A stretch of 64,000 nucleotides of DNA from Actinoalloteichus hoggarensis (GTDB lineage Bacteria > Actinomycetota > Actinomycetes > Mycobacteriales > Pseudonocardiaceae), in the NCBI RefSeq assembly GCF_002234535.1, contig NZ_CP022521.1, positions 6,060,001-6,124,000 on the forward strand, read 5' to 3'. Below are positions 1 to 64,000 of the stretch, piece after piece. Each line of letters starts with the position of its first letter. Within the stretch, counting starts at the first letter, position 1. The notes below the pieces were generated by a model. That model saw only the letters and a program-made list of their open reading frames with translations. It was not told where the DNA came from and searched no databases. A program made the position numbers and the translations under genes.

Positions 1-1116
1 CTCGACGAGGCCGAAACGCAGGTCGTCCGGGAGCCCGCCCACGTTGTGGTGGCTCTTGATGTTGGCGGTGCCGGTGCCGCCGCCGGACTCGACCACGTCG
101 GGGTACAGGGTGCCCTGGACGAGGAACTCGACCTCCTCGCCGTGCTCGCCCGCCTCGGCCTGGAGATCGCGGGCGGCCTGCTCGAACACCCGGATGAACT
201 CGCGGCCGATGATCTTGCGCTTCTTCTCGGGGTCGGTCACGCCTGCCAGGGCGGCGAGGAAGCGATCCTTCGCGTCGACGGTGACCAGGCGGACGCCGGT
301 GGCGCCGACGAAGTCACGCTCCACCTGGGCTCGCTCGCCCGCCCGCAGCAGGCCGTGATCGACGAACACGCAGGTGAGCTGGTCGCCGACGGCCCGCTGC
401 ACCAGGGCCGCGGCGACCGCCGAGTCCACCCCGCCGGATAGCGCGCAGATGACGCGACCGGTGCCGACCTGCTCTCGGATCAACGCCACCTGCTCGTCGA
501 CGATCGACGCGGTGGTCCACGCCGGGCCGATGCCCGCGATGTCGCGGAGGAACCGCCGCAGCACCTCCTGTCCGTGCGGCGAGTGCGCCACCTCGGGGTG
601 GTACTGCACGCCCGCGAGTCCGCGCTCGACGTCCTCGAAGGCCGCGACGGGGGCACCGGGGCTGGTCGCGGTGACCGTGAAGCCCTCCGGGGCCTTCGTC
701 ACCGCGTCGCCGTGGCTCATCCACACCGGGTGGTGCTCGGGCAGCTCGGTGTGCAGCACGCCCGTGGCCGACTCGAGATCGAGATCGGTCCGCCCGTACT
801 CACGAGTGCCGGTCCGCTCCACGGTGCCGCCGAGGGCCTGGGCCATGACCTGGAAGCCGTAACAGATGCCGAACACCGGCACGCCCGCGGACAGCAGCTC
901 CGGATCCAGACCGGGGGCGCCGTCGGCGTAGACGCTGGACGGACCGCCGGAGAGCACCACGGCGGCCGGATCACGGGCGAGCAGCTCCGCCGTCGACGTC
1001 GAGTGCGGCACCACCTCGGAGTACACCTGCGCCTCACGGACGCGGCGTGCGATGAGCTGGGCGTACTGCGCGCCGAAGTCGACGACGAGCACCGGCCCCT
1101 TCGCACTGCTGGGCAC
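1..1116 (-). CDS. guaA: GMP synthase (glutamine-hydrolysing), 3' part cut by window edge
   Basis: GuaA converts XMP, glutamine and ATP to GMP in the cytoplasm, the last step of guanylate synthesis. The minus-strand frame reads without a stop from a GTG at 1116 to base 1 (372 codons; the family has about 520), so the C-terminus lies outside. The N-terminal class I glutamine amidotransferase domain shows [18 protein letters not shown], the nucleophile elbow FGICYGFQ and the GVQYHPEV histidine. The ATP-pyrophosphatase P-loop follows as [14 protein letters not shown]. The start is supported by AGGAGG seven bases upstream. It lies near guaB and guaB3, consistent with a guanine nucleotide locus. 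The aldehyde-dehydrogenase-like gene is divergent 165 nt away. Confidence 0.96.
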
Positions 1117-1281
1117 TGGCGAACCTCCTGGACGAACGAGACCTCGGGGTGACCCCCACATCGTCCCAGGTGAGACCGGCCGGTCGACCGGCGGTCTCGG
1201 CTTCCCCCGGCCGAGTGAGTCTCAGGCCACACCCTCCCGAGGTCGACATGATCCGGAAGATCATCCGCATACGGTGTCGCT

Positions 1282-2736
1282 GTGGACATCACGAGCAGCC
1301 AAGACGGCGGAGTGGACGCCTTCACACCTACCCCGCGGCCCTGTTGGATCGCGGGGAGACCGGAGTCGAGCGAGGGCAGACAGGCGATCCGGCATCCCTA
1401 CGACGAGACCGAGGTGGCGACCGTCTGCGTGCCGGACTCCGACCAGGTCTGGCGTGCCGTGCGCGGGGCCGCGGCCGCGCGACACGAGGTCGCGGCCTGC
1501 TCCCGGCGGTCGGTGTCCACGGCCCTGACGTCGCTGGCCCACGGGCTGGCCGACCGCGCCGAGGAGTTCGCCGAGATCATCACCGCCGAGAACGGCAAGC
1601 CGCTGCGGTGGGCGGAGATCGAGGTCGACAGGGCGGCGTCGGTGTTTCGGCTGGCCGCCTCCTCGGTGGACGCCGACGCGGGCGAACCGGATCGCTGGGC
1701 GGACGTGTCGACACGGCGAGTTCCCCGCGGCCCGGTACTCGCCCTCACCTCGGCCGACTACCCGTTGTACACGGCCGCACGCCAGGCGGCGGCCGCGCTC
1801 GCCGTGGGGGCGCCGGTGCTGATCAAGCCCTCGCCGCGCACTCCCCTGTCGGCGCTGATGCTCGGCGAGCTGTTGGCCGAGGCCGATCTGGCCGAGGGCA
1901 CGTTCTCCGTGCTGCCGCTGGACGACGAGGCCGCGCAGGCTCTGGCGGGGGACGAACGGGCCGCCGTGGTCTCGCTGACCGGCTCACGCCACACCGCCGC
2001 GGTCCTACGCCGCGTCGTGGCCGACCGCCATCTCGTCCTCGAACTCGGCGGAGTCACGACGGCCCTGGTATGCGCCGACTGGTCGACTCCGGAAGAGCTC
2101 GATCTCGCGGCCCGCCGCATCGCGGAGTTCGGCAATCACCAGGCGGGGCAGTCGGCCGAGGCCGTGCAACGGGTCGTGGTCGACGAGTCGGTGGCGGCGG
2201 ACTTCCTGCCCCGGTTGACCGCGGCCGTGGGAGCGCTGCGGACCGGTGACCCGCATGATCCCGACGTCCAGGTGGGTCCGCTGATCGACGAGGCCGCCTC
2301 GGCCCGGGTCGGCGACTGGATCACCGAGGCCGTGGGGACGGGGGCCGAGGTGCTCATCGGCGGGCGCCGCTCCGGAACCTCCGTCGAGCCGACGGTGCTG
2401 GTGGGGGCGGCGCCCACGGCACGGCTGTGGCGAGAGGAGGCCTTCGGCCCGGTGCTCGTGGTCTCGCGGGCGGCCGGGTTGGCCGCGGCGCTGAGCCAGG
2501 TCGAGGACGCGCTGCCCGGCGGCCGGGCCGCGATCTTCACTCACGATCGACGAGCCGTCCGACAGGCGGGCACGGCGCTGGGCGCGGACGAGCTGACCGT
2601 CGGCGACGTGCCTGCCGTGGAGGCACGCCGCGAGCGGGACGGCGACGCCGACGCGCCGGATCGCTCGGCGCTGCGTCGGCTGATGCACGAGTTCACCGTG
2701 GAGCGGCGCACGATCTTCGCCGACGATCCGCGCTGA
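1282..2736 (+). CDS. Aldehyde dehydrogenase superfamily protein lacking catalytic residues
   Basis: The 484-residue protein has the ALDH fold signatures: IKPSPRTPLS (cofactor-binding Lys about 182), LELGG (general-base Glu about 254) and EEAFGPV near residue 425. The catalytic positions are lost, however. The family GQxC motif reads AGQSAEAVQR, with Ala about 292 where the nucleophilic Cys should be. The PWNFP-type oxyanion Asn is replaced in SADYP (Asp about 159). The C-terminal NPFGG-type motif is also absent. The frame is intact and starts at GTG with a weak ribosome site. It most resembles succinate-semialdehyde/NAD-dependent dehydrogenases but is probably inactive as a dehydrogenase. Any structural or binding role is unknown. 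Confidence 0.85.
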   Translation: MDITSSQDGGVDAFTPTPRPCWIAGRPESSEGRQAIRHPYDETEVATVCVPDSDQVWRAVRGAAAARHEVAACSRRSVSTALTSLAHGLADRAEEFAEIITAENGKPLRWAEIEVDRAASVFRLAASSVDADAGEPDRWADVSTRRVPRGPVLALTSADYPLYTAARQAAAALAVGAPVLIKPSPRTPLSALMLGELLAEADLAEGTFSVLPLDDEAAQALAGDERAAVVSLTGSRHTAAVLRRVVADRHLVLELGGVTTALVCADWSTPEELDLAARRIAEFGNHQAGQSAEAVQRVVVDESVAADFLPRLTAAVGALRTGDPHDPDVQVGPLIDEAASARVGDWITEAVGTGAEVLIGGRRSGTSVEPTVLVGAAPTARLWREEAFGPVLVVSRAAGLAAALSQVEDALPGGRAAIFTHDRRAVRQAGTALGADELTVGDVPAVEARRERDGDADAPDRSALRRLMHEFTVERRTIFADDPR

Positions 2737-3078
2737 CCGGCGCGCCGCTCGGCCGGGAATCGGCGGCGCCTCGCCCCGGTCGGCCGCACCCCGGACGGCG
2801 CCCCGGTGGGCGGATCGGGCGGCAGGACGTCTCGTCGGACGACACGACCCGGGAGGTCGTCGGCGATCCGGCCGCGGAAGGCCGCGGCCGATCCGACGTC
2901 CGTCATCCGACCGTTCGAGCAGGACACCGCCGAGGACGGCCGGCGTCCCTCCGGGACGGGCCGTGCGGGACGGACGGACACCTGCCGGAGACGCCGCGAC
3001 CACGGGCCGCCACGAGCGCCGATCGGACGTCGCACCAGGCGGGGCCGAGCGGGCCCCGCCCCTCGCCGGCCGTCGGGC
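2737..3078. other. Convergent intergenic region
   Basis: This 342-nt GC-rich spacer lies between the convergent ALDH-like and VOC genes. I see only one short hairpin (2870-2889) and no credible coding frame or RNA gene. Confidence 0.5.
2870..2889. terminator. Short hairpin, possible bidirectional terminator
   Basis: Arms GGCCGCGG and CCGCGGCC (8 bp, perfect) enclose a 4-nt loop between two convergent genes. There is no T-tract, and it lies 130 nt past the ALDH-like stop, so the call is tentative. Confidence 0.35.
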
Positions 3079-3495
3079 TCACCTCCGGCTGGATGCGGCG
3101 AGCATCTCCAAGTAATGCGGGTTGTACATGACCCCGAGGATGTTCCCGAACGGGTCCACGACGGACGCGGTGACGAAGCCTGCCTCGCGCCGCGTGATCG
3201 CCTCGTGCTCGACGGCGCCCATGGACGTCAGCCGGTCGACGGCGGCGGACACGTCGTCGACGTGCCAGAACACCACGGCGCCGCCGGGCGTCTTCGCCCG
3301 TGCGTGCGGCGCGTAGCGGCTGTGGATCAGCCCGAGTTCGTGCTGGTGGTCCCCGAGCCGGAACTCCACGTACGCGGGCGGACCCTCGATCGGACGCTCG
3401 AAGTACGGCGGGATGCCCAGCAGCTCCGTGTACCAGGCCTTCGCCGCCGCCAGGTCGTCGGCGAAGAGACTGAGGGTGGCCATTCCTCGCAGCAT
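3079..3495 (-). CDS. VOC family protein (glyoxalase/bleomycin-resistance fold)
   Basis: A single-domain vicinal-oxygen-chelate protein of 138 residues. It has the paired beta-alpha-beta modules with WYTELLG near the N-terminus, VVFWHVDDV in the middle and VVDPFGNILGVMYNP near the C-terminus. This class covers metal-dependent lyases, dioxygenases and drug-binding resistance proteins; the substrate cannot be told from sequence. The ATG at 3495 is preceded by AAAGGA at good spacing, whereas the internal ATG four codons later has its purine run too close. It is divergent from a WYL regulator 91 nt away, which is probably its regulator (inference). Confidence 0.85.
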   Translation of the reverse strand: MLRGMATLSLFADDLAAAKAWYTELLGIPPYFERPIEGPPAYVEFRLGDHQHELGLIHSRYAPHARAKTPGGAVVFWHVDDVSAAVDRLTSMGAVEHEAITRREAGFVTASVVDPFGNILGVMYNPHYLEMLAASSRR

Positions 3496-3586
3496 GGTGG
3501 TCCTTTCGAGAGGGGGAGGGACGTCACGCCATGTTCCGAGGTGAAGTGCTCATCCACTGCGCACCTTCCCCGGCAGACTTCGTCGC

Positions 3587-4555
3587 ATGCGTGCCGATCG
3601 ACTGATCGCGGCTCTGCTGTTGTTGCAGGTCCGTGGCCGGGTGACCGCAGCCGAGCTGGCGGAGGAACTGGAGGTGTCGGTGGCCACCGCCCGCCGTGAT
3701 CTCGACGCGCTCTCCGCGGCGGGTGTCCCCGTCTACTCGCAGCCCGGACGGGGCGGCGGGTGGTCGCTGATCGGCGGCGCCCGCACGGATCTCAGCGGGC
3801 TCACGGCACCCGAGGCACGAGCCCTCTTCCTGCTGCTCGGACCGGCTACGGCGACCACGCCGGAGCTCAGGACGGCAGTGCGAAAGCTCCTGCGGGCCCT
3901 GCCTGAAGGCTTCCGCGACGAGGCCGGGGCCGCGGCCGACACCGTCCTGGTCGATCCGACACGCTGGGGAACCCCGCGCAGCGTGCGCCCTGTCCTTGTC
4001 ACGATGCTTCAGGCCGCCGTGGTCGACCGCAGGAAGGTCCGTCTCACCTACGCGGGCCGGGGCCGAGAGCGGACGGACCGACTGGTCGATCCGTGGGGGC
4101 TCGTCGACAAGAACGGGGTCTGGTACCTCATGGCGGGCACCGATCGCGGACGACGCACGTTTCGTGTCGACCGGATCCTCGACGCGGTCACGACGGAGGT
4201 TCCGGCCGAACGGCCGCACGATCTCGCACTCTCGGCGATCTGGGACCAGGTCGTGGACGAGGTCGAACGGCGACGCTCACTGGTCTCGACGGCGGCCATC
4301 GTCGACGTCGAGCTGCTGCCCGCCCTACGCGGTCAGTTCGGCCTGCACTGCGCGGTCGGCGACCGCGTGGACGATCGCCGCGTCCGGGTACGGCTGGCGG
4401 CGCCGACCGCCGAGATGATCGCGATAGAGCTGGCAGGCTGGGGAGCGCGGGTCCAGGTCACCGAGTCGGCGGCGGTTCGCGCCGAGCTGGCCAGGATCGG
4501 CGCGGAGCTCACCGAGACCTGCCGTCCCGTGCGGCCCCGTCCACCGAGCGGGTGA
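3587..4555 (+). CDS. DeoR-type HTH / WYL-domain transcriptional regulator
   Basis: A 322-residue regulator. Residues 1-55 form a winged HTH (DRLIAALLLLQ, AAELAEELEVSVATARRDLDAL). A linker is followed by a WYL domain from about residue 140 (RRKVRLTYAGRGRERTDRLVDPWGLV, GVWYLMAGTDRGRRTFRVDRI) and a WCX-like C-terminus. WYL domains usually sense a small ligand or nucleic acid. It is transcribed away from the VOC gene with a shared 91-nt promoter region, the usual arrangement of a regulator and its target. The effector is unknown. Confidence 0.9.
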   Translation: MRADRLIAALLLLQVRGRVTAAELAEELEVSVATARRDLDALSAAGVPVYSQPGRGGGWSLIGGARTDLSGLTAPEARALFLLLGPATATTPELRTAVRKLLRALPEGFRDEAGAAADTVLVDPTRWGTPRSVRPVLVTMLQAAVVDRRKVRLTYAGRGRERTDRLVDPWGLVDKNGVWYLMAGTDRGRRTFRVDRILDAVTTEVPAERPHDLALSAIWDQVVDEVERRRSLVSTAAIVDVELLPALRGQFGLHCAVGDRVDDRRVRVRLAAPTAEMIAIELAGWGARVQVTESAAVRAELARIGAELTETCRPVRPRPPSG

Positions 4556-4866
4556 GCCCCGGGCTCGCCCGCCATCCGCGGGCCGCGCCGTGCCCGAAGG
4601 GACGAGCTGCGGGCGGGTTCACCCCTGCCCGGCGGGCGGACCGACGGCGTACGCGGTCACCGGCCGCGACGGCCGAATCAACCACCGCCCGCGCGTCCGA
4701 AACAACCACCGCCCGCGCGTCCGAAACAACCACCGCCCGCGCGTCCGGGCGCAGAGCCCCGCCGACGCTCGCCGCCCGCACGGCGGGGCCGCCACGACGG
4801 TCGGGCGAGGCCGAGTCGGCGAGGCCCCGGCGGGCGCCCGACCGCAGACCTGGCCGGGCGATGGCG
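4556..4866. other. Convergent intergenic region with a 24-bp tandem repeat
   Basis: This 311-nt spacer between the WYL regulator and guaB3 contains three 24-bp repeats (listed separately). Open frames crossing it on both strands lack family features and are taken as chance in GC-rich DNA. Confidence 0.5.
4679..4747. repeat. Three tandem copies of a 24-bp unit
   Basis: The unit starts CAACCACCGCCCGCGCGTCC and ends GAAA. Copies begin at 4679, 4703 and 4727 and are identical, except that the last lacks its final AAA. The period is a multiple of three, so frames stay open through it, but no flanking coding signal supports a protein. It lies in the convergent spacer and is probably a slippage-generated minisatellite. 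Confidence 0.85.
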
Positions 4867-5997
4867 TCACCGGCGGACGGTGAGGCCCACCTTCTGGAAC
4901 TCCTTCAGGTCGGAGTAGCCGGTCTTGGCCATCGCGCGACGCAGCGCGCCGAAGAGGTTCACCGTGCCCAGCGGGTCGGAGGAAGGGCCGAAGAGCAGCG
5001 TCTCCAGGTCGTAGTCGGTGCTGGGCACCGGGAAGATCTCGCTTCGCGGCAGGGAAGGGTGGGCCGCGGCGGACGTCCAGTAGTACCCCTGGGCGGGTGC
5101 CTCGCTGGCCAGGGCGAGGGGCTCCCCGAGCATCACCGCGTCCGCACCGCAGGCGATGGCCTTCGCGATGTCGCCGGAGGTGCTGATGCCGCCGTCGGCG
5201 AGCACGTGCACGTACCGGCCGCCGGTCTCGTCGAGATAGTCGCGACGGGCCGAGGCCGCGTCGGCGATCGCGGTGGCCATCGGCACCCCGATGCCGAGGA
5301 CCTCCGTGGTCGTGGTGCTGGTGGCGTGGCCGAACCCGACGATCACGCCCGCGGCGCCGGTCCGCATCAGGTGCATGGCCGTCCGGTAGTCCCCGACGCC
5401 GCCCGCGATCACCGGCACGTCCAGCTCCGCGATGAAACGCTTCAGGTTGAGCGGCTCACCGTCTCTGGCGACGTGCTCGGCGGAGATGATCGTGCCCTGG
5501 AGCACCAGGATCTCGACACCCGCCGCCAGCAGGTCCGGCGTCAGCTCCTCGGCGTGCTGCGGGCTGACCCGCACCGCTACGTGCGACCCCGACTCACGGA
5601 TCTCCTTGATCGACTGGGAGAGCAGGTCCAGCCGGATCGGCGCCGCGTGCAGCTCTTGGAGCAGCCGCACCGCCGCGGCGGGATCGTCGTCGTCCTCGGC
5701 GGCGGTGACCAGCCGGAACATGACGTCCTCGACGTCGGAGTGGCGAGCCCAGAGTCCCTCGGCGTTCAGGACGGCCAGGCCGCCCAGCTCGCCGACGCGC
5801 ACGGCGGTGGCAGGCGAGACGATGGCGTCCGTCGGGTGGGTCACCAGCGGGATGCCGAAGCGGTAGGCGTCGATCTGCCAGCTCAACGACACGTCTTTCG
5901 AGGAGCGCGTGCGACGTGACGGCACGATCTCCACGTCGTCGAGGTCGTAGGCACGCATCGCGGTGCGTCCTCTACCGATCTCCACCTGATCCCGCAC
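4867..5997 (-). CDS. guaB3: GuaB3-family IMP dehydrogenase-related protein
   Basis: A 376-residue protein matching the actinobacterial GuaB3 family (M. tuberculosis Rv3410c as recalled). It has VEIGRGRTA, the near-invariant IVPSRRTRSSKDVS block, TATAIADAA-type and RRDYLDETGGRYVHVLADGG segments, and a terminal SDLKEFQKVGLTV. It is an IMPDH/GMPR beta-barrel without CBS domains. The loop that carries the IMPDH nucleophile (GxGSxCTT) reads VGFGHATSTTTT, with no cysteine, so classical IMPDH chemistry is not expected. The GTG at 5997 follows GGGAG by six bases; a later in-frame GTG (codon 5) is possible. It lies just downstream of guaB on the same strand. Confidence 0.92.
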   Translation of the reverse strand: MRDQVEIGRGRTAMRAYDLDDVEIVPSRRTRSSKDVSLSWQIDAYRFGIPLVTHPTDAIVSPATAVRVGELGGLAVLNAEGLWARHSDVEDVMFRLVTAAEDDDDPAAAVRLLQELHAAPIRLDLLSQSIKEIRESGSHVAVRVSPQHAEELTPDLLAAGVEILVLQGTIISAEHVARDGEPLNLKRFIAELDVPVIAGGVGDYRTAMHLMRTGAAGVIVGFGHATSTTTTEVLGIGVPMATAIADAASARRDYLDETGGRYVHVLADGGISTSGDIAKAIACGADAVMLGEPLALASEAPAQGYYWTSAAAHPSLPRSEIFPVPSTDYDLETLLFGPSSDPLGTVNLFGALRRAMAKTGYSDLKEFQKVGLTVRR

Positions 5998-6110
5998 GTC
6001 TGTCTCCCTACGCCGTTCCAGCAGAGGAAGCCATTGTGATGCGCCGGGTGGACGGCGCCGACCCCGGGGGGTCGGGCCGCCCCGACGGGACGACGGACAC
6101 CACCGCTGAA

Positions 6111-6127
6111 CCCCGCGCTACGCGGGG
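6111..6127. terminator. Hairpin downstream of guaB
   Basis: CCCCGCG-CTA-CGCGGGG is a perfect 7-bp stem with a 3-nt loop. It lies about 95 nt past the guaB stop and before guaB3 on the same strand. It has no T-tract. It may reduce read-through from guaB into guaB3. Confidence 0.5.
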
Positions 6128-6220
6128 CCTCACCAGGATCGATCCGCTCGTCTCCCGCGAGACCGCTTCGCCGTCGCACCGGCGCCACCCGCGTGACCGC
6201 TCGGGCACGGCCGAGACGCG

Positions 6221-7819
<1,599 letters not shown>

Positions 7820-7956
7820 TCACGCGGGTGCGACTGCCTGATGTCCCGCTCGTCCTGGGTGTGAGGGTGAACCGTATGAGGGTGAACAACCTCGCGGGGC
7901 GGGTTCTTCCATGGTATCGACGACAACAGCGACGTCTCGCCCGGTACCGTGCGCTC

Positions 7957-8337
7957 GTGCCGCACGATGCCCTGCCCCCAGATCCGTTCGCGAGCGACCC
8001 GGAGGACCCGGCGCGCGCCCTAGGCGAGCCTGCGGACGACGACGACCGAGTGCTCGACGAAGACGAACGGGCCGAACTGCTGGCCGACCTCGCCGATCTC
8101 GCCGTCTACCAGGCGCTCCTGGAACAACGCGGCCTGCGCGGCATCGTCGTCGACTGCGCCGATTGTGCCGAACCGCACTACCACGACTGGGAGCTGCTTC
8201 GGTCGAGTCTGACCCAGCTCTTGGCCGACGGACACATGCGACCGCATGAACCCGCCTACAACCCGGACCCGAATCACTACGTGACCTGGGAGTACTGCCG
8301 AGGCTACTCGGACGCCGCCGGTGCGACCGAGACCTGA
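7957..8337 (+). CDS. DUF5319 family protein
   Basis: A 126-residue acidic cytoplasmic protein of the actinobacterial family that includes Rv3412. Conserved features visible are LPPDPFASDPEDP near the N-terminus, ADLADLAVYQALLEQRGLRGIVVDC, the CADCAEPHYHDWELLR segment with a Cys pair and His residues, and HEPAYNPDPNHYVTWEYCRGY at the C-terminus. Cys/His spacing hints at metal binding (inference). The frame stays open further upstream, but family homology starts at PHDALPPDPF, so I chose the GTG at 7957. Function is unknown. Confidence 0.88.
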   Translation: MPHDALPPDPFASDPEDPARALGEPADDDDRVLDEDERAELLADLADLAVYQALLEQRGLRGIVVDCADCAEPHYHDWELLRSSLTQLLADGHMRPHEPAYNPDPNHYVTWEYCRGYSDAAGATET

Positions 8338-8406
8338 TCTCCACCGCCGTCCTGCCGCCGGGCTGCCCGACGGATCGGGCGACCCGGCAGGCGGCCGCGG
8401 TGCGGA

Positions 8407-9393
8407 TCACTCGCCGCCGGAAGGCATCGTCGAGATGTTCTCCGTCCGAGACCCGGTGCTGGTGTCCGGCTCGCTGCCCGAAGGCGTGCTGGGTGACGGC
8501 GGGGTGCTCGGCGCAGGGGGGCTGCTCGGCGTCGGCTCCTCAGGCGGCGTGGTCGTCGTCTCGTCGGGCGGCGAGGTCTCGGAGTCGTCGGTCGGCGACG
8601 TGGGCGGGGGCTGCTCGGTGGTGGTGTCGACCAGCAGCGGCGGTTCACCGCCGTCCGTCGTGCTCTCGGAGTCCTCTGGCGCCTCGCCGTCCTCGGGCTG
8701 GGGCGCCGGATCGAGCTGATCCCGCAGTCGGTCGTGCGTGGCCCGGAGATGGGCGTGTCCGTCGTCGTCGGACACCGAGTCCAGCGAGGCGCCCGCGCGC
8801 TGGAGCGCGGCGGCGGCCTGTTCGAACCGGCCCGCGAACAACGCGGCCTCCGCCGCGTCGAGTTCGCCTTGAACCGCGACGGCGGCCTCCACCGAGTTCG
8901 CGTGCTCGGTGAACAGCACCCGAGACAGCCCCCACAGGGTGTCGCCGGGGCGCGCCTCACGGGCGGCGACGCTCACCCCGGTGAAGGTGATGGCGAGCAC
9001 GGCCGCCGCGGTGGCCAGCGGCACGAGGAAGCGCGGCCTGCGCCGGGCGGGCGGCCGGGCGGCGGCGATCGTCGCCACGGCGGTGTCGATGTCGACGAGC
9101 TCCCCGAAGGGCTCGGCGTCGGCCTCCCGACGCCAGGCGACCAGCATGGCGCTGAGGTCCTGGTCGGCGGAGTCCTCCTCGCCGACCGTCGGGTCGGTGC
9201 CGCCGAGCGCGTCGAGCAGTGCGTCGTCGGCCTGGATCGCGGAGAGGTCGATGTGCTCCGCCGGGGACTCCTGCTCCGTCCGCGACGCGGAGCCGTCGAG
9301 ATGCCCTGCCACGTCGGACGACGACGGCTCGGAGTTCTCGTTCTCGACTCGATCACCCGATGTGGGCTCGTCCTCATCGTGTCTGTCGGCCAC
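8407..9393 (-). CDS. rsdA: Anti-sigma-D factor, RsdA type
   Basis: A 328-residue bitopic membrane protein. The N-terminal half is cytoplasmic and acidic (IDLSAIQADDALLDALGG, DLSAMLVAWRREADAEPF) and would bind the sigma factor. One membrane helix lies at about 123-142 (FLVPLATAAAVLAITFTGVSV). An extracytoplasmic domain of about 100 residues follows, then a Pro/Thr/Ser-rich tail. The order and position match RsdA next to SigD in M. tuberculosis, where regulated proteolysis frees SigD (established there). GTG at 9393 is preceded by GAGGAGG and starts one base after the sigD stop, so the two are translationally coupled. Confidence 0.88.
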   Translation of the reverse strand: MADRHDEDEPTSGDRVENENSEPSSSDVAGHLDGSASRTEQESPAEHIDLSAIQADDALLDALGGTDPTVGEEDSADQDLSAMLVAWRREADAEPFGELVDIDTAVATIAAARPPARRRPRFLVPLATAAAVLAITFTGVSVAAREARPGDTLWGLSRVLFTEHANSVEAAVAVQGELDAAEAALFAGRFEQAAAALQRAGASLDSVSDDDGHAHLRATHDRLRDQLDPAPQPEDGEAPEDSESTTDGGEPPLLVDTTTEQPPPTSPTDDSETSPPDETTTTPPEEPTPSSPPAPSTPPSPSTPSGSEPDTSTGSRTENISTMPSGGE

Positions 9394-9394
9394 T

Positions 9395-9967
9395 TCAGAC
9401 CACCTCCTCCGTGGCGAGCGTCTTCCTCAGCCTGGTCAGCGCCCGGTGCTGGGCGACTCGCACCGCGCCGGGCGTCGAGTCGACGGCCTCGGCCGTCTCC
9501 TCGGCGGAGAGCCCGACGACGACCCGGAGCAGCAGGATCTCCCGCTGCTTCGGCGGCAGCACCTGGAGCAGTCTTCCCATCCGTCCGGACAGCTCGTCCT
9601 GCATGGCCCGCTGTTCGGGACCCGCCTCGTTGCCCGGCGCGTCGGGAACCTCGGGCACCGGCTCGGACTTGTTCCGCGCCGCGGCCCGGTGTGCGTCGGC
9701 GACCTTGTGCGAGGCGATGCCGTACACGAACGCCAAGAACGGACGTCCCTGGTCGCGGTAGCCCGGCAGCGCCGTGAGCACGGCGAGACACACCTCCTGG
9801 GCCACGTCGTCAGCCGAGGCCGACGACCGTTCCTGTCTTCCGACCCGGGCGCGGCAGTACCGCACCACAAGGGGACGAATGGCCGCCAACAACCGTTCGA
9901 TCGCCCGACGATTACCGCCGACGGCCTCGCCGACGACGGCGTCCAGTCCGTCCCCCAAATTAGTCAT
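9395..9967 (-). CDS. sigD: ECF RNA polymerase sigma factor SigD
   Basis: A 190-residue ECF sigma factor. Region 2 lies at about 25-95 (RPLVVRYCRARVG, SADDVAQEVCLAVLTALPGYRDQGRPFLAFVYGIASHKVADAHR). Region 4 lies at about 130-180 (LLQVLPPKQREILLLRVVVGLSAEETAEAVDSTPGAVRVAQHRAL). The DDVAQEV and FVYGIASHKVADAHR signatures match the SigD group. The partner anti-sigma gene is coupled directly downstream. In mycobacteria SigD affects stationary-phase and ribosomal/lipid genes; its regulon here is unknown. Confidence 0.93.
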   Translation of the reverse strand: MTNLGDGLDAVVGEAVGGNRRAIERLLAAIRPLVVRYCRARVGRQERSSASADDVAQEVCLAVLTALPGYRDQGRPFLAFVYGIASHKVADAHRAAARNKSEPVPEVPDAPGNEAGPEQRAMQDELSGRMGRLLQVLPPKQREILLLRVVVGLSAEETAEAVDSTPGAVRVAQHRALTRLRKTLATEEVV

Positions 9968-10320
9968 CGCAGTAGGCAGCCCTGGTGTTACCGGCGATCG
10001 TCCGTACGGTCCGCAGTTTGGTGTACGTCACTCAACGCACCGGCCGATTCAATCGGACCGGTGAAGCTGGTGTCGTCCGAGAGTTGGGCATCACATCACC
10101 TGACCTAACCAGAACGACCCGTCGTGACCGACCTCGACTCAGCCACACCTACAGCGGGACAACCGCATGGCCCAGTGTCTCAACCCGATGACGAACCATA
10201 CGGCGCACCCCCCGCACACACCGCCCCCGGTGCATGACCGAACGCCACGACGACGTCACGAGAGCAGCACAAGGCGCCGACCGGCATCAGGTTGCCGGTC
10301 GGCGCCAGAGGTGCCGCAGG
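9968..10320. other. Intergenic region upstream of sigD
   Basis: This 353-nt stretch holds the sigD promoter region and, at its far end, the terminator of the response-regulator gene (10273-10306). No gene is visible. A GTAAC on the sigD strand at 9991-9987 resembles part of a SigD -35 box but is too close to the ATG to be convincing. Confidence 0.5.
10273..10306. terminator. Strong hairpin terminator
   Basis: GGCGCCGACCGGCA and TGCCGGTCGGCGCC form a perfect 14-bp stem with a 6-nt loop, 15 nt past the stop of the minus-strand response-regulator gene. Confidence 0.85.
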
Positions 10321-10917
10321 TCAGGAGACGAGTCCCCTGCGGAATCCGTGGGCGACGGCCTGTGCACGGTCGCGCACGCCCAACTTGCGGAACAGACGTC
10401 GTGCGTGTGTCTTGACGGTGTCCTCGGACAGATAGAGCTCGCGCCCGATCTGACCGTTGCTCTTTCCCTGACTCATGCCCCGCAGCACCTGGAGTTCACG
10501 CTCGGTGAGTTGGACTCCGGGATCGGAGGGCTGACGCGGGGCGGGCACCGCGGTACTCGCCAGCGTGTGCGCCAGGGCGGCGACCAGCTCGGGGCGCGAG
10601 GCGTCCCATCGCAGGTAACCGCGCGCTCCACCGGCGATCGCGGCAGCGATGCTGCCCGCGTCGTCCGGCGCGCCGAAGACGATGACGTTGGCCTGTGGGT
10701 GAGCCGAGACGAGCCGCCTGGTGGCTTCCACGCCCGTTGGCACGGCGCGCTGCGTTCCTACCAGCACGACATCGACAGCCTGCCTGGAGAAGCGAGCGAG
10801 CAGCTCGTCACCATGGGCTACACAATCGATCCGGCTCACACCCGGGACCGCCGACATCACGCGAGTGAGCCCCTCCCGGACGCTCCGCCGGTCATCGCAG
10901 ATCAAGACCGTCGTCAC
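10321..10917 (-). CDS. BldM-like orphan response regulator (LuxR/NarL type), atypical receiver
   Basis: A 198-residue protein with an N-terminal receiver-like domain (1-120) and a LuxR-type HTH at about 135-198 (LTERELQVLRGMSQGKSNGQIGRELYLSEDTVKTHARRLFRKLG). It resembles Streptomyces BldM end to end. The phosphoacceptor Asp is Gly54 (VVLVGTQRAVP), the switch Thr is Gly82 and the conserved Lys is Trp104. Only the acidic pair Asp8/Asp9 remains, so it should act without phosphorylation, perhaps through dimer partners or ligands. No kinase gene is adjacent. It sits between sigD and whiB3, consistent with a developmental or redox regulatory patch. Confidence 0.88.
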   Translation of the reverse strand: MTTVLICDDRRSVREGLTRVMSAVPGVSRIDCVAHGDELLARFSRQAVDVVLVGTQRAVPTGVEATRRLVSAHPQANVIVFGAPDDAGSIAAAIAGGARGYLRWDASRPELVAALAHTLASTAVPAPRQPSDPGVQLTERELQVLRGMSQGKSNGQIGRELYLSEDTVKTHARRLFRKLGVRDRAQAVAHGFRRGLVS

Positions 10918-11117
10918 GGGAACTCCTTCCTGCAGCCGAGTGACGTTCCACTTCCCTATCGGACGCCGGTCGCCAAACCTTGACCCGATCTGGTGCTTAA
11001 TCCGTCAAGTACTTGCTCCATCAGGTAGCCGCCCGAGGTTCACCGGAATGGAGCATGCCCGACCCTACCCAGAAGACCGACGCGAGCGCGGGCGATTTCA
11101 GGGCGAATCGCTTCGAT

Positions 11118-11141
11118 CACTCCAGGTGACGGCGTGGAGTG
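11118..11141. terminator. Hairpin just past the MerR-family gene
   Basis: CACTCCA and TGGAGTG (7 bp) with a 10-nt loop directly abut the stop codon of the minus-strand MerR gene. A weak terminator candidate. Confidence 0.4.
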
Positions 11142-12434
11142 CTAGCCGCGACCGCCCCGGACCACCACGGACCGCTCGATGAGGTCGGCCGCCGATGCGA
11201 GCTCCGTCACAGCCTCGACCCGATTCGGCAGGGTGCTCGGGTCCCAGCCGGGGCCGCCCGCGAACAGCCGCACCCGCTGCCGGGTCCTCGGCAGCGCCTC
11301 GAACACCGCCGGATCGCCACAGCGCGGTCGCTGCGCCCACAGCACCATCGCGGCGGGGGCGACGCGCCGCACCGCGGCCACCACGCCGTCCATGGGCAGT
11401 CCGACACCCAGCAGCCGCGCACCGAGCCTGCGCTGGGACAGCTCGGCGGCCAGCACGTACATCGGCAGCCCGTGCCGTTCACCGGGCGCGCCGACGAGCA
11501 GCACGGACCGCGCGGTCCTCGGCTCGGCCGCGCCCGCCGTCACGGTGCTCATCACCGTGATCAGGCACTCGCTCAACAGCCGGGTCATCTCCCGACCCTC
11601 GCCGGAGTGCTCCCAGCGTTCGCTCAACGCGCCCAGCACCGGTTCGGCGAGCTCCTGCCACACCGTCAGCACGCCGTCCTCGTGCAGCGCCTCCAGCAGC
11701 AGACGGTTCACCGACCAGGAGTCCATCGCCGTCACCGCGCGACCCAGTCCTCTGGCCCTGCTGCTCGCGCCGGGCAGCCGCAGCCCTCGACCGCCCGACC
11801 GGGCGCGCCGGTCGAACGCGGGCAGCTCCATCCCCCCGGAGAGCAGGCCCGCCGCGGGAGGCAGGCCTGCGGCGGGAGGCAGGCCGGGGTTCGGCCCGGC
11901 CGCCGGATCGTCGCCGTCCGAGACCGCGGCCCCCGCCGAGGAGCCCGCCCCGAAGGACAAGTCCGCCGCGTCCCGCGGTCCGCCCGCCGCAAGGTCTCCC
12001 ACGTCGTGGACAAGCCGAGGCCGGGGCGGCCGCGATGACTCGTCGCTCTCCACGACCCGTCCGGTCACGCGCACGGACGTCGACTCGTCCGGCGCGACGC
12101 GCGGGGCGGGCGACGAGGTGCTCAGGGCGTACCGCGCCGCCTCGGCGGGCGAGGCGCCCCGCAGCAGCGCATGCTGCATCAGCTCCAGACGCGCGACGTC
12201 CAACGGGCCGTACCGGCGGTGCCTGCCGCTGGTGTGGCCGCTGGGTCCGAGGCCGTAGCGCCGGTCCCAGGTGCGCAGGGTGGCAGGCGCGATGCCGAGG
12301 CGGCGGGCGACCGCGGCGACGGTGAGGGTCGGCTCGTCGCCCGCTGCGGCGGGCAGCGGCTCGACCTCGCCAAGCGGAGCCACGCAGCCCTCGTCGGTCT
12401 CACCACCGTCGTCGGGTCCTGGCTGCGTGCTCAC
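11142..12434 (-). CDS. MerR-family regulator with B12-binding-like C-terminal domain
   Basis: A 430-residue protein. Its MerR HTH lies at about 37-105 (LTVAAVARRLGIAPATLRTWDRRYGLGPSGHTSGRHRRYGPLD). A low-complexity linker at 120-235 includes a duplicated LPPAAG. The C-terminal half (about 245-425) looks like the four-helix plus Rossmann cobalamin-binding fold of CarH/LitR regulators. GERHGLPMYVLAAEL keeps the His of the B12 lower-ligand motif, but the W-x9-EH light-sensing motif is not kept (WEHSGEGREMTR). It may bind cobalamin without light sensing, or have lost B12 binding altogether. It is divergent from whiB3 across 222 nt. Confidence 0.82.
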   Translation of the reverse strand: MSTQPGPDDGGETDEGCVAPLGEVEPLPAAAGDEPTLTVAAVARRLGIAPATLRTWDRRYGLGPSGHTSGRHRRYGPLDVARLELMQHALLRGASPAEAARYALSTSSPAPRVAPDESTSVRVTGRVVESDESSRPPRPRLVHDVGDLAAGGPRDAADLSFGAGSSAGAAVSDGDDPAAGPNPGLPPAAGLPPAAGLLSGGMELPAFDRRARSGGRGLRLPGASSRARGLGRAVTAMDSWSVNRLLLEALHEDGVLTVWQELAEPVLGALSERWEHSGEGREMTRLLSECLITVMSTVTAGAAEPRTARSVLLVGAPGERHGLPMYVLAAELSQRRLGARLLGVGLPMDGVVAAVRRVAPAAMVLWAQRPRCGDPAVFEALPRTRQRVRLFAGGPGWDPSTLPNRVEAVTELASAADLIERSVVVRGGRG

Positions 12435-12537
12435 GAGGCCGTGTCCGTTCCGGTCGTCTGGACGATGATCTGGTCACCTGTTCTCGGTGCCCCCGGGGCA
12501 CGAAGTGCTCCGCGCCACAGGATAACGCCCATTAGTG

Positions 12538-12577
12538 TGAACAACTTATGGAGCGAAGGGTCTTGAACAAGTTATGG
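12538..12577. promoter_or_regulatory. Paired direct repeats upstream of whiB3
   Basis: TGAACAACTTATGG (12538-12551) and TGAACAAGTTATGG (12564-12577) differ by one base and are 26 bp apart, in the divergent merR-whiB3 spacer. Possible binding sites for a regulator of either gene; none is identified. Confidence 0.5.
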
Positions 12578-12602
12578 CGCGGTTCTAGCGTAGGTCCCGA
12601 TA

Positions 12603-12638
12603 CGAGTGCGAACGCACTCGCGACAAGTGCACCACTTG
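12603..12638. promoter_or_regulatory. Two inverted repeats in the whiB3 leader
   Basis: CGAGTGCG-AA-CGCACTCG (12603-12620) and CAAGTG-CAC-CACTTG (12624-12638) are both perfect. They share AGTG/CACT half-sites and have centres about 20 bp apart, or two helical turns. They lie within 55 nt of the whiB3 start, where a bound dimer pair could control transcription. The cognate protein is unknown. Confidence 0.55.
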
Positions 12639-12656
12639 CGGGGAGGTGGTCGACAA

Positions 12657-12959
12657 ATGGCCGACACTCGGCGACTGCCAGGGCCGAACGCGGACCTGTG
12701 GGACTGGCAGCTTCAAGGCTCGTGCAGAGGCATGGACAGTGCCTTCTTCTTCCATCCGGACGGCGAGAGAGGTCCGGCGAGGTCACGGCGGGAGGCAAGG
12801 GCGAAAGAGGTGTGCCAGCAGTGCCCGGTGCTCGAACAGTGCAGGCAGCACGCATTGGCCGTCCAAGAGCCCTACGGCATCTGGGGTGGACTGTCCGAGG
12901 CCGAGCGGACGCTGCTGATCAAGTCCAAGAGCCGCAGGATGGCGGGTCTCGCCTCCTGA
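12657..12959 (+). CDS. whiB3: WhiB-family iron-sulfur regulator, WhiB3/WhiD type
   Basis: A 100-residue protein with the four WhiB cysteines: one in LQGSCRGMDS, two in VCQQCPV and one in EQCRQHA. The GIWGGLSEAER turn and a basic C-terminus (IKSKSRRM) complete the family pattern. The PGPNADLWDWQLQG lead and FFFHPDGERG match WhiB3 (Streptomyces WhiD) closely. These proteins bind a [4Fe-4S] cluster, contact the principal sigma factor and respond to redox/NO. The ATG at 12657 follows GGGAGG. Upstream in-frame residues are not conserved and overlap the inverted repeats. Confidence 0.95.
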   Translation: MADTRRLPGPNADLWDWQLQGSCRGMDSAFFFHPDGERGPARSRREARAKEVCQQCPVLEQCRQHALAVQEPYGIWGGLSEAERTLLIKSKSRRMAGLAS

Positions 12960-13000
12960 GTCGGCCGTTCGCGGTCGAGACAGGCCCGGTCACACACGAC

Positions 13001-13032
13001 GGGGCGGCACCGCGCAGAGTCGGTGCCGCCCC
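13001..13032. terminator. Bidirectional terminator between whiB3 and groEL1
   Basis: GGGGCGGCACCG and CGGTGCCGCCCC form a perfect 12-bp stem with an 8-nt loop between two convergent genes. It is flanked by CACAC/GTGTG that can extend the stem. Confidence 0.85.
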
Positions 13033-13062
13033 GGTGTGAGCCCGTGAGGCCGAGCGTGATGA

Positions 13063-14896
<1,834 letters not shown>

Positions 14897-14908
14897 GTCA
14901 TGAACTCG

Positions 14909-15205
14909 TCAGTTCACGACGGCCAGCACGTCGCGCGCGGAGAGGATCAGGTACTCCTCGCCGTTGTACTTGACCTCGGTGCCGCCGTACTTCGAGTAGA
15001 TGACGACGTCGCCGACGGCGACGTCCAGCGGGACCCTGTTGCCGTTGTCGTCGACACGACCCGGTCCGACGGCCAGGACCTTGCCCTCCTGGGGCTTCTC
15101 CTTGGCCGTGTCCGGGATGACGAGCCCGGACGCGGTCGTCGTCTCGGCCTCGCTCGCCTGGACGACGATCTTGTCCTCAAGTGGCTTGATGTTCACGCTC
15201 GCCAC
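14909..15205 (-). CDS. groS: Co-chaperonin GroES (10 kDa)
   Basis: A 98-residue co-chaperonin that caps GroEL. It shows the [11 protein letters not shown] start, the mobile loop ([21 protein letters not shown]), the [10 protein letters not shown] roof segment and a [24 protein letters not shown] finish. The GTG at 15205 follows GGAGGT by seven bases. Its promoter overlaps a CIRCE operator, so it is expected to be HrcA-repressed and heat-inducible. Confidence 0.97.
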
Positions 15206-15306
15206 GATGTGACCTCCACCTTCTGGGGCCTCGGAAGCGTTGGCAGGATTTGACGGCTCCTGCCACCCCGCCGTCGCGGGTGCCGGGGCGGTTCAGCGCC
15301 GTATGA

Positions 15307-15333
15307 CTGGCACTCTACCGAGGCGAGTGCCAA
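15307..15333. promoter_or_regulatory. CIRCE operator (HrcA site) of groES-groEL1
   Basis: On the groES strand it reads TTGGCACTC-N9-GAGTGCCAG, against the consensus TTAGCACTC-N9-GAGTGCTAA. The only symmetric departure is a G/C pair. It lies about 100 nt upstream of the groES start. Confidence 0.93.
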
Positions 15334-15340
15334 TCATCAA
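15312..15340 (-). promoter_or_regulatory. groES promoter
   Basis: TTGATG (15340-15335), 17-bp spacer, TAGAGT (15317-15312): a good vegetative-sigma promoter lying inside the CIRCE element, so HrcA binding would block it. Confidence 0.75.
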
Positions 15341-15650
15341 CGCCGGGGGCGGTCTTCCGGCGCGTCATCGCGGAATCGGGGCGGCGGAACACGCGGCTAC
15401 CGGCGACGATCCGTCGGCGGCGCGACCGGTCACCAGCCTACGGTCACCACGGTCCGCGAGGCAGATCACCTGCCCGCGACCACGGCGCCGCCCAGAGGCA
15501 GGGTGCGGAGGCAGCCTGTCGGCGGGCCGATCGCACCCGAGGCGCTGACCGGTCCGGCCGAAGCGGCCGATCACGACCGAGGCAGACGAACCGGCCCGAC
15601 GTCACCGGCGAGTCCGGCGACGGGCGGCAGGTGGGCGGGCAGCCATCAGG
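15341..15650. other. Intergenic region between groES promoter and RiPP cluster
   Basis: About 310 nt downstream of the methyltransferase gene. I see no family-supported frame, RNA gene or strong hairpin. Confidence 0.45.
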
Positions 15651-16814
15651 TCACCGGCTGGGCGGCAGCACCCAGCGACGCGGGCCGTCGGGCTCGTCCA
15701 GCCACACGGTGTGCAGACCGTCGGGCCGGACCGTCAGCCCGAGGCGCCCCCAGTCCGGGCGATCGAGGTCCTCCCACTCGCGGACGGCCCGCTCCAGCCG
15801 ATCCCAGATCTGGACGGGGCCGCCCTGCCGGACCACCCGCCTCCCCGTGTCGTCCGCGCGCACCGCCACCTCGCACCAGGAACCGTCGGCGGCGGCGACC
15901 GTCGACCACCGGGGACCGCCGCCCGCCGCCCGGCCCCGGAGTCCGATCGAGACGATGCACGGCAGCTCCGCCTGCGCCAGGAACCACGGCACCAGTTCGC
16001 TCGCGGGCTCCGAGTCGAGCGCCGTCATCCCTTGCACGCCCGCCGCGCGGGGCGGCGGCTCGGGGCGGCCCGCGTCGCATGCGGCGCCGCGCAACGCCAT
16101 GAACGCCGCCCACCGGGGGAGGAATCGACCTTCCAACCGGTCATGGCGGCGACGCAGGCAGACGAGGCTGCCCGCGTGCAACGCGGCCTTGAGATCCGTG
16201 AGCACGAGACCGCCGGGGCGGGTCTGCTCCGCCCACGCCCACGGCACCCGCCGCACCGAGCACGTCGCGATGATCCGGTCGTACGGGGCATGGCCGGGAA
16301 GTCCCTCCGCGCCGTCGGCGGCGAGAAGAGTCGGGGCAAGGCCGAGGGAGGCCAGTCGCAGGCGAGCGAGGTCGACCAGTTCGGTCTCGATGTCCACGGA
16401 GAAGACCCGCTCGGCGCCGAGCAGACGGCTCAGCAGCGCCGCGTTGTAGCCCGTGCCGGTGCCGATCTCCAGCACCCGCGAGTCGTCGTCGAGCCGGAGC
16501 GCCTCGATCATCCGCGCCATGAGCCCCGGCTTCGTCGACGACGACATCACGATCCGCTGCCCGTCGGCCAGTTCTCCCAGGGCCGTCACCAGGGGGCGAT
16601 CCGCATAGACCTCGTCGAGATACCCCGGGGTCGTCTGATCACCGCGCATCCAGTCTCCCTCGGGCGTCTGCACGAAGAACCGGGGTACGAACACGTGGCG
16701 CGGAGTCGCCTCGATCGCGGCCCGCAGCGCGGGGTCATGGATCACGTCATCGTCCCAGAGCCGAGCGCCGAGACTTCGCGCCGCCCGAACCCACTCATCG
16801 GCTGGTGTGGTCAT
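15651..16814 (-). CDS. PIMT-like methyltransferase of an ATP-grasp peptide maturase system
   Basis: A 387-residue protein. Residues about 1-215 are a protein-L-isoaspartate methyltransferase domain with ATPRHVFVPRFF, SSSTKPGLMARMIEAL and the SAM-binding VLEIGTGTGYNAALLSRLLG. The remaining ~170 residues (YDRIIATCSVRRVPWAW onward) form the C-terminal extension typical of RiPP-associated members. In fuscimiditide biosynthesis such an enzyme methylates one Asp, which cyclises to aspartimide; I infer the same here. Its ATG at 16814 overlaps the maturase stop by 4 nt (ATGA), so it is translationally coupled. A longer upstream frame is open but would run into the maturase gene. Confidence 0.87.
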   Translation of the reverse strand: MTTPADEWVRAARSLGARLWDDDVIHDPALRAAIEATPRHVFVPRFFVQTPEGDWMRGDQTTPGYLDEVYADRPLVTALGELADGQRIVMSSSTKPGLMARMIEALRLDDDSRVLEIGTGTGYNAALLSRLLGAERVFSVDIETELVDLARLRLASLGLAPTLLAADGAEGLPGHAPYDRIIATCSVRRVPWAWAEQTRPGGLVLTDLKAALHAGSLVCLRRRHDRLEGRFLPRWAAFMALRGAACDAGRPEPPPRAAGVQGMTALDSEPASELVPWFLAQAELPCIVSIGLRGRAAGGGPRWSTVAAADGSWCEVAVRADDTGRRVVRQGGPVQIWDRLERAVREWEDLDRPDWGRLGLTVRPDGLHTVWLDEPDGPRRWVLPPSR

Positions 16815-17762
16815 GCCGGCTCCAATGCGAGCAGATCGGCGAGCGCGTCCGTGACGGGCAAGGAGACGACGCTCTCCAACCACCCGTACTGTCCCCCGGG
16901 ATCGCACTCGAGGAAGATCCATTCGCCATCGGGTTGAATCACGAAATCGAAGGCGCCGAAGGCGAGTCCCAGGGCACCGCAGTATCTGAGCACCCCTTCC
17001 GCGACGCTGGCAGGAGGGTCCAGTAGTTCGTAACGCGATGCCGCGTAGTCAGAACGCCAGTCAATGTGACCTCGGGCCGAGTCGGTGTCGATCCCCACCG
17101 CGAGAATCTGTTCGCCTACGACGATGAGGCGAACCTCTCGTGCTTTGACGACCCGCCTCTGGAACTGGTGGGCTGTGGTCTCCACACCTCGCAGGTCTCG
17201 CAGGTCAGCCTCGCCGAGGCGTCGAGTGAACATCGTTCGCCACTCACCTTCTTCGAAGACCGACGGTGAGGCCAGTCCTTTCGTCACTGTCTCCCTGCCT
17301 GCGGCGAATCGTAGGACCGACTCAGGACGGTTCGTGACCAAGGTGTCCGGCACCATCAACCCGCAGCGCAGTGCCGTCACCAACTGGAGAGGCTTGTAGG
17401 CCGCGTCGGCATTCCGTGCCGGGTGGTTCACCCACAACACCGGCAGAGACGCCAGTACCCCGCCGACCCCGAACTTCGCCTCCGCGGCACACCAGCGTTG
17501 CTCGGTCGGGGTGAGATGCGTGGGGAAGCGGAACGCCGACGGACGACGGCACCACACCGATCGCACCGTCTCCAACTCGATGACACGCTCTTCGAGCTGG
17601 ATCGTGCCGGCCCAACGGCCCGCGCGAATCTCGGCGTCGAAGGTGGCTGTGCGAGGAAACCAGGAGGTGTCGACGTGCTACCGGAACCTCGCGTAGTCGT
17701 AGCGCCTGGACCACACGGTCAGCTGAGAAGTCCTGCTCCGCCGCCAGTATGAGGACCGTCAT
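16811..17762 (-). pseudogene. tgmB: ATP-grasp graspetide maturase (TgmB-like), apparent frameshift
   Basis: An ATP-grasp ligase that would form side-chain ester or amide crosslinks in the precursor. From ATG 17762, frame one reads MTVLILAAEQDFSADRVVQA...LREVPVAR. At about 17675 homology jumps to the next frame (VDTSWFPRTATFDAEIRAGRW...), which runs to 16811. The total of 952 nt is 317 codons plus one base, so two bases were lost or one gained. The intact second frame holds VTKGLASP, AREVRLIVVG and the metal loop FLECDPGGQYGW, whose Asp occupies the position usually held by Asn. The start shares its A with the tgmA stop (TGATG). A 254-residue product from TTG 17575 would lack the N-terminal domain. 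A sequencing error is possible. Confidence 0.8.
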
Positions 17763-18076
17763 CAGTCGTTGATCCAGTCCACGGAACTCGGGCCGTCCTC
17801 ACCGTCGACTGATTCCGTCTTCAGCGCGGTGGGGTCTCCCGCGAGAGGCAGGTCGATCAAAGGGCGTCCGTCAGGAACCACCGACAGCTGCCGTTCGGTG
17901 TCGTAACGATGCGCGGGGACCTCCTTCCCGAATTCCGCACGGCAGGATCTGCGCAATCCCCAAGGACGGATACCGACGGGCGAGGCGGAGTCATCGCGAG
18001 ACTCAACAGCAGTGAAACCGTCCAACGGAAAGCGTTCGCTCACCGACACGATCGGTTCGGCGTCGATTGATGACAT
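17762..18076 (-). CDS. tgmA: Putative ATP-grasp-modified RiPP precursor (TgmA-like)
   Basis: A 104-residue precursor peptide. The leader (1-80) carries the family hallmark IRPWGLRR at about residues 39-46. The C-terminal putative core, from about residue 81, is rich in Thr/Ser and Asp/Glu: DPTALKTESVDGEDGPSS followed by VDWIND. Thr/Ser would be ester donors and Asp/Glu acceptors; the two Asp-Gly pairs are natural aspartimide sites. The ATG at 18076 has GGGAG about ten bases upstream. Earlier in-frame starts would add unconserved residues. It is first in the operon and coupled to the maturase by TGATG. Confidence 0.83.
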   Translation of the reverse strand: MSSIDAEPIVSVSERFPLDGFTAVESRDDSASPVGIRPWGLRRSCRAEFGKEVPAHRYDTERQLSVVPDGRPLIDLPLAGDPTALKTESVDGEDGPSSVDWIND

Positions 18077-18188
18077 GGCAGGCGGGCTCCCGATGAGGAG
18101 ACCGTCGCCATCCCTTCGCCACATGCAGCGCACGCTATCTCCGCATTCACCGCATGGCAATCAATCTGTCAGAAACGCACCCGAACGG

Positions 18189-18300
18189 CCCGCAAGCCCG
18201 CAAGCCCGCAAGCCCGCAAGCCCGCAAGCCCGCAAGCCCGCAAGCCCGCAAGCCCGCAAGCCCGCAAGCCCGCAAGCCCGCAAGCCCGCAAGCCCGCAAG
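18189..18300. repeat. Fourteen perfect tandem copies of an 8-bp unit
   Basis: CCCGCAAG is repeated 14 times without a single change (112 bp). It begins 113 nt upstream of the tgmA start and ends 69 nt past the tsaD stop. The 8-bp period cycles all reading frames, so it is not coding. Perfect identity implies recent slippage; the copy number is probably variable between strains. Confidence 0.97.
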
Positions 18301-18368
18301 GAGATGATGCCGCCGAGCCGCCCGCTCGGCGCAGGTCGGGGGGGTCGGCGCAGGCAGGCGCGAGTCGG

Positions 18369-19436
18369 TCAGAGCAGGATGGTCTCGACCGGCAGGGCCG
18401 GATCGGCCCCGAAGTCCGGCGGCGAGGCCGGCGCGCCCGCCGCCAGCAGCCGGGCGCCGAGAGCGGCGATCATGGCACCGTTGTCGGTGCACAGTCTCGG
18501 CCGAGGAATCCGCAGCTCGATGCCCGCCTCGGCGCAGCGGATCGCGGCGAGCCGACCCAGGCGTGAGTTCGCGGCCACGCCGCCGGAGACGACCATGGTC
18601 CGCACATCGTGGTCTCGGGCGGCACGCACCGCCTTGGCGGTCAGCACGTCCGCCACCGCCTCCTGGAACGAGGCTGCCACGTCGTCGACCGGCACCGGTT
18701 CGCCCGCGGCCTGCCGCTGCTCGACCCAACGGGCCACGGCGGTCTTCAGCCCGGAGAAGGAGAAGTCGTGTCGGGCGTCCTTCGGCCCGGTGAGTCCCCG
18801 AGGGAACGCGATGGCGGTCGGATCGCCCCGGCGGGCGGCCGCGTCGATCGGCGGGCCGCCGGGATAGGGCAGCTCCAACAGCCGGGCCACCTTGTCGTAG
18901 GCCTCGCCCGCCGCGTCGTCGATGGTCGAGCCGAGTTCGGTGATCGAACTCGCGACGTCCTCCACGAGCAGCAGCTGGGTGTGTCCGCCGGAGACCAGCA
19001 GCGCCAGACTCGGCGAGGGCAGCGGGCCGTGCTCCAGGGTGTCGACGGCCACGTGCCCCGCCAGGTGGTTGACGCCGTAGAGCGGCCGGTCGAGCGCGGC
19101 GGCGTAGGCCTTCGCGGCGGACACCCCGACGAGCAGCGCACCCGCCAGACCCGGCCCGGCGGTCACCGCGATCGCGTCGACGTCGGAGGGGCGCAGGCCC
19201 GCGTCGGCGAAGGCCTTGCGCACCATGGGGACCATCGACTCCAGGTGAGCGCGGCTCGCGACCTCGGGGACCACGCCGCCGAATCTGGCGTGCTGCTCGA
19301 CGCTGGAGGCGACGGCGTCGGCCAGGAGTTCGACCGAACCGTCGGCGTGCAGTCCGACGAGGCCGACACCGGTCTCGTCGCACGAGCTCTCGATGCCGAG
19401 TACGACGGCATCGGGTCGGTTGTTCGGCCTGGTCAT
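18369..19436 (-). CDS. tsaD: tRNA N6-adenosine threonylcarbamoyltransferase TsaD
   Basis: TsaD transfers the threonylcarbamoyl group to A37 of ANN-decoding tRNAs, acting with TsaB and TsaE. The 355-residue ASKHA-fold protein shows [13 protein letters not shown], the metal-binding [36 protein letters not shown], the FSFSGLKTA segment, [12 protein letters not shown] and CTDNGAMIA. The ATG at 19436 overlaps the rimI stop (ATGA). The open frame continues upstream through rimI only as a shadow. Confidence 0.97.
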
Positions 19437-20035
19437 CGCGTGATCTCCTCGTCGCGGCCCGCGCCGGGGCCTGCCTCGGCGTCGGGTCCGGCCGCTCCGA
19501 TCGTGCCCGTCGCCGTGCCGGGGCCCGTCCCGGCGGCGGCGCCCTCGGCGGTCGGCCGGGCGGCCCGGCGCATGGTGTAGGCGTCGGCGCCCGACGGCTG
19601 GTAATACCGCTTCCGCAGGCCGACCACCTCGAAGCCGTGGCGCTCGTACAGCGTGATCGCCCGGCTGTTGTCGGTGCGGACCTCCAGGAAGGTCGTCGCG
19701 CCGACCTCGTCGGCCCGCCGCAGCAGCGCGCCCAGCAGCGCCGTGCCGACGCCGCCGCCCTGGTAGTCGGGGTCGACGGCGATGGTGTGCACCTCGGCCT
19801 CGAAGTCCGGCGCACGCCCGACGACGGCCAGCCCCGCGTAGCCGATCAGACTCGCCGGGCCGGAGACCTCGTCCTCCTCGGCGCCCCGACGGGCCGCCAG
19901 GTACAGATGCCCGGCCGCCAGCTCGGCTCGGAAGGCGGACTCCCGCCACGGGTCGTCGCCCCGGAAGAGGCGGGCCTCCAGTTCGGCGCAGCGCGACAGG
20001 TCCGACTCGGCCAGCGGAACGAGTCGGAAGCTCAC
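19433..20035 (-). CDS. rimI: Ribosomal protein S18-alanine N-acetyltransferase
   Basis: A 200-residue GNAT acetyltransferase that acetylates the N-terminus of S18 (family role). The acetyl-CoA loop is visible as [15 protein letters not shown], with EVHTIAV before it and [25 protein letters not shown] after it. The last 45 residues are an Ala/Gly/Pro-rich tail not needed by the fold. GTG at 20035 overlaps the tsaB stop (GTGA), so tsaB-rimI-tsaD form a coupled operon. Confidence 0.92.
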
Positions 20036-20766
20036 CGCGGGCTCACCCGCTTCGGAGCGCCGGGCGCCACCGCGTCGGGACGGCGCAGGTAGAGGGGCAC
20101 GAACGGCGCCGGGTCACGGCGGGCCGCCACGGCCTCGGCCGCCGCGAGCGCCAGCCCGATCGGGGTCGGTCCCGTCGCGGCGCGTACCGGCAGGCCGAGG
20201 CGCTCGGCCGCATCGCCTGCCTTCGGTCCGGCCACCGCGGTCACGTCGAGCTCGTCGAGCCGCTCGGCGAGGACGTCCGCGGCGGCGACCTCGGGCCCGT
20301 GTGTCCGGGAGCCGTCGGCGTCGTATCTCGCCCAGTACAGCTCACGGCGGCGGGCGTCGCTGACGACCAGCAGCGGCCCGGCGGGCGCCGACACGCCGGC
20401 GGGGGACGCCTCGGGTTCGGACGCCGCCGAGGGGTCCGCGCCGCAGGCCGCCCGCACGGCGTCCAGTGAGCAGACCGGATACACGGGCCGCTCCAGGGCG
20501 TCGCCCAGGGCGGCGGCCGTGACCATGCCGACCCGCAGTCCGGTGAAGGGCCCGGGCCCGACGCCGCAGACGATCGCGTCGACGTCGGCGAGCCGGTGTC
20601 CCGCCGCCCGCAGCGCCGAGGAGATCAGCGGGGTGAGCAACTCGCCGTGGGCTCGGGCGTCCACCACGATCTGCTCGGCGAGCAGCCGTGGCGCGGATCG
20701 GGTGTCGAGTTCGACCACCCCCGCGGTGACCGCGGGAGTGGCGGTATCGATGGCCAGCAGCAACAC
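20032..20766 (-). CDS. tsaB: tRNA threonylcarbamoyladenosine biosynthesis protein TsaB
   Basis: TsaB is the ASKHA-fold partner that dimerises with TsaD for t6A formation. The 244-residue product begins [18 protein letters not shown] and carries [14 protein letters not shown], the signature of the family, and [14 protein letters not shown]. The C-terminal half is variable. I start at GTG 20766, immediately before the conserved LLLAIDT; the ribosome site is weak. Confidence 0.94.
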
Positions 20767-20851
20767 GAGGGAGAGCCTAGCTCCGTGGCATGCACCGGGA
20801 TGGTGCCGCGTCCCGGACGCCGCCCACCGCCCGCTCGTACGCCCGGGCCCG

Positions 20852-22456
<1,605 letters not shown>

Positions 22457-22479
22457 GAGCACTCCCTTTTCCGCATTGT

Positions 22480-22492
22480 GAAACTATCTTTC
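22480..22492. promoter_or_regulatory. Candidate IclR-type operator
   Basis: GAAACTATCTTTC is GAAA-N5-TTTC, close to the AT-rich dyads bound by IclR proteins. It lies 24 nt upstream of the aceB start in the divergent spacer. CTATC (22484-22488) is also repeated inverted as GATAG (22501-22505). Confidence 0.4.
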
Positions 22493-22574
22493 CGAACTGC
22501 GATAGCTAGACTAGCTGTTCGACACGGGCGCGAGAAGCACCTCGCCGACCGGACAGAAGCGGAGTCCCATTCGG

Positions 22575-23357
22575 ATGTCCCGAGACGATCCAGCCCGGCA
22601 CGCCCCGGCACCGTCCGGCGGGGTGCAGTCCGTCGAACGCGGCCTCCGCCTGCTGGAGCTGTTGGCGGACGCGGGCGGCGAGATGACGCTGAGCCGCCTC
22701 GCCGAGGCGGCCGAACTGCCGACGCCCACCATTCACCGACTGCTCGGCACCCTCGTGCGGTGCGGCTACGTCCGCAGGCGGCCGGACCGGCGCTATGCAC
22801 TGGGCTCCGGGCTGATCAGACTCGGCGAGACGGCGGGCCGCGCGCTGGGCACCTGGGCTCGCCCGCGGCTGGCGGAGTTGACCGAGGCCACGGGCGAGAC
22901 CGCCAACCTCGCGGTGTTGGAGGGCAGCCAGCTCGTCTACGTGGCCCAGGCGCCGTCTCCGCACTCGATGCGGATGTTCACCGAAGTCGGCAGGCGGGTG
23001 CCCGCCCACAGCACCGCGGTGGGCAAGGCGGTGCTCGCGCTGCTCCCGGAGGAGCAGGCGTTGGACCTGATTCGCAGCGCCGGGATGCCCGCACAGACCG
23101 AGCACACCATCACCACGCCCGACGCGCTGATCGACGAGCTGCGGCGGATCCGCCACGCGGGTCACGCGGTCGACGCCGAGGAACAGGAACTCGGGGTGCG
23201 CTGCCTGGCGATGGCGGTCCCGACGGCGGGAACGCCCACGGCCGTCTCGGTGAGCGGCCCCCAGGACCGCATGCGGCGGGTCGGCGAGGCGGCGCTGCTG
23301 CCCGCCCTGCGCCGCGCGGCCGAGGCGGTGGCCGAGGAGCTGGCCGGCCGGGGGTAG
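22575..23357 (+). CDS. IclR-family transcriptional regulator
   Basis: A 260-residue repressor. The winged HTH lies at about 15-80 (SVERGLRLLELLADAG, LSRLAEAAELPTPTIHRLLGTLVRCGYVRR). The IclR effector domain lies at about 95-255 (VPAHSTAVGKAVLA, GHAVDAEEQELGVRCLAMAV). Divergence from aceB and a dyad in the shared spacer suggest it controls the glyoxylate or allantoin route, with glyoxylate or allantoate as possible effector (inference from family). Confidence 0.92.
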   Translation: MSRDDPARHAPAPSGGVQSVERGLRLLELLADAGGEMTLSRLAEAAELPTPTIHRLLGTLVRCGYVRRRPDRRYALGSGLIRLGETAGRALGTWARPRLAELTEATGETANLAVLEGSQLVYVAQAPSPHSMRMFTEVGRRVPAHSTAVGKAVLALLPEEQALDLIRSAGMPAQTEHTITTPDALIDELRRIRHAGHAVDAEEQELGVRCLAMAVPTAGTPTAVSVSGPQDRMRRVGEAALLPALRRAAEAVAEELAGRG

Positions 23358-23494
23358 CGGAACGAGCCGCCGACGGGCGGGGCGACCGGCCGCCCCCGTC
23401 TCGGATCAGACGGTCCGGACTCCGGCCGGACGACGGGTCACCGCGGCGGGTGTGCCGTGCCGGGCAGACGACGAGACGCTGGTGCGGCGGCGGC

Positions 23495-24091
23495 TCAGAG
23501 TGCCGCGAGCCTGCGGGTCCACGAGGGCCCGGCCGCCGTCAGCACCGCCTCGCGTGTGTCGTCGGGCCTGCGATCCATCCGGACCAGCAGGTGTTCGTCG
23601 GTCAGCGACTCCGCGAGCCCCTCGCCCCACTCCACGACGACCACGGCGCGGTCCAGATCGAGCCCGAGGTCGAGATCCTCCAGCTCGCCGATGCCCCCGA
23701 GCCGGTAGGCGTCGACGTGCACCAGGGCCGTTCCTCGGCCGTCCGGGGCGGGTCGGTGCAGCCGGGCGATGACGAAGGTCGGGGAGGTGACGCGCCCGAG
23801 GACGCCGAGGCCCGCGCCGATGCCCTGGGTGAACGCGGTCTTGCCCGCCCCGAGCGGGCCCGCGAGCACCACCAGGTCGCCCGCCTCGACGACTCCGCCC
23901 AGCCGCCGTCCGAGCTCATGGGTGTCGGCGGGCGTGGGCAGGGTCCGGCACAGCTCCGCCGAGCCGTCTGGGACGAGGTCCGGCCCGCGTCGCGTGCCGT
24001 CGGCTCGGCCGGGGGGCGTGCCGATCCCGTGGGCGCAAGCCGTGCCCACGAGGCTCCGCGGGCCTGCCTCGGGCCTGTCGTGCTCGTTCAT
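23495..24091 (-). CDS. tsaE: tRNA threonylcarbamoyladenosine biosynthesis ATPase TsaE
   Basis: A P-loop ATPase that recycles the TsaB-TsaD complex. It has the Walker A LAGPLGAGKTAFTQGIGAGLG, the TSPTFVI switch, HVDAYRL and the Walker B-like VVVVEWGEGL. At 198 residues it is longer than typical (about 155) because of a 45-residue polar N-terminal extension with no conserved motif. The ATG at 24091 overlaps the upstream hydrolase stop (ATGA). Confidence 0.94.
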   Translation of the reverse strand: MNEHDRPEAGPRSLVGTACAHGIGTPPGRADGTRRGPDLVPDGSAELCRTLPTPADTHELGRRLGGVVEAGDLVVLAGPLGAGKTAFTQGIGAGLGVLGRVTSPTFVIARLHRPAPDGRGTALVHVDAYRLGGIGELEDLDLGLDLDRAVVVVEWGEGLAESLTDEHLLVRMDRRPDDTREAVLTAAGPSWTRRLAAL

Positions 24092-25191
24092 GCCTCGGCC
24101 TCCTCCGGTCGGACCGGTGCCGTGCGTCGGCCGCTGACCCGGCGCACGAGCTGGCGCACGGCCTCGGTGCACCGGTCCGCCTGTTCCAGCATCACCATGT
24201 GCCCCGCGCCCTCGACTCGCACGAACTCCGCGTTCGGCAGTGCTTCGGCGATGGCCTCCGAATGCCAGAACGGCGTGATCCGGTCGGCATCGCCGCCGAG
24301 CACGAGCACCTCGCAGTGTCGCAGCCCGACCAGCGCCGTGTAGCGGTCGTGGGTGCCCAGCGTCTCCAGGAAGTCGGTGACGACCTGCAACGGCGTCGCC
24401 GTGATCATCTCCGCCATCAGCTCGACCAGATGCGGGCTCGCCTTCCGGTCGCCGAAGGCGATCGACCGCACCCCGCTTCTGGTGATGCCACCGCCCGCCC
24501 GGCGCACCATCTCGAACAGCTCCGGTTGCCAGGAGGCCACCCGACCCAGTCCTCTGGTCATCGGGTTACGTCGATTCAGGAATGATCGGGACAGACCGGA
24601 CTTCGCCAGCTCGCCCGCCGACGTGCCGATCAGGGCGACGCCCTTGATCCGCTCGACGAACAGCTCCGGATACTGCTCGGCCAGCGCCATGATCGTCATG
24701 CCGCCCATCGAGTGACCGACCAGCACCAGCGGACCCTCCGGCGCGGCCACCCGCAGTACGCCCGCCAGATCGCGCCCCAGCTGCTCGATCGTCGAGGACG
24801 ATCGCGGCGCGCGGCCGGACCGGCCGTGACTGCGCTGGTCGTAGGAGACGACCCGGACACGGGGGCCGGTCATCGACGGGAGGTCCCGCCGCTGGAAGTG
24901 CCAGCATCGGCGGTCCAGCACATAGCCGTGCACCAGGACGACGGTGAGTTCCGGTTCGCCGCCGTCGGCCGGGCCGACCTCTTCGACGGCGATCGGGATC
25001 CCGTCGTCGGCGGCCACCGTGTACTCGTGGTCGGGCGTCAGCGCCCCCAACAGCTCGGCCGCCAGCGGGTCCTCCTCGACCGCGCGCCGAGCGGCCAACC
25101 GGGCGCTCTGCGCGGCGACGCCGACGGCGGCCCCGCCCAACGCGGCGCCGACCAGCCCGCCGACGACGCCCACGACATGCCACGGTTTCAT
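24088..25191 (-). CDS. Alpha/beta hydrolase, membrane-anchored
   Basis: A 367-residue protein. A single N-terminal membrane segment (MKPWHVVGVVGGLVGAALGG and onward) is followed by an alpha/beta hydrolase fold. It shows VLVHGYVLDRRCW (oxyanion HG), the nucleophile elbow VGHSMGG (Ser), GGDADRITPFWHSE (Asp) and GAGHMVMLEQ (His). The substrate is unknown; lipase/esterase or haloperoxidase-like activity is possible. It is overlapped by 4 nt at both ends, with alr upstream and tsaE downstream, so all three are co-translated, as I recall for the same locus in other actinomycetes. Confidence 0.9.
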   Translation of the reverse strand: MKPWHVVGVVGGLVGAALGGAAVGVAAQSARLAARRAVEEDPLAAELLGALTPDHEYTVAADDGIPIAVEEVGPADGGEPELTVVLVHGYVLDRRCWHFQRRDLPSMTGPRVRVVSYDQRSHGRSGRAPRSSSTIEQLGRDLAGVLRVAAPEGPLVLVGHSMGGMTIMALAEQYPELFVERIKGVALIGTSAGELAKSGLSRSFLNRRNPMTRGLGRVASWQPELFEMVRRAGGGITRSGVRSIAFGDRKASPHLVELMAEMITATPLQVVTDFLETLGTHDRYTALVGLRHCEVLVLGGDADRITPFWHSEAIAEALPNAEFVRVEGAGHMVMLEQADRCTEAVRQLVRRVSGRRTAPVRPEEAEA

Positions 25192-26393
25192 TCGTCCGCC
25201 TCCGCGTGCTGCTCGGAGCGTGCCCGCCCCGCGTCGAGGAGGACCGGCCCGCCGTCGACGACGATCCGGCGTCCTCTGGGCCGGTGCATCCCGGTGACGA
25301 TCTCGTAGTCGATGGTGCCGATCGCGTCCGCCCACTCCGTCGCGGTCGGCTCGCCGTGATCGCCGGGTCCGAACAGCACGACGGGATCACCCGGTTCGAC
25401 GACGTCGTCGCCGCAGTCCACCACGAACTGGTCCATGCAGATCCGGCCCGCGATCGGCCTGCGCGCGCCCGCCAGCCAGACCGACATCCGGCCCGAGAGC
25501 AGCCGGGGCACGCCGTCGGCATACCCGATCGGGATCAACGCCAAGGTCGTGTCGCGCGCCGCCGTCCAGGTCAGGCCGTAGGACACGCCTTCGCCCGCCG
25601 CGACCCGCTTCACCAGCACGACCCTGCTGCGCAGCGTCATCGCCGGGCGCAGCCGGACGTCGGTGTGGTCGGCCACCGGGTTCAGGCCGTAACAGGCGAT
25701 GCCCGGCCGAACGAGGTCGAAGTGCAGGTCCGGACGAGTGAGCGTGGCGGCGGAGTTGGCGAGGTGTCGCAGCGGGCGCAGTCCGGCCGCACGGGCCGTC
25801 TGCCATGCCTCGTCGAACCGCGCCGCCTGGGCGTCGATCGACGGGTGTCCCGGCTCGTCCGCGCAGGCCAGATGCGACCAGACGGCATCGACGACGACGT
25901 GCCCGGCCCGCTCGGCCTCGGCGGCCGCGGCGACCAGACCCGGCCAGTCCGCACCGGTCGCGCCGTTGCGGCTCAGCCCGGTGTCGATCTTCAGGTGGAC
26001 GTGGGCGACGAGTCCGGTTCGGCGGGCGGCGGCGATGAGCGAGTGCAGGGTCCTCGGAGCGGCGACCGAGACGGCGACCCGTTGTCGGACCGCCTCGGTG
26101 AAGTCCTCGTCGGGCTCGTGCAGCCAGCACAGGACGTCGGCGGTGACGCCGCCCGCCCGCAGGTGCAGGGCCTCCGCCTGGGAACGCACGCCCAGCCACC
26201 TGGCGCCGCCCGCCAGCGCGGCGTTCGCGGCGGTCAGCGCGCCGTGTCCGTAGCCGTCGGCCTTGACCACCGCCATCGTGGCCGCGCCGGAGCGTCGAGC
26301 CGTCTCGGCCAGCAGGGCGACGTTCTGCCTGATCGCCTCGGCGTCCACGACCAGTTCGGCCCGAGACGGAGGCACCGTCTGATGTGCGTCCAT
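25188..26393 (-). CDS. alr: Alanine racemase
   Basis: A PLP enzyme that makes D-alanine for peptidoglycan. The 401-residue protein carries the PLP lysine in VVKADGYGHGA and the catalytic tyrosine in EGVSYGLTWTA, plus HLKIDTGLSRNG, RPGIACYGLNP, IGYADGVPRLL and ICMDQFVVD. It is the first gene of the coupled alr-hydrolase-tsaE set. The start is the only ATG placed correctly ahead of the conserved ELVVDAEAI. Confidence 0.97.
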   Translation of the reverse strand: MDAHQTVPPSRAELVVDAEAIRQNVALLAETARRSGAATMAVVKADGYGHGALTAANAALAGGARWLGVRSQAEALHLRAGGVTADVLCWLHEPDEDFTEAVRQRVAVSVAAPRTLHSLIAAARRTGLVAHVHLKIDTGLSRNGATGADWPGLVAAAAEAERAGHVVVDAVWSHLACADEPGHPSIDAQAARFDEAWQTARAAGLRPLRHLANSAATLTRPDLHFDLVRPGIACYGLNPVADHTDVRLRPAMTLRSRVVLVKRVAAGEGVSYGLTWTAARDTTLALIPIGYADGVPRLLSGRMSVWLAGARRPIAGRICMDQFVVDCGDDVVEPGDPVVLFGPGDHGEPTATEWADAIGTIDYEIVTGMHRPRGRRIVVDGGPVLLDAGRARSEQHAEADE

Positions 26394-26772
26394 GACTCGG
26401 CCATGGTGTCACAAGGCCGCGGCGAGAGGACCGGCTCGGCACGCGACGACCGGGCGTACTCCCCGGGGCCGCCCGACGCCGACACGGGGGCGGCGCGGAC
26501 TTCACACCGTGGGGACGGCTCCGGCCGGCGGATGCCGTGCGCCTCAGGCCGACCGCTGTTCGCGGACGGTCCCGTGCCGGGCGCTCCGACCGAGGCGAGG
26601 TGCGGGCGACTCCGTGCGACGCGGCCGCCGAGGACACGGCTCGCCCCCGGAGAGGACCCGGGTTCTCGGAGGGAGGGCGCTCGGTCCTCGAAGTCCGGCC
26701 CCGAACCCCGAGCCGGCACTACCGCCGTGCGAATCAGGCTCGACCACGGCGCGGGCTCAGCCGACAGCGGGC
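26394..26772. other. Intergenic region between nnrD and alr
   Basis: 379 nt of GC-rich sequence carrying the alr promoter region. No RNA gene, strong hairpin or supported small protein is visible; the open frames here are shadows. Confidence 0.45.
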
Positions 26773-28245
26773 TCAGCCTTCGGTGCGGCGGAATCGGCGG
26801 ATCGCGGCAGGGACGGCGGCCAACAGGGCGGACGCCCCGATGGGGGCTCCCCGAGCGGCGAGGTCGGCGGCCGTGGAGTGCAGCAGCGCCGCGTTGCCCG
26901 CCGCCGACCACGGGTCGAGTCCGGCGGCCAGCAGCGCCCCGATCAGGCCGGTGAGGACGTCCCCGGAGCCTGCCGTGGCCGCCCAGGATCCCCGTGCCTC
27001 GTTGACCAGGACACGCCCGTCCGGGGCGGCGATGACCGTGGTGTTGCCCTTGAGCAGGACGACGGCGTCGAACCGCGCCGCGGCGCGACGCACCGAGGCG
27101 ACGCGGTCGACGCCCACCGGACCGGCCAGCCGGGCGAACTCCCCGGCATGCGGACTCAAGACCAGAGGCACTCCCGGATCACGCAGGTCCCAGAGAGTCT
27201 CGTCGTGCGCGAGCAGGGTGATGGCGTCGGCGTCGACGCAGGCGGGCAGGCCCGAGCCGAGGACATGCCGGAGAACCTCGCGGCCCGACTCGCCGGTGCC
27301 GATGCCCGGACCGACGGACCAGGCCTGCACCCGTCCCGCGTCGGCGACGGTCCCGGTGACGACCGCCTCCGGCCAGTGGTCCCGCACGACGTCGGCGGCC
27401 GGCCCCGCGTACCGCACCATGCCCGAGGTCGCGTGCACCGCGGCCCCGGTGACCAGCACGGCGGCGCCGGGGAAGACGGCGGAACCCGCCGCGACGCCGA
27501 CCACGCCCTGGCTGTACTTGTCGTCCGTCGGGCCGGGCACCGGCCAGTCTCGCCGCAGATCGGCGGGGTCGAGCAGGGAGAGCTCCGGCGGGCCCAGCGC
27601 CTCGGCCAGCCCGATGTCCAGGACGTCGACGCGCCCCGAGTGCGCGACGCCCGCGCCGAGGACGTGACCGGGTTTGAGTCCACCGAAGGTCACCGTGCGA
27701 GTCGCCGACACCGCGGGTCCGTCGACCGCGCCGGTGCCGGGGTCGACTCCGCTCGGCAGGTCCACGGCCAGCACCGGAGCCGTGACGGCCGCGACGAGTG
27801 CGGCGGCCGCGGGCCGCAACGGGCCGCGAGCCGACAGGCCGACGATCCCGTCGATGACGAGATCCGCGCGCCCGACCACCTCGGCGGCCTCATCCGAGAC
27901 GACAACCTGACCCGCACCCGCCGCCGACGCTCGGCCGCCCGCCGCGCGCAGCGCCGCCAGCCCGGCCGGATGGGCCCGGTCGGGGGCGAGCAGTACGGCG
28001 TCCACCCGCACACCCCGGCGGCGCAGGAACGCGCCCGCCCAGAGGGCGTCGCCGCCGTTGCTGCCCGCGCCGACCAGCAGCGCCACCCGAGAGCCCGCCA
28101 CCCGGCCGATCCGATCGCGAAGCAGTTCGGCGGCGGCGACGGCGACGCCGAACGCCGCCCGGTACATGAGGGTCGATTCGGAAACGTGCCTGCCGAGTCG
28201 CTCCTCCGCCGCCCGCACCTGGTCGGGGGTCCACACTCCGCGCAT
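26773..28245 (-). CDS. nnrD: Bifunctional NAD(P)H-hydrate epimerase / ADP-dependent dehydratase
   Basis: Repairs damaged NAD(P)HX. Residues about 1-215 are the YjeF_N epimerase domain (LLVGAGSNGGDALWAG, VDLPSGVDPGTG). Residues about 230-490 are the carbohydrate-kinase-like dehydratase (KYSQGVVGVAAGS, LVLSPHAGEFARL, LLKGNTTVIA, GSWAATAGSGDVLTGLIGALLA). Both halves look complete, so both activities are expected. The ATG at 28245 has GGAAG upstream. Confidence 0.96.
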   Translation of the reverse strand: MRGVWTPDQVRAAEERLGRHVSESTLMYRAAFGVAVAAAELLRDRIGRVAGSRVALLVGAGSNGGDALWAGAFLRRRGVRVDAVLLAPDRAHPAGLAALRAAGGRASAAGAGQVVVSDEAAEVVGRADLVIDGIVGLSARGPLRPAAAALVAAVTAPVLAVDLPSGVDPGTGAVDGPAVSATRTVTFGGLKPGHVLGAGVAHSGRVDVLDIGLAEALGPPELSLLDPADLRRDWPVPGPTDDKYSQGVVGVAAGSAVFPGAAVLVTGAAVHATSGMVRYAGPAADVVRDHWPEAVVTGTVADAGRVQAWSVGPGIGTGESGREVLRHVLGSGLPACVDADAITLLAHDETLWDLRDPGVPLVLSPHAGEFARLAGPVGVDRVASVRRAAARFDAVVLLKGNTTVIAAPDGRVLVNEARGSWAATAGSGDVLTGLIGALLAAGLDPWSAAGNAALLHSTAADLAARGAPIGASALLAAVPAAIRRFRRTEG

Positions 28246-28617
28246 CCGGCTTCCTTCCTCCCGCGCCGCCTGTCACCACACCTCGAGGATCACGATCACC
28301 CATCCTGACGACCGCGGGCCCGCTTCGCACCGGGACGCGGGCGATGCGCGTCGAATACGGGTGATTCGGGGTCGCCGACGCCGGCCGCGCCGCGGGGCGG
28401 CGGGGCGCTGAAGCGGCAGGCAGAACACCCGACCGGTCATCGCCCGACCGCGGTCATGGGTCCCCGTGGAGCATCGCCCCGCCGTCGTCGCCCGAGGACG
28501 ATCGGGCAGGCGACGGCCGCACCGGCGTCTCTTCCCCGTCCGGAGCAGCCCCGTCACCGAATGCGCCGCCATTCCTACGACCGCTCACGTGACAGGGCGG
28601 CAGGGACGGCGGCCGCG
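28246..28617. other. Intergenic region between acpS and nnrD
   Basis: 372 nt. An open minus-strand frame of 99 codons (28273-28572) has Arg-rich shadow composition and is not accepted. Nothing else seen. Confidence 0.45.
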
Positions 28618-29034
28618 CTACGACGTCGCCGGTTCGGCGGACTCGTCCCGAGCCGCGGCCCGCTCGTCGCCCTCGGCGACGACGACGGCGGCGGCGAGGT
28701 TCGCGTCATGGGTCAACGAGACGTGCCAACGTCGCACCCGCAGGCGCTCGGCATGCCGCGCGAGGACCCCGGTGATCCGCAGCGTCGGCCTGCCGTCGGG
28801 TCCGGAGATCACCTCGCAGTCGCGGAAACCGCAGCCCGCCGGGGCGCCGAGCGCCTTGGCCGCCGCCTCCTTCGCCGCGAACCGCGCCGCCAACGAGCGG
28901 GCCGTCCGGCGCCCGCCCGATCCGGTGACCCGCTCCTCGGGGCAGAACACCCGGTCGACGAGGTCGGGGGTGCGGGCGAGCACCGCCTCGAAACGGACCA
29001 CGCCCACCAGGTCGGTGCCGATCCCCACGATCAT
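28618..29034 (-). CDS. acpS: Holo-[acyl-carrier-protein] synthase
   Basis: Transfers 4'-phosphopantetheine from CoA to the ACP serine. The 138-residue protein has [16 protein letters not shown] with the Mg-binding Asp, the [16 protein letters not shown] helix and [17 protein letters not shown]. This length and motif order define the AcpS family. The C-terminal 15 residues are a polar tail. Confidence 0.95.
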
Positions 29035-29387
29035 GGCGGCAAGCCTGCCAGGCTCGACTGGAACCTCGTTCGAGGCGACCTCGTCCGCGCGTCGCGGCGG
29101 CCGCGCGGGTCGGGTGCGCGCCGCGCCGTCACCACGGCCGCCGCGTTCGCCATCGGATCGCAGGCGCCGGAGCCGCCGCGTTCACCACGGCCGTCTCGTC
29201 GACTCCGCCTCGGGCGCGGAGCGTCGAGGCGCCGCAGGCGGCTCTGGTGCGGATCGCGGACCCGGAACCCGTCGCGCTACCGCGCTCGACATGTGCCGAC
29301 GAGCAGCGGTGCACCCACCCGCGGCGAGAACGGGACGGCCCGACGGCCTCCCCCGTGGAGCGCGGGAGACCGGCCGAGCGCGGCGAC
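29035..29387. other. Intergenic region between glmS and acpS
   Basis: 353 nt of very GC-rich sequence. No supported gene, RNA or strong terminator is visible. Confidence 0.45.
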
Positions 29388-31253
29388 TCACTCGACCGTG
29401 ACGGACTTCGCGAGGTTGCGCGGCTTGTCGACGTCGTACCCCCTGGCCTTGGCGATCTCCGCGGCGAAGATCTGCAGGGGGACGGTGGACACCAACGGCT
29501 GAAGGAGCGTCGACACCGCGGGCACCTCGATGAGGTGGTCGGCGAACGGCCGGACCGTCTCGTCCCCCTCCTGGGCGATGACGATCGTCTGCGCGCCCCG
29601 CGCCTGGATCTCCCGGATGTTGGACAGCAGCTTCGAATGCAGCGTCGCCCGGCCCTTCGAGGACGGCATGACGACCACCACGGGCAGGCCCTCCTCGATC
29701 AACGCGATCGGGCCGTGCTTGAGCTCGCCCGCCGCGAAGCCCTCGGCGTGCATGTAGGCGAGCTCCTTGAGCTTGAGGGCGCCCTCCAGCGCGACCGGGT
29801 AGCCGACGTGTCTGCCGAGGAAGAGCACCGCCTTGGAGTCGGCGAGGCCCGCCGCCAGCTCCCGCACCTGGCCCGCCGTGCCGAGCACCCGGCCGACGGC
29901 CTCCGGCATGGCCTCCAGCTCATGGAACTCCCTGGCCACCTCGTCCGGATACTTGGTGCCGCGCGCGCCGGCCAGGGCCAGGCCGACGAGGTAGTTCGCC
30001 GCGATCTGAGCGAGGAAGGCCTTCGTCGAGGCCACCCCGATCTCGGGGCCCGCATGGGTGTAGAGCACCGCGTCGGACTCGCGGGGGATCTGGGCGCCAT
30101 TGGTGTTGCAGACCGCCAGCACCCTGGCCTTCTGCTCCCGGGCGTGCCGGACGGCTTCCAACGTGTCGGCCGTCTCACCCGACTGCGAGACCGCCACGAC
30201 CAGCGTGTCTCGGTCCAGCACCGGGTCGCGGTAACGGAACTCGCTCGCCAGCTCGACCTCCACCGGAAGCCGGCACCAGTGCTCGATGGCGTACTTGGCG
30301 ACCAGACCGGAGTGGTAGGCCGATCCGCAGGCCACGACGAAGACCTTGTCGATCTCGCGGAGGTCCTGGTCGGCGAGCCGCTGCTCGTCCAGGACGATCC
30401 GGCCGTCGGCGAAGTGGCCGCGCAGCGTGTTGGCGAGCGCCTCGGGCTGCTCCTCGATCTCCTTGAGCATGAAGTACTCGTGGCCGCCCTTCTCGGCGGC
30501 GGCCAGGTCCCAGTCGACGCGGAAGGTCTTGGGGGCGATCTCGGCACCGTGGAAGTCGGTGACCCGGTAGCCGTCCCGGTCGATCACGACCGCCTGGTCC
30601 TGCCCCAGCTCGACCGCGTTCCTGGTGTGTTCGATGAAGGCGGCCACGTCGGAGGCCACGAAGGTCTCGCCGTCGCCGACGCCCACCACCAGCGGGGAGG
30701 AGCGCCGAGCAGCGACGATCATGTCTGGTTCATCCAGGTGGGTGACGACGAGGGTGAACGCGCCCTCCAGCCTGCGGCACACCGCACGCACCGAGGCGGG
30801 GAGGTCTCCCTCGGAGTCGCCGCCGTCGACGCCGAGGTAGGCGCGGGCGATCAGGTGCGCGGCGGTCTCGGTGTCGGTGTCGCTGGCCATCTCCACGCCC
30901 GCGGACTCCAGCTCGGCGCGCAGCTGGGCGAAGTTCTCGATGATGCCGTTGTGCACGACGGCGACGCGTCCCGCGGCATCGGTGTGCGGGTGGGCGTTGC
31001 GATCCGTGGGCGCACCGTGGGTGGCCCACCTCGTGTGCCCGACCCCGGTGTTCCCCTCGAACCTGTCGCGGCCCACCTCGTCGAGGCGTGCCTCCAGGTT
31101 GCGCAGCGGGCCTGCCTTGCGCTCCACCGCGAGCCCGCCGTCGACCACGGCGATGCCCGCGGAGTCGTAGCCCCGGTACTCCAGCCTCCGCAGCCCGGCC
31201 AATACCACGTCACGTGCCTGCTGATGGCCCACATATCCGACGATTCCGCACAC
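29388..31253 (-). CDS. glmS: Glutamine-fructose-6-phosphate aminotransferase
   Basis: Makes glucosamine-6-phosphate, the first step to UDP-GlcNAc; glmM about 7 kb away is the next enzyme. The 621-residue protein has the N-terminal nucleophile Cys (CGIVGYVGHQQARDVV), HTRWATHG and NGIIENF in the glutaminase half. Two SIS isomerase domains follow (ACGSAYHSGLV, VAVSQSGETADTLEA) and the terminal PRNLAKSVTVE. I place the start at GTG 31253, not two codons earlier, because the Cys must become residue 1 after Met removal. No glmS riboswitch is recognisable upstream. Confidence 0.97.
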   Translation of the reverse strand: MCGIVGYVGHQQARDVVLAGLRRLEYRGYDSAGIAVVDGGLAVERKAGPLRNLEARLDEVGRDRFEGNTGVGHTRWATHGAPTDRNAHPHTDAAGRVAVVHNGIIENFAQLRAELESAGVEMASDTDTETAAHLIARAYLGVDGGDSEGDLPASVRAVCRRLEGAFTLVVTHLDEPDMIVAARRSSPLVVGVGDGETFVASDVAAFIEHTRNAVELGQDQAVVIDRDGYRVTDFHGAEIAPKTFRVDWDLAAAEKGGHEYFMLKEIEEQPEALANTLRGHFADGRIVLDEQRLADQDLREIDKVFVVACGSAYHSGLVAKYAIEHWCRLPVEVELASEFRYRDPVLDRDTLVVAVSQSGETADTLEAVRHAREQKARVLAVCNTNGAQIPRESDAVLYTHAGPEIGVASTKAFLAQIAANYLVGLALAGARGTKYPDEVAREFHELEAMPEAVGRVLGTAGQVRELAAGLADSKAVLFLGRHVGYPVALEGALKLKELAYMHAEGFAAGELKHGPIALIEEGLPVVVVMPSSKGRATLHSKLLSNIREIQARGAQTIVIAQEGDETVRPFADHLIEVPAVSTLLQPLVSTVPLQIFAAEIAKARGYDVDKPRNLAKSVTVE

Positions 31254-31440
31254 AGCCACAGCGTAAGCCGGCGGCGGCGTGCGTTCCTCGCCTACGACAC
31301 CCCCGCATCATCGCAGGTAGCACGCCCACTCGGGCCCGTTTTGGTATAGACCAGTCTCGATCAGTCGAGTCCGCCGACGGCGTACTCCGATCTCGGGTCA
31401 GCGCGGCCCCCGGCCGTCTGATCGACTACCGTCGTCGTTC

Positions 31441-32271
31441 ATGGCCGCCTCCGCCAAGAAGCTGCTCGCCGAACTGAGCAGACCGGGACCGCATCACGTG
31501 CTCTACGGCGACCTCGCCCTGGTCGGCCTGCCCGGCCTCGTCGTCACGCCGCGTCGCGGCTCCGACCTGCCCGCGGTCGCCTTCGGGCACGGCTGGATGC
31601 AGCCGTTGCCGCGTTATCGATCGCTGCTGCGGCACCTGGCCTCCTGGGGAATCGTCGTCGCCGCGCCTGCCACCCACCGCGGACCGCTGCCCTCGCATCG
31701 GCTCTTCGCCGCCGACCTGCGCACCGCGCTCGACGTGTGCACCGGAGTACGGCTGGGCGACGGGCGGATCAGCGTCGACGCCGACCGCCTCGGCGTCGTC
31801 GGTCATTCCTTCGGCGGCGGGGCGGCCGTCATCGCCGCCGCCGAGGAACCGCGCATCCGGACAGTGGTGACCATCTCACCCACCGAGTCACGTCCGTCGG
31901 CGGTCGTCGCGGGCGGCGGAGTGCGGGTGCCCGCGCTGCATCTGGCGGGCGGTGAGGATCGGGTCGCCCCGCCGGAGGCCACCGCCGAGCCGCTCGCGCA
32001 CGGTTGGGCCGGACCTGTCCAGCTCCGCACGCTGACCAAGGCGGACCACCTCGGCGTCACCGAGGGACGGCACTGGAGCGAGTTGCTGATGGACGGCCGC
32101 GCGTCCCGAGGCCCTCGGCGACTGGCGACCGCGCTGACGACCGCGTTCCTGCTCCGAGTGCTCACCGGCAACCGCGACATGGACCCGCTGTTGGAGAACG
32201 ACGTGTCGGGCGCGCGCCTGGAGTTCAGCAGGCGCAGCCTGCCCGTGACGGCACTGGCCGAGACCGGCTGA
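31441..32271 (+). CDS. Alpha/beta hydrolase (chlorophyllase/dienelactone-hydrolase-like)
   Basis: A 276-residue soluble hydrolase. The nucleophile elbow is VVGHSFGGGAA, and the oxyanion-side motif is AVAFGHGWMQP. The acid is probably in LAGGEDRVAPPEA and the histidine in KADHLGVTEG. The layout resembles chlorophyllase/PET-hydrolase-like esterases without a signal peptide. It is divergent from glmS with a 187-nt spacer. Substrate unknown. Confidence 0.85.
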   Translation: MAASAKKLLAELSRPGPHHVLYGDLALVGLPGLVVTPRRGSDLPAVAFGHGWMQPLPRYRSLLRHLASWGIVVAAPATHRGPLPSHRLFAADLRTALDVCTGVRLGDGRISVDADRLGVVGHSFGGGAAVIAAAEEPRIRTVVTISPTESRPSAVVAGGGVRVPALHLAGGEDRVAPPEATAEPLAHGWAGPVQLRTLTKADHLGVTEGRHWSELLMDGRASRGPRRLATALTTAFLLRVLTGNRDMDPLLENDVSGARLEFSRRSLPVTALAETG

Positions 32272-32790
32272 ATCGGCTCGGCCGAGCAGGCTCCTCGGCT
32301 CGCCCCGGCTCGGCTCGCGCCACGGACGTCGTGGTGTCCGCCCCGGCCTCCCAGGTCCGGATTCAGCCGGCCGCCGCGACCCGCCCGGCTCGCTCCCGCC
32401 TCGACCTCGACGCACGACCGATCGGCGGGCAAGACCTCATGGAGAGGCCGGCGCAGGAATCCGCCACACCGGAGTCCATGCTCCCGCCGCGCCTGGCACG
32501 TCGCGGCGGTCGGTCGTCCGCACTGCCCGGAGGTGCGGCCGCCGCGGCGCCTCCCCGAGGCATCGCGACGTGACGGCCCGTCCGGCACCCCGGCGACGCG
32601 AGAGACCGCCCGCGCCGCCGGGAGCGACCGGACACGGTGCATCCAGACTCCGTGGTGCGGAGGCCGCGTTCCGTCCCGATCTCGGCACCATGACGATCGA
32701 GGCCTCGCCGGACCTCGCCCACACCACACGATCGATAGCCTTGTCCGGTCACGCCTGGCACACCGTTGACGCCGAGTTCGGGGGCACGAC
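32272..32790. other. Intergenic region
   Basis: 519 nt between the hydrolase and the first Pro/Gly-rich membrane protein. GCTCGGCCGAGC, a 12-bp perfect palindrome, lies at 32276-32287 just after the hydrolase stop. Otherwise I see only shadow frames. Confidence 0.45.
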
Positions 32791-33519
32791 ATGTCGCTAC
32801 CACCACAACATCCGCCGGGCCCGCCGATACAGGGACCGGGCGGATCCCGCCCAGGTGGACAGTCGGGGTTCGCGGGCGGGCCGCCACCGCCTGGCCAGCC
32901 CGGCGGCGTCATGGGACCGCCCGGCGGTCCCGGACCAGGCGGCTTCGGCCCGCCCGGTGTCTACGGCCCGCCGGGCGGCGGGCTGCCCGGCCAGGGGAAC
33001 AGACCGCTCGCATCCTGGGGCGGGCCGTCGGTCGGCATGCTGGTGCTCGGCATCCTGCTCGTCTGTCTGGCGGCGATGCCGCTCGCCATCCTCGGCATCC
33101 CCGCGATGCTGGAGTGGGGCTCCGCCGGTCTCGGTCTCTTCGCGCCCGCCCCGCTCAGCGGGATCGTCTGCCTGATCGTGATCCTCAGCGCGGCGCTCAT
33201 CCACCACGGCCGCCGAATCAGTCAGGCGGTGATCATCGGGCTCGGCGGCGGGTTCTCCGGCGTCATCGCCGTCATCGGGCTGATCGGCGATCCGGCGTCC
33301 CTGCCGATCTGGCTGTCGGCGAGCGCGGCGGTGGGCACCATCGCCTTGATCGTCCTGCCGCTCGTGCCGCCGCTCTCGCAGGCGGCACGCAAGACCGTCG
33401 GCGGGCGGCCCGGGGGCGGCGGGTACCCCGGCGGCGCGCCCCTCGGCCCCGCAGGCCCCGGCACGGGCCCCGGTCCGATGCCGCCCGGAGCACCGCAGCC
33501 GCCCATGCGAGGTCACTGA
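32791..33519 (+). CDS. Pro/Gly-rich multi-pass membrane protein (paralogue 1)
   Basis: A 242-residue protein. Residues 1-75 are Pro/Gly/Gln-rich and disordered. Four hydrophobic segments follow at about 80-200 (VGMLVLGILLVCLAAMPLAI, LSGIVCLIVILSAAL, AVIIGLGGGFSGVIAVIGLI, AAVGTIALIVLPLVPPLS). A second Pro/Gly-rich tail ends the protein. The same plan and LIVLPxVPPLSxAA motif recur in the next gene, so the two are paralogues. Such proteins are common in actinomycetes near secretion or envelope genes; function unknown. Confidence 0.78.
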   Translation: MSLPPQHPPGPPIQGPGGSRPGGQSGFAGGPPPPGQPGGVMGPPGGPGPGGFGPPGVYGPPGGGLPGQGNRPLASWGGPSVGMLVLGILLVCLAAMPLAILGIPAMLEWGSAGLGLFAPAPLSGIVCLIVILSAALIHHGRRISQAVIIGLGGGFSGVIAVIGLIGDPASLPIWLSASAAVGTIALIVLPLVPPLSQAARKTVGGRPGGGGYPGGAPLGPAGPGTGPGPMPPGAPQPPMRGH

Positions 33520-33705
33520 CCCGCCTGCCGGGTGGACGGCGGCGACGGCTCGGCGCGAGCAGGGCCGCTCCCAGGTGCGGGCTCACCCAGACGATCGAAT
33601 CGGCCAGAGCCGACCGGCGGATCAGCAGGAACGGCTGCCTCGAGCTCCCGAGCTCGACCAGACTCGGCGCTCACATCGACGCGACATCAGAGTAGGGAGC
33701 GAGAC

Positions 33706-34518
33706 ATGTCACAGGCAGGGCCGCCCGGCGGGCCATTTCCGCCTGGTCACCACCCACCGCAGGGCTTCGGGGCACCGGGATTCGGCGGACCACCGAGCGG
33801 CCCGATGCCGCAGCAGGTCCCCGGATCTCATCCGCAGTTCGGTCAGCCTGGTCCCGGGCAGCCTGGTCCCGGGCTGCCGCCCCCGGGGATGACCGTCCCG
33901 GGCCCGTTCCCATCCGGGCCTCCGCCCGGCCGCGGCGGCCCCCGCAGGCCCACAATCGGTTCGCTGATCCTCGGGATCGTGCTCGTCGCGATCGCGGTGA
34001 CGCCCGCGGTGGTCTTCAGCAATCTGCTGCTCTTCTTCCCGCTGAGCTGGTTCATGAACGGGTTCACGATGCTCGCGTCGGCGGCGACCGTGCTTCCGCT
34101 GCTCGGTGTCACGCTCATCACCCTGATCCGACGCGTCGCCCAGGTGCTGATCGTCCTCGGCGGCATCGGTGTCGGCGTGCTGGTCGGGGTCGTCTTCGGC
34201 GGGAGCGCCGAGGCTCCGGACACCGGAGACTGGGTGATGGCCGCCTGTCTGGCGGCGGGCGCGATCGCCCTGATCGTGCTGCCCTTCGTGCCCCCGTTGA
34301 GCTGGGCGGCCCAGGGAAGTTCCGCGACGCCGCGGGCCGGCGGCGGGCCGGGCCCCGGCGGGCAGACAGCGCCCGGCGGGCCCAGCTGGCAGGGCGGACC
34401 GGGTTGGCAGGGCGGACCAGGTACGCAGGCCGGGCCGGGTTGGCAGGGACACGAAGGCGCGGGGCACGGCATCGGCGCTCCGCCGACTCCCCCGCCCGGT
34501 CCGCCGCCGGGTCGGTAG
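33706..34518 (+). CDS. Pro/Gly-rich multi-pass membrane protein (paralogue 2)
   Basis: A 270-residue paralogue of the preceding gene. It has a disordered Pro/Gly/Gln N-terminus (1-78) and four membrane segments (IGSLILGIVLVAIAVTPAVV, FTMLASAATVLPLLGVTLIT, VLIVLGGIGVGVLVGVVFG, ACLAAGAIALIVLPFVPPLS). The C-terminal tail has repeated WQGGPG. The ATG at 33706 follows GGGAG; the longer upstream frame lacks a site. Function unknown. Confidence 0.8.
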   Translation: MSQAGPPGGPFPPGHHPPQGFGAPGFGGPPSGPMPQQVPGSHPQFGQPGPGQPGPGLPPPGMTVPGPFPSGPPPGRGGPRRPTIGSLILGIVLVAIAVTPAVVFSNLLLFFPLSWFMNGFTMLASAATVLPLLGVTLITLIRRVAQVLIVLGGIGVGVLVGVVFGGSAEAPDTGDWVMAACLAAGAIALIVLPFVPPLSWAAQGSSATPRAGGGPGPGGQTAPGGPSWQGGPGWQGGPGTQAGPGWQGHEGAGHGIGAPPTPPPGPPPGR

Positions 34519-34666
34519 AGGTCGCAGGCTCGCCCTCGCCACTGCTCGACGCCCTCCGACGTCCCGCGGACGGGACCGCCGACCGGCGTCACGGGAGCCG
34601 AGGACGACGGACGATCCCTGGATCCTGCCGAGACACAGGCCTGACACCAGTCACGACCACGATGGA

Positions 34667-34700
34667 GAAGGGGTGTGCCCCTGCCGGCGCACACCCCTTC
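34667..34700. terminator. Bidirectional hairpin terminator
   Basis: GAAGGGGTGTGC and GCACACCCCTTC form a perfect 12-bp stem with a 10-nt loop between convergent genes. Confidence 0.85.
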
Positions 34701-34766
34701 CGTCTGGTCGAGCCCATCCCGTCAGACACCACGCCTGTCGCCGACCGGGCGGCTCGAACCCGCTGC

Positions 34767-35267
34767 CTACTGGAGCCAGTTGCCCGCCGAGAAGTCCTCG
34801 TCGTCGTCCTCGTCGCGACGTCGACGCGCGGGCGGCCGCTGCGGCACGGGGCCCGGGCGGGCGATCTGCGGCGGCGGAGGGGGTTCGGCCCTCGGCGGAG
34901 CAGGATCGGGGCCGGGAGCAGCCTGTTGCCCCTGGTGTCCCGTGCTCGCCGCCTCGGCTGCGATCAGCCGCTCCATCTCGTCGATCTCAGCGGAGGCGTC
35001 GCGCATCTCCTCCGCGTCGTAGTCGACGTTGAGCGTCTGCTCCGACTGGCGTCTGCCGAACGGGTCGGCCTGTTGCTTCTCCTTCTCCTTCGCCCACCGC
35101 TGTAAGGCGGTGATCCGTTTGCCCCAGCGGTCCGTGGTCTTCTTGGTCGCCTCCGCGGCGTCCTTGTTCATCTGTGCCGACTTGTCGCGGTAGTACTCCC
35201 GGTTCTCCCGTAAGGAGCGCAGCCGGGAGTCGAATTCAGCGCGAAGTCGGGCAGCCCTGCCTTCCAC
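34767..35267 (-). CDS. Coiled-coil protein of ESX substrate module A
   Basis: A 166-residue protein with no family that I recognise. Residues 1-110 are highly charged and helical (RLRAEFDSRLRSLRENREYY, KKTTDRWGKRITALQRWAKE), likely coiled coil. Residues 115-150 are Pro-rich. The end, DEDDDEDFSAGNWLQ, resembles the end of the protein at 42414-42815 (GEDEDDDFSQQRILG). GTG at 35267 follows a GAGAGGGGG purine run. It is the last gene of the 38491-34767 operon and is probably a chaperone or structural partner of the 947-residue protein (inference). Confidence 0.75.
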   Translation of the reverse strand: MEGRAARLRAEFDSRLRSLRENREYYRDKSAQMNKDAAEATKKTTDRWGKRITALQRWAKEKEKQQADPFGRRQSEQTLNVDYDAEEMRDASAEIDEMERLIAAEAASTGHQGQQAAPGPDPAPPRAEPPPPPQIARPGPVPQRPPARRRRDEDDDEDFSAGNWLQ

Positions 35268-35305
35268 CGATCCCCCTCTCCCTTATCACCGGTCGGCCTC
35301 TCTGG

Positions 35306-38149
35306 TCAGTCGTCGTCACCGAGCAGCGCGCGGATTCGATTAGTGGTCTTGGCGGCCTCGCCCGCGTCGAACAGCTCGCCTTGCACACGCCACTGGCTCG
35401 CACCGCGTTCCTGATTCTCGCCACCGCCCTGAGCGCCGCCGCCTCCGCCGCCCATTCCGCCTGCCATGCCGCCCATCATGCCGCCGCCCGCGCTGCTCTG
35501 GCCGCCGCCCGAGCCCGCCGAATTCAGCTGGCCCGACTGGCCCGGACCGGGCTGGCCGGGCGGGCCGCTGTCAGGCAGCACGCCGAAGCCCGCCTGGCCT
35601 GCGGGTGGTGCCTGCGGAGTGCTGGTGGAGGGCGCCGTGCCCGGTGCGTCCGGCTGCGGACCCCACGCGGCGGCGGCACCGCCGCCTGGCGCGAAGCCGT
35701 GCGGCCCCGCCGGTCCGGGCATCCCCGGACCGGAGGAGTGGGCGGCCGCCGCCGAGATCCCGGGCGGGCCGTCCTGGCCGCCGCCCGGCGACGGGCCGAC
35801 GCCCTCCGGAGCGGTGAAGCCGGGCGGGGTGAAGCCCTGCGGCGGACCGAAGCCGCCCCCGCCCGCAGGCATCGTCTGGGGCGGACCGAACGCGCCCGGA
35901 CCGCCGCCGGGACCCTGCTGCTCGTAACCGCCGGGGCCGAAGGACTGACCCGGGCCGAACTGGGCCTGCTGGCCGGGTCCGCCGAAGCCCTGTGCCCCGA
36001 TCGGCTGGGCCCGCTCGCCCCCCGGGCTCTGCCACGGTCCCTCGAAGCGAGGTCCGTCGCCGCCGGGTCGGAGGTCCGGCGTCACCTGCTGCGGCATCGT
36101 CTGGAAGCCGTCGGGCCGCTCACGCAGACCGTTGCCGACCCGGTCGGCCAACGGATCGCCGCCGCCGCCGAACTCGGTCACGTAGCTGGTCGAGTTGCCC
36201 TCGCCGTCCTCGACCGTGATCAGGTATCCGCCCTGACCGCCGGGGGCGGGCTGCACGTTGATGGTCGAGTCGCCGTCCTGGATGACCGCCTGACCGTCGG
36301 AGTCCAGCTGGATCGGCCGGGCCGTGCCGTCCTCGGGCCGTTCCCAGCCGGAGACGCCGTCGGGCCCGAACGCCTCGCCCGGCATCGTGCTCGGCGCACC
36401 CGGCCCGAACGGCGTCTCCGCGGGCGCGGGCATGGTCTGATACGGACCGGGAACGGTGCCGGGCCCGCCAGGACCACCGGGCATGCCAGGACCGCCAGGC
36501 CCGCCCGGGCCGAAGTCGATCTCGTAACTCTGCTTGTCGCCGTCCGGCCCGAGGATCTCCAACTCCACTCGACCGTCGTCGCCGGGCGGGTGGACGATGA
36601 TCTCGTCGTCGCCGTTCTCGATGGTGACCGGGCCGCCGGGCACCTCCGGGGTCACCCGGAACGGGTCCTCCGGGGTGCCCGTGCCGGGGCTGTCCGGTCC
36701 CTGGAGGCCCGGCGGAAGGTCGCCGATCTCGGGCATCGGGCCGGGGTCCGGGACCTCCGGCATCTCGGGCGCCTCGGGGGCGCTGGGCAGCCCACCGGGC
36801 GGCAGGTCGGGCATCGAGGGCGCCCCGCCCCCGCCCGCTCCCGCGCCGCTGCCGCCGCCGGACCCGCCGCCGCCCCCGCCCATATCGGGCATGCCGCCGG
36901 AGCCGTTGCCGCCGCCGGAGCCGTTGCCGCCGCCGTCGTATCCGCCACCGTCAGTGACCGCGTCGAAGATCTCGGGCCCGATGTCGGCCAGGGCATCGTT
37001 CAACTGGCCCCATGCCTCGATGAGCAGTCCGTCGGTAGCGACGCACGCATCATCGAACTGGGCCTTGTGCCCCTCCATCCGAGGAATCAGCCACGCGTTG
37101 AGCCACCGGCTCGCCTCGCGTGCGGCCTCCTCCTTGATCGAGTCCGGAACATTGTCCCCGCAGCCGCCGGTATCGTATTGAACACCGAGTTGACTCGCGA
37201 TCGAGGCCAGCTCCTCGTCATTGGCCTCTTTACGCGCGACGCGGATCAGCAGCTCGACCTGATTCGGCGAATACGCGCCGCCGAGTTCCGTCGCATCCGG
37301 CTCGAAGATCCACATGAAATCCGCTTTATAATAGCAGGCCTCCTCGGCCCCCAGTGCGGACGACTCCAGCGTGGTGACCAATTCTTTGAACTTCGTCATG
37401 AAGGTATCGGAATTGGTCAAAAAATTGTGAATCTGGTTCTGCGCCTGAGCTGCCGCGCCGCCGGACCAGACCTGCGCCAACGCGCTGCCATGGCCTCTCA
37501 AGTTCTCCCTGATCGTGTCCAGCGCGTCATAGACGCCGTTCAAACGGTCAAGCTCAGCCTGAAACCTGCCGAAAGCCACCTCACGCTGCTCGTCATAACT
37601 ACGGCAGATCGCGTCGTAGTCGAGCGATCCCCCCGCCCAGTCGTTGTACTGCGGGATGAAGTTATGGAAGAACTCCAGACCGACCGCACCCGCGTCGAAC
37701 ATGGGCTTGGAGGTCGAGTCTCCCGACGGGGAGCCGCTCTCGTGCGCGCTCGCCGCGTCGTCCAGGTGGTTTCGATTGCCCTCGCGCCGCTCGAGGGACT
37801 CCTGGATCGACCTGGCCTCCTCCATGGACTGGGCGAGGTCGTGTTCTCCGACTCCGGCGTACAGGCCCTGTCCCCACAGGTCGTTTCCGTAGTGCTCGTC
37901 GGACTCGACCACCGCGTTGGCCTGTTGTCCCTGGCGCCAGGTCTCGACGGCGCCATGCGCTCCGTGCCGGTCGACGGCTGCCTGCACGTGATCGGGCAGC
38001 GGCTCGTCGTCCCGACCGCGATAGCTGCCCGCCCATTCGGCGATGATCTGCTTCCGCAGCGCATCCGGGATACCCGGATCATCGATGATCTGCTGAATCT
38101 CCTCATCAGAAGGAGAATCATCTTGCATATTTACGCGCTCGTCTGCCAT
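35306..38149 (-). CDS. Large Gly/Pro-rich type VII secretion-associated protein
   Basis: A 947-residue putative ESX substrate. Residues 1-420 are helical and polar, with a WXG100/PPE-like helical hairpin (QVWSGGAAAQAQNQIHNFL at about 220-240). Residues 420-900 are low-complexity Gly/Pro/Gln with two short beta-like repeats (DDEIIVHPPGDDGRVELEI; DSTINVQPAPGGQGGYLIT). The C-terminus (GMMGGMAGGMGGGGGG, then ER...ELF...IRALLGDDD) matches that of the 422-residue protein at 52271-53539. DNA for residues 1-330 is visibly less GC-rich than its neighbours. It lies 30 nt after an EspC-like gene. Function unknown. Confidence 0.78.
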   Translation of the reverse strand: MADERVNMQDDSPSDEEIQQIIDDPGIPDALRKQIIAEWAGSYRGRDDEPLPDHVQAAVDRHGAHGAVETWRQGQQANAVVESDEHYGNDLWGQGLYAGVGEHDLAQSMEEARSIQESLERREGNRNHLDDAASAHESGSPSGDSTSKPMFDAGAVGLEFFHNFIPQYNDWAGGSLDYDAICRSYDEQREVAFGRFQAELDRLNGVYDALDTIRENLRGHGSALAQVWSGGAAAQAQNQIHNFLTNSDTFMTKFKELVTTLESSALGAEEACYYKADFMWIFEPDATELGGAYSPNQVELLIRVARKEANDEELASIASQLGVQYDTGGCGDNVPDSIKEEAAREASRWLNAWLIPRMEGHKAQFDDACVATDGLLIEAWGQLNDALADIGPEIFDAVTDGGGYDGGGNGSGGGNGSGGMPDMGGGGGGSGGGSGAGAGGGGAPSMPDLPPGGLPSAPEAPEMPEVPDPGPMPEIGDLPPGLQGPDSPGTGTPEDPFRVTPEVPGGPVTIENGDDEIIVHPPGDDGRVELEILGPDGDKQSYEIDFGPGGPGGPGMPGGPGGPGTVPGPYQTMPAPAETPFGPGAPSTMPGEAFGPDGVSGWERPEDGTARPIQLDSDGQAVIQDGDSTINVQPAPGGQGGYLITVEDGEGNSTSYVTEFGGGGDPLADRVGNGLRERPDGFQTMPQQVTPDLRPGGDGPRFEGPWQSPGGERAQPIGAQGFGGPGQQAQFGPGQSFGPGGYEQQGPGGGPGAFGPPQTMPAGGGGFGPPQGFTPPGFTAPEGVGPSPGGGQDGPPGISAAAAHSSGPGMPGPAGPHGFAPGGGAAAAWGPQPDAPGTAPSTSTPQAPPAGQAGFGVLPDSGPPGQPGPGQSGQLNSAGSGGGQSSAGGGMMGGMAGGMGGGGGGAQGGGENQERGASQWRVQGELFDAGEAAKTTNRIRALLGDDD

Positions 38150-38179
38150 AGCCAGCTCACTCCACCCTCGTCAGCACCG

Positions 38180-38491
38180 TCAGCCCAGCCCCTGCATCCG
38201 CGCGGCCTCTTCGTCCTCGAGCGCCGAGTAGGTTCGGTAAGACTGCGTGACGTTTTCCGCCAGCGCGCGTGCCTGGCGGGCGTACTCTTGGACGGCCTTC
38301 ACCAGCTTATCGTCTATGCCCGCGGCATAGTTCTCGCCGTAAGAATGGTACTTCTCGCCCCCGAAATCACTCGGTCCGAGCACGCTCTGCGCCAGCGCGG
38401 TGGCCTGCTCGTCGATCGATTCGGCTTCTCCCTCGATCTGTCCACCGATGGACGACATCTCATCCAGAGTAGTCTGGTAATTGTCGCTCAT
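38180..38491 (-). CDS. EspC/WXG100-like small secreted protein (module A)
   Basis: A 103-residue, all-helical, acidic protein. A helix-turn-helix is centred on SVLGPSDFGGEKYHSYG, where DFG replaces WXG, resembling the EspC (ESX secretion-associated) family. Near the C-terminus YSALE fits the general ESX export motif YxxxD/E. It has no signal peptide. It heads the operon with the 947- and 166-residue proteins and probably pairs with the former for export. Confidence 0.78.
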   Translation of the reverse strand: MSDNYQTTLDEMSSIGGQIEGEAESIDEQATALAQSVLGPSDFGGEKYHSYGENYAAGIDDKLVKAVQEYARQARALAENVTQSYRTYSALEDEEAARMQGLG

Positions 38492-38651
38492 TGGCCCCCC
38501 GTCCCATATTCCGCCATGCCGTCAGGTCGACGGGCGCGTCTGTGCTCCGACGTGACGGCCCGATCTTCGGTTCCCAGGATCGCAGGCCTACAGGCGTCGC
38601 GGGGGGACACCTTCCAACAACTTGCTAACGCGAAACTGACATTGCCGCCTG

Positions 38652-38679
38652 CCCCGTGCCTCCGGTGAGAGGCGCGGGG
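38652..38679. terminator. Hairpin downstream of glmM
   Basis: CCCCGTGCCTC and GAGGCGCGGGG pair over 11 bp (one G-T wobble) with a 6-nt loop, 26 nt past the glmM stop on its strand. Confidence 0.7.
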
Positions 38680-38704
38680 CCGCGTGCGGTCCGACAGGGG
38701 TTCG

Positions 38705-40039
38705 TCAGCCCACCGATGAGACGACGTCGACGAGCCTGCGGGCCGCCGCGTCGGCGATGTCCTGGCTGGTGGCCTCCACCATCACCCGCACGATCTGCTC
38801 GGTGCCGGAGGGCCGCAGCAGCACCCGGCCGTTCTCGCCCAGCTCGGCAGACACCTCGGCGACGGCGGCGGCCACCTCGGGCGCCTCGGCCACCGCCGCC
38901 TTGTTCGCGACCGTGACGTTGATCAACACCTGCGGCAGGCGTCGCATCACCGAGGCCAGGTGGGACAGCGGCTTGCCGGTGGAGGCCATCCGGGCCATCA
39001 GCCGCAACGCGGTCAGCAGCCCGTCACCGGTGGTCGCGTGCGAGGGCAGCACGACGTGGCCGGACTGCTCACCGCCCAGCGAGAGCCCACCCGCCCGCAG
39101 CTCCTCCAGCACGTACCGGTCCCCCACCGCCGTGGTGCGCAGCGTGATCCCGTTCTCCCGCATGGCCAGGTGCAGACCCAGGTTGCTCATCACCGTCGCC
39201 ACCAGCGTGTCCTCGGCCAGCTCGCCCGCCTCGCGCAGGGCCAGCGCCAGCACGGCGAGGATCTGATCCCCGTCGACCAGCCCGCCCGCCTCGTCGACGG
39301 CCAGGCAGCGATCTGCGTCGCCGTCATGGGCGATGCCCACGTCGGCCTGGTGCCGCAGCACGGCCGCCCGCAGGTGGTCCATGTGCGTGGAGCCGCAGTC
39401 GTCGTTGATGTTGCGTCCGTCCGGATCCGCGTGCAGCGCGACGACCTCGGCTCCCGCCCGGCGGAACACGTCCGGGGCGACGAAGGAGGCGGCGCCGTGC
39501 GAGCAGTCCACGACGACCCGCAGGCCGTCCAGCCGCTGCGGCGTGGCGACCAGGAGGTGGTCCGCGTAGCGGCTGTCCGCGTCGGCGACCGGTCGCACCC
39601 GCCCGATCGCACCGCCCGTCGGCCTGCGCACCGCCTTGCCCAGCCGGGCGGTGATCTCGTCCTCCAAGGCGTCCGGCAGCTTGTGCCCGCCCTGGGCGAA
39701 GAGCTTGATGCCGTTGTCCGGCATCGGATTGTGCGAGGCGGAGATCATCACGCCGAAGTCGGCATCCAGCTCCCCGACGAGATAGGCCACCGCAGGCGTC
39801 GGCAGGACTCCGACCAGCAGCACGTCGGTGCCCGCGGCGCTCAGGCCCGCGGTGACCGCCGCCTCCAGCATCTCCCCGCTCGCTCTGGGGTCCCGGCCCA
39901 CCACGGCGACCGGTCGACGACTCTCCGAATGCTCGGACAGCACCTCGGCCGCCGCCGAGGCCAGGGACAGTGCGAGTTCCGGGGACAGATCCGCGTTGGC
40001 GAGTCCACGCACTCCGTCAGTGCCGAAGAGCCGGGCCAT
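38705..40039 (-). CDS. glmM: Phosphoglucosamine mutase
   Basis: Interconverts glucosamine-6-phosphate and -1-phosphate for UDP-GlcNAc synthesis. The 444-residue protein has the family start [13 protein letters not shown], the phosphoserine loop [16 protein letters not shown], the Mg site [12 protein letters not shown], the sugar-specificity GGEQSGHVV and the phosphate loop [23 protein letters not shown] precedes the ATG at 40039. It follows rplM-rpsI after a strong terminator, the same order as in mycobacteria. Confidence 0.97.
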
Positions 40040-40100
40040 GGTCGAAGAAACCTCCTCATCGCGCCGCGCTGAAAGGCGCCGCAGGGATTACAGACGACAA

Positions 40101-40138
40101 CGGGAGCAGCCTTCGCCCTTCGGCGATGACTGCTCCCG
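40101..40138. terminator. Terminator of rplM-rpsI
   Basis: CGGGAGCAG and CTGCTCCCG (9 bp) form the outer stem and TCGCC/GGCGA the inner stem with a 4-nt loop, between rpsI and glmM. No T-tract, as usual in this GC-rich class. Confidence 0.85.
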
Positions 40139-40168
40139 CTCACTGCCTGCCCAGAAGCAGGACCCGAA

Positions 40169-40789
40169 TCAGCGCTTGCTGTACTGCGGCGCCTTACGGG
40201 CCTTCTTCAGGCCGTACTTCTTACGCTCCTTGGCCCGCGAGTCGCGAGTGAGGAAACCGGCCTTCTTCAGTGCCGGTCGGTCGTCGGCGTCGACCTCGAT
40301 CAGCGCCCTGGCGATGGCGAGACGCAGCGCGCCCGCCTGGCCGGAGGTGCCGCCGCCGTGCAGGTTCCCGAAGACGTCGAACGCCTCGACCTTCTCCAGG
40401 GTCACCAGCGGCTCCTTGATGAGCTGCTGGTGGACCTTGTTGGGGAAGTAATCCTCGAGGGCCTTGCCGTTGAGCTTGAACTCGCCGGTGCCGGGCACCA
40501 GGCGAACGCGGACCACGGCCTCCTTGCGGCGGCCGACCGTCTGCACCGGGCCGCTGACGAAGGCGACCGGGGCCTCCTCGTCGTCGAACAGGTGCTCGTC
40601 GTCCGACTCGAAGGTCTCGCCCTCGGCGAGCGCGCCCTCGGCGATCTCACCGTCCGCGATCTCACCGTCGGCGACCTCGTCGACCGCGACCTCGACCTCG
40701 ACGCCTTCCGGCGCCTCGACCGTCTCGTCCTGAACGGCCTCGACGGCGTCGTTCACGTTCTCTTCCGAACCATGTTCTGGGGCGGTCAC
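40169..40789 (-). CDS. rpsI: Ribosomal protein S9 with long acidic N-terminal extension
   Basis: The C-terminal ~128 residues are canonical S9: [52 protein letters not shown], and the tRNA-contacting [12 protein letters not shown] tail. The first ~78 residues are an unusual, strongly acidic stretch with repeated [18 protein letters not shown]. Mycobacterial S9 also has a shorter acidic lead. The ATG at 40789 overlaps the rplM stop by 4 nt, which fixes this long start. Confidence 0.95.
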
Positions 40790-41229
40790 TTCTCCACCTT
40801 GCCGATCTCGAACGCCTGCGGCGACTGCGCCGCGTGGGGGTGCTGGGAGCCTGCGTAGACCTTCAGCTTGCTGCCCATCGCCCGGCCGAGCCGGTTCTTC
40901 GGCAGCATGCCCCTGATCGTCTTCTCCAGCAGGCGGTCCGGCTGCTTCTCCAGCGCCTCGCCGAACGTCCTCTTCCGCAGACCGCCGGGGTAGCCGCTGT
41001 GGCGGTAGACGAACTTGTCGTCACGCTTGTTGCCGGTGAGGGCCACCTTCTCGGCGTTGACGATCACGACGAAGTCACCGGTATCGACGTGCGGGGCATA
41101 GCTGGGCTTGTGCTTGCCACGCAGCAGAATCGCTGCCTGGGTGGCGAGCCTGCCGAGCACCACGTCCTCGGCGTCGATCACATGCCAGGCGCGCTTCACC
41201 TCGCCAGGCTTCGGGCTGTACGTGCGCAC
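40786..41229 (-). CDS. rplM: Ribosomal protein L13
   Basis: A 147-residue 50S protein, with [19 protein letters not shown], the [30 protein letters not shown]-type core (read at residues 38-67), [15 protein letters not shown], and [25 protein letters not shown] at 41229 follows GAGGTAG. It is co-translated with rpsI. Confidence 0.97.
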
Positions 41230-41546
41230 GGATCTACCTCGTCGTCGTTCGCATCGGAATGGATGGGCTCCAGGATGTTACTGCGGCCCCCTCAGTTGGA
41301 TGCCTCCGCACCGAGGAACGCGCCGGATCAGCTCTCACCGCGCACCGCACAACAAAGAGGGAAGATACCCGCTGCTGCTTCGCCGGGTCAAAACGACCCC
41401 TCCGCACGCAGCGGAACGGGCCCCGCCGCGGACGCCGATCGGCGCCGGGGGAGCCCGTTCTCCGCGGTCGAGCGGGCCGGAGTGCACCCGCTCTGACCAG
41501 CCGTCACCGCGCACAGGGCGGCGACGGCCTGCTCATGTCGAACGAC
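41230..41546. other. Intergenic region between the WXG100 gene and rplM
   Basis: 317 nt holding the rplM promoter region and the terminator at 41414-41460. No supported gene. Confidence 0.5.
41414..41460. terminator. Hairpin past the WXG100 operon
   Basis: GAACGGGC and GCCCGTTC (8 bp) enclose a GC-rich interior that can pair further. It ends 87 nt after the stop of the minus-strand WXG100 gene. Confidence 0.65.
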
Positions 41547-41837
41547 TCAGGAGAAGCGCGCGGCGTTGGCGGCCTCACCGGCCTGGTAGTTCTCGGCGGC
41601 CGCGGCGAGCGCGCTACCGATGGCCGCGATGGCCTCGCGGAGCTGCTGGGCGCTCTGGTCCCAGCGGCCCTGCACCTCCTGCCAGTTCGCCTGCGCCTGA
41701 CCTTCCCAGCTGGAGACGATCGGGGCGAGCCGAGACTTCAGGTTGTTCTGGATCTCCTCGGTCTGGTTCCCCGCGTTGGTCACCTCTTCCGAGGCGTTGA
41801 CGATGGTGGAGAAACTAACCTTGATTGCGCCGCCCAT
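41547..41837 (-). CDS. WXG100 family protein (EsxT/EsxB-like)
   Basis: A 96-residue ESX substrate. The helical hairpin has the WXG turn at IVSSWEGQAQANW (about residue 44). The C-terminus has YQAGE, fitting the YxxxD/E export signal, and there is no signal peptide. AAAGGAG precedes the ATG. It lies 102 nt downstream of a second WXG100 gene, so the two should form the heterodimer, as EsxT-EsxU do in ESX-4. Confidence 0.92.
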   Translation of the reverse strand: MGGAIKVSFSTIVNASEEVTNAGNQTEEIQNNLKSRLAPIVSSWEGQAQANWQEVQGRWDQSAQQLREAIAAIGSALAAAAENYQAGEAANAARFS

Positions 41838-41939
41838 GGTCGTGGGCTCCTTTCAGTGCCGAAGTTCGAGGTCTGCCGAATGCAGCCATGCGGAGACCGC
41901 ATGGGGTGTCGCGGAAGGTGACGCGGGCGGACCCGACTG

Positions 41940-42257
41940 TCACAGGCCTTCGAGTCGGCCGCCGAGGCTGCTGATGTTGCTGGACTCTTCCTCTTCCATC
42001 CGGGCGTACATCTCGGCCGAGCCCGCCAGGTTCATGCCGATCTCCTCGAGCACCGAGTTGATGCTCTTGCCTGCCGCGTCGGCGGCCTCCATCAGCCGCT
42101 CGAACTGCTGGGCCGCAGCGCCCTGCCAGAGACCGGCGACGCCGCCGGCGGTCGACTGGAGGCTGGCGAGGACGGCGGTGATCTCCTCGTTCGCGGAGGC
42201 GACGTCGCTGGCCGCGGTGACCATCTCGTCGGTGGTAGTGCCGAAAGCGTCAGCCAT
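41940..42257 (-). CDS. WXG100 family protein (EsxU-like)
   Basis: A 105-residue WXG100 protein. The turn is GGVAGLWQGAAAQQF and the tail carries YARME (YxxxE export motif) and an acidic EEEESS. GGGGAG seven bases before the ATG at 42257 fixes the start; the ATG five codons earlier has no site. Partner of the 96-residue Esx protein. Confidence 0.9.
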   Translation of the reverse strand: MADAFGTTTDEMVTAASDVASANEEITAVLASLQSTAGGVAGLWQGAAAQQFERLMEAADAAGKSINSVLEEIGMNLAGSAEMYARMEEEESSNISSLGGRLEGL

Positions 42258-42413
42258 CTGAGGGCTCCCCATTCATGCTCAAGTCGATGTGTTCCGTGGT
42301 GCGACGCAAAGACTGCCAGATTCGGTTCCGCCTTGTCCGACACTTCGGCGAAGTCGTTGCGCCCGTGAACGCCTGTCGTTGCGCCCGTAAACGATCAGCG
42401 TGAAATGCGCAGG

Positions 42414-42815
42414 TCAGCCGAGTATTCGCTGTTGCGAAAAATCGTCATCCTCGTCTTCACCGAACGTCTGGAGCCCGGCGGGAGAATGTGCTTTCCGAAA
42501 CGGCGCGGGCATCGCGCGCCTCGCTTCCTCCGCTTTCTGTGCTTCTGCCAACAATTCCTCACCCGAGGGAAGTGTCGGAACGGACAGACCGGCGCCCTCG
42601 CGAAACGCCGTCGCGGAGGCTCGCAGTTCCTCGGACGTGACGTCGTCTCGCGTCGGCTTCGCCGCGCGACGATCCACCTTCTCGGCGAGCTCCCGACTGT
42701 CGGCGCGGAAGCGGTCGCCCTGTTCCCTGGCCCGCACCGCCGCCTGGCGTCCCCGGCCCACCGCACCGGACACCACGCCGCGCAGCCTCGCCAACGCCTC
42801 CTGAGATCCGCTCAT
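42414..42815 (-). CDS. Small charged helical protein of the ESX locus
   Basis: A 133-residue protein that I do not recognise. It has an Arg/Ala-rich N-terminal helix (ALARLRGVVSGAVGRGRQAA), a middle helical region (ELRASATAFREGAG, EELLAEAQKAEEARRAMPA) and the tail GEDEDDDFSQQRILG. That tail is like the end of the 166-residue protein at 34767-35267. It is positioned between the Hsp70-like gene and the Esx pair, so it belongs to the secretion operon. Confidence 0.75.
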   Translation of the reverse strand: MSGSQEALARLRGVVSGAVGRGRQAAVRAREQGDRFRADSRELAEKVDRRAAKPTRDDVTSEELRASATAFREGAGLSVPTLPSGEELLAEAQKAEEARRAMPAPFRKAHSPAGLQTFGEDEDDDFSQQRILG

Positions 42816-42951
42816 CGCCTCAAGCTCCTCGCTCTCCCCGGCCGCGCCGCAGCCGACCGCCTCGTCGATCCGTCTCGTCGATCTGTCTCGCGGCCGTCGT
42901 GTGCGGCCGTCCCGACGCAGCGGCCCGCCGCCGTGCCGGACCGGCTCGTTC

Positions 42952-44916
42952 TCATCTGGTGACCGTCAGACTCTCGACGACCTGTTCACAGGCCTGTGCG
43001 ACGGCCGTCGCACCCGCCTCGGTGTGCTGACAGCCCACGTTCACCTGGACGTCGCCGTCGAAGTACACGTACCAGTCGACCTCGGCCGAGGACAGCCGCT
43101 GTCGATAGTGGACGACCTCCCGGCCCGCGAACCGAGCCGCCTCGTCCAGGCCGGACACCTCCTCGCTGGCCGCGTCATAGCTTCGACGCACCTCGTCGAG
43201 GGCCCGTTCCCGGTCGGCGTCGCTGTCGTAGTCCAACAGCCACTCCTCCACGACGATCAGGTCCGTGTCCGGCGGCGAGTCGACGGGTCGGATCTGCACC
43301 GAGCGTCGCTGTGCGTCGCCGCCGCTCTGCTCCCAGCCCGTCGGAACGGCGAAGCGGTAGTCGTACTGGGCGATCTCCAGACCGACGCCGAAGGCGTCTC
43401 CATCGAACTCGCCGCCGTCGTCCACGCCGGGCTCGCTCGGTTCGCTCGCACCACCGCCGGCGAGCGCCGTGCCGGGATCGCTGCGCCCGTCGGCCAGGAA
43501 GAACGCGAGCGCGGTGACGAGACCGGCCAGCACGATCACGCCCAGCCCCACCGGCAGCGCCCAGCGACGCAGCGCCGTCGAGCCGCCTGCGGCGGAGGCC
43601 GTCGTCGAGAGCGGCTGCCCGGCGTGCCCTACGGCGGACACGGGCCGCGGCCGGGAGCGGGAGCGGGGCGCGGCGGACGGCGGGATCGGGCGGCCGTCCG
43701 ACGGACCGGGCAGCGGCGGCCCCGGCGGGGTGCGGAGCATGCCGGCACCCGTCGGAGTGGTCGGGCCCGGCGGGTTGGGCGAACCCACGGGGCCGACGGC
43801 GCGCGGCGGTCCCTGCCGAGGGGCGGGCAGCCCGCTGGTGCGTTCCGGATCGAGCGCGGCGGCCCGCAGCGCGCCGCGGGCCACGACGGTCTCCGGCTGG
43901 TCCAAGGTGGTGGGCACGACGCCGATCCGCTCGTGCACCAGCCGCGCGACGAGCGGAATCCGGCTGGAGCCGCCGACGAGGAAGACACCGGCCAGGTCGC
44001 CCGCCTGGAGCCCCGCGTCCTGTGTCGTGGCGGTCACCAGGTCGACCGCCCTGGTCACGTCGGGCTGGATCAGCCGTTCCAGGTCCGCCCGGGTGACATG
44101 GGCGTCCGGGAAGGGATGCGGCATCGGCACATCGGTGAACGTGTGCCGGGATAACGTCTCCTTCGCCCCGCGCACGTCCTGGTGCAGAACCCGGCGACGT
44201 CGTCGGTCGGCCAGTTCGCGCCCCGCCACGAGCAGCTGCCACGCGGCCGGGTCGTGCCCGCCCACTTCGACGCCGAGATGTTCCAGGAGCGCCTGATCGA
44301 TGTCGGCGCCGCCGTAGTCGGGAATGCCCTTGCTCGCCAGCACCTCGAAGCGCGCGCCGCGCCTGCGCACCACGCTGGCGTCGACCGTCCCGCCGCCGAG
44401 ATCCAGCACCGCCAACGGCCCCACGCCCACCGCGGCCCCGCTCCTGGTGCCCGCGTGGAACACGGCGGCGGCGGCGGGCTCCTCGATCAGGATGAACTCC
44501 CGGCCCAGTCCGTGCGCCGCCTGCCGCAGCACCCTGGTGCGCATGGCGCCCCAGTCCGCCGGATGCGTCAGCACCAGCAGATCGACCGGTGCGCCGTCGG
44601 CGAGCCTGCGCGCCTCGCCGACCGCCCGGGTCAACACCTCGTGAACCACGTCCAACACCGGCAGGACCGTGCTGCCCAGCAGCAGTTCCCCCTCGTCGAT
44701 CCGCCGCTTCGGATGCGGCTCGTACCGCGAGGGGTCGATGCCCGCCTGCCGCTCGGCCTCGCGGCCGACGAACAGCGTCCCGTCCACGGCGGCGAACACC
44801 GCGGACGGGACGAGCGGCTGACCGTCGACCATCACCACCTGTGGCTCGCGACCGTCGACCGAGATGACCACGCAGGTGCTGGAGGTGCCGAAGTCGACCG
44901 CGACGTGCAAGCTCAC
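42952..44916 (-). CDS. Hsp70-like type VII secretion-associated protein (Rv3446c family)
   Basis: A 654-residue fusion. Residues 1-345 are an actin/Hsp70 ATPase domain with phosphate 1 (VAVDFGTSSTCVV), phosphate 2 (VLDLGGGTVDASVV) and adenosine (VFLVGGSSRIPLV) motifs. There is no Hsp70 substrate domain. A Pro-rich linker and one membrane helix at about 472-495 follow. The C-terminal 150 residues (YRFAVPTGWEQSGGD..., VNVGCQHTEAG...) are the Rv3446c-type T7SS domain. GTG at 44916 follows CGGAG. It is transcribed with eccC, 53 nt downstream of it. Its role may be assembly or energy coupling (inference). Confidence 0.88.
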   Translation of the reverse strand: MSLHVAVDFGTSSTCVVISVDGREPQVVMVDGQPLVPSAVFAAVDGTLFVGREAERQAGIDPSRYEPHPKRRIDEGELLLGSTVLPVLDVVHEVLTRAVGEARRLADGAPVDLLVLTHPADWGAMRTRVLRQAAHGLGREFILIEEPAAAAVFHAGTRSGAAVGVGPLAVLDLGGGTVDASVVRRRGARFEVLASKGIPDYGGADIDQALLEHLGVEVGGHDPAAWQLLVAGRELADRRRRRVLHQDVRGAKETLSRHTFTDVPMPHPFPDAHVTRADLERLIQPDVTRAVDLVTATTQDAGLQAGDLAGVFLVGGSSRIPLVARLVHERIGVVPTTLDQPETVVARGALRAAALDPERTSGLPAPRQGPPRAVGPVGSPNPPGPTTPTGAGMLRTPPGPPLPGPSDGRPIPPSAAPRSRSRPRPVSAVGHAGQPLSTTASAAGGSTALRRWALPVGLGVIVLAGLVTALAFFLADGRSDPGTALAGGGASEPSEPGVDDGGEFDGDAFGVGLEIAQYDYRFAVPTGWEQSGGDAQRRSVQIRPVDSPPDTDLIVVEEWLLDYDSDADRERALDEVRRSYDAASEEVSGLDEAARFAGREVVHYRQRLSSAEVDWYVYFDGDVQVNVGCQHTEAGATAVAQACEQVVESLTVTR

Positions 44917-44969
44917 AAACGTCTCCGCTCGGTCGTCCCCCGGCACCTGTCGAACTCCTGCGGCCGACT

Positions 44970-47900
44970 CTAGTACTCGGGCTCCACCCAGCCGATCTGG
45001 ATGAGCTGCTGCCCGGTCCGCCTGCTGACGATGGTGCCTCGGCCCGGCGGCATGGCCGTGGGCTTGATGTTGCCCAGGATGTTCGACTCCTCCTTCGGCC
45101 CGCTCATGATGATGCCGGGGCTGGTGACCTCCTTCATCTTGCCGATGATCGGCTCGAAGCCCGCCCTTGTCCCGCCCGCGATGTTGCGGGCCAGGATCAG
45201 GTGGAGGCCGACGTCCTTGGCCTGCGCGACGTACGGCGCGAGCGGGGCCAACGGGTTGGCGCCCTGCGGCGAGACCAGCTCGTAGTCGTCGACGACGATG
45301 AACAGCTCCGGCCCCTTCCACCAGGACCGGTTCCGCAGCTCCTCCTGGGTGACGTTCGGACCGGGCAGTCGCTTGTCCAGGGACTTCTTGATGTCCGCGA
45401 CATAGCCCTTCACCTGCTGCGCCGACGCGGCGTACTCCAGCAGGTGGTCGGTCTGGAGGTAGCCGAGCATCGTCCGCCGGTAGTCCACCAGCAGGATCAG
45501 CGCCTCCTTGGAGGTGTAGGTGTTGATGATGCCCTTGATGACCGCCCGCAGCAGGTTCGTCTTGCCTGCCTCCCGCTCGGCGAAGGCCATGAAGTGCGGG
45601 TCGGAGTCGAAGTCGAGGAAGACCGGAGCCAGCTCGTTCTCATCGACGCCGATCGGGACCAGCTTCTTGCCCGCGGGCTGCTGGAACGCCGGGATCTCGG
45701 CGTAGGGCAGCAGCTGCGGCAGCAGCCGGACCTGCGGGGCGGGCTTGCCCTTCCAGGCGGCGGTGACCTTGGCGACCGCGTCGGCGACGCCGTTACCGAT
45801 GTCGCCCGCGTCGCTGACGGCGTCGACCCTGGGCAGCGCGGTGAGGAAGTGCAGCTTCTCCGGTGAGAGCCCCCGGCCGGGGATGCCCTGCGGGACGTTG
45901 ACCGCCACCCGGCGGTCCACCTCGGACTCGCTGGTGTCACCGAGCCGCAGCTCCAGCCGGGTGAGCAGCAGATCCTTCAGCGCGGGACGGACCTCCGCCC
46001 AACGGTTCGCGGCGACGATGATGTGCACGCCGTAGGACAGGCCCTGGGCAGCCAGCGTCTGGACTTGCTTCTCCAGCGCGTCGAACTCGGTCTTGAAGTT
46101 CAGCCAGCCGTCGATGATGAAGAAGACGTCACCGAACGGATCGTCGGCGGCCTCACCCTGCCGCTTGCGCGTGCGGTAGTCCGCCATCGAGTCGACGTTG
46201 AGCTGCGCGAAGCGGGCCTCCCGCGCCGTGATGATCCCGCTGATCTCGGCGAAGGTACGCCGCACCGTGTCCGGGTCCCGCCTGCTGGCCACGCCGCCGA
46301 CGTGCGGCAGCCCCGCGAGGCTGCCGAGCGTGCCGCCACCGAAGTCCAGGCAGTAGAACTGGACCTCCTGCGGCGTGTGCGTCAACGCCATCGACATGAT
46401 CAGCGTCCGCAGCAGCATCGACTTGCCCGCCTGCGGGCCGCCGACCACCGCCGCGTGGCCCTTGCCGCCGGAGAGATCGGCCCAGAGCAGATCACGTCGC
46501 TGGTCGAACGGCTTGTCGACGAGGCCGAGGGGGACGGTGAGCCTGCCGTTGCCGTAGAACCCGACCGGGCTGAGTCCTCGGTCCTCGGTCTGCGACAACG
46601 GGGGAAGCAACTGGTCGAGCGACGGCGGGTCCACCAACGGCGGCAGCCACACCTCGTGGGCGGGCGGCCCCTGGCCGACGAGCCTGCCGACGAGGACGTC
46701 GAGGCTGCTCGGCTCGTCCGCCTTCTCCTCCTTCTCCTCCTTGACCTCCTCGACCTGCTGCACCGGCTCCTGGGGGATCTCGATGTAGTCGGGCACGAAC
46801 AGCTTCGGACGACGGTCCGCCGTGACCGGGGCCGAGGACGGGCCGACCTGGATGCCCGCGGGCCGGTACGGCCCGGAGACGTAGGACGCCTTGAAGCGCA
46901 CCATGCTCGTCGTGTCGAACTTCAGATAGCCGGAGCCGGGAATCGACGGCAGCTCATAGGCGTCGGGCACGCCGATCGCGGCCCGCGACTCGGACGCGGA
47001 GAAGGTCTTCAGACCGATGCGATAGGACAAGAAGGTGTCCAGACCGCGAAGCTTGCCCTCCTCCAGTCGCTGCGAGGCCAGCAGCATGTGCACCTGGAGC
47101 GACCGGCCGACTCGACCGATCTGCAGGAACAGGTCGATGAAGTCCGGCTTGGCGACCAGCATCTCGGAGAACTCGTCGATACAGATGAACAACGCGGGAA
47201 GCGGATCGAGATCGGCGCCGTTCTCCCGCGCCTTCTGATAATCCCAGACGTTCTTGAAATTGCCCTTGTGCAGCACTTCCTGCCGCCGGGCCATCTCGCC
47301 CGCGATGGCGTCCTTCATCCGGTCGACCATGGTCAGGTCGCCCGCGAGGTTGGTGATCGTCGCGGCGACGTGCGGCGCCACGTCCAGGCCGGAGAACGTC
47401 GCACCACCCTTGAAGTCGACCAGGATCATGTTGAGGGTGGTCGAGGAGTGCGTGGCCAGCAGGCCCAGCACCAGGGTCCGCAGGAACTCGGACTTACCGG
47501 AACCGGTCGCCCCGACGCACAGGCCGTGCGGCCCCATGCCGCCCGCGGCGGCCTCCTTGATGTCGAGCTCGACGAGCTGTCCGTGCTCGCCGACGCCGAA
47601 GGCGACCTTGTACCGGTCGCGCACCGGGCGGGGCCGCCAGGCCTCCTGGACGTCGAAGGTCATCGGGTCGCCGGGGATGCCCGCCATCTCCAGCACGCCG
47701 GGATTGGACAGCAGGGGCTCGTCCTCCTCCTCCTGCTGCTGCGCCGCGCTGATCCGGTACGGGGCGATCCGCCTGGCCAGCGCCTCCGCCTCGGCGAGGC
47801 TGAGGCCGTCCGGGGCGCCGAACCACTCGACGCCGCCCGCGCCCTTCGCGCCGAGGCGCTCCGCCTCGACCACCATGCGCAGCCCGCGGCGGGAGGTCAG

Positions 47901-48956
47901 GTTGCCCAGCGAGTCGGAGAGGTCGAGCAGGGTGACGCCGACCAGGCCCTCCTCCATGAGGATGTGCTCCTCACGGCTGACATCGCCGTCGTCGATGACG
48001 ATGACGATGTGCGGCTGATCGGGCTGCACCGGCGCGTTGCGGCTGAACCGCTGACGATCCCTGATCTGATCGGCGAGCCAGGCCTCGATCTGACCGAGCG
48101 AGCCCGCCATCATCCGGAGCTGCCCGATGCCGTCGGTGAGCGTGGGGTGCTGCGCGTGCGGCAGCCACTTCACCCACTCCCACTCCTGCTTCGTCTTGCC
48201 CGCCGCGACCACGGCGATCAGCACGTCCTCGGGGCTGTGGAAGGTGGCGAGCTGGGAGAGCAGCGCCCGCGCCAGCGGCCGGGTGTGTTCACGTTCGCCG
48301 TTGAGGCCGATCGCCGCGAAGCCGCGCAGCGAGATCGCGATCGGCATGTCGGGCAGGATCGAGTGGCCCCGGACGAAGCGGCGCAGGGCCAGCGTGGTGA
48401 GCGGCTCCAGTTCGTCGACCGGCCCGGTCTGCGGCGGGACGAGCCGGGTGGACAGCCGTTGCGGGCCGCGCCCGGACCGGAGCTGGCAGAAGTCCGGGTC
48501 GTTGGTCCGGCGTTCCCACAGCCTGCGACTGCTCGCGGCGATGGACCACAGCGCCTGCGGATCGGGGTGGCTCCACTCGCGGGCCGCCCGCTGCTCGTCG
48601 GCGGCCTCCCGCGCACGATCCCGCATCTGTCCGAGGTACCGCAGGTAGTCCTTGCGGTCCTCGTTCATCTCGGCCTTCTTCTGGGCCTGTCCGTTCCCGC
48701 GACCACCCGCCATCATCCCGATGGTCGAGATGAGGAACATGCCGCCCATCATCATCATCATGGGGCTGCGGCGCACCATGAACATGAAGGCCATCATGCC
48801 GATCGAGGCCACGATCATGATCACGGGCAACAGCTTCTGGATGATGTTGCCGGGAATGGTCCTCGGCACCTCGGGCGGCGGTTCGAGATGCACCTCTCCG
48901 CCGGGGAGCCTGGGGGCCGCCAGCCGCGGCGACCGCTTGAACCTCAGCGTGCTCAC
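44970..48956 (-). CDS. eccC: Type VII secretion FtsK/SpoIIIE ATPase EccC
   Basis: The motor of the ESX system, 1328 residues. Two membrane helices at about 45-90 (LLPVIMIVASIGMMAFMFMV, MMMMGGMFLISTIGMMAG) are followed by three ATPase domains. P-loops are GATGSGKSEF (first), GGPQAGKSML (second) and a degenerate AEREAGKTNL (third). Walker B segments are LFICIDEF, VFFIIDGW and LFIVVDDY, so only the first keeps the full Asp-Glu pair. A Glu/Lys-rich linker near residue 725 separates domains 1 and 2. GTG at 48956 is chosen because the conserved STLRFKR start follows. It is fused as one chain, as in ESX-4. Confidence 0.97.
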   Translation of the reverse strand: MSTLRFKRSPRLAAPRLPGGEVHLEPPPEVPRTIPGNIIQKLLPVIMIVASIGMMAFMFMVRRSPMMMMMGGMFLISTIGMMAGGRGNGQAQKKAEMNEDRKDYLRYLGQMRDRAREAADEQRAAREWSHPDPQALWSIAASSRRLWERRTNDPDFCQLRSGRGPQRLSTRLVPPQTGPVDELEPLTTLALRRFVRGHSILPDMPIAISLRGFAAIGLNGEREHTRPLARALLSQLATFHSPEDVLIAVVAAGKTKQEWEWVKWLPHAQHPTLTDGIGQLRMMAGSLGQIEAWLADQIRDRQRFSRNAPVQPDQPHIVIVIDDGDVSREEHILMEEGLVGVTLLDLSDSLGNLTSRRGLRMVVEAERLGAKGAGGVEWFGAPDGLSLAEAEALARRIAPYRISAAQQQEEEDEPLLSNPGVLEMAGIPGDPMTFDVQEAWRPRPVRDRYKVAFGVGEHGQLVELDIKEAAAGGMGPHGLCVGATGSGKSEFLRTLVLGLLATHSSTTLNMILVDFKGGATFSGLDVAPHVAATITNLAGDLTMVDRMKDAIAGEMARRQEVLHKGNFKNVWDYQKARENGADLDPLPALFICIDEFSEMLVAKPDFIDLFLQIGRVGRSLQVHMLLASQRLEEGKLRGLDTFLSYRIGLKTFSASESRAAIGVPDAYELPSIPGSGYLKFDTTSMVRFKASYVSGPYRPAGIQVGPSSAPVTADRRPKLFVPDYIEIPQEPVQQVEEVKEEKEEKADEPSSLDVLVGRLVGQGPPAHEVWLPPLVDPPSLDQLLPPLSQTEDRGLSPVGFYGNGRLTVPLGLVDKPFDQRRDLLWADLSGGKGHAAVVGGPQAGKSMLLRTLIMSMALTHTPQEVQFYCLDFGGGTLGSLAGLPHVGGVASRRDPDTVRRTFAEISGIITAREARFAQLNVDSMADYRTRKRQGEAADDPFGDVFFIIDGWLNFKTEFDALEKQVQTLAAQGLSYGVHIIVAANRWAEVRPALKDLLLTRLELRLGDTSESEVDRRVAVNVPQGIPGRGLSPEKLHFLTALPRVDAVSDAGDIGNGVADAVAKVTAAWKGKPAPQVRLLPQLLPYAEIPAFQQPAGKKLVPIGVDENELAPVFLDFDSDPHFMAFAEREAGKTNLLRAVIKGIINTYTSKEALILLVDYRRTMLGYLQTDHLLEYAASAQQVKGYVADIKKSLDKRLPGPNVTQEELRNRSWWKGPELFIVVDDYELVSPQGANPLAPLAPYVAQAKDVGLHLILARNIAGGTRAGFEPIIGKMKEVTSPGIIMSGPKEESNILGNIKPTAMPPGRGTIVSRRTGQQLIQIGWVEPEY

Positions 48957-49291
48957 CGAAGACGCACCTCTCGAACTCGATGTGGTGTTTGTCGCTCGAC
49001 GACATCCGATGGGCTCGACGAACGACCGGACGACGTGATGGGCGACGAGCCGCATACATTCTGATCGTTGTCTTCGAACTCCCGGACGCGAGCCTGCCGG
49101 TGCCGCCATACTAGGGTCGCTCGGCGACGGACCGGGGCGGTTTCGAACAACCAGACCTTAATGCCCGCCCCGGGCGGGAAGTGAGCGACGACAGTCTTCC
49201 GGCCTGCCACTCGGCGGCCGAGGAGCAGCCGCGATCATCGCGATGCCGCGCCGCAGGAGACTTGGACCGACGACAAGACCAGGAGACTCAA
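48957..49291. other. Divergent eccC/eccD promoter region
   Basis: 335 nt between divergent operons, presumably holding both promoters. No clear dyad or coding frame was found; frames extending eccC or eccD upstream lack conservation. Confidence 0.5.
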
Positions 49292-50695
49292 GTGGCGACC
49301 GGTACGACGGTGTTCAGCCGGGTCACGGTGGTTGCGCCGAAGACACGCATCGATGTGGCGCTGCCTGCCGATGTTGCCGTGGCCGACATCCTCCCGATGC
49401 TGCTGGAGATGGCCAAAGAGGTCACCCCGGACGGCGGCGCTCGGCACGGCGGCTGGTGCCTGACCAAGATGGGCGAGGGTCCGCTGACCCCGAATCGCAC
49501 CCTCGCCTCCCTCGGTGTGGTCGACGGGGAGATCCTGCAACTGCGGCGTCGGGTCGACAATCCGCCGCCGCCGCTCTACGACGACGTCGTCGACGCCATC
49601 TCGGACTCCGACCCGAACAGCTTCCGGCCGTGGACGAAGGAGACGGCGCACCGGCTCGGGCATCTGGCCGGCGTGCTGGCCCTGCTCGGCGCCGCCGTGG
49701 CGGTCTTCCTCGCCGGCCCGGCCAACAACCTCGCCGCCGCGATCACGGGCGGCGTCGCGGCGATCGCCGCCATCAGCCTCGGCACGGTCATCGCCCGCGT
49801 CTATCGCGCGGTGACCACCGGCCTGCTGATCGCGGCGGCGGGCGGCCTCCCGATGGCCTTCGTCTCCGGCTTCTACATCGTGCCCGGCGCCCAGCCGCGC
49901 CCGGCCTTCCTGCTGGCCTTCACGCTGATCCTGGTCGCCTCGGCGGCCTGCATCATGCTGCTGGGCACCGGCATCACCGTGTTCGTCGCCTCGGCGACCG
50001 CGGGACTCTTCGGCACCATCGCCTTCTTCATCGCGACCTTCGTCGACCACCCCGCCCCCGGCATCGCCGCGGGCGCGGCCGCGGTCGGCGTCGCGACGAT
50101 CTCGCTGCTGCCCCGCATCACCATTCAGCTGGCCAAGCTGCCGCTGCCGCAGGTGCCGGGCAACGCGGAGGACCTCAAGGAGGACGGCGGCTTCCCGGAT
50201 TACGCCGTCATCGAGCGCCGGTCCGGTCTCGCCCACGAGTACATGACCGGCATGATCATCGGCTGCGGCGCCACGGCGGCGGTCGGGTCGGTCATCGCCG
50301 CGAGCTCCGAGACCATCTGGGGGCCGATCTTCGGCGTCGTGGTGGCGATCGTGCTGCTGATGCGGTCGCGGACCTACGCCAACGGCGTCCAGGCCATCGC
50401 CCTGCTGATGTGCGGGATCGCGACCTTCGCGGGGCTCATGATCGGCTGGCTGATGCTCAGCGCGGGCGACACGCTGACGCTGCTGCTGTGGACGATGAGC
50501 AGCCTGTTGGCGCTGGCGGTGTCGGCCTTCGTCTTCGGCGTCGTCTTCCCCGAGCAGAAGTTCTCCCCCGTGCTGCGTCGCTCCGTCGACATCTTCGAGG
50601 CCGTGATGATCGCGGCCGTCATCCCGTTGGCGCTGGCGGTGATGGATCTCTACAGCACGTTCCGGCACCTGATCCAGATCGATCTGGGCTTCTAG
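49292..50695 (+). CDS. eccD: Type VII secretion integral membrane protein EccD
   Basis: The main membrane pore component. The 467 residues start with a ubiquitin-like domain (1-85, FSRVTVVAPKTRIDVALPAD..., LGVVDGEILQLRRR). About eleven membrane helices follow from residue 120 (AHRLGHLAGVLALLGAAVAVFL onward) and end near FEAVMIAAVIPLALAVMDLY. Length equals the ESX-4 EccD as I recall it. AGGAG lies six bases before the GTG at 49292; the upstream in-frame start is not conserved. mycP follows after 14 nt. Confidence 0.95.
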   Translation: MATGTTVFSRVTVVAPKTRIDVALPADVAVADILPMLLEMAKEVTPDGGARHGGWCLTKMGEGPLTPNRTLASLGVVDGEILQLRRRVDNPPPPLYDDVVDAISDSDPNSFRPWTKETAHRLGHLAGVLALLGAAVAVFLAGPANNLAAAITGGVAAIAAISLGTVIARVYRAVTTGLLIAAAGGLPMAFVSGFYIVPGAQPRPAFLLAFTLILVASAACIMLLGTGITVFVASATAGLFGTIAFFIATFVDHPAPGIAAGAAAVGVATISLLPRITIQLAKLPLPQVPGNAEDLKEDGGFPDYAVIERRSGLAHEYMTGMIIGCGATAAVGSVIAASSETIWGPIFGVVVAIVLLMRSRTYANGVQAIALLMCGIATFAGLMIGWLMLSAGDTLTLLLWTMSSLLALAVSAFVFGVVFPEQKFSPVLRRSVDIFEAVMIAAVIPLALAVMDLYSTFRHLIQIDLGF

Positions 50696-50709
50696 TCGAT
50701 GGGCTCGCG

Positions 50710-52131
50710 ATGACCTCCACCCGCATGACCCGACGTGTCTCGGCCGCCCTCGCCGCCGGGCTGCTGGCCGTGGGCCTGCCGCTGGCCGGGGCGCCCGCGT
50801 ACGCCCAGCAGTCGGACACCGAGGACACGATCACCGACGCGGCGCGGTATCCGCCGCCGGACCCGGCCCTGGTGCCGACCAATCCCGGCCCCGGCGGCGG
50901 CGATCACGCGCAGTTCGAGCCCGCCATCCAGTGCATCCAGCCGAACGGAAGCCTGCCCTCGGATCTCCAGCAGACTCCGTGGGGACAGATGTTCCTGCGG
51001 ATCGACGAGGCGCAGCAGTACGCGACCGGCGCGGGCCAGAAGGTCGCGGTCATCGACACCGGCGTCAGCGTGCACCCTCGGCTCGCGGGCCGCGTCGAGG
51101 GCGGCGGCGACTACATCGCGAACATGGACGGCCTGAGCGACTGCGACGGCCACGGCACGATCGTGGCCGGGATCATCGCGGCCGCCGAGGACCCGGTGAC
51201 CGGCTTCAAGGGCGTCGCGCCCGACGCCGAGATCCTCTCGATCCGCAACGTGTCCCACTTCTACGGCCACGTCGACCGGTTGGAGGACGACGCGATCCAG
51301 GCGGGCAACCTGGACACGATGTCGCGGGCGATCGTGCTCGCCGCCGACCGGGGCGCGACGGTGATCAACCTCTCCGAGACCGCCTGCGTCGTCTCCAGCT
51401 ACCCGAGTGACCAGTACACGGAGCGGCTGCGGGCGGCGATCGACTATGCCGTGGAGCGCGACATCGTGGTGGTCGCCGCGGCGGGCAACCACAACTCCGA
51501 CGATCCGAGCTGCGCGAACCCCAACACGCCGAACTCGCTGCAGAACCACACCTTCCCCGGTGTCTTCCCCGAGGTGCTGACGGTCGGGTCCATCGGCGGC
51601 GACGGCGCGATCTCCGACTTCTCCATCCAGGGCGAATGGGTGGACATCGTGGCGCCCGGCGAGGACATCATCTCGCTGGACCCGGCGGGCGGAGCCACCT
51701 CGCTGGCCAATCAGGTCGCCAGCTCCAACGGCGAGCTCGGGCCCATCGAGGGCACCAGCTTCTCGGCGCCCTACGTCGCCGGGGTCGCCGCGCTGGTGCG
51801 CGAACGCTACCCCGACCTCAGCGCACAGCAGGTCATCGATCGGCTGGTCAACACGGCACAGCACCCCGGCGGTCTCGAAGGCCACAGCTTCGGCGTCGGC
51901 TACGGCGTGCTCAATCCGGTGGCCGCGCTGACCGAGGTCCTTCCCGAGGAGCACGGCATCCAGCCCGCCGAGCCGCGGCAGGCACGCAACGAACTGCCCC
52001 CGATGGCCCCGTTCGACTGGACGCCCACCGTGGTGGCCGTCTCCGGCGCGGGCGGCGGCCTCGTGCTGCTGGGGATCACGCTCTTCATCGTCCGCGCCGT
52101 CCGGCATACCCGGCAGGGCAGCGAGGCCTGA
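50710..52131 (+). CDS. mycP: Type VII secretion mycosin serine protease MycP
   Basis: A subtilisin-like protease anchored outside the membrane and needed for ESX stability. The 473-residue protein has a signal peptide (VSAALAAGLLAVGLPLAGAPAYA) and the catalytic Asp (VAVIDTGVSVHP), His (DGHGTIVAGI) and Ser (GTSFSAPYVAG). A C-terminal membrane helix (VVAVSGAGGGLVLLGITLFI) precedes a short basic tail. The ATG at 50710 directly precedes the signal peptide. It ends the eccD-mycP operon before a strong terminator. Confidence 0.96.
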   Translation: MTSTRMTRRVSAALAAGLLAVGLPLAGAPAYAQQSDTEDTITDAARYPPPDPALVPTNPGPGGGDHAQFEPAIQCIQPNGSLPSDLQQTPWGQMFLRIDEAQQYATGAGQKVAVIDTGVSVHPRLAGRVEGGGDYIANMDGLSDCDGHGTIVAGIIAAAEDPVTGFKGVAPDAEILSIRNVSHFYGHVDRLEDDAIQAGNLDTMSRAIVLAADRGATVINLSETACVVSSYPSDQYTERLRAAIDYAVERDIVVVAAAGNHNSDDPSCANPNTPNSLQNHTFPGVFPEVLTVGSIGGDGAISDFSIQGEWVDIVAPGEDIISLDPAGGATSLANQVASSNGELGPIEGTSFSAPYVAGVAALVRERYPDLSAQQVIDRLVNTAQHPGGLEGHSFGVGYGVLNPVAALTEVLPEEHGIQPAEPRQARNELPPMAPFDWTPTVVAVSGAGGGLVLLGITLFIVRAVRHTRQGSEA

Positions 52132-52158
52132 GCAGGGCCGGAGCAGCCTGAACAGCGT

Positions 52159-52194
52159 GAGGGGCGGTCGCCATATCGATGGCGACCGCCCCTC
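52159..52194. terminator. Very strong bidirectional terminator
   Basis: GAGGGGCGGTCGCCAT and ATGGCGACCGCCCCTC form a perfect 16-bp stem with the 4-nt loop ATCG, 27 nt after mycP and before the convergent 422-residue protein gene. Confidence 0.92.
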
Positions 52195-52270
52195 GTCGTT
52201 CGGACGTCGATCGTCGTGAGTGTCAGCGCCATCGGACGTCGATTGCCGTCGGGCGTCAGCGTCCTCTGGC

Positions 52271-53539
52271 TCAGCGTAGATCGTCGTCGGCGCCGATCAC
52301 GGGCGCGACGGTGGCCTCCGGCTCGCCGAACAGCTCGGTGGCGTCGGAGATCACCCGAGAGGACTTCTTGCGTTCCTTGTCCTCGTTCTGCTGAGCGCCG
52401 CCGCCCATTCCGCCGCCGCCCATCATCCCGCCCATCATTCCGCCGCCGCCTGCACCGCCGCCCGCGCCGCCCACGACGGACGACGGGGGCGTTCCGCCGG
52501 TGGCCGCCGCGATGCCGGTCGTCGCGCCGGACGACACCGGCGCGGCCGGACCGCTGGGCGCGCCGCCCGCACCGCCGATGCCCGCGCCACCGCCGACACC
52601 GACACCGCCACCGCCGACGCCCGCGCCACCGCCGCCTGCACCGCCACCGCCCGCGCCACCGCCGCCCACGCCCGCGGGTGCCGTCTCCGGCGCGGGTCCG
52701 CCGCCCGTGGCCGGCATCTCGAAGCTCCAGTCCTCGCCGGGATAGGTGTGGGCCATCTCGATGTCGGAGAAGGCGTTCTGCCCCTCGAAGCCCTCGCAGG
52801 CGCTCACCAGTGCCTGGAGGACCTCCCGGACCAGCTCGAACATCTCCACGACCGGACCCTGCATCTCCCGCAGGAAGTTCCGCGCCCGCTGCTCGCCCTC
52901 CAGCGGCAGCACCATCGCCTCGGACACCGACTCGGCGCCGTGCGCGAGGATCTCCACCATGTCCATCACCAACGCGCGGATGCCGTCGGCGGTGGCATCG
53001 AGGGCCTCGGCGAGCGCGACCATCGTCTCCGAGAGCGACGTCGTCGCCAGGCCGAACTGGTCGATGTGCGCCCGGAAGGACTCCGCGTCGGCGCCGGTCC
53101 AGCTCTCGTCCATCCCGCCGAGCGGGCTCGCGACGTCGACGGCGACGTCGTCGACGAGTCCGGCGGCCCGGCGCCACCGGTCGGCCTGCTCGTGCATGTC
53201 GGTCCAGCGGCCGACGACGGGACCGAAGTACTCCGCGACGGGGTCGGGCACACCCAGTTCCCGACTGATCCAGGAGAGGTACTCCAGGTGGCCGCTCACG
53301 CCGCCCGCGATCTGCTCGCCGTCGGGGCCGCCGAGCCCGCCCGCGTCGGGCTTGGCGGAAGCACGGTCCGGCGCGGTCTCGACGGGCGCGGGCGCGGCGA
53401 ATCGGCCCGCGTGGTCGACCTGTCCGGCGCCGAGTGTCCCGAGGGCCTCGCCCCGTTCCGGAGCGGCGACGCGATCAGCGGTCGCTCGGCTCCACCGGCC
53501 GTCCGGAGCGATCTCGCGGCTGTACTGGTCGGGTCGCAC
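52271..53539 (-). CDS. WXG100/PPE-like Gly-rich ESX-associated protein (module B)
   Basis: A 422-residue putative ESX substrate. Residues about 80-260 are helical with a WXG turn (MDESWTGADAESFRAHI) and a second hairpin (LALVSACEGFEGQNAF-like region near 245). Residues 285-375 are Gly/Ala repeats (GGGGAGVGGGGVGVGGG). The C-terminus GGGMMGGMMGGGGMGGGAQ, then ER...ELFGE...VIGADDD, matches the 947-residue protein. GTG at 53539 follows GGAGG. It lies 20 nt after an EspC-like gene. Confidence 0.82.
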   Translation of the reverse strand: MRPDQYSREIAPDGRWSRATADRVAAPERGEALGTLGAGQVDHAGRFAAPAPVETAPDRASAKPDAGGLGGPDGEQIAGGVSGHLEYLSWISRELGVPDPVAEYFGPVVGRWTDMHEQADRWRRAAGLVDDVAVDVASPLGGMDESWTGADAESFRAHIDQFGLATTSLSETMVALAEALDATADGIRALVMDMVEILAHGAESVSEAMVLPLEGEQRARNFLREMQGPVVEMFELVREVLQALVSACEGFEGQNAFSDIEMAHTYPGEDWSFEMPATGGGPAPETAPAGVGGGGAGGGGAGGGGAGVGGGGVGVGGGAGIGGAGGAPSGPAAPVSSGATTGIAAATGGTPPSSVVGGAGGGAGGGGMMGGMMGGGGMGGGAQQNEDKERKKSSRVISDATELFGEPEATVAPVIGADDDLR

Positions 53540-53559
53540 GGCGACCTCCTTTCGAGTGT

Positions 53560-53874
53560 TCAGATCGAGTCGGTGCGCGTGAACCCGCTCGCCGAGTCCT
53601 CGTCCTGCGTCTGGTGCAGGGTGACGACGTTGCGCAGGCCCACGGCGGCGGCCGCCAGCACCTCGCAACCCCGGCGAGCCTGTTCGTAGAGGTGGTCGGC
53701 CACCCGCGCGTACGCGACGTCGGTGCCGACCTCCGCTCCCAGTTCGCCGAAGCTCTCCGCGCCGATCCGCGTCTCGTTGAGACCCTCGTCGGCCGCCGTC
53801 ATGTCGTCGGCGGCGTTGTGGACGCTCTTCGCGTAGTTGTTCAGCCAGTCGATGTCGATGGTGATGTCGGACAC
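53560..53874 (-). CDS. EspC-like small secreted protein (module B)
   Basis: A 104-residue helical protein (ITIDIDWLNNYAKSVHNAADDM, then FGELGAEVGTDVAYARVADHLYEQARRG). FGELG occupies the turn, as in EspC-type proteins. No YxxxD/E motif is evident. GTG at 53874 follows GGGGGGCGAG. It is the first gene of a two-gene unit with the 422-residue protein, mirroring module A. Confidence 0.75.
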   Translation of the reverse strand: MSDITIDIDWLNNYAKSVHNAADDMTAADEGLNETRIGAESFGELGAEVGTDVAYARVADHLYEQARRGCEVLAAAAVGLRNVVTLHQTQDEDSASGFTRTDSI

Positions 53875-53982
53875 GGCTCGCCCCCCAGAGAATGCCGAGA
53901 TCATGGTTCGCGTCGCTGCCGGTGAGACGGCGTGCGACGCCGTACGGTTCCCACCTGCGAGAAGAAGACCCGAAGACGACGG

Positions 53983-54015
53983 CGGGCGCCGACCCTCACA
54001 GAGGATCGGCGCCCG
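53983..54015. terminator. Hairpin downstream of eccB
   Basis: CGGGCGCCGA and TCGGCGCCCG (10 bp, perfect), with CCTC/GAGG pairing inside, 51 nt past the eccB stop on its strand. Confidence 0.8.
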
Positions 54016-54065
54016 ACCGCGGTCCGCGGCCTTCGACGGTCGTGCCGGTTCTCGCTCCCGAGGAG

Positions 54066-55679
54066 CTAGAAACCGAAGAGGTCGTCCTCCGACTCGGTCT
54101 GCTCCGGCTGGGCCGCCTCGGGGTCGAGAAGGATCCGGTCGCCGCCGCTGCCGTCGAAGGGCACCGCGTCGTACACCCGGCTGACGTCCTCCTGGTCGAG
54201 ACGAGGGCCGCTGGGCAGCAGGCCGAGGATCGACTGCGGCCCGGCGTCGACCGTGGAGCCCTCGGCCGCCAGGTCCAGGCCCGCCACGTGCGCCATATCC
54301 GGGATGCCGTAGGTCACGCCCCGGTCGGAGACGAAGTGCAGCGGGCCTCGTTCGAAGCCCTCCTCGCTGGTGGCGGCGCGGACCACGGCGGCGTTGCCCG
54401 GCGGCATGAAGAAGTAGTCCACGTGCTCGCTGCTGGACAGCCGGACCGCACGCATCTCGACGTCGCTGTCCTCATCGGACTTGGGCAGCACGACCTCGTC
54501 GCCCAGGGTGAGTTCGATGCGCTGTCCGTCGGAGCCGTCCCAGGTGAAGCAGGACATCTCCGACTCCCGGAAGGACACCGGGGTCGGCAGCTGCTCGGGC
54601 AGGTCGGAGACGTCGATGCGGTTCTCCGTCTCCGACAGCCGGGTCAGCTGGTCGGCCTGGATGCCCGGCGTCGCGACCGTCAGGTCCTGCTCGGCGCGGA
54701 TCAGGTCGGCCACGCCCTCGGGGATCTGCTGGTAACCGTCCGCCAACAGGAGGTAGTAGCCGCGGACGCCCGCCGCGGTCTCGGAGAAGGCCACCGTCCC
54801 GACCTGTGCGTCCGACTGGTCGCTGAGCTGGACCGGCTGTTCGAGCGGGCTGCCCACGTTCGGGATCTCCGGGGCGCCGAAGGGGGCGACCTCGGGGATC
54901 GCGTTGAGCAGCCCGAGGCTGATCGCCCGAGGCGTCGGATCGGAGTTCAACACGGCGGCGGCGGCCACCGGGTCGTTCTCCACGTCGATCGGGGCGCGGA
55001 CCACTCCTCGGGAACCGCCCTCGTCGCCGGACGGCCGATAGATCAGGTAGTGCTGCTGATTCTCCGCCGAGTGCACCAGCAGCGCCTGCTCGTCGGTCAT
55101 CGGCGTGCCGGGCATGTCCTCGACACCCGCCAGGACCGTGGTCTCCGGGCGGGCCACCGCCTCGGCGTCGGGGTGGCTGTCGTCCAGTTCCGCGACGTCG
55201 CACAGTCCCCAGCTGGGGACGATGCGGCGATCCGAGCCCGGCATGTAGTCCGGGGCGCCGATCAGCCCGGTGAGCTGTCCCCGCGGAATGTCGGCCAGCA
55301 CGTCGTCGCCGATGACCTTCATCTCGCTCTTGGAGTCCGCGCCGAGCTGCATCTGCAACAGCCGGGCGGACGCCATGTTGGTCATCGGGATCAGCTGCAT
55401 CCCGTCGTTGTCCACCGCGACGTAGACCCCGCCCGACGGTTCGGACACGACCACCGCTCCCGCGTCCGGCGGCCGTGCACGGGGGGAGATGATCCCGAAG
55501 ATGAGGAACCCGAGCAGGCCGACCACGGCCAGCGCGACCCCCGCTCCGACCGACCGCATGTGCGTGCGCATCGGATCGTGCAACATCACCGCGTCCTTGC
55601 GCACCAGCGCCGACTGCATTCGTCGCAAAACGAAGCGATAAGCCTGGACCTGGGACTTGGTGGTAGGTGTTGACGGCAT
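54066..55679 (-). CDS. eccB: Type VII secretion protein EccB
   Basis: A membrane-anchored ATP-binding component with a large periplasmic R1-R4 repeat domain. The 537-residue protein opens with the family signature TTKSQVQAYRFVLRRMQSALVRKDAVMLHDP (residues 5-35), then one membrane helix at about 44-66 (VGAGVALAVVGLLGFLIFGI). Periplasmic segments include YVAVDNDGMQLIPMTNMASARLL and the SILGLLPSGPRLDQEDV ending. Two cysteines in the periplasmic part (WGLCDVAEL, SEMSCFTWDG) probably form the family disulfide. It is divergent from eccE. Confidence 0.95.
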   Translation of the reverse strand: MPSTPTTKSQVQAYRFVLRRMQSALVRKDAVMLHDPMRTHMRSVGAGVALAVVGLLGFLIFGIISPRARPPDAGAVVVSEPSGGVYVAVDNDGMQLIPMTNMASARLLQMQLGADSKSEMKVIGDDVLADIPRGQLTGLIGAPDYMPGSDRRIVPSWGLCDVAELDDSHPDAEAVARPETTVLAGVEDMPGTPMTDEQALLVHSAENQQHYLIYRPSGDEGGSRGVVRAPIDVENDPVAAAAVLNSDPTPRAISLGLLNAIPEVAPFGAPEIPNVGSPLEQPVQLSDQSDAQVGTVAFSETAAGVRGYYLLLADGYQQIPEGVADLIRAEQDLTVATPGIQADQLTRLSETENRIDVSDLPEQLPTPVSFRESEMSCFTWDGSDGQRIELTLGDEVVLPKSDEDSDVEMRAVRLSSSEHVDYFFMPPGNAAVVRAATSEEGFERGPLHFVSDRGVTYGIPDMAHVAGLDLAAEGSTVDAGPQSILGLLPSGPRLDQEDVSRVYDAVPFDGSGGDRILLDPEAAQPEQTESEDDLFGF

Positions 55680-55882
55680 TTCGAACCTACAGCTCTCTAG
55701 TCCACGGTACGGTTCGGAAGAATAGCGGGCGCGGGCTCGGCCTGAGCCTGGATTGCGGGAAGCAGGGCCCAAAGCCGCTGTCACACTGTGAGCTCGTCAT
55801 GCTTCACCGCTGTCGGGCGATCACGATCGCGCCGTCCACACCACCCACGCCGTCACGCGCCAGCGAGGGGAAGACCGAACAC

Positions 55883-57205
55883 ATGTCCGTGACCACACCA
55901 CCGCATCCGGCAGCAGCGCGTCCTGCTCCGCCAGGACCAGGACAAGGACCCGCGCCCGGCACTGCGGCACGGCCGATCGGCAGGGTCCGCAGGCGGACCG
56001 TGGGTGCCAGTCTGGGCGCGCTGCCGGTGTCCAACGTGGTGGTGCTCGAGGTCGGGCTCGCCGTGGGACTGCTGGTGATGGCGATCAACATCGACCTCTG
56101 GCCGGTCTCGGCCGGAGTGCTCGTGGTGGCGTTGGCCGTCGCGTTCGCCCGCTGGCGCGGCCGATGGGTGGTGCAGTGGAGCGGGCTGACACTGCGATAC
56201 CTGTTCCGGTCGCACACCCGCGTCGTGACGCCGCCCGCGCCGACCGACGGCGAGGTGCCCGCCCCGGAGGAGAAGACGGTCACCGGGCCGGAGGACGCCA
56301 GGGTCGCGCTGCTGCGGCTGGTGATCCCGGATCTGGTGGTGGCGCATGCCAAGGATCACGAGCGCAGGCCGCTCGGACTGGCCTGGCACGACGGCGCGTG
56401 GACCGCGGTGCTGATGGTCGAGCCGGCCCCCGCGCTGGTGACCCACGTCGGGGCGGCGCCGAACCTGCCCTTCGGCGCGTTGGCGCCGTGTCTGGAGGAC
56501 CGGGGCGTGATCCTGGACTCGATCCAGGTGATCTGGCACTGCTATCCCGGGAGCGCCTCGCTGCCCGCGAGCTCGCCCGCGTTGAACTCCTATCTCGAGG
56601 TCCTCGGACCGCTGCCCGCCGCGGCCCGCCGCAGCACGCTCGTCGCGGTGCGGCTGGACCCCCGGCGGTGTCAGAGCGCGGTGTCCGAGCGCGGCGGCGG
56701 CGTGGTCGGCGCGCATCGCGCCCTCATCGGCGCCCTGTCGCGGGTGCGCAACGCGATGGAGGGCCAGGGCGTGCCCACTCGCCCGTTAGACGTCGACGAG
56801 CTGCTGCGCGCCGGGATCTCCACGGCCAATCTCCAGTCGGTCGCCGGGGCGCAGGCCAGGGTCAGCCTGCGCGAGCGGTGGGCGGGGGTCACGGCGGGCG
56901 GCGTGGGACACGCCAGTTATGCCGTGACGGCGTGGCCGAGCCGCGCCACCCACAGTCTCAACGCGCTGACCGGTGTCCGGGCGCTGTCGTCCACCGTGAC
57001 GATGTCCATCTCGCCGACCGAGGACGAGGGCCAGGTCAGTCTCCGCGGCCTCGTGCGGGTCAGCGCCCGTACGCCGAGTGAGCTGGCCGCCGCGCACACC
57101 CGGCTGAATCAGCTCAGCGGGAAGCTCGGCGTGGCCCTGACGCCGCTGCGCGGCCTTCAGGTCCCCGGCTTCGCCGCCACGCTGCCGTTGGGAGGCACGG
57201 TATGA
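55883..57205 (+). CDS. eccE: Type VII secretion protein EccE
   Basis: A 440-residue peripheral ESX component. A Pro-rich lead (1-35) is followed by two closely spaced membrane helices at about 50-90 (NVVVLEVGLAVGLLVMAINI, VSAGVLVVALAVAFARW). A cytoplasmic domain follows with GRWVVQWSGLTLRYLF, TWHDGAWTAVLMVE-type strands and conserved DSIQVIWHCYPG. M. tuberculosis ESX-4 lacks EccE, so this locus is more complete. The ATG at 55883 fits the membrane topology; upstream codons look non-coding. The 242-residue gene downstream overlaps by 4 nt. Confidence 0.88.
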   Translation: MSVTTPPHPAAARPAPPGPGQGPAPGTAARPIGRVRRRTVGASLGALPVSNVVVLEVGLAVGLLVMAINIDLWPVSAGVLVVALAVAFARWRGRWVVQWSGLTLRYLFRSHTRVVTPPAPTDGEVPAPEEKTVTGPEDARVALLRLVIPDLVVAHAKDHERRPLGLAWHDGAWTAVLMVEPAPALVTHVGAAPNLPFGALAPCLEDRGVILDSIQVIWHCYPGSASLPASSPALNSYLEVLGPLPAAARRSTLVAVRLDPRRCQSAVSERGGGVVGAHRALIGALSRVRNAMEGQGVPTRPLDVDELLRAGISTANLQSVAGAQARVSLRERWAGVTAGGVGHASYAVTAWPSRATHSLNALTGVRALSSTVTMSISPTEDEGQVSLRGLVRVSARTPSELAAAHTRLNQLSGKLGVALTPLRGLQVPGFAATLPLGGTV

Positions 57206-57930
57206 GCAGCAGTCGCATCGCCTACAGCCAGCGCGGCGACGCGGGCGTCGCGCCGGAGTTCCTGGTGTCCCCCGCGATGCTGGACGTGGTCAGCCCCTCC
57301 GGCGACCGGGGCGGCATGGTGCTCGGCTCCGGCATGAAGGGCGAGCCGCTGACCATCTCGGTGCTGCGCTCGGCACCGACCAGGGTCGTCATGGTGGGCG
57401 GGCTGTATCTGGCTCGTCAGGTGGCCCTGCGGGCGATGGCCACGGGTGCCTCCGTGGTGATCGCCACCGGCAGGCCCGCCGCGTGGCAGATGCTGGTCCG
57501 GGCGGCCGGTCAGCTGCCCGACGGCCGTCCCGTCCCGCTGGTGCAGATCCGCAGGCTCAGCCCCGTGGAGCTTCCCCGGCCGACCGAGGACTCCCCGCTG
57601 CTCGTGGTGCACGACGAGGGCCACCTGCCGCATGATCTCTTCCCACCTCGGTCGCCGTGGCAGACGACGCTGTACGTGCTGCCGTACCTGCACCCGAACG
57701 CGACGGCCACCGCCAACGCCGCCGATCTGGTGCTGCTGCAGCGCATGCCGGTCGGCCAGGCACAGCTCGCCGCACGGGTGTGGCGGCTCCCGCCGCCGAT
57801 GATGCAGCAGCTCACGACGTTGAAGGACGACGGCGTGGTGGCGCTGGGTCACAACCTCTGGCGGCCGTTGCGGCTGATCACCACGAAGAAGGAGCAGGAG
57901 ATCCTCGGCCCGGTGCGCCGCGGAGACTGA
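57202..57930 (+). CDS. Conserved protein coupled to eccE
   Basis: A 242-residue soluble protein, not recognised beyond its position. It has a Rossmann-like alternation of strands and helices (TRVVMVGGLYLARQVALRAMATGASVVIATG region at 60-90, LLVVHDEGHLPHD, ADLVLLQRMPVGQAQLAARVW). These give it the look of a nucleotide-binding or inactive NTPase-like fold, but no P-loop is present. Its ATG overlaps the eccE stop (ATGA), so it is made with EccE and may be a locus-specific secretion factor. Confidence 0.8.
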   Translation: MSSSRIAYSQRGDAGVAPEFLVSPAMLDVVSPSGDRGGMVLGSGMKGEPLTISVLRSAPTRVVMVGGLYLARQVALRAMATGASVVIATGRPAAWQMLVRAAGQLPDGRPVPLVQIRRLSPVELPRPTEDSPLLVVHDEGHLPHDLFPPRSPWQTTLYVLPYLHPNATATANAADLVLLQRMPVGQAQLAARVWRLPPPMMQQLTTLKDDGVVALGHNLWRPLRLITTKKEQEILGPVRRGD

Positions 57931-58138
57931 TCGGAGCGGGCTCGGCCGGGACGCCGCCCGGGTCCGCCGCCGGTATCCGTCTCTCACGGCGTCGCCTGAC
58001 GACTTCGCGGGCCGTCCGAGCCGCAGGGCCCCCGGGCGGCCGGGTCCGCACCGCGCCGGGCAGCCTGCGGGCTCGTCAGAGTCGATGCGCAAGCACCGCG
58101 CGACCACCGCCCGCTGTCTCGGCATCGCGGGCGCGGGC

Positions 58139-58555
58139 TCAGCTCGCCGACCAGCCCGACCAGTGCTCGACGTCGATCCTGATGACCGGCCCGGCGGGCG
58201 GGTCGGCCAGGTACTGCGGGTACTTCGCGGCCAGCGCACGCAACGGGGTCGCCATGACCGCGGGCTCGGCCTCGATCCGCGCGGTGCCGTCGACTCGGAC
58301 CCACCACAGCCGAGACCAGTCCGGCTCATAGTGGTCGACGAGCAGCGACACGGCCGGATGTCTGCGGATGTTGCGAAGCCTGGCGAGCTGTCGCGTCGAC
58401 TTCGGCTTCTGGTCGATCACCAGGTAGACCGACTCCCCCACCATCGTGAAGGTCACGGGAACAAGCTGCGGCCTGCCCGCCGCGTCGATGGTGCCCAGTC
58501 TGGCGATCAGGCAGCTTTCGAACCGTCGACGGCACCGTGCCAGGTCAAGGCGCAT
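58139..58555 (-). CDS. PPOX-class F420/flavin-dependent protein (TIGR03668-like)
   Basis: A 138-residue split-barrel protein of the pyridoxamine-phosphate-oxidase fold. It has CLIARLGTIDAAGRPQLVPVTFTMVGESVYLVID, RQLARLRNIRRHPAVSLLVDHYEPDW and the WWVRVDGTARI strand. Actinobacterial members often use F420, FMN or heme-degradation products; the cofactor is not decidable here. The start at 58555 gives the usual compact length; the longer frame is Arg/Pro-rich and unconserved. Confidence 0.83.
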   Translation of the reverse strand: MRLDLARCRRRFESCLIARLGTIDAAGRPQLVPVTFTMVGESVYLVIDQKPKSTRQLARLRNIRRHPAVSLLVDHYEPDWSRLWWVRVDGTARIEAEPAVMATPLRALAAKYPQYLADPPAGPVIRIDVEHWSGWSAS

Positions 58556-58688
58556 CGGCGACCACCATCGGGGGGCGGATCGGTCCCGGGAGGCGACGGG
58601 CGGCGCCGGCGAGGAGGCACGATGCCGCGGGCCGCCGTCGGGGCGAGCGGGCGGTGCGGGCATCGCGCGGAGAGATCACGAACACAGA

Positions 58689-58737
58689 GTGGCACAGGTC
58701 ATCCGACGAACACGGACCGTCGGATCACCTGTGCCAC
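58689..58737. terminator. Long hairpin terminator
   Basis: GTGGCACAGGT/ACCTGTGCCAC (11 bp) and, inside, ATCCGACG/CGTCGGAT (8 bp) are separated by a single C-C mismatch, with a 9-nt loop. It lies 12 nt past the stop of the small membrane protein gene. Confidence 0.9.
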
Positions 58738-58748
58738 GAGCTGATGAA

Positions 58749-59027
58749 TCAGCGGCCTGCGGTGCGCAGCGCGACCGGCATCCGAAGCGGCATGCCGATG
58801 CGGCGACGGTAGACGTAGAACCCGAAGGGAACGCCGAGTGCCGCGCAGGCGATCAGGGGCAGAATCGGCACGACGAAACCGAACGAGAACGCGATGACCG
58901 CCAGCGCCATGATCGTGGTTCGCGGCCCCATCGAGCTGAGGACGACGCCCACAATTCCGCTGAAAATCAGAATAAGTGCGATGATGAACAAAAAGGGGAC
59001 AAGCTGGGTCGAGACGAAGCTCCCCAC
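58749..59027 (-). CDS. Small three-helix membrane protein
   Basis: A 92-residue protein with hydrophobic segments at about 8-30 (LVPFLFIIALILIFSGIVGVV), 36-55 (TTIMALAVIAFSFGFVVPIL) and 56-73, and a basic C-terminal tail (YRRRIGMPLRM). Family unknown. GTG at 59027 follows CAGGGAG. It has its own strong terminator, which supports a real transcription unit. Confidence 0.72.
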   Translation of the reverse strand: MGSFVSTQLVPFLFIIALILIFSGIVGVVLSSMGPRTTIMALAVIAFSFGFVVPILPLIACAALGVPFGFYVYRRRIGMPLRMPVALRTAGR

Positions 59028-59840
59028 CGAAACAACTCCCTGAAACGTCAGAACTTCCCCGGGGACTCGATCACTTTAGCCGTCGAGCGACGCGAAAGCC
59101 AGCCACCGAATTCGATCGACCGACCTGCGGGACCGACAAGCACGGTGGATGAAACCGCTGGTCAGCGCCACCGGATGCCAAGGTTGTCTTTCTGTGACAC
59201 GCGTCACGTCCTGACTTCGCCGAGTCAGGGCGGCCACCCACAGTCACCGGGAGCCCCCGTTACCGGCCGGTATTCGCCCCCGCATCCGACGCTTTCCGGG
59301 CGAGCTCGAACAGCGGTCACCCGAACCCGGGGCGGTCGGCCCGCATTGCCGGAGTCGATCCCACGATGCCCGCCGCATCAAACGGGTGGATTTCGTCGAC
59401 CATTCATCTGAATTCTCCATTCGGTTCCACCTCCTTCTCCGCGGATCGCTGTCACCGACCCGTCGCGACGTTTCACACCGACGCCGTCAGGGCTGAAGGA
59501 CGGCAGGCTCGCCGGGCCGCCCAGGCGAATCGAGACACGCCCGCGGGGCACGGATCGGCGCTCGCCTGCCGGAACGCGAGCCCGACAAGTCCGCCCGATC
59601 GGGCGAGAGGAACAGACACGGACTCCGGTGGGACCACGCCCCTGACCGGCACCGGAGGCCCCGTCGGCGGCGGGACGACACCCCGGCGAGCCGACCGCGA
59701 CCAGCCGCCTCGACATCACCGTCGGTGGCGAGCACCCCGGAACGCCCGAGGTCGGACGATGTCCGACACACCGGCCGATCACGCATCGTGACGATGATGA
59801 CCTGATCCTCGGATTCGGTCGCGGGCAGCGGACTACCATC
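59028..59840. other. Long intergenic region
   Basis: 813 nt between divergent genes. Base composition is more mixed than in flanking genes, particularly at 59050-59200. Frames up to 153 codons cross it on both strands but have shadow-like composition and no ribosome sites. I see no tRNA, hairpin or repeat of note. Confidence 0.45.
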
Positions 59841-60515
59841 GTGACCGTGGCTCACCAGCTCGCGGACGAGAGCGCGGCAGGCTCGCTCGGTTCGTCCGCA
59901 CCAGAAGACCGCCCCGACGACCGGGCGGACTCGGCCGAGCACCCCGGCTCGCGCGCACTGGCTCTACTACTGGCCGTTGGCGGCGCCGTCGGCTTCGCCG
60001 CGGCCTTCGTCCTGCTCATCGAGCGGATACAGCTGCTGATCGATCCGCTCTACATTCCCTCGTGCAGCCTCAACGAGGTGCTGAGCTGCGGATCGGTGAT
60101 GACGACGCCGCAGGCCGCCGCGTTCGGCTTCCCCAACCCGATCATCGGGGTGGCGACCTTCCCCGTGGTGACGACCATCGGCGTCGCGCTGCTCGCGGGG
60201 GCGCGATTCCACCGCTGGTTCTGGCTGGGGCTTCAGGCGGGCGTCACCTTCGGCATGGTGTTCGTGCACTGGCTGATCTACTCGAGTCTGTTCGAGATCA
60301 GGGCACTGTGCCCGTACTGCATGGTCGTGTGGGCCGTGATGCTGCCGATCTTCTGGTACACGACGGTGGCCAACATCCGAACGGGCAGGCTGCCGTCGGG
60401 CGCCGTCGGACGGGCACTGGTCGACTACCGCCACGTGGTGATGCTGACCTGGAGCCTGGTGATCGTCGCGCTCGTGGTTCAGGCGTTCTGGGGCTACTGG
60501 GTCAGCCTGTTCTAG
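59841..60515 (+). CDS. Vitamin K epoxide reductase (VKOR) family protein
   Basis: A 224-residue integral membrane quinone reductase that would reoxidise DsbA-like oxidases during disulfide formation. A polar N-terminus of about 38 residues is followed by five hydrophobic segments. The loop cysteines are in PSCSLNEVLSCGSV and the catalytic pair is CPYC in ALCPYCMVVW. Mycobacterial VKOR has the same role (established). GTG start; a second GTG two codons later is possible. No DsbA-like gene is adjacent. Confidence 0.93.
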   Translation: MTVAHQLADESAAGSLGSSAPEDRPDDRADSAEHPGSRALALLLAVGGAVGFAAAFVLLIERIQLLIDPLYIPSCSLNEVLSCGSVMTTPQAAAFGFPNPIIGVATFPVVTTIGVALLAGARFHRWFWLGLQAGVTFGMVFVHWLIYSSLFEIRALCPYCMVVWAVMLPIFWYTTVANIRTGRLPSGAVGRALVDYRHVVMLTWSLVIVALVVQAFWGYWVSLF

Positions 60516-60595
60516 CCGAGTCCGATGCGGCCCGCCCGCGCGCAGACCCCGGCCGATGCTCTCGGCACCCGCCGGGCCCGGGCGCCGGAATCGGT

Positions 60596-61447
60596 TCAGT
60601 CGTCGTACGGGTCGTAGACGGCCGCCGACTCGTGTCCCGTCGCCGCGCCTGCATCGATGAGCCCGAAACGGGCACCGGTCACGTCACGGAGCACCGCGAT
60701 CCGCCCGTAGGCGGAGTCGAAGGGCTCGACCCGGAGCTCCGCACCGAGCGACCTCGCCCGCGCGACCGTCTGATCCACTCCGACCGCCGGATCGACCCCG
60801 AAGTACACGAGCCAGTGCGGCTCCGTCTGCGGGCCGGCGTCCTTGACCATCCGCACCCTGGCCAGCACCGAGTCGCCGCCCACGTACCAGACGACGAAGT
60901 CGGAACGCCTGCCGTCGCCGAATTCTCTCGCCTCGTACTCGAACAGCGTCTCGTAGAAGTGGTCCGCGAACCGCACCCGATTGGTGATCAGCTCGGCCCA
61001 GATCAGCGATCCCGGCCTGCCGACCTCGAACTGCCAGCCGTCGCCCGCCTGTAACAGCGCGATCTCGGCGCGGCTGGAGTCCCGCAGCACCACCCGCCTG
61101 CCCAGCGCACCCAGCTCCTCCTCCGCACGCAGGACCTGCGCGCCGAACCGTCGCGCGGCGGCGGCGGCCTCACCGACCCGTTGCACGGCCAGGTGCAGCA
61201 CCCAGCTGGACGCGGCCGCCCGGCGTGCGGAGACGCCGCCGACCGGGATGCCGTCCCGCGTCGCCACGAAGTAGTCCTCGCCCGCGCCGCCCTGCTCGAC
61301 GGGCTGGGTCTGGTACTCCCAGTCGAACAGCGCCGCGTAGAAGTCCAGCGCGGCCGCCGGCTCGGTCGAGCAGAGGTCCACCCAGCACGGCAACCCGCGC
61401 GGCAGACTCGCGTAGAGCATCGTTCCGCCGATCCTCGACATCGGCAT
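60596..61447 (-). CDS. VOC family protein with two glyoxalase-like domains
   Basis: A 283-residue tandem VOC protein. Domain 1 spans about 12-125 (PCWVDLCSTEPAAALDFYAALFDWEYQ) and domain 2 about 140-275 (IWAELITNRVRFADHFYETLFEYEAREF, then VTGARFGLIDA). The layout resembles hydroxylase-type proteins of the 27 kDa antigen Cfp30B family. Substrate unknown. GGGGGTGG precedes the ATG at 61447; the upstream in-frame start has none. Confidence 0.87.
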   Translation of the reverse strand: MPMSRIGGTMLYASLPRGLPCWVDLCSTEPAAALDFYAALFDWEYQTQPVEQGGAGEDYFVATRDGIPVGGVSARRAAASSWVLHLAVQRVGEAAAAARRFGAQVLRAEEELGALGRRVVLRDSSRAEIALLQAGDGWQFEVGRPGSLIWAELITNRVRFADHFYETLFEYEAREFGDGRRSDFVVWYVGGDSVLARVRMVKDAGPQTEPHWLVYFGVDPAVGVDQTVARARSLGAELRVEPFDSAYGRIAVLRDVTGARFGLIDAGAATGHESAAVYDPYDD

Positions 61448-61771
61448 GTGACCACCCCCGAAGTTGATCGAGAGGGTCATTATGTCGCGGGGTCACCGAC
61501 CGTGGGGCGAACGCCGTGGAGGATCGACCGAAGGCGGCGACGTCTCGCGGGCGGCCCGCCGCCTCGGAGGTGCGTCGCAGGCCTCGCCCAAGGCAACGGT
61601 CACGCATCCATGCCGCACCGAGCCGTGCGTGCCCCTTGCCCATGCCTTCGGTTACAGACACGATACGGACTCATCGCGTTCACCTGATGAGAACCGCCAT
61701 CAGGTATCCGGGGGCAGGATGTCTCCTCGAACCGACCAGACCGGGCCTCATCCGTCAGCTAAGGAGCCGTC
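61448..61771. other. Divergent promoter region between VOC and acyl-CoA ligase genes
   Basis: 324 nt; presumably holds both promoters. No dyad or small gene I can support. Confidence 0.45.
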
Positions 61772-63583
61772 GTGACCGAGATCAGCGTCCCTCCCTTGGT
61801 AACGGCGCAGCCGGAAGGCGGACTGGCCGACATGGTCCACGCCAACGCCGCCGATGCTCCGACACAGGTGGTGTTCGGCCGTAAGCAGGGCGACGGCACC
61901 TGGTCGGACGTCACCACCACGCAGTTCCGCGACGAGGTCGTCGCGGCGGCCAAGGGTCTGATCGGCTCGGGCATCAAGCCGGGAGACCGGGTCGCCCTGC
62001 TGGCGAGGACTCGGTACGAGTGGACGCTGCTCGACTTCGCGATCTGGACCGCGGGCGCGATCACCGTTCCGGTGTACGCCACCTCCTCCCGTGATCAGAT
62101 CGGCTGGATCCTCGCCGACTCCGGTGCCGTCGCCGCCGTGGTGGAGAACCAGGCGAACGCCGACGACGTGGAGGCGGTCAGGGCGGACGCCACCGCGTTG
62201 ACGACCGTCTGGCAGATCGAGGCGGGCGGGGTGGCTGCGATCGTCGAGGCGGGCAGTGACGTCAGCGACGACGAGGTCGCCCAGCGCCGGACGGCCGTCA
62301 AGGCGAGCGATCCGGCCACGATCATCTACACCTCGGGCACCACGGGACGCCCCAAGGGCTGCGTCCTCACCCACGCGAACTTCTACGCCGAGGTGGACAA
62401 CGCGGTCACCCTCCTGCACCAGCTCTTCAAGCGGCAGTCGGCAGACGGGCCGCCGCCCTCCACGCTGCTGTTCCTGCCGGTCGCGCACGTGTTCGGCCGC
62501 ATGGTGCAGGTGGCCGTGGTGCGGGAGCGCGTGCACACCGCGCACGCCCCGGACATCACCGAGCTCACCGCGGACCTCCAGTCCTTCCGGCCCACGTTCA
62601 TCCTCTCGGTGCCTCACGTCTTCGAGAAGGTGTTCAACCGCGCAAGTCAGAAGGCCCGCTCCGAAGGCAAGGGCAGGATCTTCGACCTCGCCGCCAAGAC
62701 GGCCATCGCCTACAGCAAGTCGTTGGACACCGGGGGGCCCGGCCTGCTGCTCAAGGCCAAGCACCTGCTGTTCGACAAGCTCGTGTTCAGCAAGCTGCGC
62801 GCGGTGCTCGGCGGCCGCGTGCGGTACGCGATCTCCGGCGGTGCCCCCCTCGGCGAACGTCTCAGCCACTTCTACCGAGGGCTGGGCCTGCTCGTCTTCG
62901 AGGGTTACGGCCTCACCGAGACGACGGCCGCCGCCGCGGTGAACTCCCCGGAGAAGATCAAGCTGGGCACCGTGGGCAGGCCGTTGCCCGGCAACGCGAT
63001 CCGCATCGCCGAGGACGGCGAGGTCCTGATCAAGGGCGGGGTCGTGTTCCAGCAGTACTGGAACAACCCCGAGGCCTCCGCCGAGTCCTTCGACGACGGC
63101 TGGTTCACCACCGGCGACCTCGGCGAACTGGACTCCGACGGCTACCTGCGCATCACCGGGCGGAAGAAGGAGATCCTGGTGACCGCGGGCGGGAAGAACG
63201 TCGCTCCGGCAGGCATCGAGGACGTCATCCGGGCCCACCCGCTGATCTCGCAGGCGCTGGTCGTCGGGGACGCCAAGCCGTTCATCGCCGCGCTGATCAC
63301 GATCGACGCCGAGTCGTTCCCGCAGTGGAAGTCGGAGAACGACAAGCCCGCCGACGCCACGGTCGCCGATCTGGCCGACGACGTGGACCTGATCGCCGCC
63401 GTGCAGGAGGCGGTCGACGCGGGCAACGAACGGGTCTCCCGCGCGGAGTCGGTGCGCAAGTTCCGCATCCTGCACTCGGACTTCACCATCGACGACGGTC
63501 ACATCACCCCCTCGCTGAAGCTCCGGCGGGCCGCGATCGCGAAGGACTACGCGGCGGAGATCGACGATCTGTATCAGAAGTGA
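61772..63583 (+). CDS. Long-chain fatty-acid-CoA ligase (FadD15-like)
   Basis: Activates fatty acids to acyl-CoA via acyl-AMP. The 603-residue protein has the P-loop-like IIYTSGTTGRPKGCVLTHANF, the FLPVAHVFGRMVQ segment, YAISGGAPLGERLSHFYRG, the adenylation EGYGLTETTAAAAVNSP, DGWFTTGDLGELDSDGYLRITGRKKEI and the C-terminal lid with a catalytic Lys near LKLRRAAI. Motif spacing is that of the FadD15 group. AAGGAG precedes the GTG start, and a perfect hairpin follows the stop. Confidence 0.94.
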   Translation: MTEISVPPLVTAQPEGGLADMVHANAADAPTQVVFGRKQGDGTWSDVTTTQFRDEVVAAAKGLIGSGIKPGDRVALLARTRYEWTLLDFAIWTAGAITVPVYATSSRDQIGWILADSGAVAAVVENQANADDVEAVRADATALTTVWQIEAGGVAAIVEAGSDVSDDEVAQRRTAVKASDPATIIYTSGTTGRPKGCVLTHANFYAEVDNAVTLLHQLFKRQSADGPPPSTLLFLPVAHVFGRMVQVAVVRERVHTAHAPDITELTADLQSFRPTFILSVPHVFEKVFNRASQKARSEGKGRIFDLAAKTAIAYSKSLDTGGPGLLLKAKHLLFDKLVFSKLRAVLGGRVRYAISGGAPLGERLSHFYRGLGLLVFEGYGLTETTAAAAVNSPEKIKLGTVGRPLPGNAIRIAEDGEVLIKGGVVFQQYWNNPEASAESFDDGWFTTGDLGELDSDGYLRITGRKKEILVTAGGKNVAPAGIEDVIRAHPLISQALVVGDAKPFIAALITIDAESFPQWKSENDKPADATVADLADDVDLIAAVQEAVDAGNERVSRAESVRKFRILHSDFTIDDGHITPSLKLRRAAIAKDYAAEIDDLYQK

Positions 63584-63604
63584 TGGATCACACAGGGCGC
63601 TGAA

Positions 63605-63644
63605 CGTCGTCGAGTGGAGGCTCGGTAATCTCCACTCGACGACG
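63605..63644. terminator. Terminator of the acyl-CoA ligase gene
   Basis: CGTCGTCGAGTGGAG and CTCCACTCGACGACG form a perfect 15-bp stem with a 10-nt loop. It starts 21 nt after the ligase stop and ends 19 nt before the next start codon, so the next gene needs a promoter inside or beyond it, or is read through. Confidence 0.9.
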
Positions 63645-63663
63645 GCACGGCACGAGGTGATTC

Positions 63664-64000
63664 ATGACCCGGTGGACCAGAACGCCGTTTCCGGTGACGC
63701 TGGAGATGCCCAACGCCGCACGGGTGTACGACTTCTACCTTGGTGGCAGTCGCAACTTCGCCGCCGACCGCGAGTTCGCCCGCCATGCGATGCAGGTGAT
63801 GCCCGAGATTCGGGATCTGTGCATCTACAACCGGCTGCTCGGTCGGAGTCTGGTGCACCGGTTCATCGCCAGGGGAATCCGACAGTTCCTCGACATCGGC
63901 TCCGGCATTCCGACGGTCGGCAACACCCACGAGGTGGCCCAGCGGCTGATCGACGACAGTCGCGTCGTCTACGTCGACAATGAACCGCTCACGGTCGGAC
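63664..64000 (+). CDS. SAM-dependent methyltransferase, SAV2177/DUF574 family, cut by window edge
   Basis: The first 112 residues of a family usually about 270 long. The hallmark RVYDFYLGGSRNFAADREFA is followed by IYNRLLGRSLVHRFIARG and the SAM-binding QFLDIGSGIPTVGNTHEVA, VVYVDNEP. These proteins are abundant in filamentous actinomycetes; substrates are mostly unknown. GAGGTG lies five bases before the ATG. Confidence 0.9.
   Translation, partial: MTRWTRTPFPVTLEMPNAARVYDFYLGGSRNFAADREFARHAMQVMPEIRDLCIYNRLLGRSLVHRFIARGIRQFLDIGSGIPTVGNTHEVAQRLIDDSRVVYVDNEPLTVG

Follow-up and report, generated by a model that had tools for sequence, protein, structure and literature searches.

The locus between groES and tsaD

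In the 64,000-nucleotide window of the Actinoalloteichus hoggarensis genome examined here (the whole stretch of DNA that was analysed), the interval between groES and tsaD holds three minus-strand coding regions (Table 1), i.e., a precursor peptide gene, sequence for an ATP-grasp maturase (17762-16811), and a gene for a PIMT-like methyltransferase, with neighbours overlapping at their start and stop codons. An initial annotation of this DNA had proposed a fuscimiditide-like graspetide cluster, and its family call was right: the NCBIfam models TIGR04186, TIGR04187, and TIGR04188 all match the trio, with only TIGR04186 passing its curated cut-off. Also borne out were (i) the 104-residue precursor with an IRPWGLRR motif and two Asp-Gly pairs, (ii) the PIMT-domain methyltransferase with its C-terminal extension, (iii) the overlaps between the minus-strand genes, and (iv) the placement between groES and tsaD. 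The two outcomes named beforehand as telling against the proposal, namely no family match and a trio missing from relatives, were both looked for, and neither was encountered. The accompanying remark that the DNA is less GC-rich holds for the maturase, whose two pieces have 62% and 64% GC, and for the last 48 codons of the precursor (64%), but not for the methyltransferase (73%).

Table 1. Position of the three-gene cluster and its neighbours in the window
Feature	Position	Strand	Description
groES	14909..15205		flanking gene
PIMT-like O-methyltransferase	15651..16814	-	387 aa, C-terminal extension; TIGR04188 340.7 bits, below the cut-off of 380; Pfam PCMT (PF01135) 98.8 bits
ATP-grasp maturase, C-terminal piece	16811..17674	-	profile positions 30-311; 287 residues; other frame; TIGR04187 332 bits (six-frame search)
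ATP-grasp maturase, N-terminal piece	17673..17762	-	profile positions 1-29; TIGR04187 21.3 bits, single frame
Graspimiditide precursor (predicted)	17762..18076	-	104 aa; leader motif RPWG; core DPTALKTESVDGEDGPSSVDWIND; TIGR04186 31 bits, cut-off 25
Tandem octamer array GCCCGCAA	18188..18300		perfect, 14.1 copies, between tsaD and precursor
tsaD	18372..19436		flanking gene

As judged from sequence, the trio is a graspimiditide cluster, i.e., a PIMT-associated group 13 graspetide cluster of the fuscimiditide type. Compared with the features of that group, the locus contains an ATP-grasp-type RiPP precursor with an RPxG leader, a PIMT-like methyltransferase with a C-terminal extension, and a TIGR04187-homologous maturase, the last as two pieces; it lacks a single-frame maturase with an ExN motif, the frame being broken and the motif reading ECD, and it lacks the WXXXGXP motif of the methyltransferase extension. 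According to figures cited in PMC13001092, surveys have counted 962 and 1432 graspimiditide clusters, and the present one is most likely a further, damaged member of this known kind.

The octamer array is probably a neighbour of the cluster, lying outside it. Queried as three consecutive copies, GCCCGCAA has a single place in this genome; the array numbers 14 copies here and 15 in the sister species (locus L055, 7247-7366), in both cases between tsaD and the precursor. It was found neither in the 14-kb locus of a third member of the genus nor in 12 other family genomes.

Core peptide and predicted product

The closest characterised counterpart is fuscimiditide of Thermobifida fusca, whose ThfA, ThfB, and ThfM likewise comprise a precursor, an ATP-grasp enzyme, and a PIMT-like enzyme (PMC12291112, PMC13003496, PMC13001092). 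The two leaders share an RPxG motif, which there reads RPFG and is described as a key recognition sequence for ThfB (PMC13003496); the leader reads RPWG here and RPFG in one relative (G141). The esters of fuscimiditide are given as Thr3-Asp22 and Thr7-Asp18 (PMC12291112). The 24-residue core at our locus carries Thr3, Thr7, Asp11-Gly12, Asp20, and Asp24, and so shows the elements of a fuscimiditide-type core, i.e., two Thr residues, an Asp-Gly loop, and two Asp residues, with nested Thr/Asp pairs in the same four-residue steps on each side (by comparison with PMC12291112). The loop aspartimide of fuscimiditide is predicted here as well. Compared by positions, the two cores differ in their acceptors and loop length, Asp18/Asp22 with a loop of 10 in fuscimiditide as against Asp20/Asp24 with a loop of 12 here. 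The core proposed in the initial annotation lacked the C-terminal VDWIND, site of the predicted ester-acceptor Asp residues. Once the C-terminus is complete, Thr3/Thr7 and Asp20/Asp24 nest as in fuscimiditide, so the suggested new ring pattern finds no support and a new ring topology was rejected.

Amycolimiditide, albusimiditide, and SsfA(BM) are further graspimiditides with stem-loop esters and a Gly after the methylated Asp; the four characterised compounds have two to five cross-links (PMC13001092), and two are predicted here. In the characterised graspimiditides, the methylated Asp sits in the loop with Gly following it (PMC13001092), which makes Asp11-Gly12 the likely aspartimide site; a core-motif analysis in the same source indicates that Arg after the methylated Asp is also possible. 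Across 11 cores of this type, Pro2, Ala4, Thr7, Asp11, Glu13, Asp14, Pro16, and Ser17 never vary; Thr3 occurs in 10 (Ser once), and Gly12 likewise in 10 (Arg once). Ten of the 11 cores were retrieved with a pattern that itself specified residues 20 to 24 (DWIND), and the invariance of Asp20 and Asp24 therefore arises partly by construction. The second Asp-Gly is not kept, since residue 15 varies (Pro in seven cores, Gly in three, Glu in one); Asp14-Gly15 was accordingly rejected as the first-choice imide site, and the 11-genome comparison of DWIND cores favours Asp11 over Asp14. No match to the 24-residue core was found in the PDB.

In its working form, the pathway would begin with the ATP-grasp enzyme binding the RPWG leader motif and joining Thr7 to Asp20 and Thr3 to Asp24 through side-chain esters, which would yield a two-rung stem and a 12-residue loop. 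The PIMT-like enzyme would then methylate Asp11 in that loop, and the methyl ester would collapse to an aspartimide with Gly12. The predicted product is a bicyclic peptide resembling fuscimiditide, with the aspartimide in its loop.

A maturase gene in two reading frames

The ATP-grasp ligase had been annotated as one gene of an implicitly working cluster, and on both counts the sequence departs from that description. When the genome was searched in all six frames, positions 1-29 of the TIGR04187 profile matched at 6077673-6077759 and positions 30-311 at 6076829-6077674 (window 17673-17759 and 16829-17674), in different frames. The break coincides exactly with the step from profile position 29 to the adjoining position 30, and nothing is missing. 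The upstream frame (17762-17322, 146 aa) covers profile positions 1-29 before ending at a stop at 17322, its remaining 117 residues matching no NCBIfam or Pfam family. In the downstream frame (17674-16811), the first ATG, GTG, or TTG start is the TTG at 17575, with none before residue 34. With hmmscan, the pieces score 21.3 and 297.2 bits, both under the TIGR04187 cut-off of 350, which is set for the whole protein; the closest PDB match of the C-terminal piece is the ATP-grasp ligase 5ig9 (E 3.4e-37). Because the maturase frame is broken, a working cluster is not supported in this genome. The maturase frame is unbroken in ten family relatives, measuring 317 aa in the sister species (G002) and 315-318 aa in eight further genomes; that of G020 gives a full-length profile match with no stop.

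Substitutions add to the frame break. Across the C-terminal 287 maturase residues of 11 copies, this genome alone departs from an otherwise uniform column nine times, and the sister once, a 9-to-1 count that was examined after the fact. In a wider maturase set (57 rows, 53 of them different, 11 of the 57 loci given having been left out as short or without a match), eight of the nine changed columns vary, and at positions 55, 59, 174, and 197 the residue seen here recurs in 8 to 13 other rows. Since eight columns thus vary, four of them with common residues, only the change in the ExN motif is a strong sign: Asn258, which we take to be a metal ligand, is replaced by Asp, whereas Asn stands in 55 of the 56 other rows and in the solved structures 5ig8 and 5ig9.

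The closest PDB relative of the methyltransferase is the PIMT 1dl5 (E 1.4e-21). The protein has two unique changes of the same kind, compared with four in the sister. The WXXXGXP motif of its extension reads WEDLDRP, with Asp in place of a Gly that is kept in 10 of 10 orthologues. Graspimiditide methyltransferases are described in PMC13001092 as inactive on linear precursors, so the enzyme would have no substrate here unless a paralogue cyclises the precursor.

Divergence from the sister species was low at nonsynonymous sites, with dN/dS values of 0.15 for the 287-codon maturase piece, 0.08 for the 29-codon piece, 0.30 for the methyltransferase, and 0.06 for tsaD. The core itself is identical in all 24 residues, its five DNA differences all being synonymous. 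Selection looks purifying, which speaks against old decay. Polarised amino-acid changes over all sites numbered 23 here and 16 in the sister (p = 0.34; a further 24 were not polarised), and the contrast of nonsynonymous to synonymous polarised changes was not significant (p = 0.68). Protein branch lengths for this species versus the sister were 0.21 versus 0.084 for the maturase and 0.25 versus 0.15 for the methyltransferase. A recent break of the maturase gene fits these data best.

Relatives, acquisition and competing explanations

The initial annotation had suggested acquisition of the cluster, and comparison within the genus supports this. The sister, too, carries the trio between groES and tsaD, with its maturase intact but its precursor leader split over two frames. 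In the third genus member (G001), a phoD phosphatase gene lies between tsaD and groES, and the 14-kb stretch searched there gave no match to precursor, maturase, or methyltransferase; TIGR04187 enzymes do occur elsewhere in that genome. Next to its trio, the sister still has parts of phoD (residues 68-232 and 579-612 of 613); no phoD match was found in the window. This arrangement fits insertion of the trio beside phoD and later loss of phoD, and the trio would have entered the groES-tsaD interval in a common ancestor of this species and its sister.

Beyond the genus, the core type was found in 11 family genomes, this one included. A 20-base pattern covering the end of the core and the start codon after it had hits in 10 of the 390 family genomes, again counting this one, and in all 10 a maturase-like start follows the core. 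The pattern undercounts, having missed G020, a true member that was found by a family profile search and motif scan. In a sample of 394 genomes from across the class, none but the window's own had a hit. Outside the genus, the trio keeps its order in the nine 10-kb loci examined, none of which gave a match to groES or tsaD. Scanning the contigs of named genomes with the maturase piece gave 14 loci, including one in Saccharopolyspora spinosa that is 51% identical. Of these loci, 13 were placed in a tree, and all fall outside the DWIND group, which has support of only 91/90.

Further maturases of this family are present in both sister genomes. This genome has four other TIGR04187 matches, two full-length (392.4 and 367.9 bits) and two weaker (84.3 and 36.4 bits). 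The paralogous clusters at G000:C1:2091531 and G000:C1:1150788 resemble our locus in pairing a full-length TIGR04187 maturase with a PIMT-like methyltransferase (47% and 41% identical, respectively), and differ from it in that their maturases belong to other clades and that the former has another core. The former region (L056, G000:C1:2088000-2096000) contains a precursor-like frame ending in GKDWKTKASSDGDEGPEEHYDWEEE, a full-length maturase, and a methyltransferase. In the sister, 13 TIGR04187 matches comprise six full-length ones, six that form four split or fragmentary places, and one weak match (78 bits) that was left out. In this genus, graspetide maturase genes may often be broken.

We consider it probable that the locus is an acquired graspimiditide cluster whose pathway was recently inactivated by the maturase frameshift, with the precursor and methyltransferase remaining as intact reading frames; loss of the product from this genome would be the expected outcome. 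The frameshift might instead be a sequencing or assembly error in a cluster that is intact and working, as would suit a single short frame-breaking difference, the low dN/dS, and the shared amino-acid sequence of the core in both species. In a census of about 54 kb aligned with the sister (mechanical open reading frames of at least 150 aa), frame switches affected 3 of 78 frames in one direction and 3 of 81 in the other. These lay at only four distinct places, so frame errors are not widespread, as far as can be seen by a census that is blind to breaks leaving one short piece, such as the maturase break described here and the precursor break of the sister. The ExN and WXXXGXP changes, moreover, are substitutions and not indels, and we regard an error as unlikely. 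That the maturase functions as two pieces or through programmed frameshifting is scarcely credible: the break does lie between adjoining profile positions with nothing missing, but it is seen in none of the 10 orthologues, on which ground a programmed frameshift was rejected; no repeated-base run is visible by eye at the break, the C-terminal frame has the late start described above, and ExN is altered.

Finally, maturation of the precursor could be supplied in trans by an intact paralogue, the ATP-grasp enzyme at G000:C1:2091531-2092496, with methylation then carried out by either the local PIMT-like enzyme or its paralogue. The local precursor frame is intact, the paralogous enzyme gives the full-length match of 392.4 bits noted above, its locus encodes the methyltransferase 47% identical to the local one as well as an open frame whose leader is similar (RPLGLRHARP, GRPLIE), and ThfB is described as tolerating varied cores (PMC12291112). 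Against this, the maturases are only 49-51% identical and belong to different clades, and leaders tend to be enzyme-specific (PMC13003496); we regard maturation in trans as quite improbable. If true, it would account for the retention of the precursor and the methyltransferase and would represent a natural example of a borrowed maturase, in which selection acts on the DWIND core although its cognate enzyme is dead.

Under the preferred reading of recent inactivation, cloning this copy unchanged would probably give no product; relatives with the same core type and unbroken frames exist. A graspimiditide locus with different genes broken in two sister species would also illustrate, on a small scale, how a RiPP pathway can be gained and soon lost; our literature search found no paper pairing graspetides with pseudogenes. 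As a separate observation from the same window, positions 49243-52128 form an open frame of 962 residues that includes a subtilase domain (residues 596-888) and whose sister counterpart switches frame near residue 487, possibly reflecting two genes or a frame difference.
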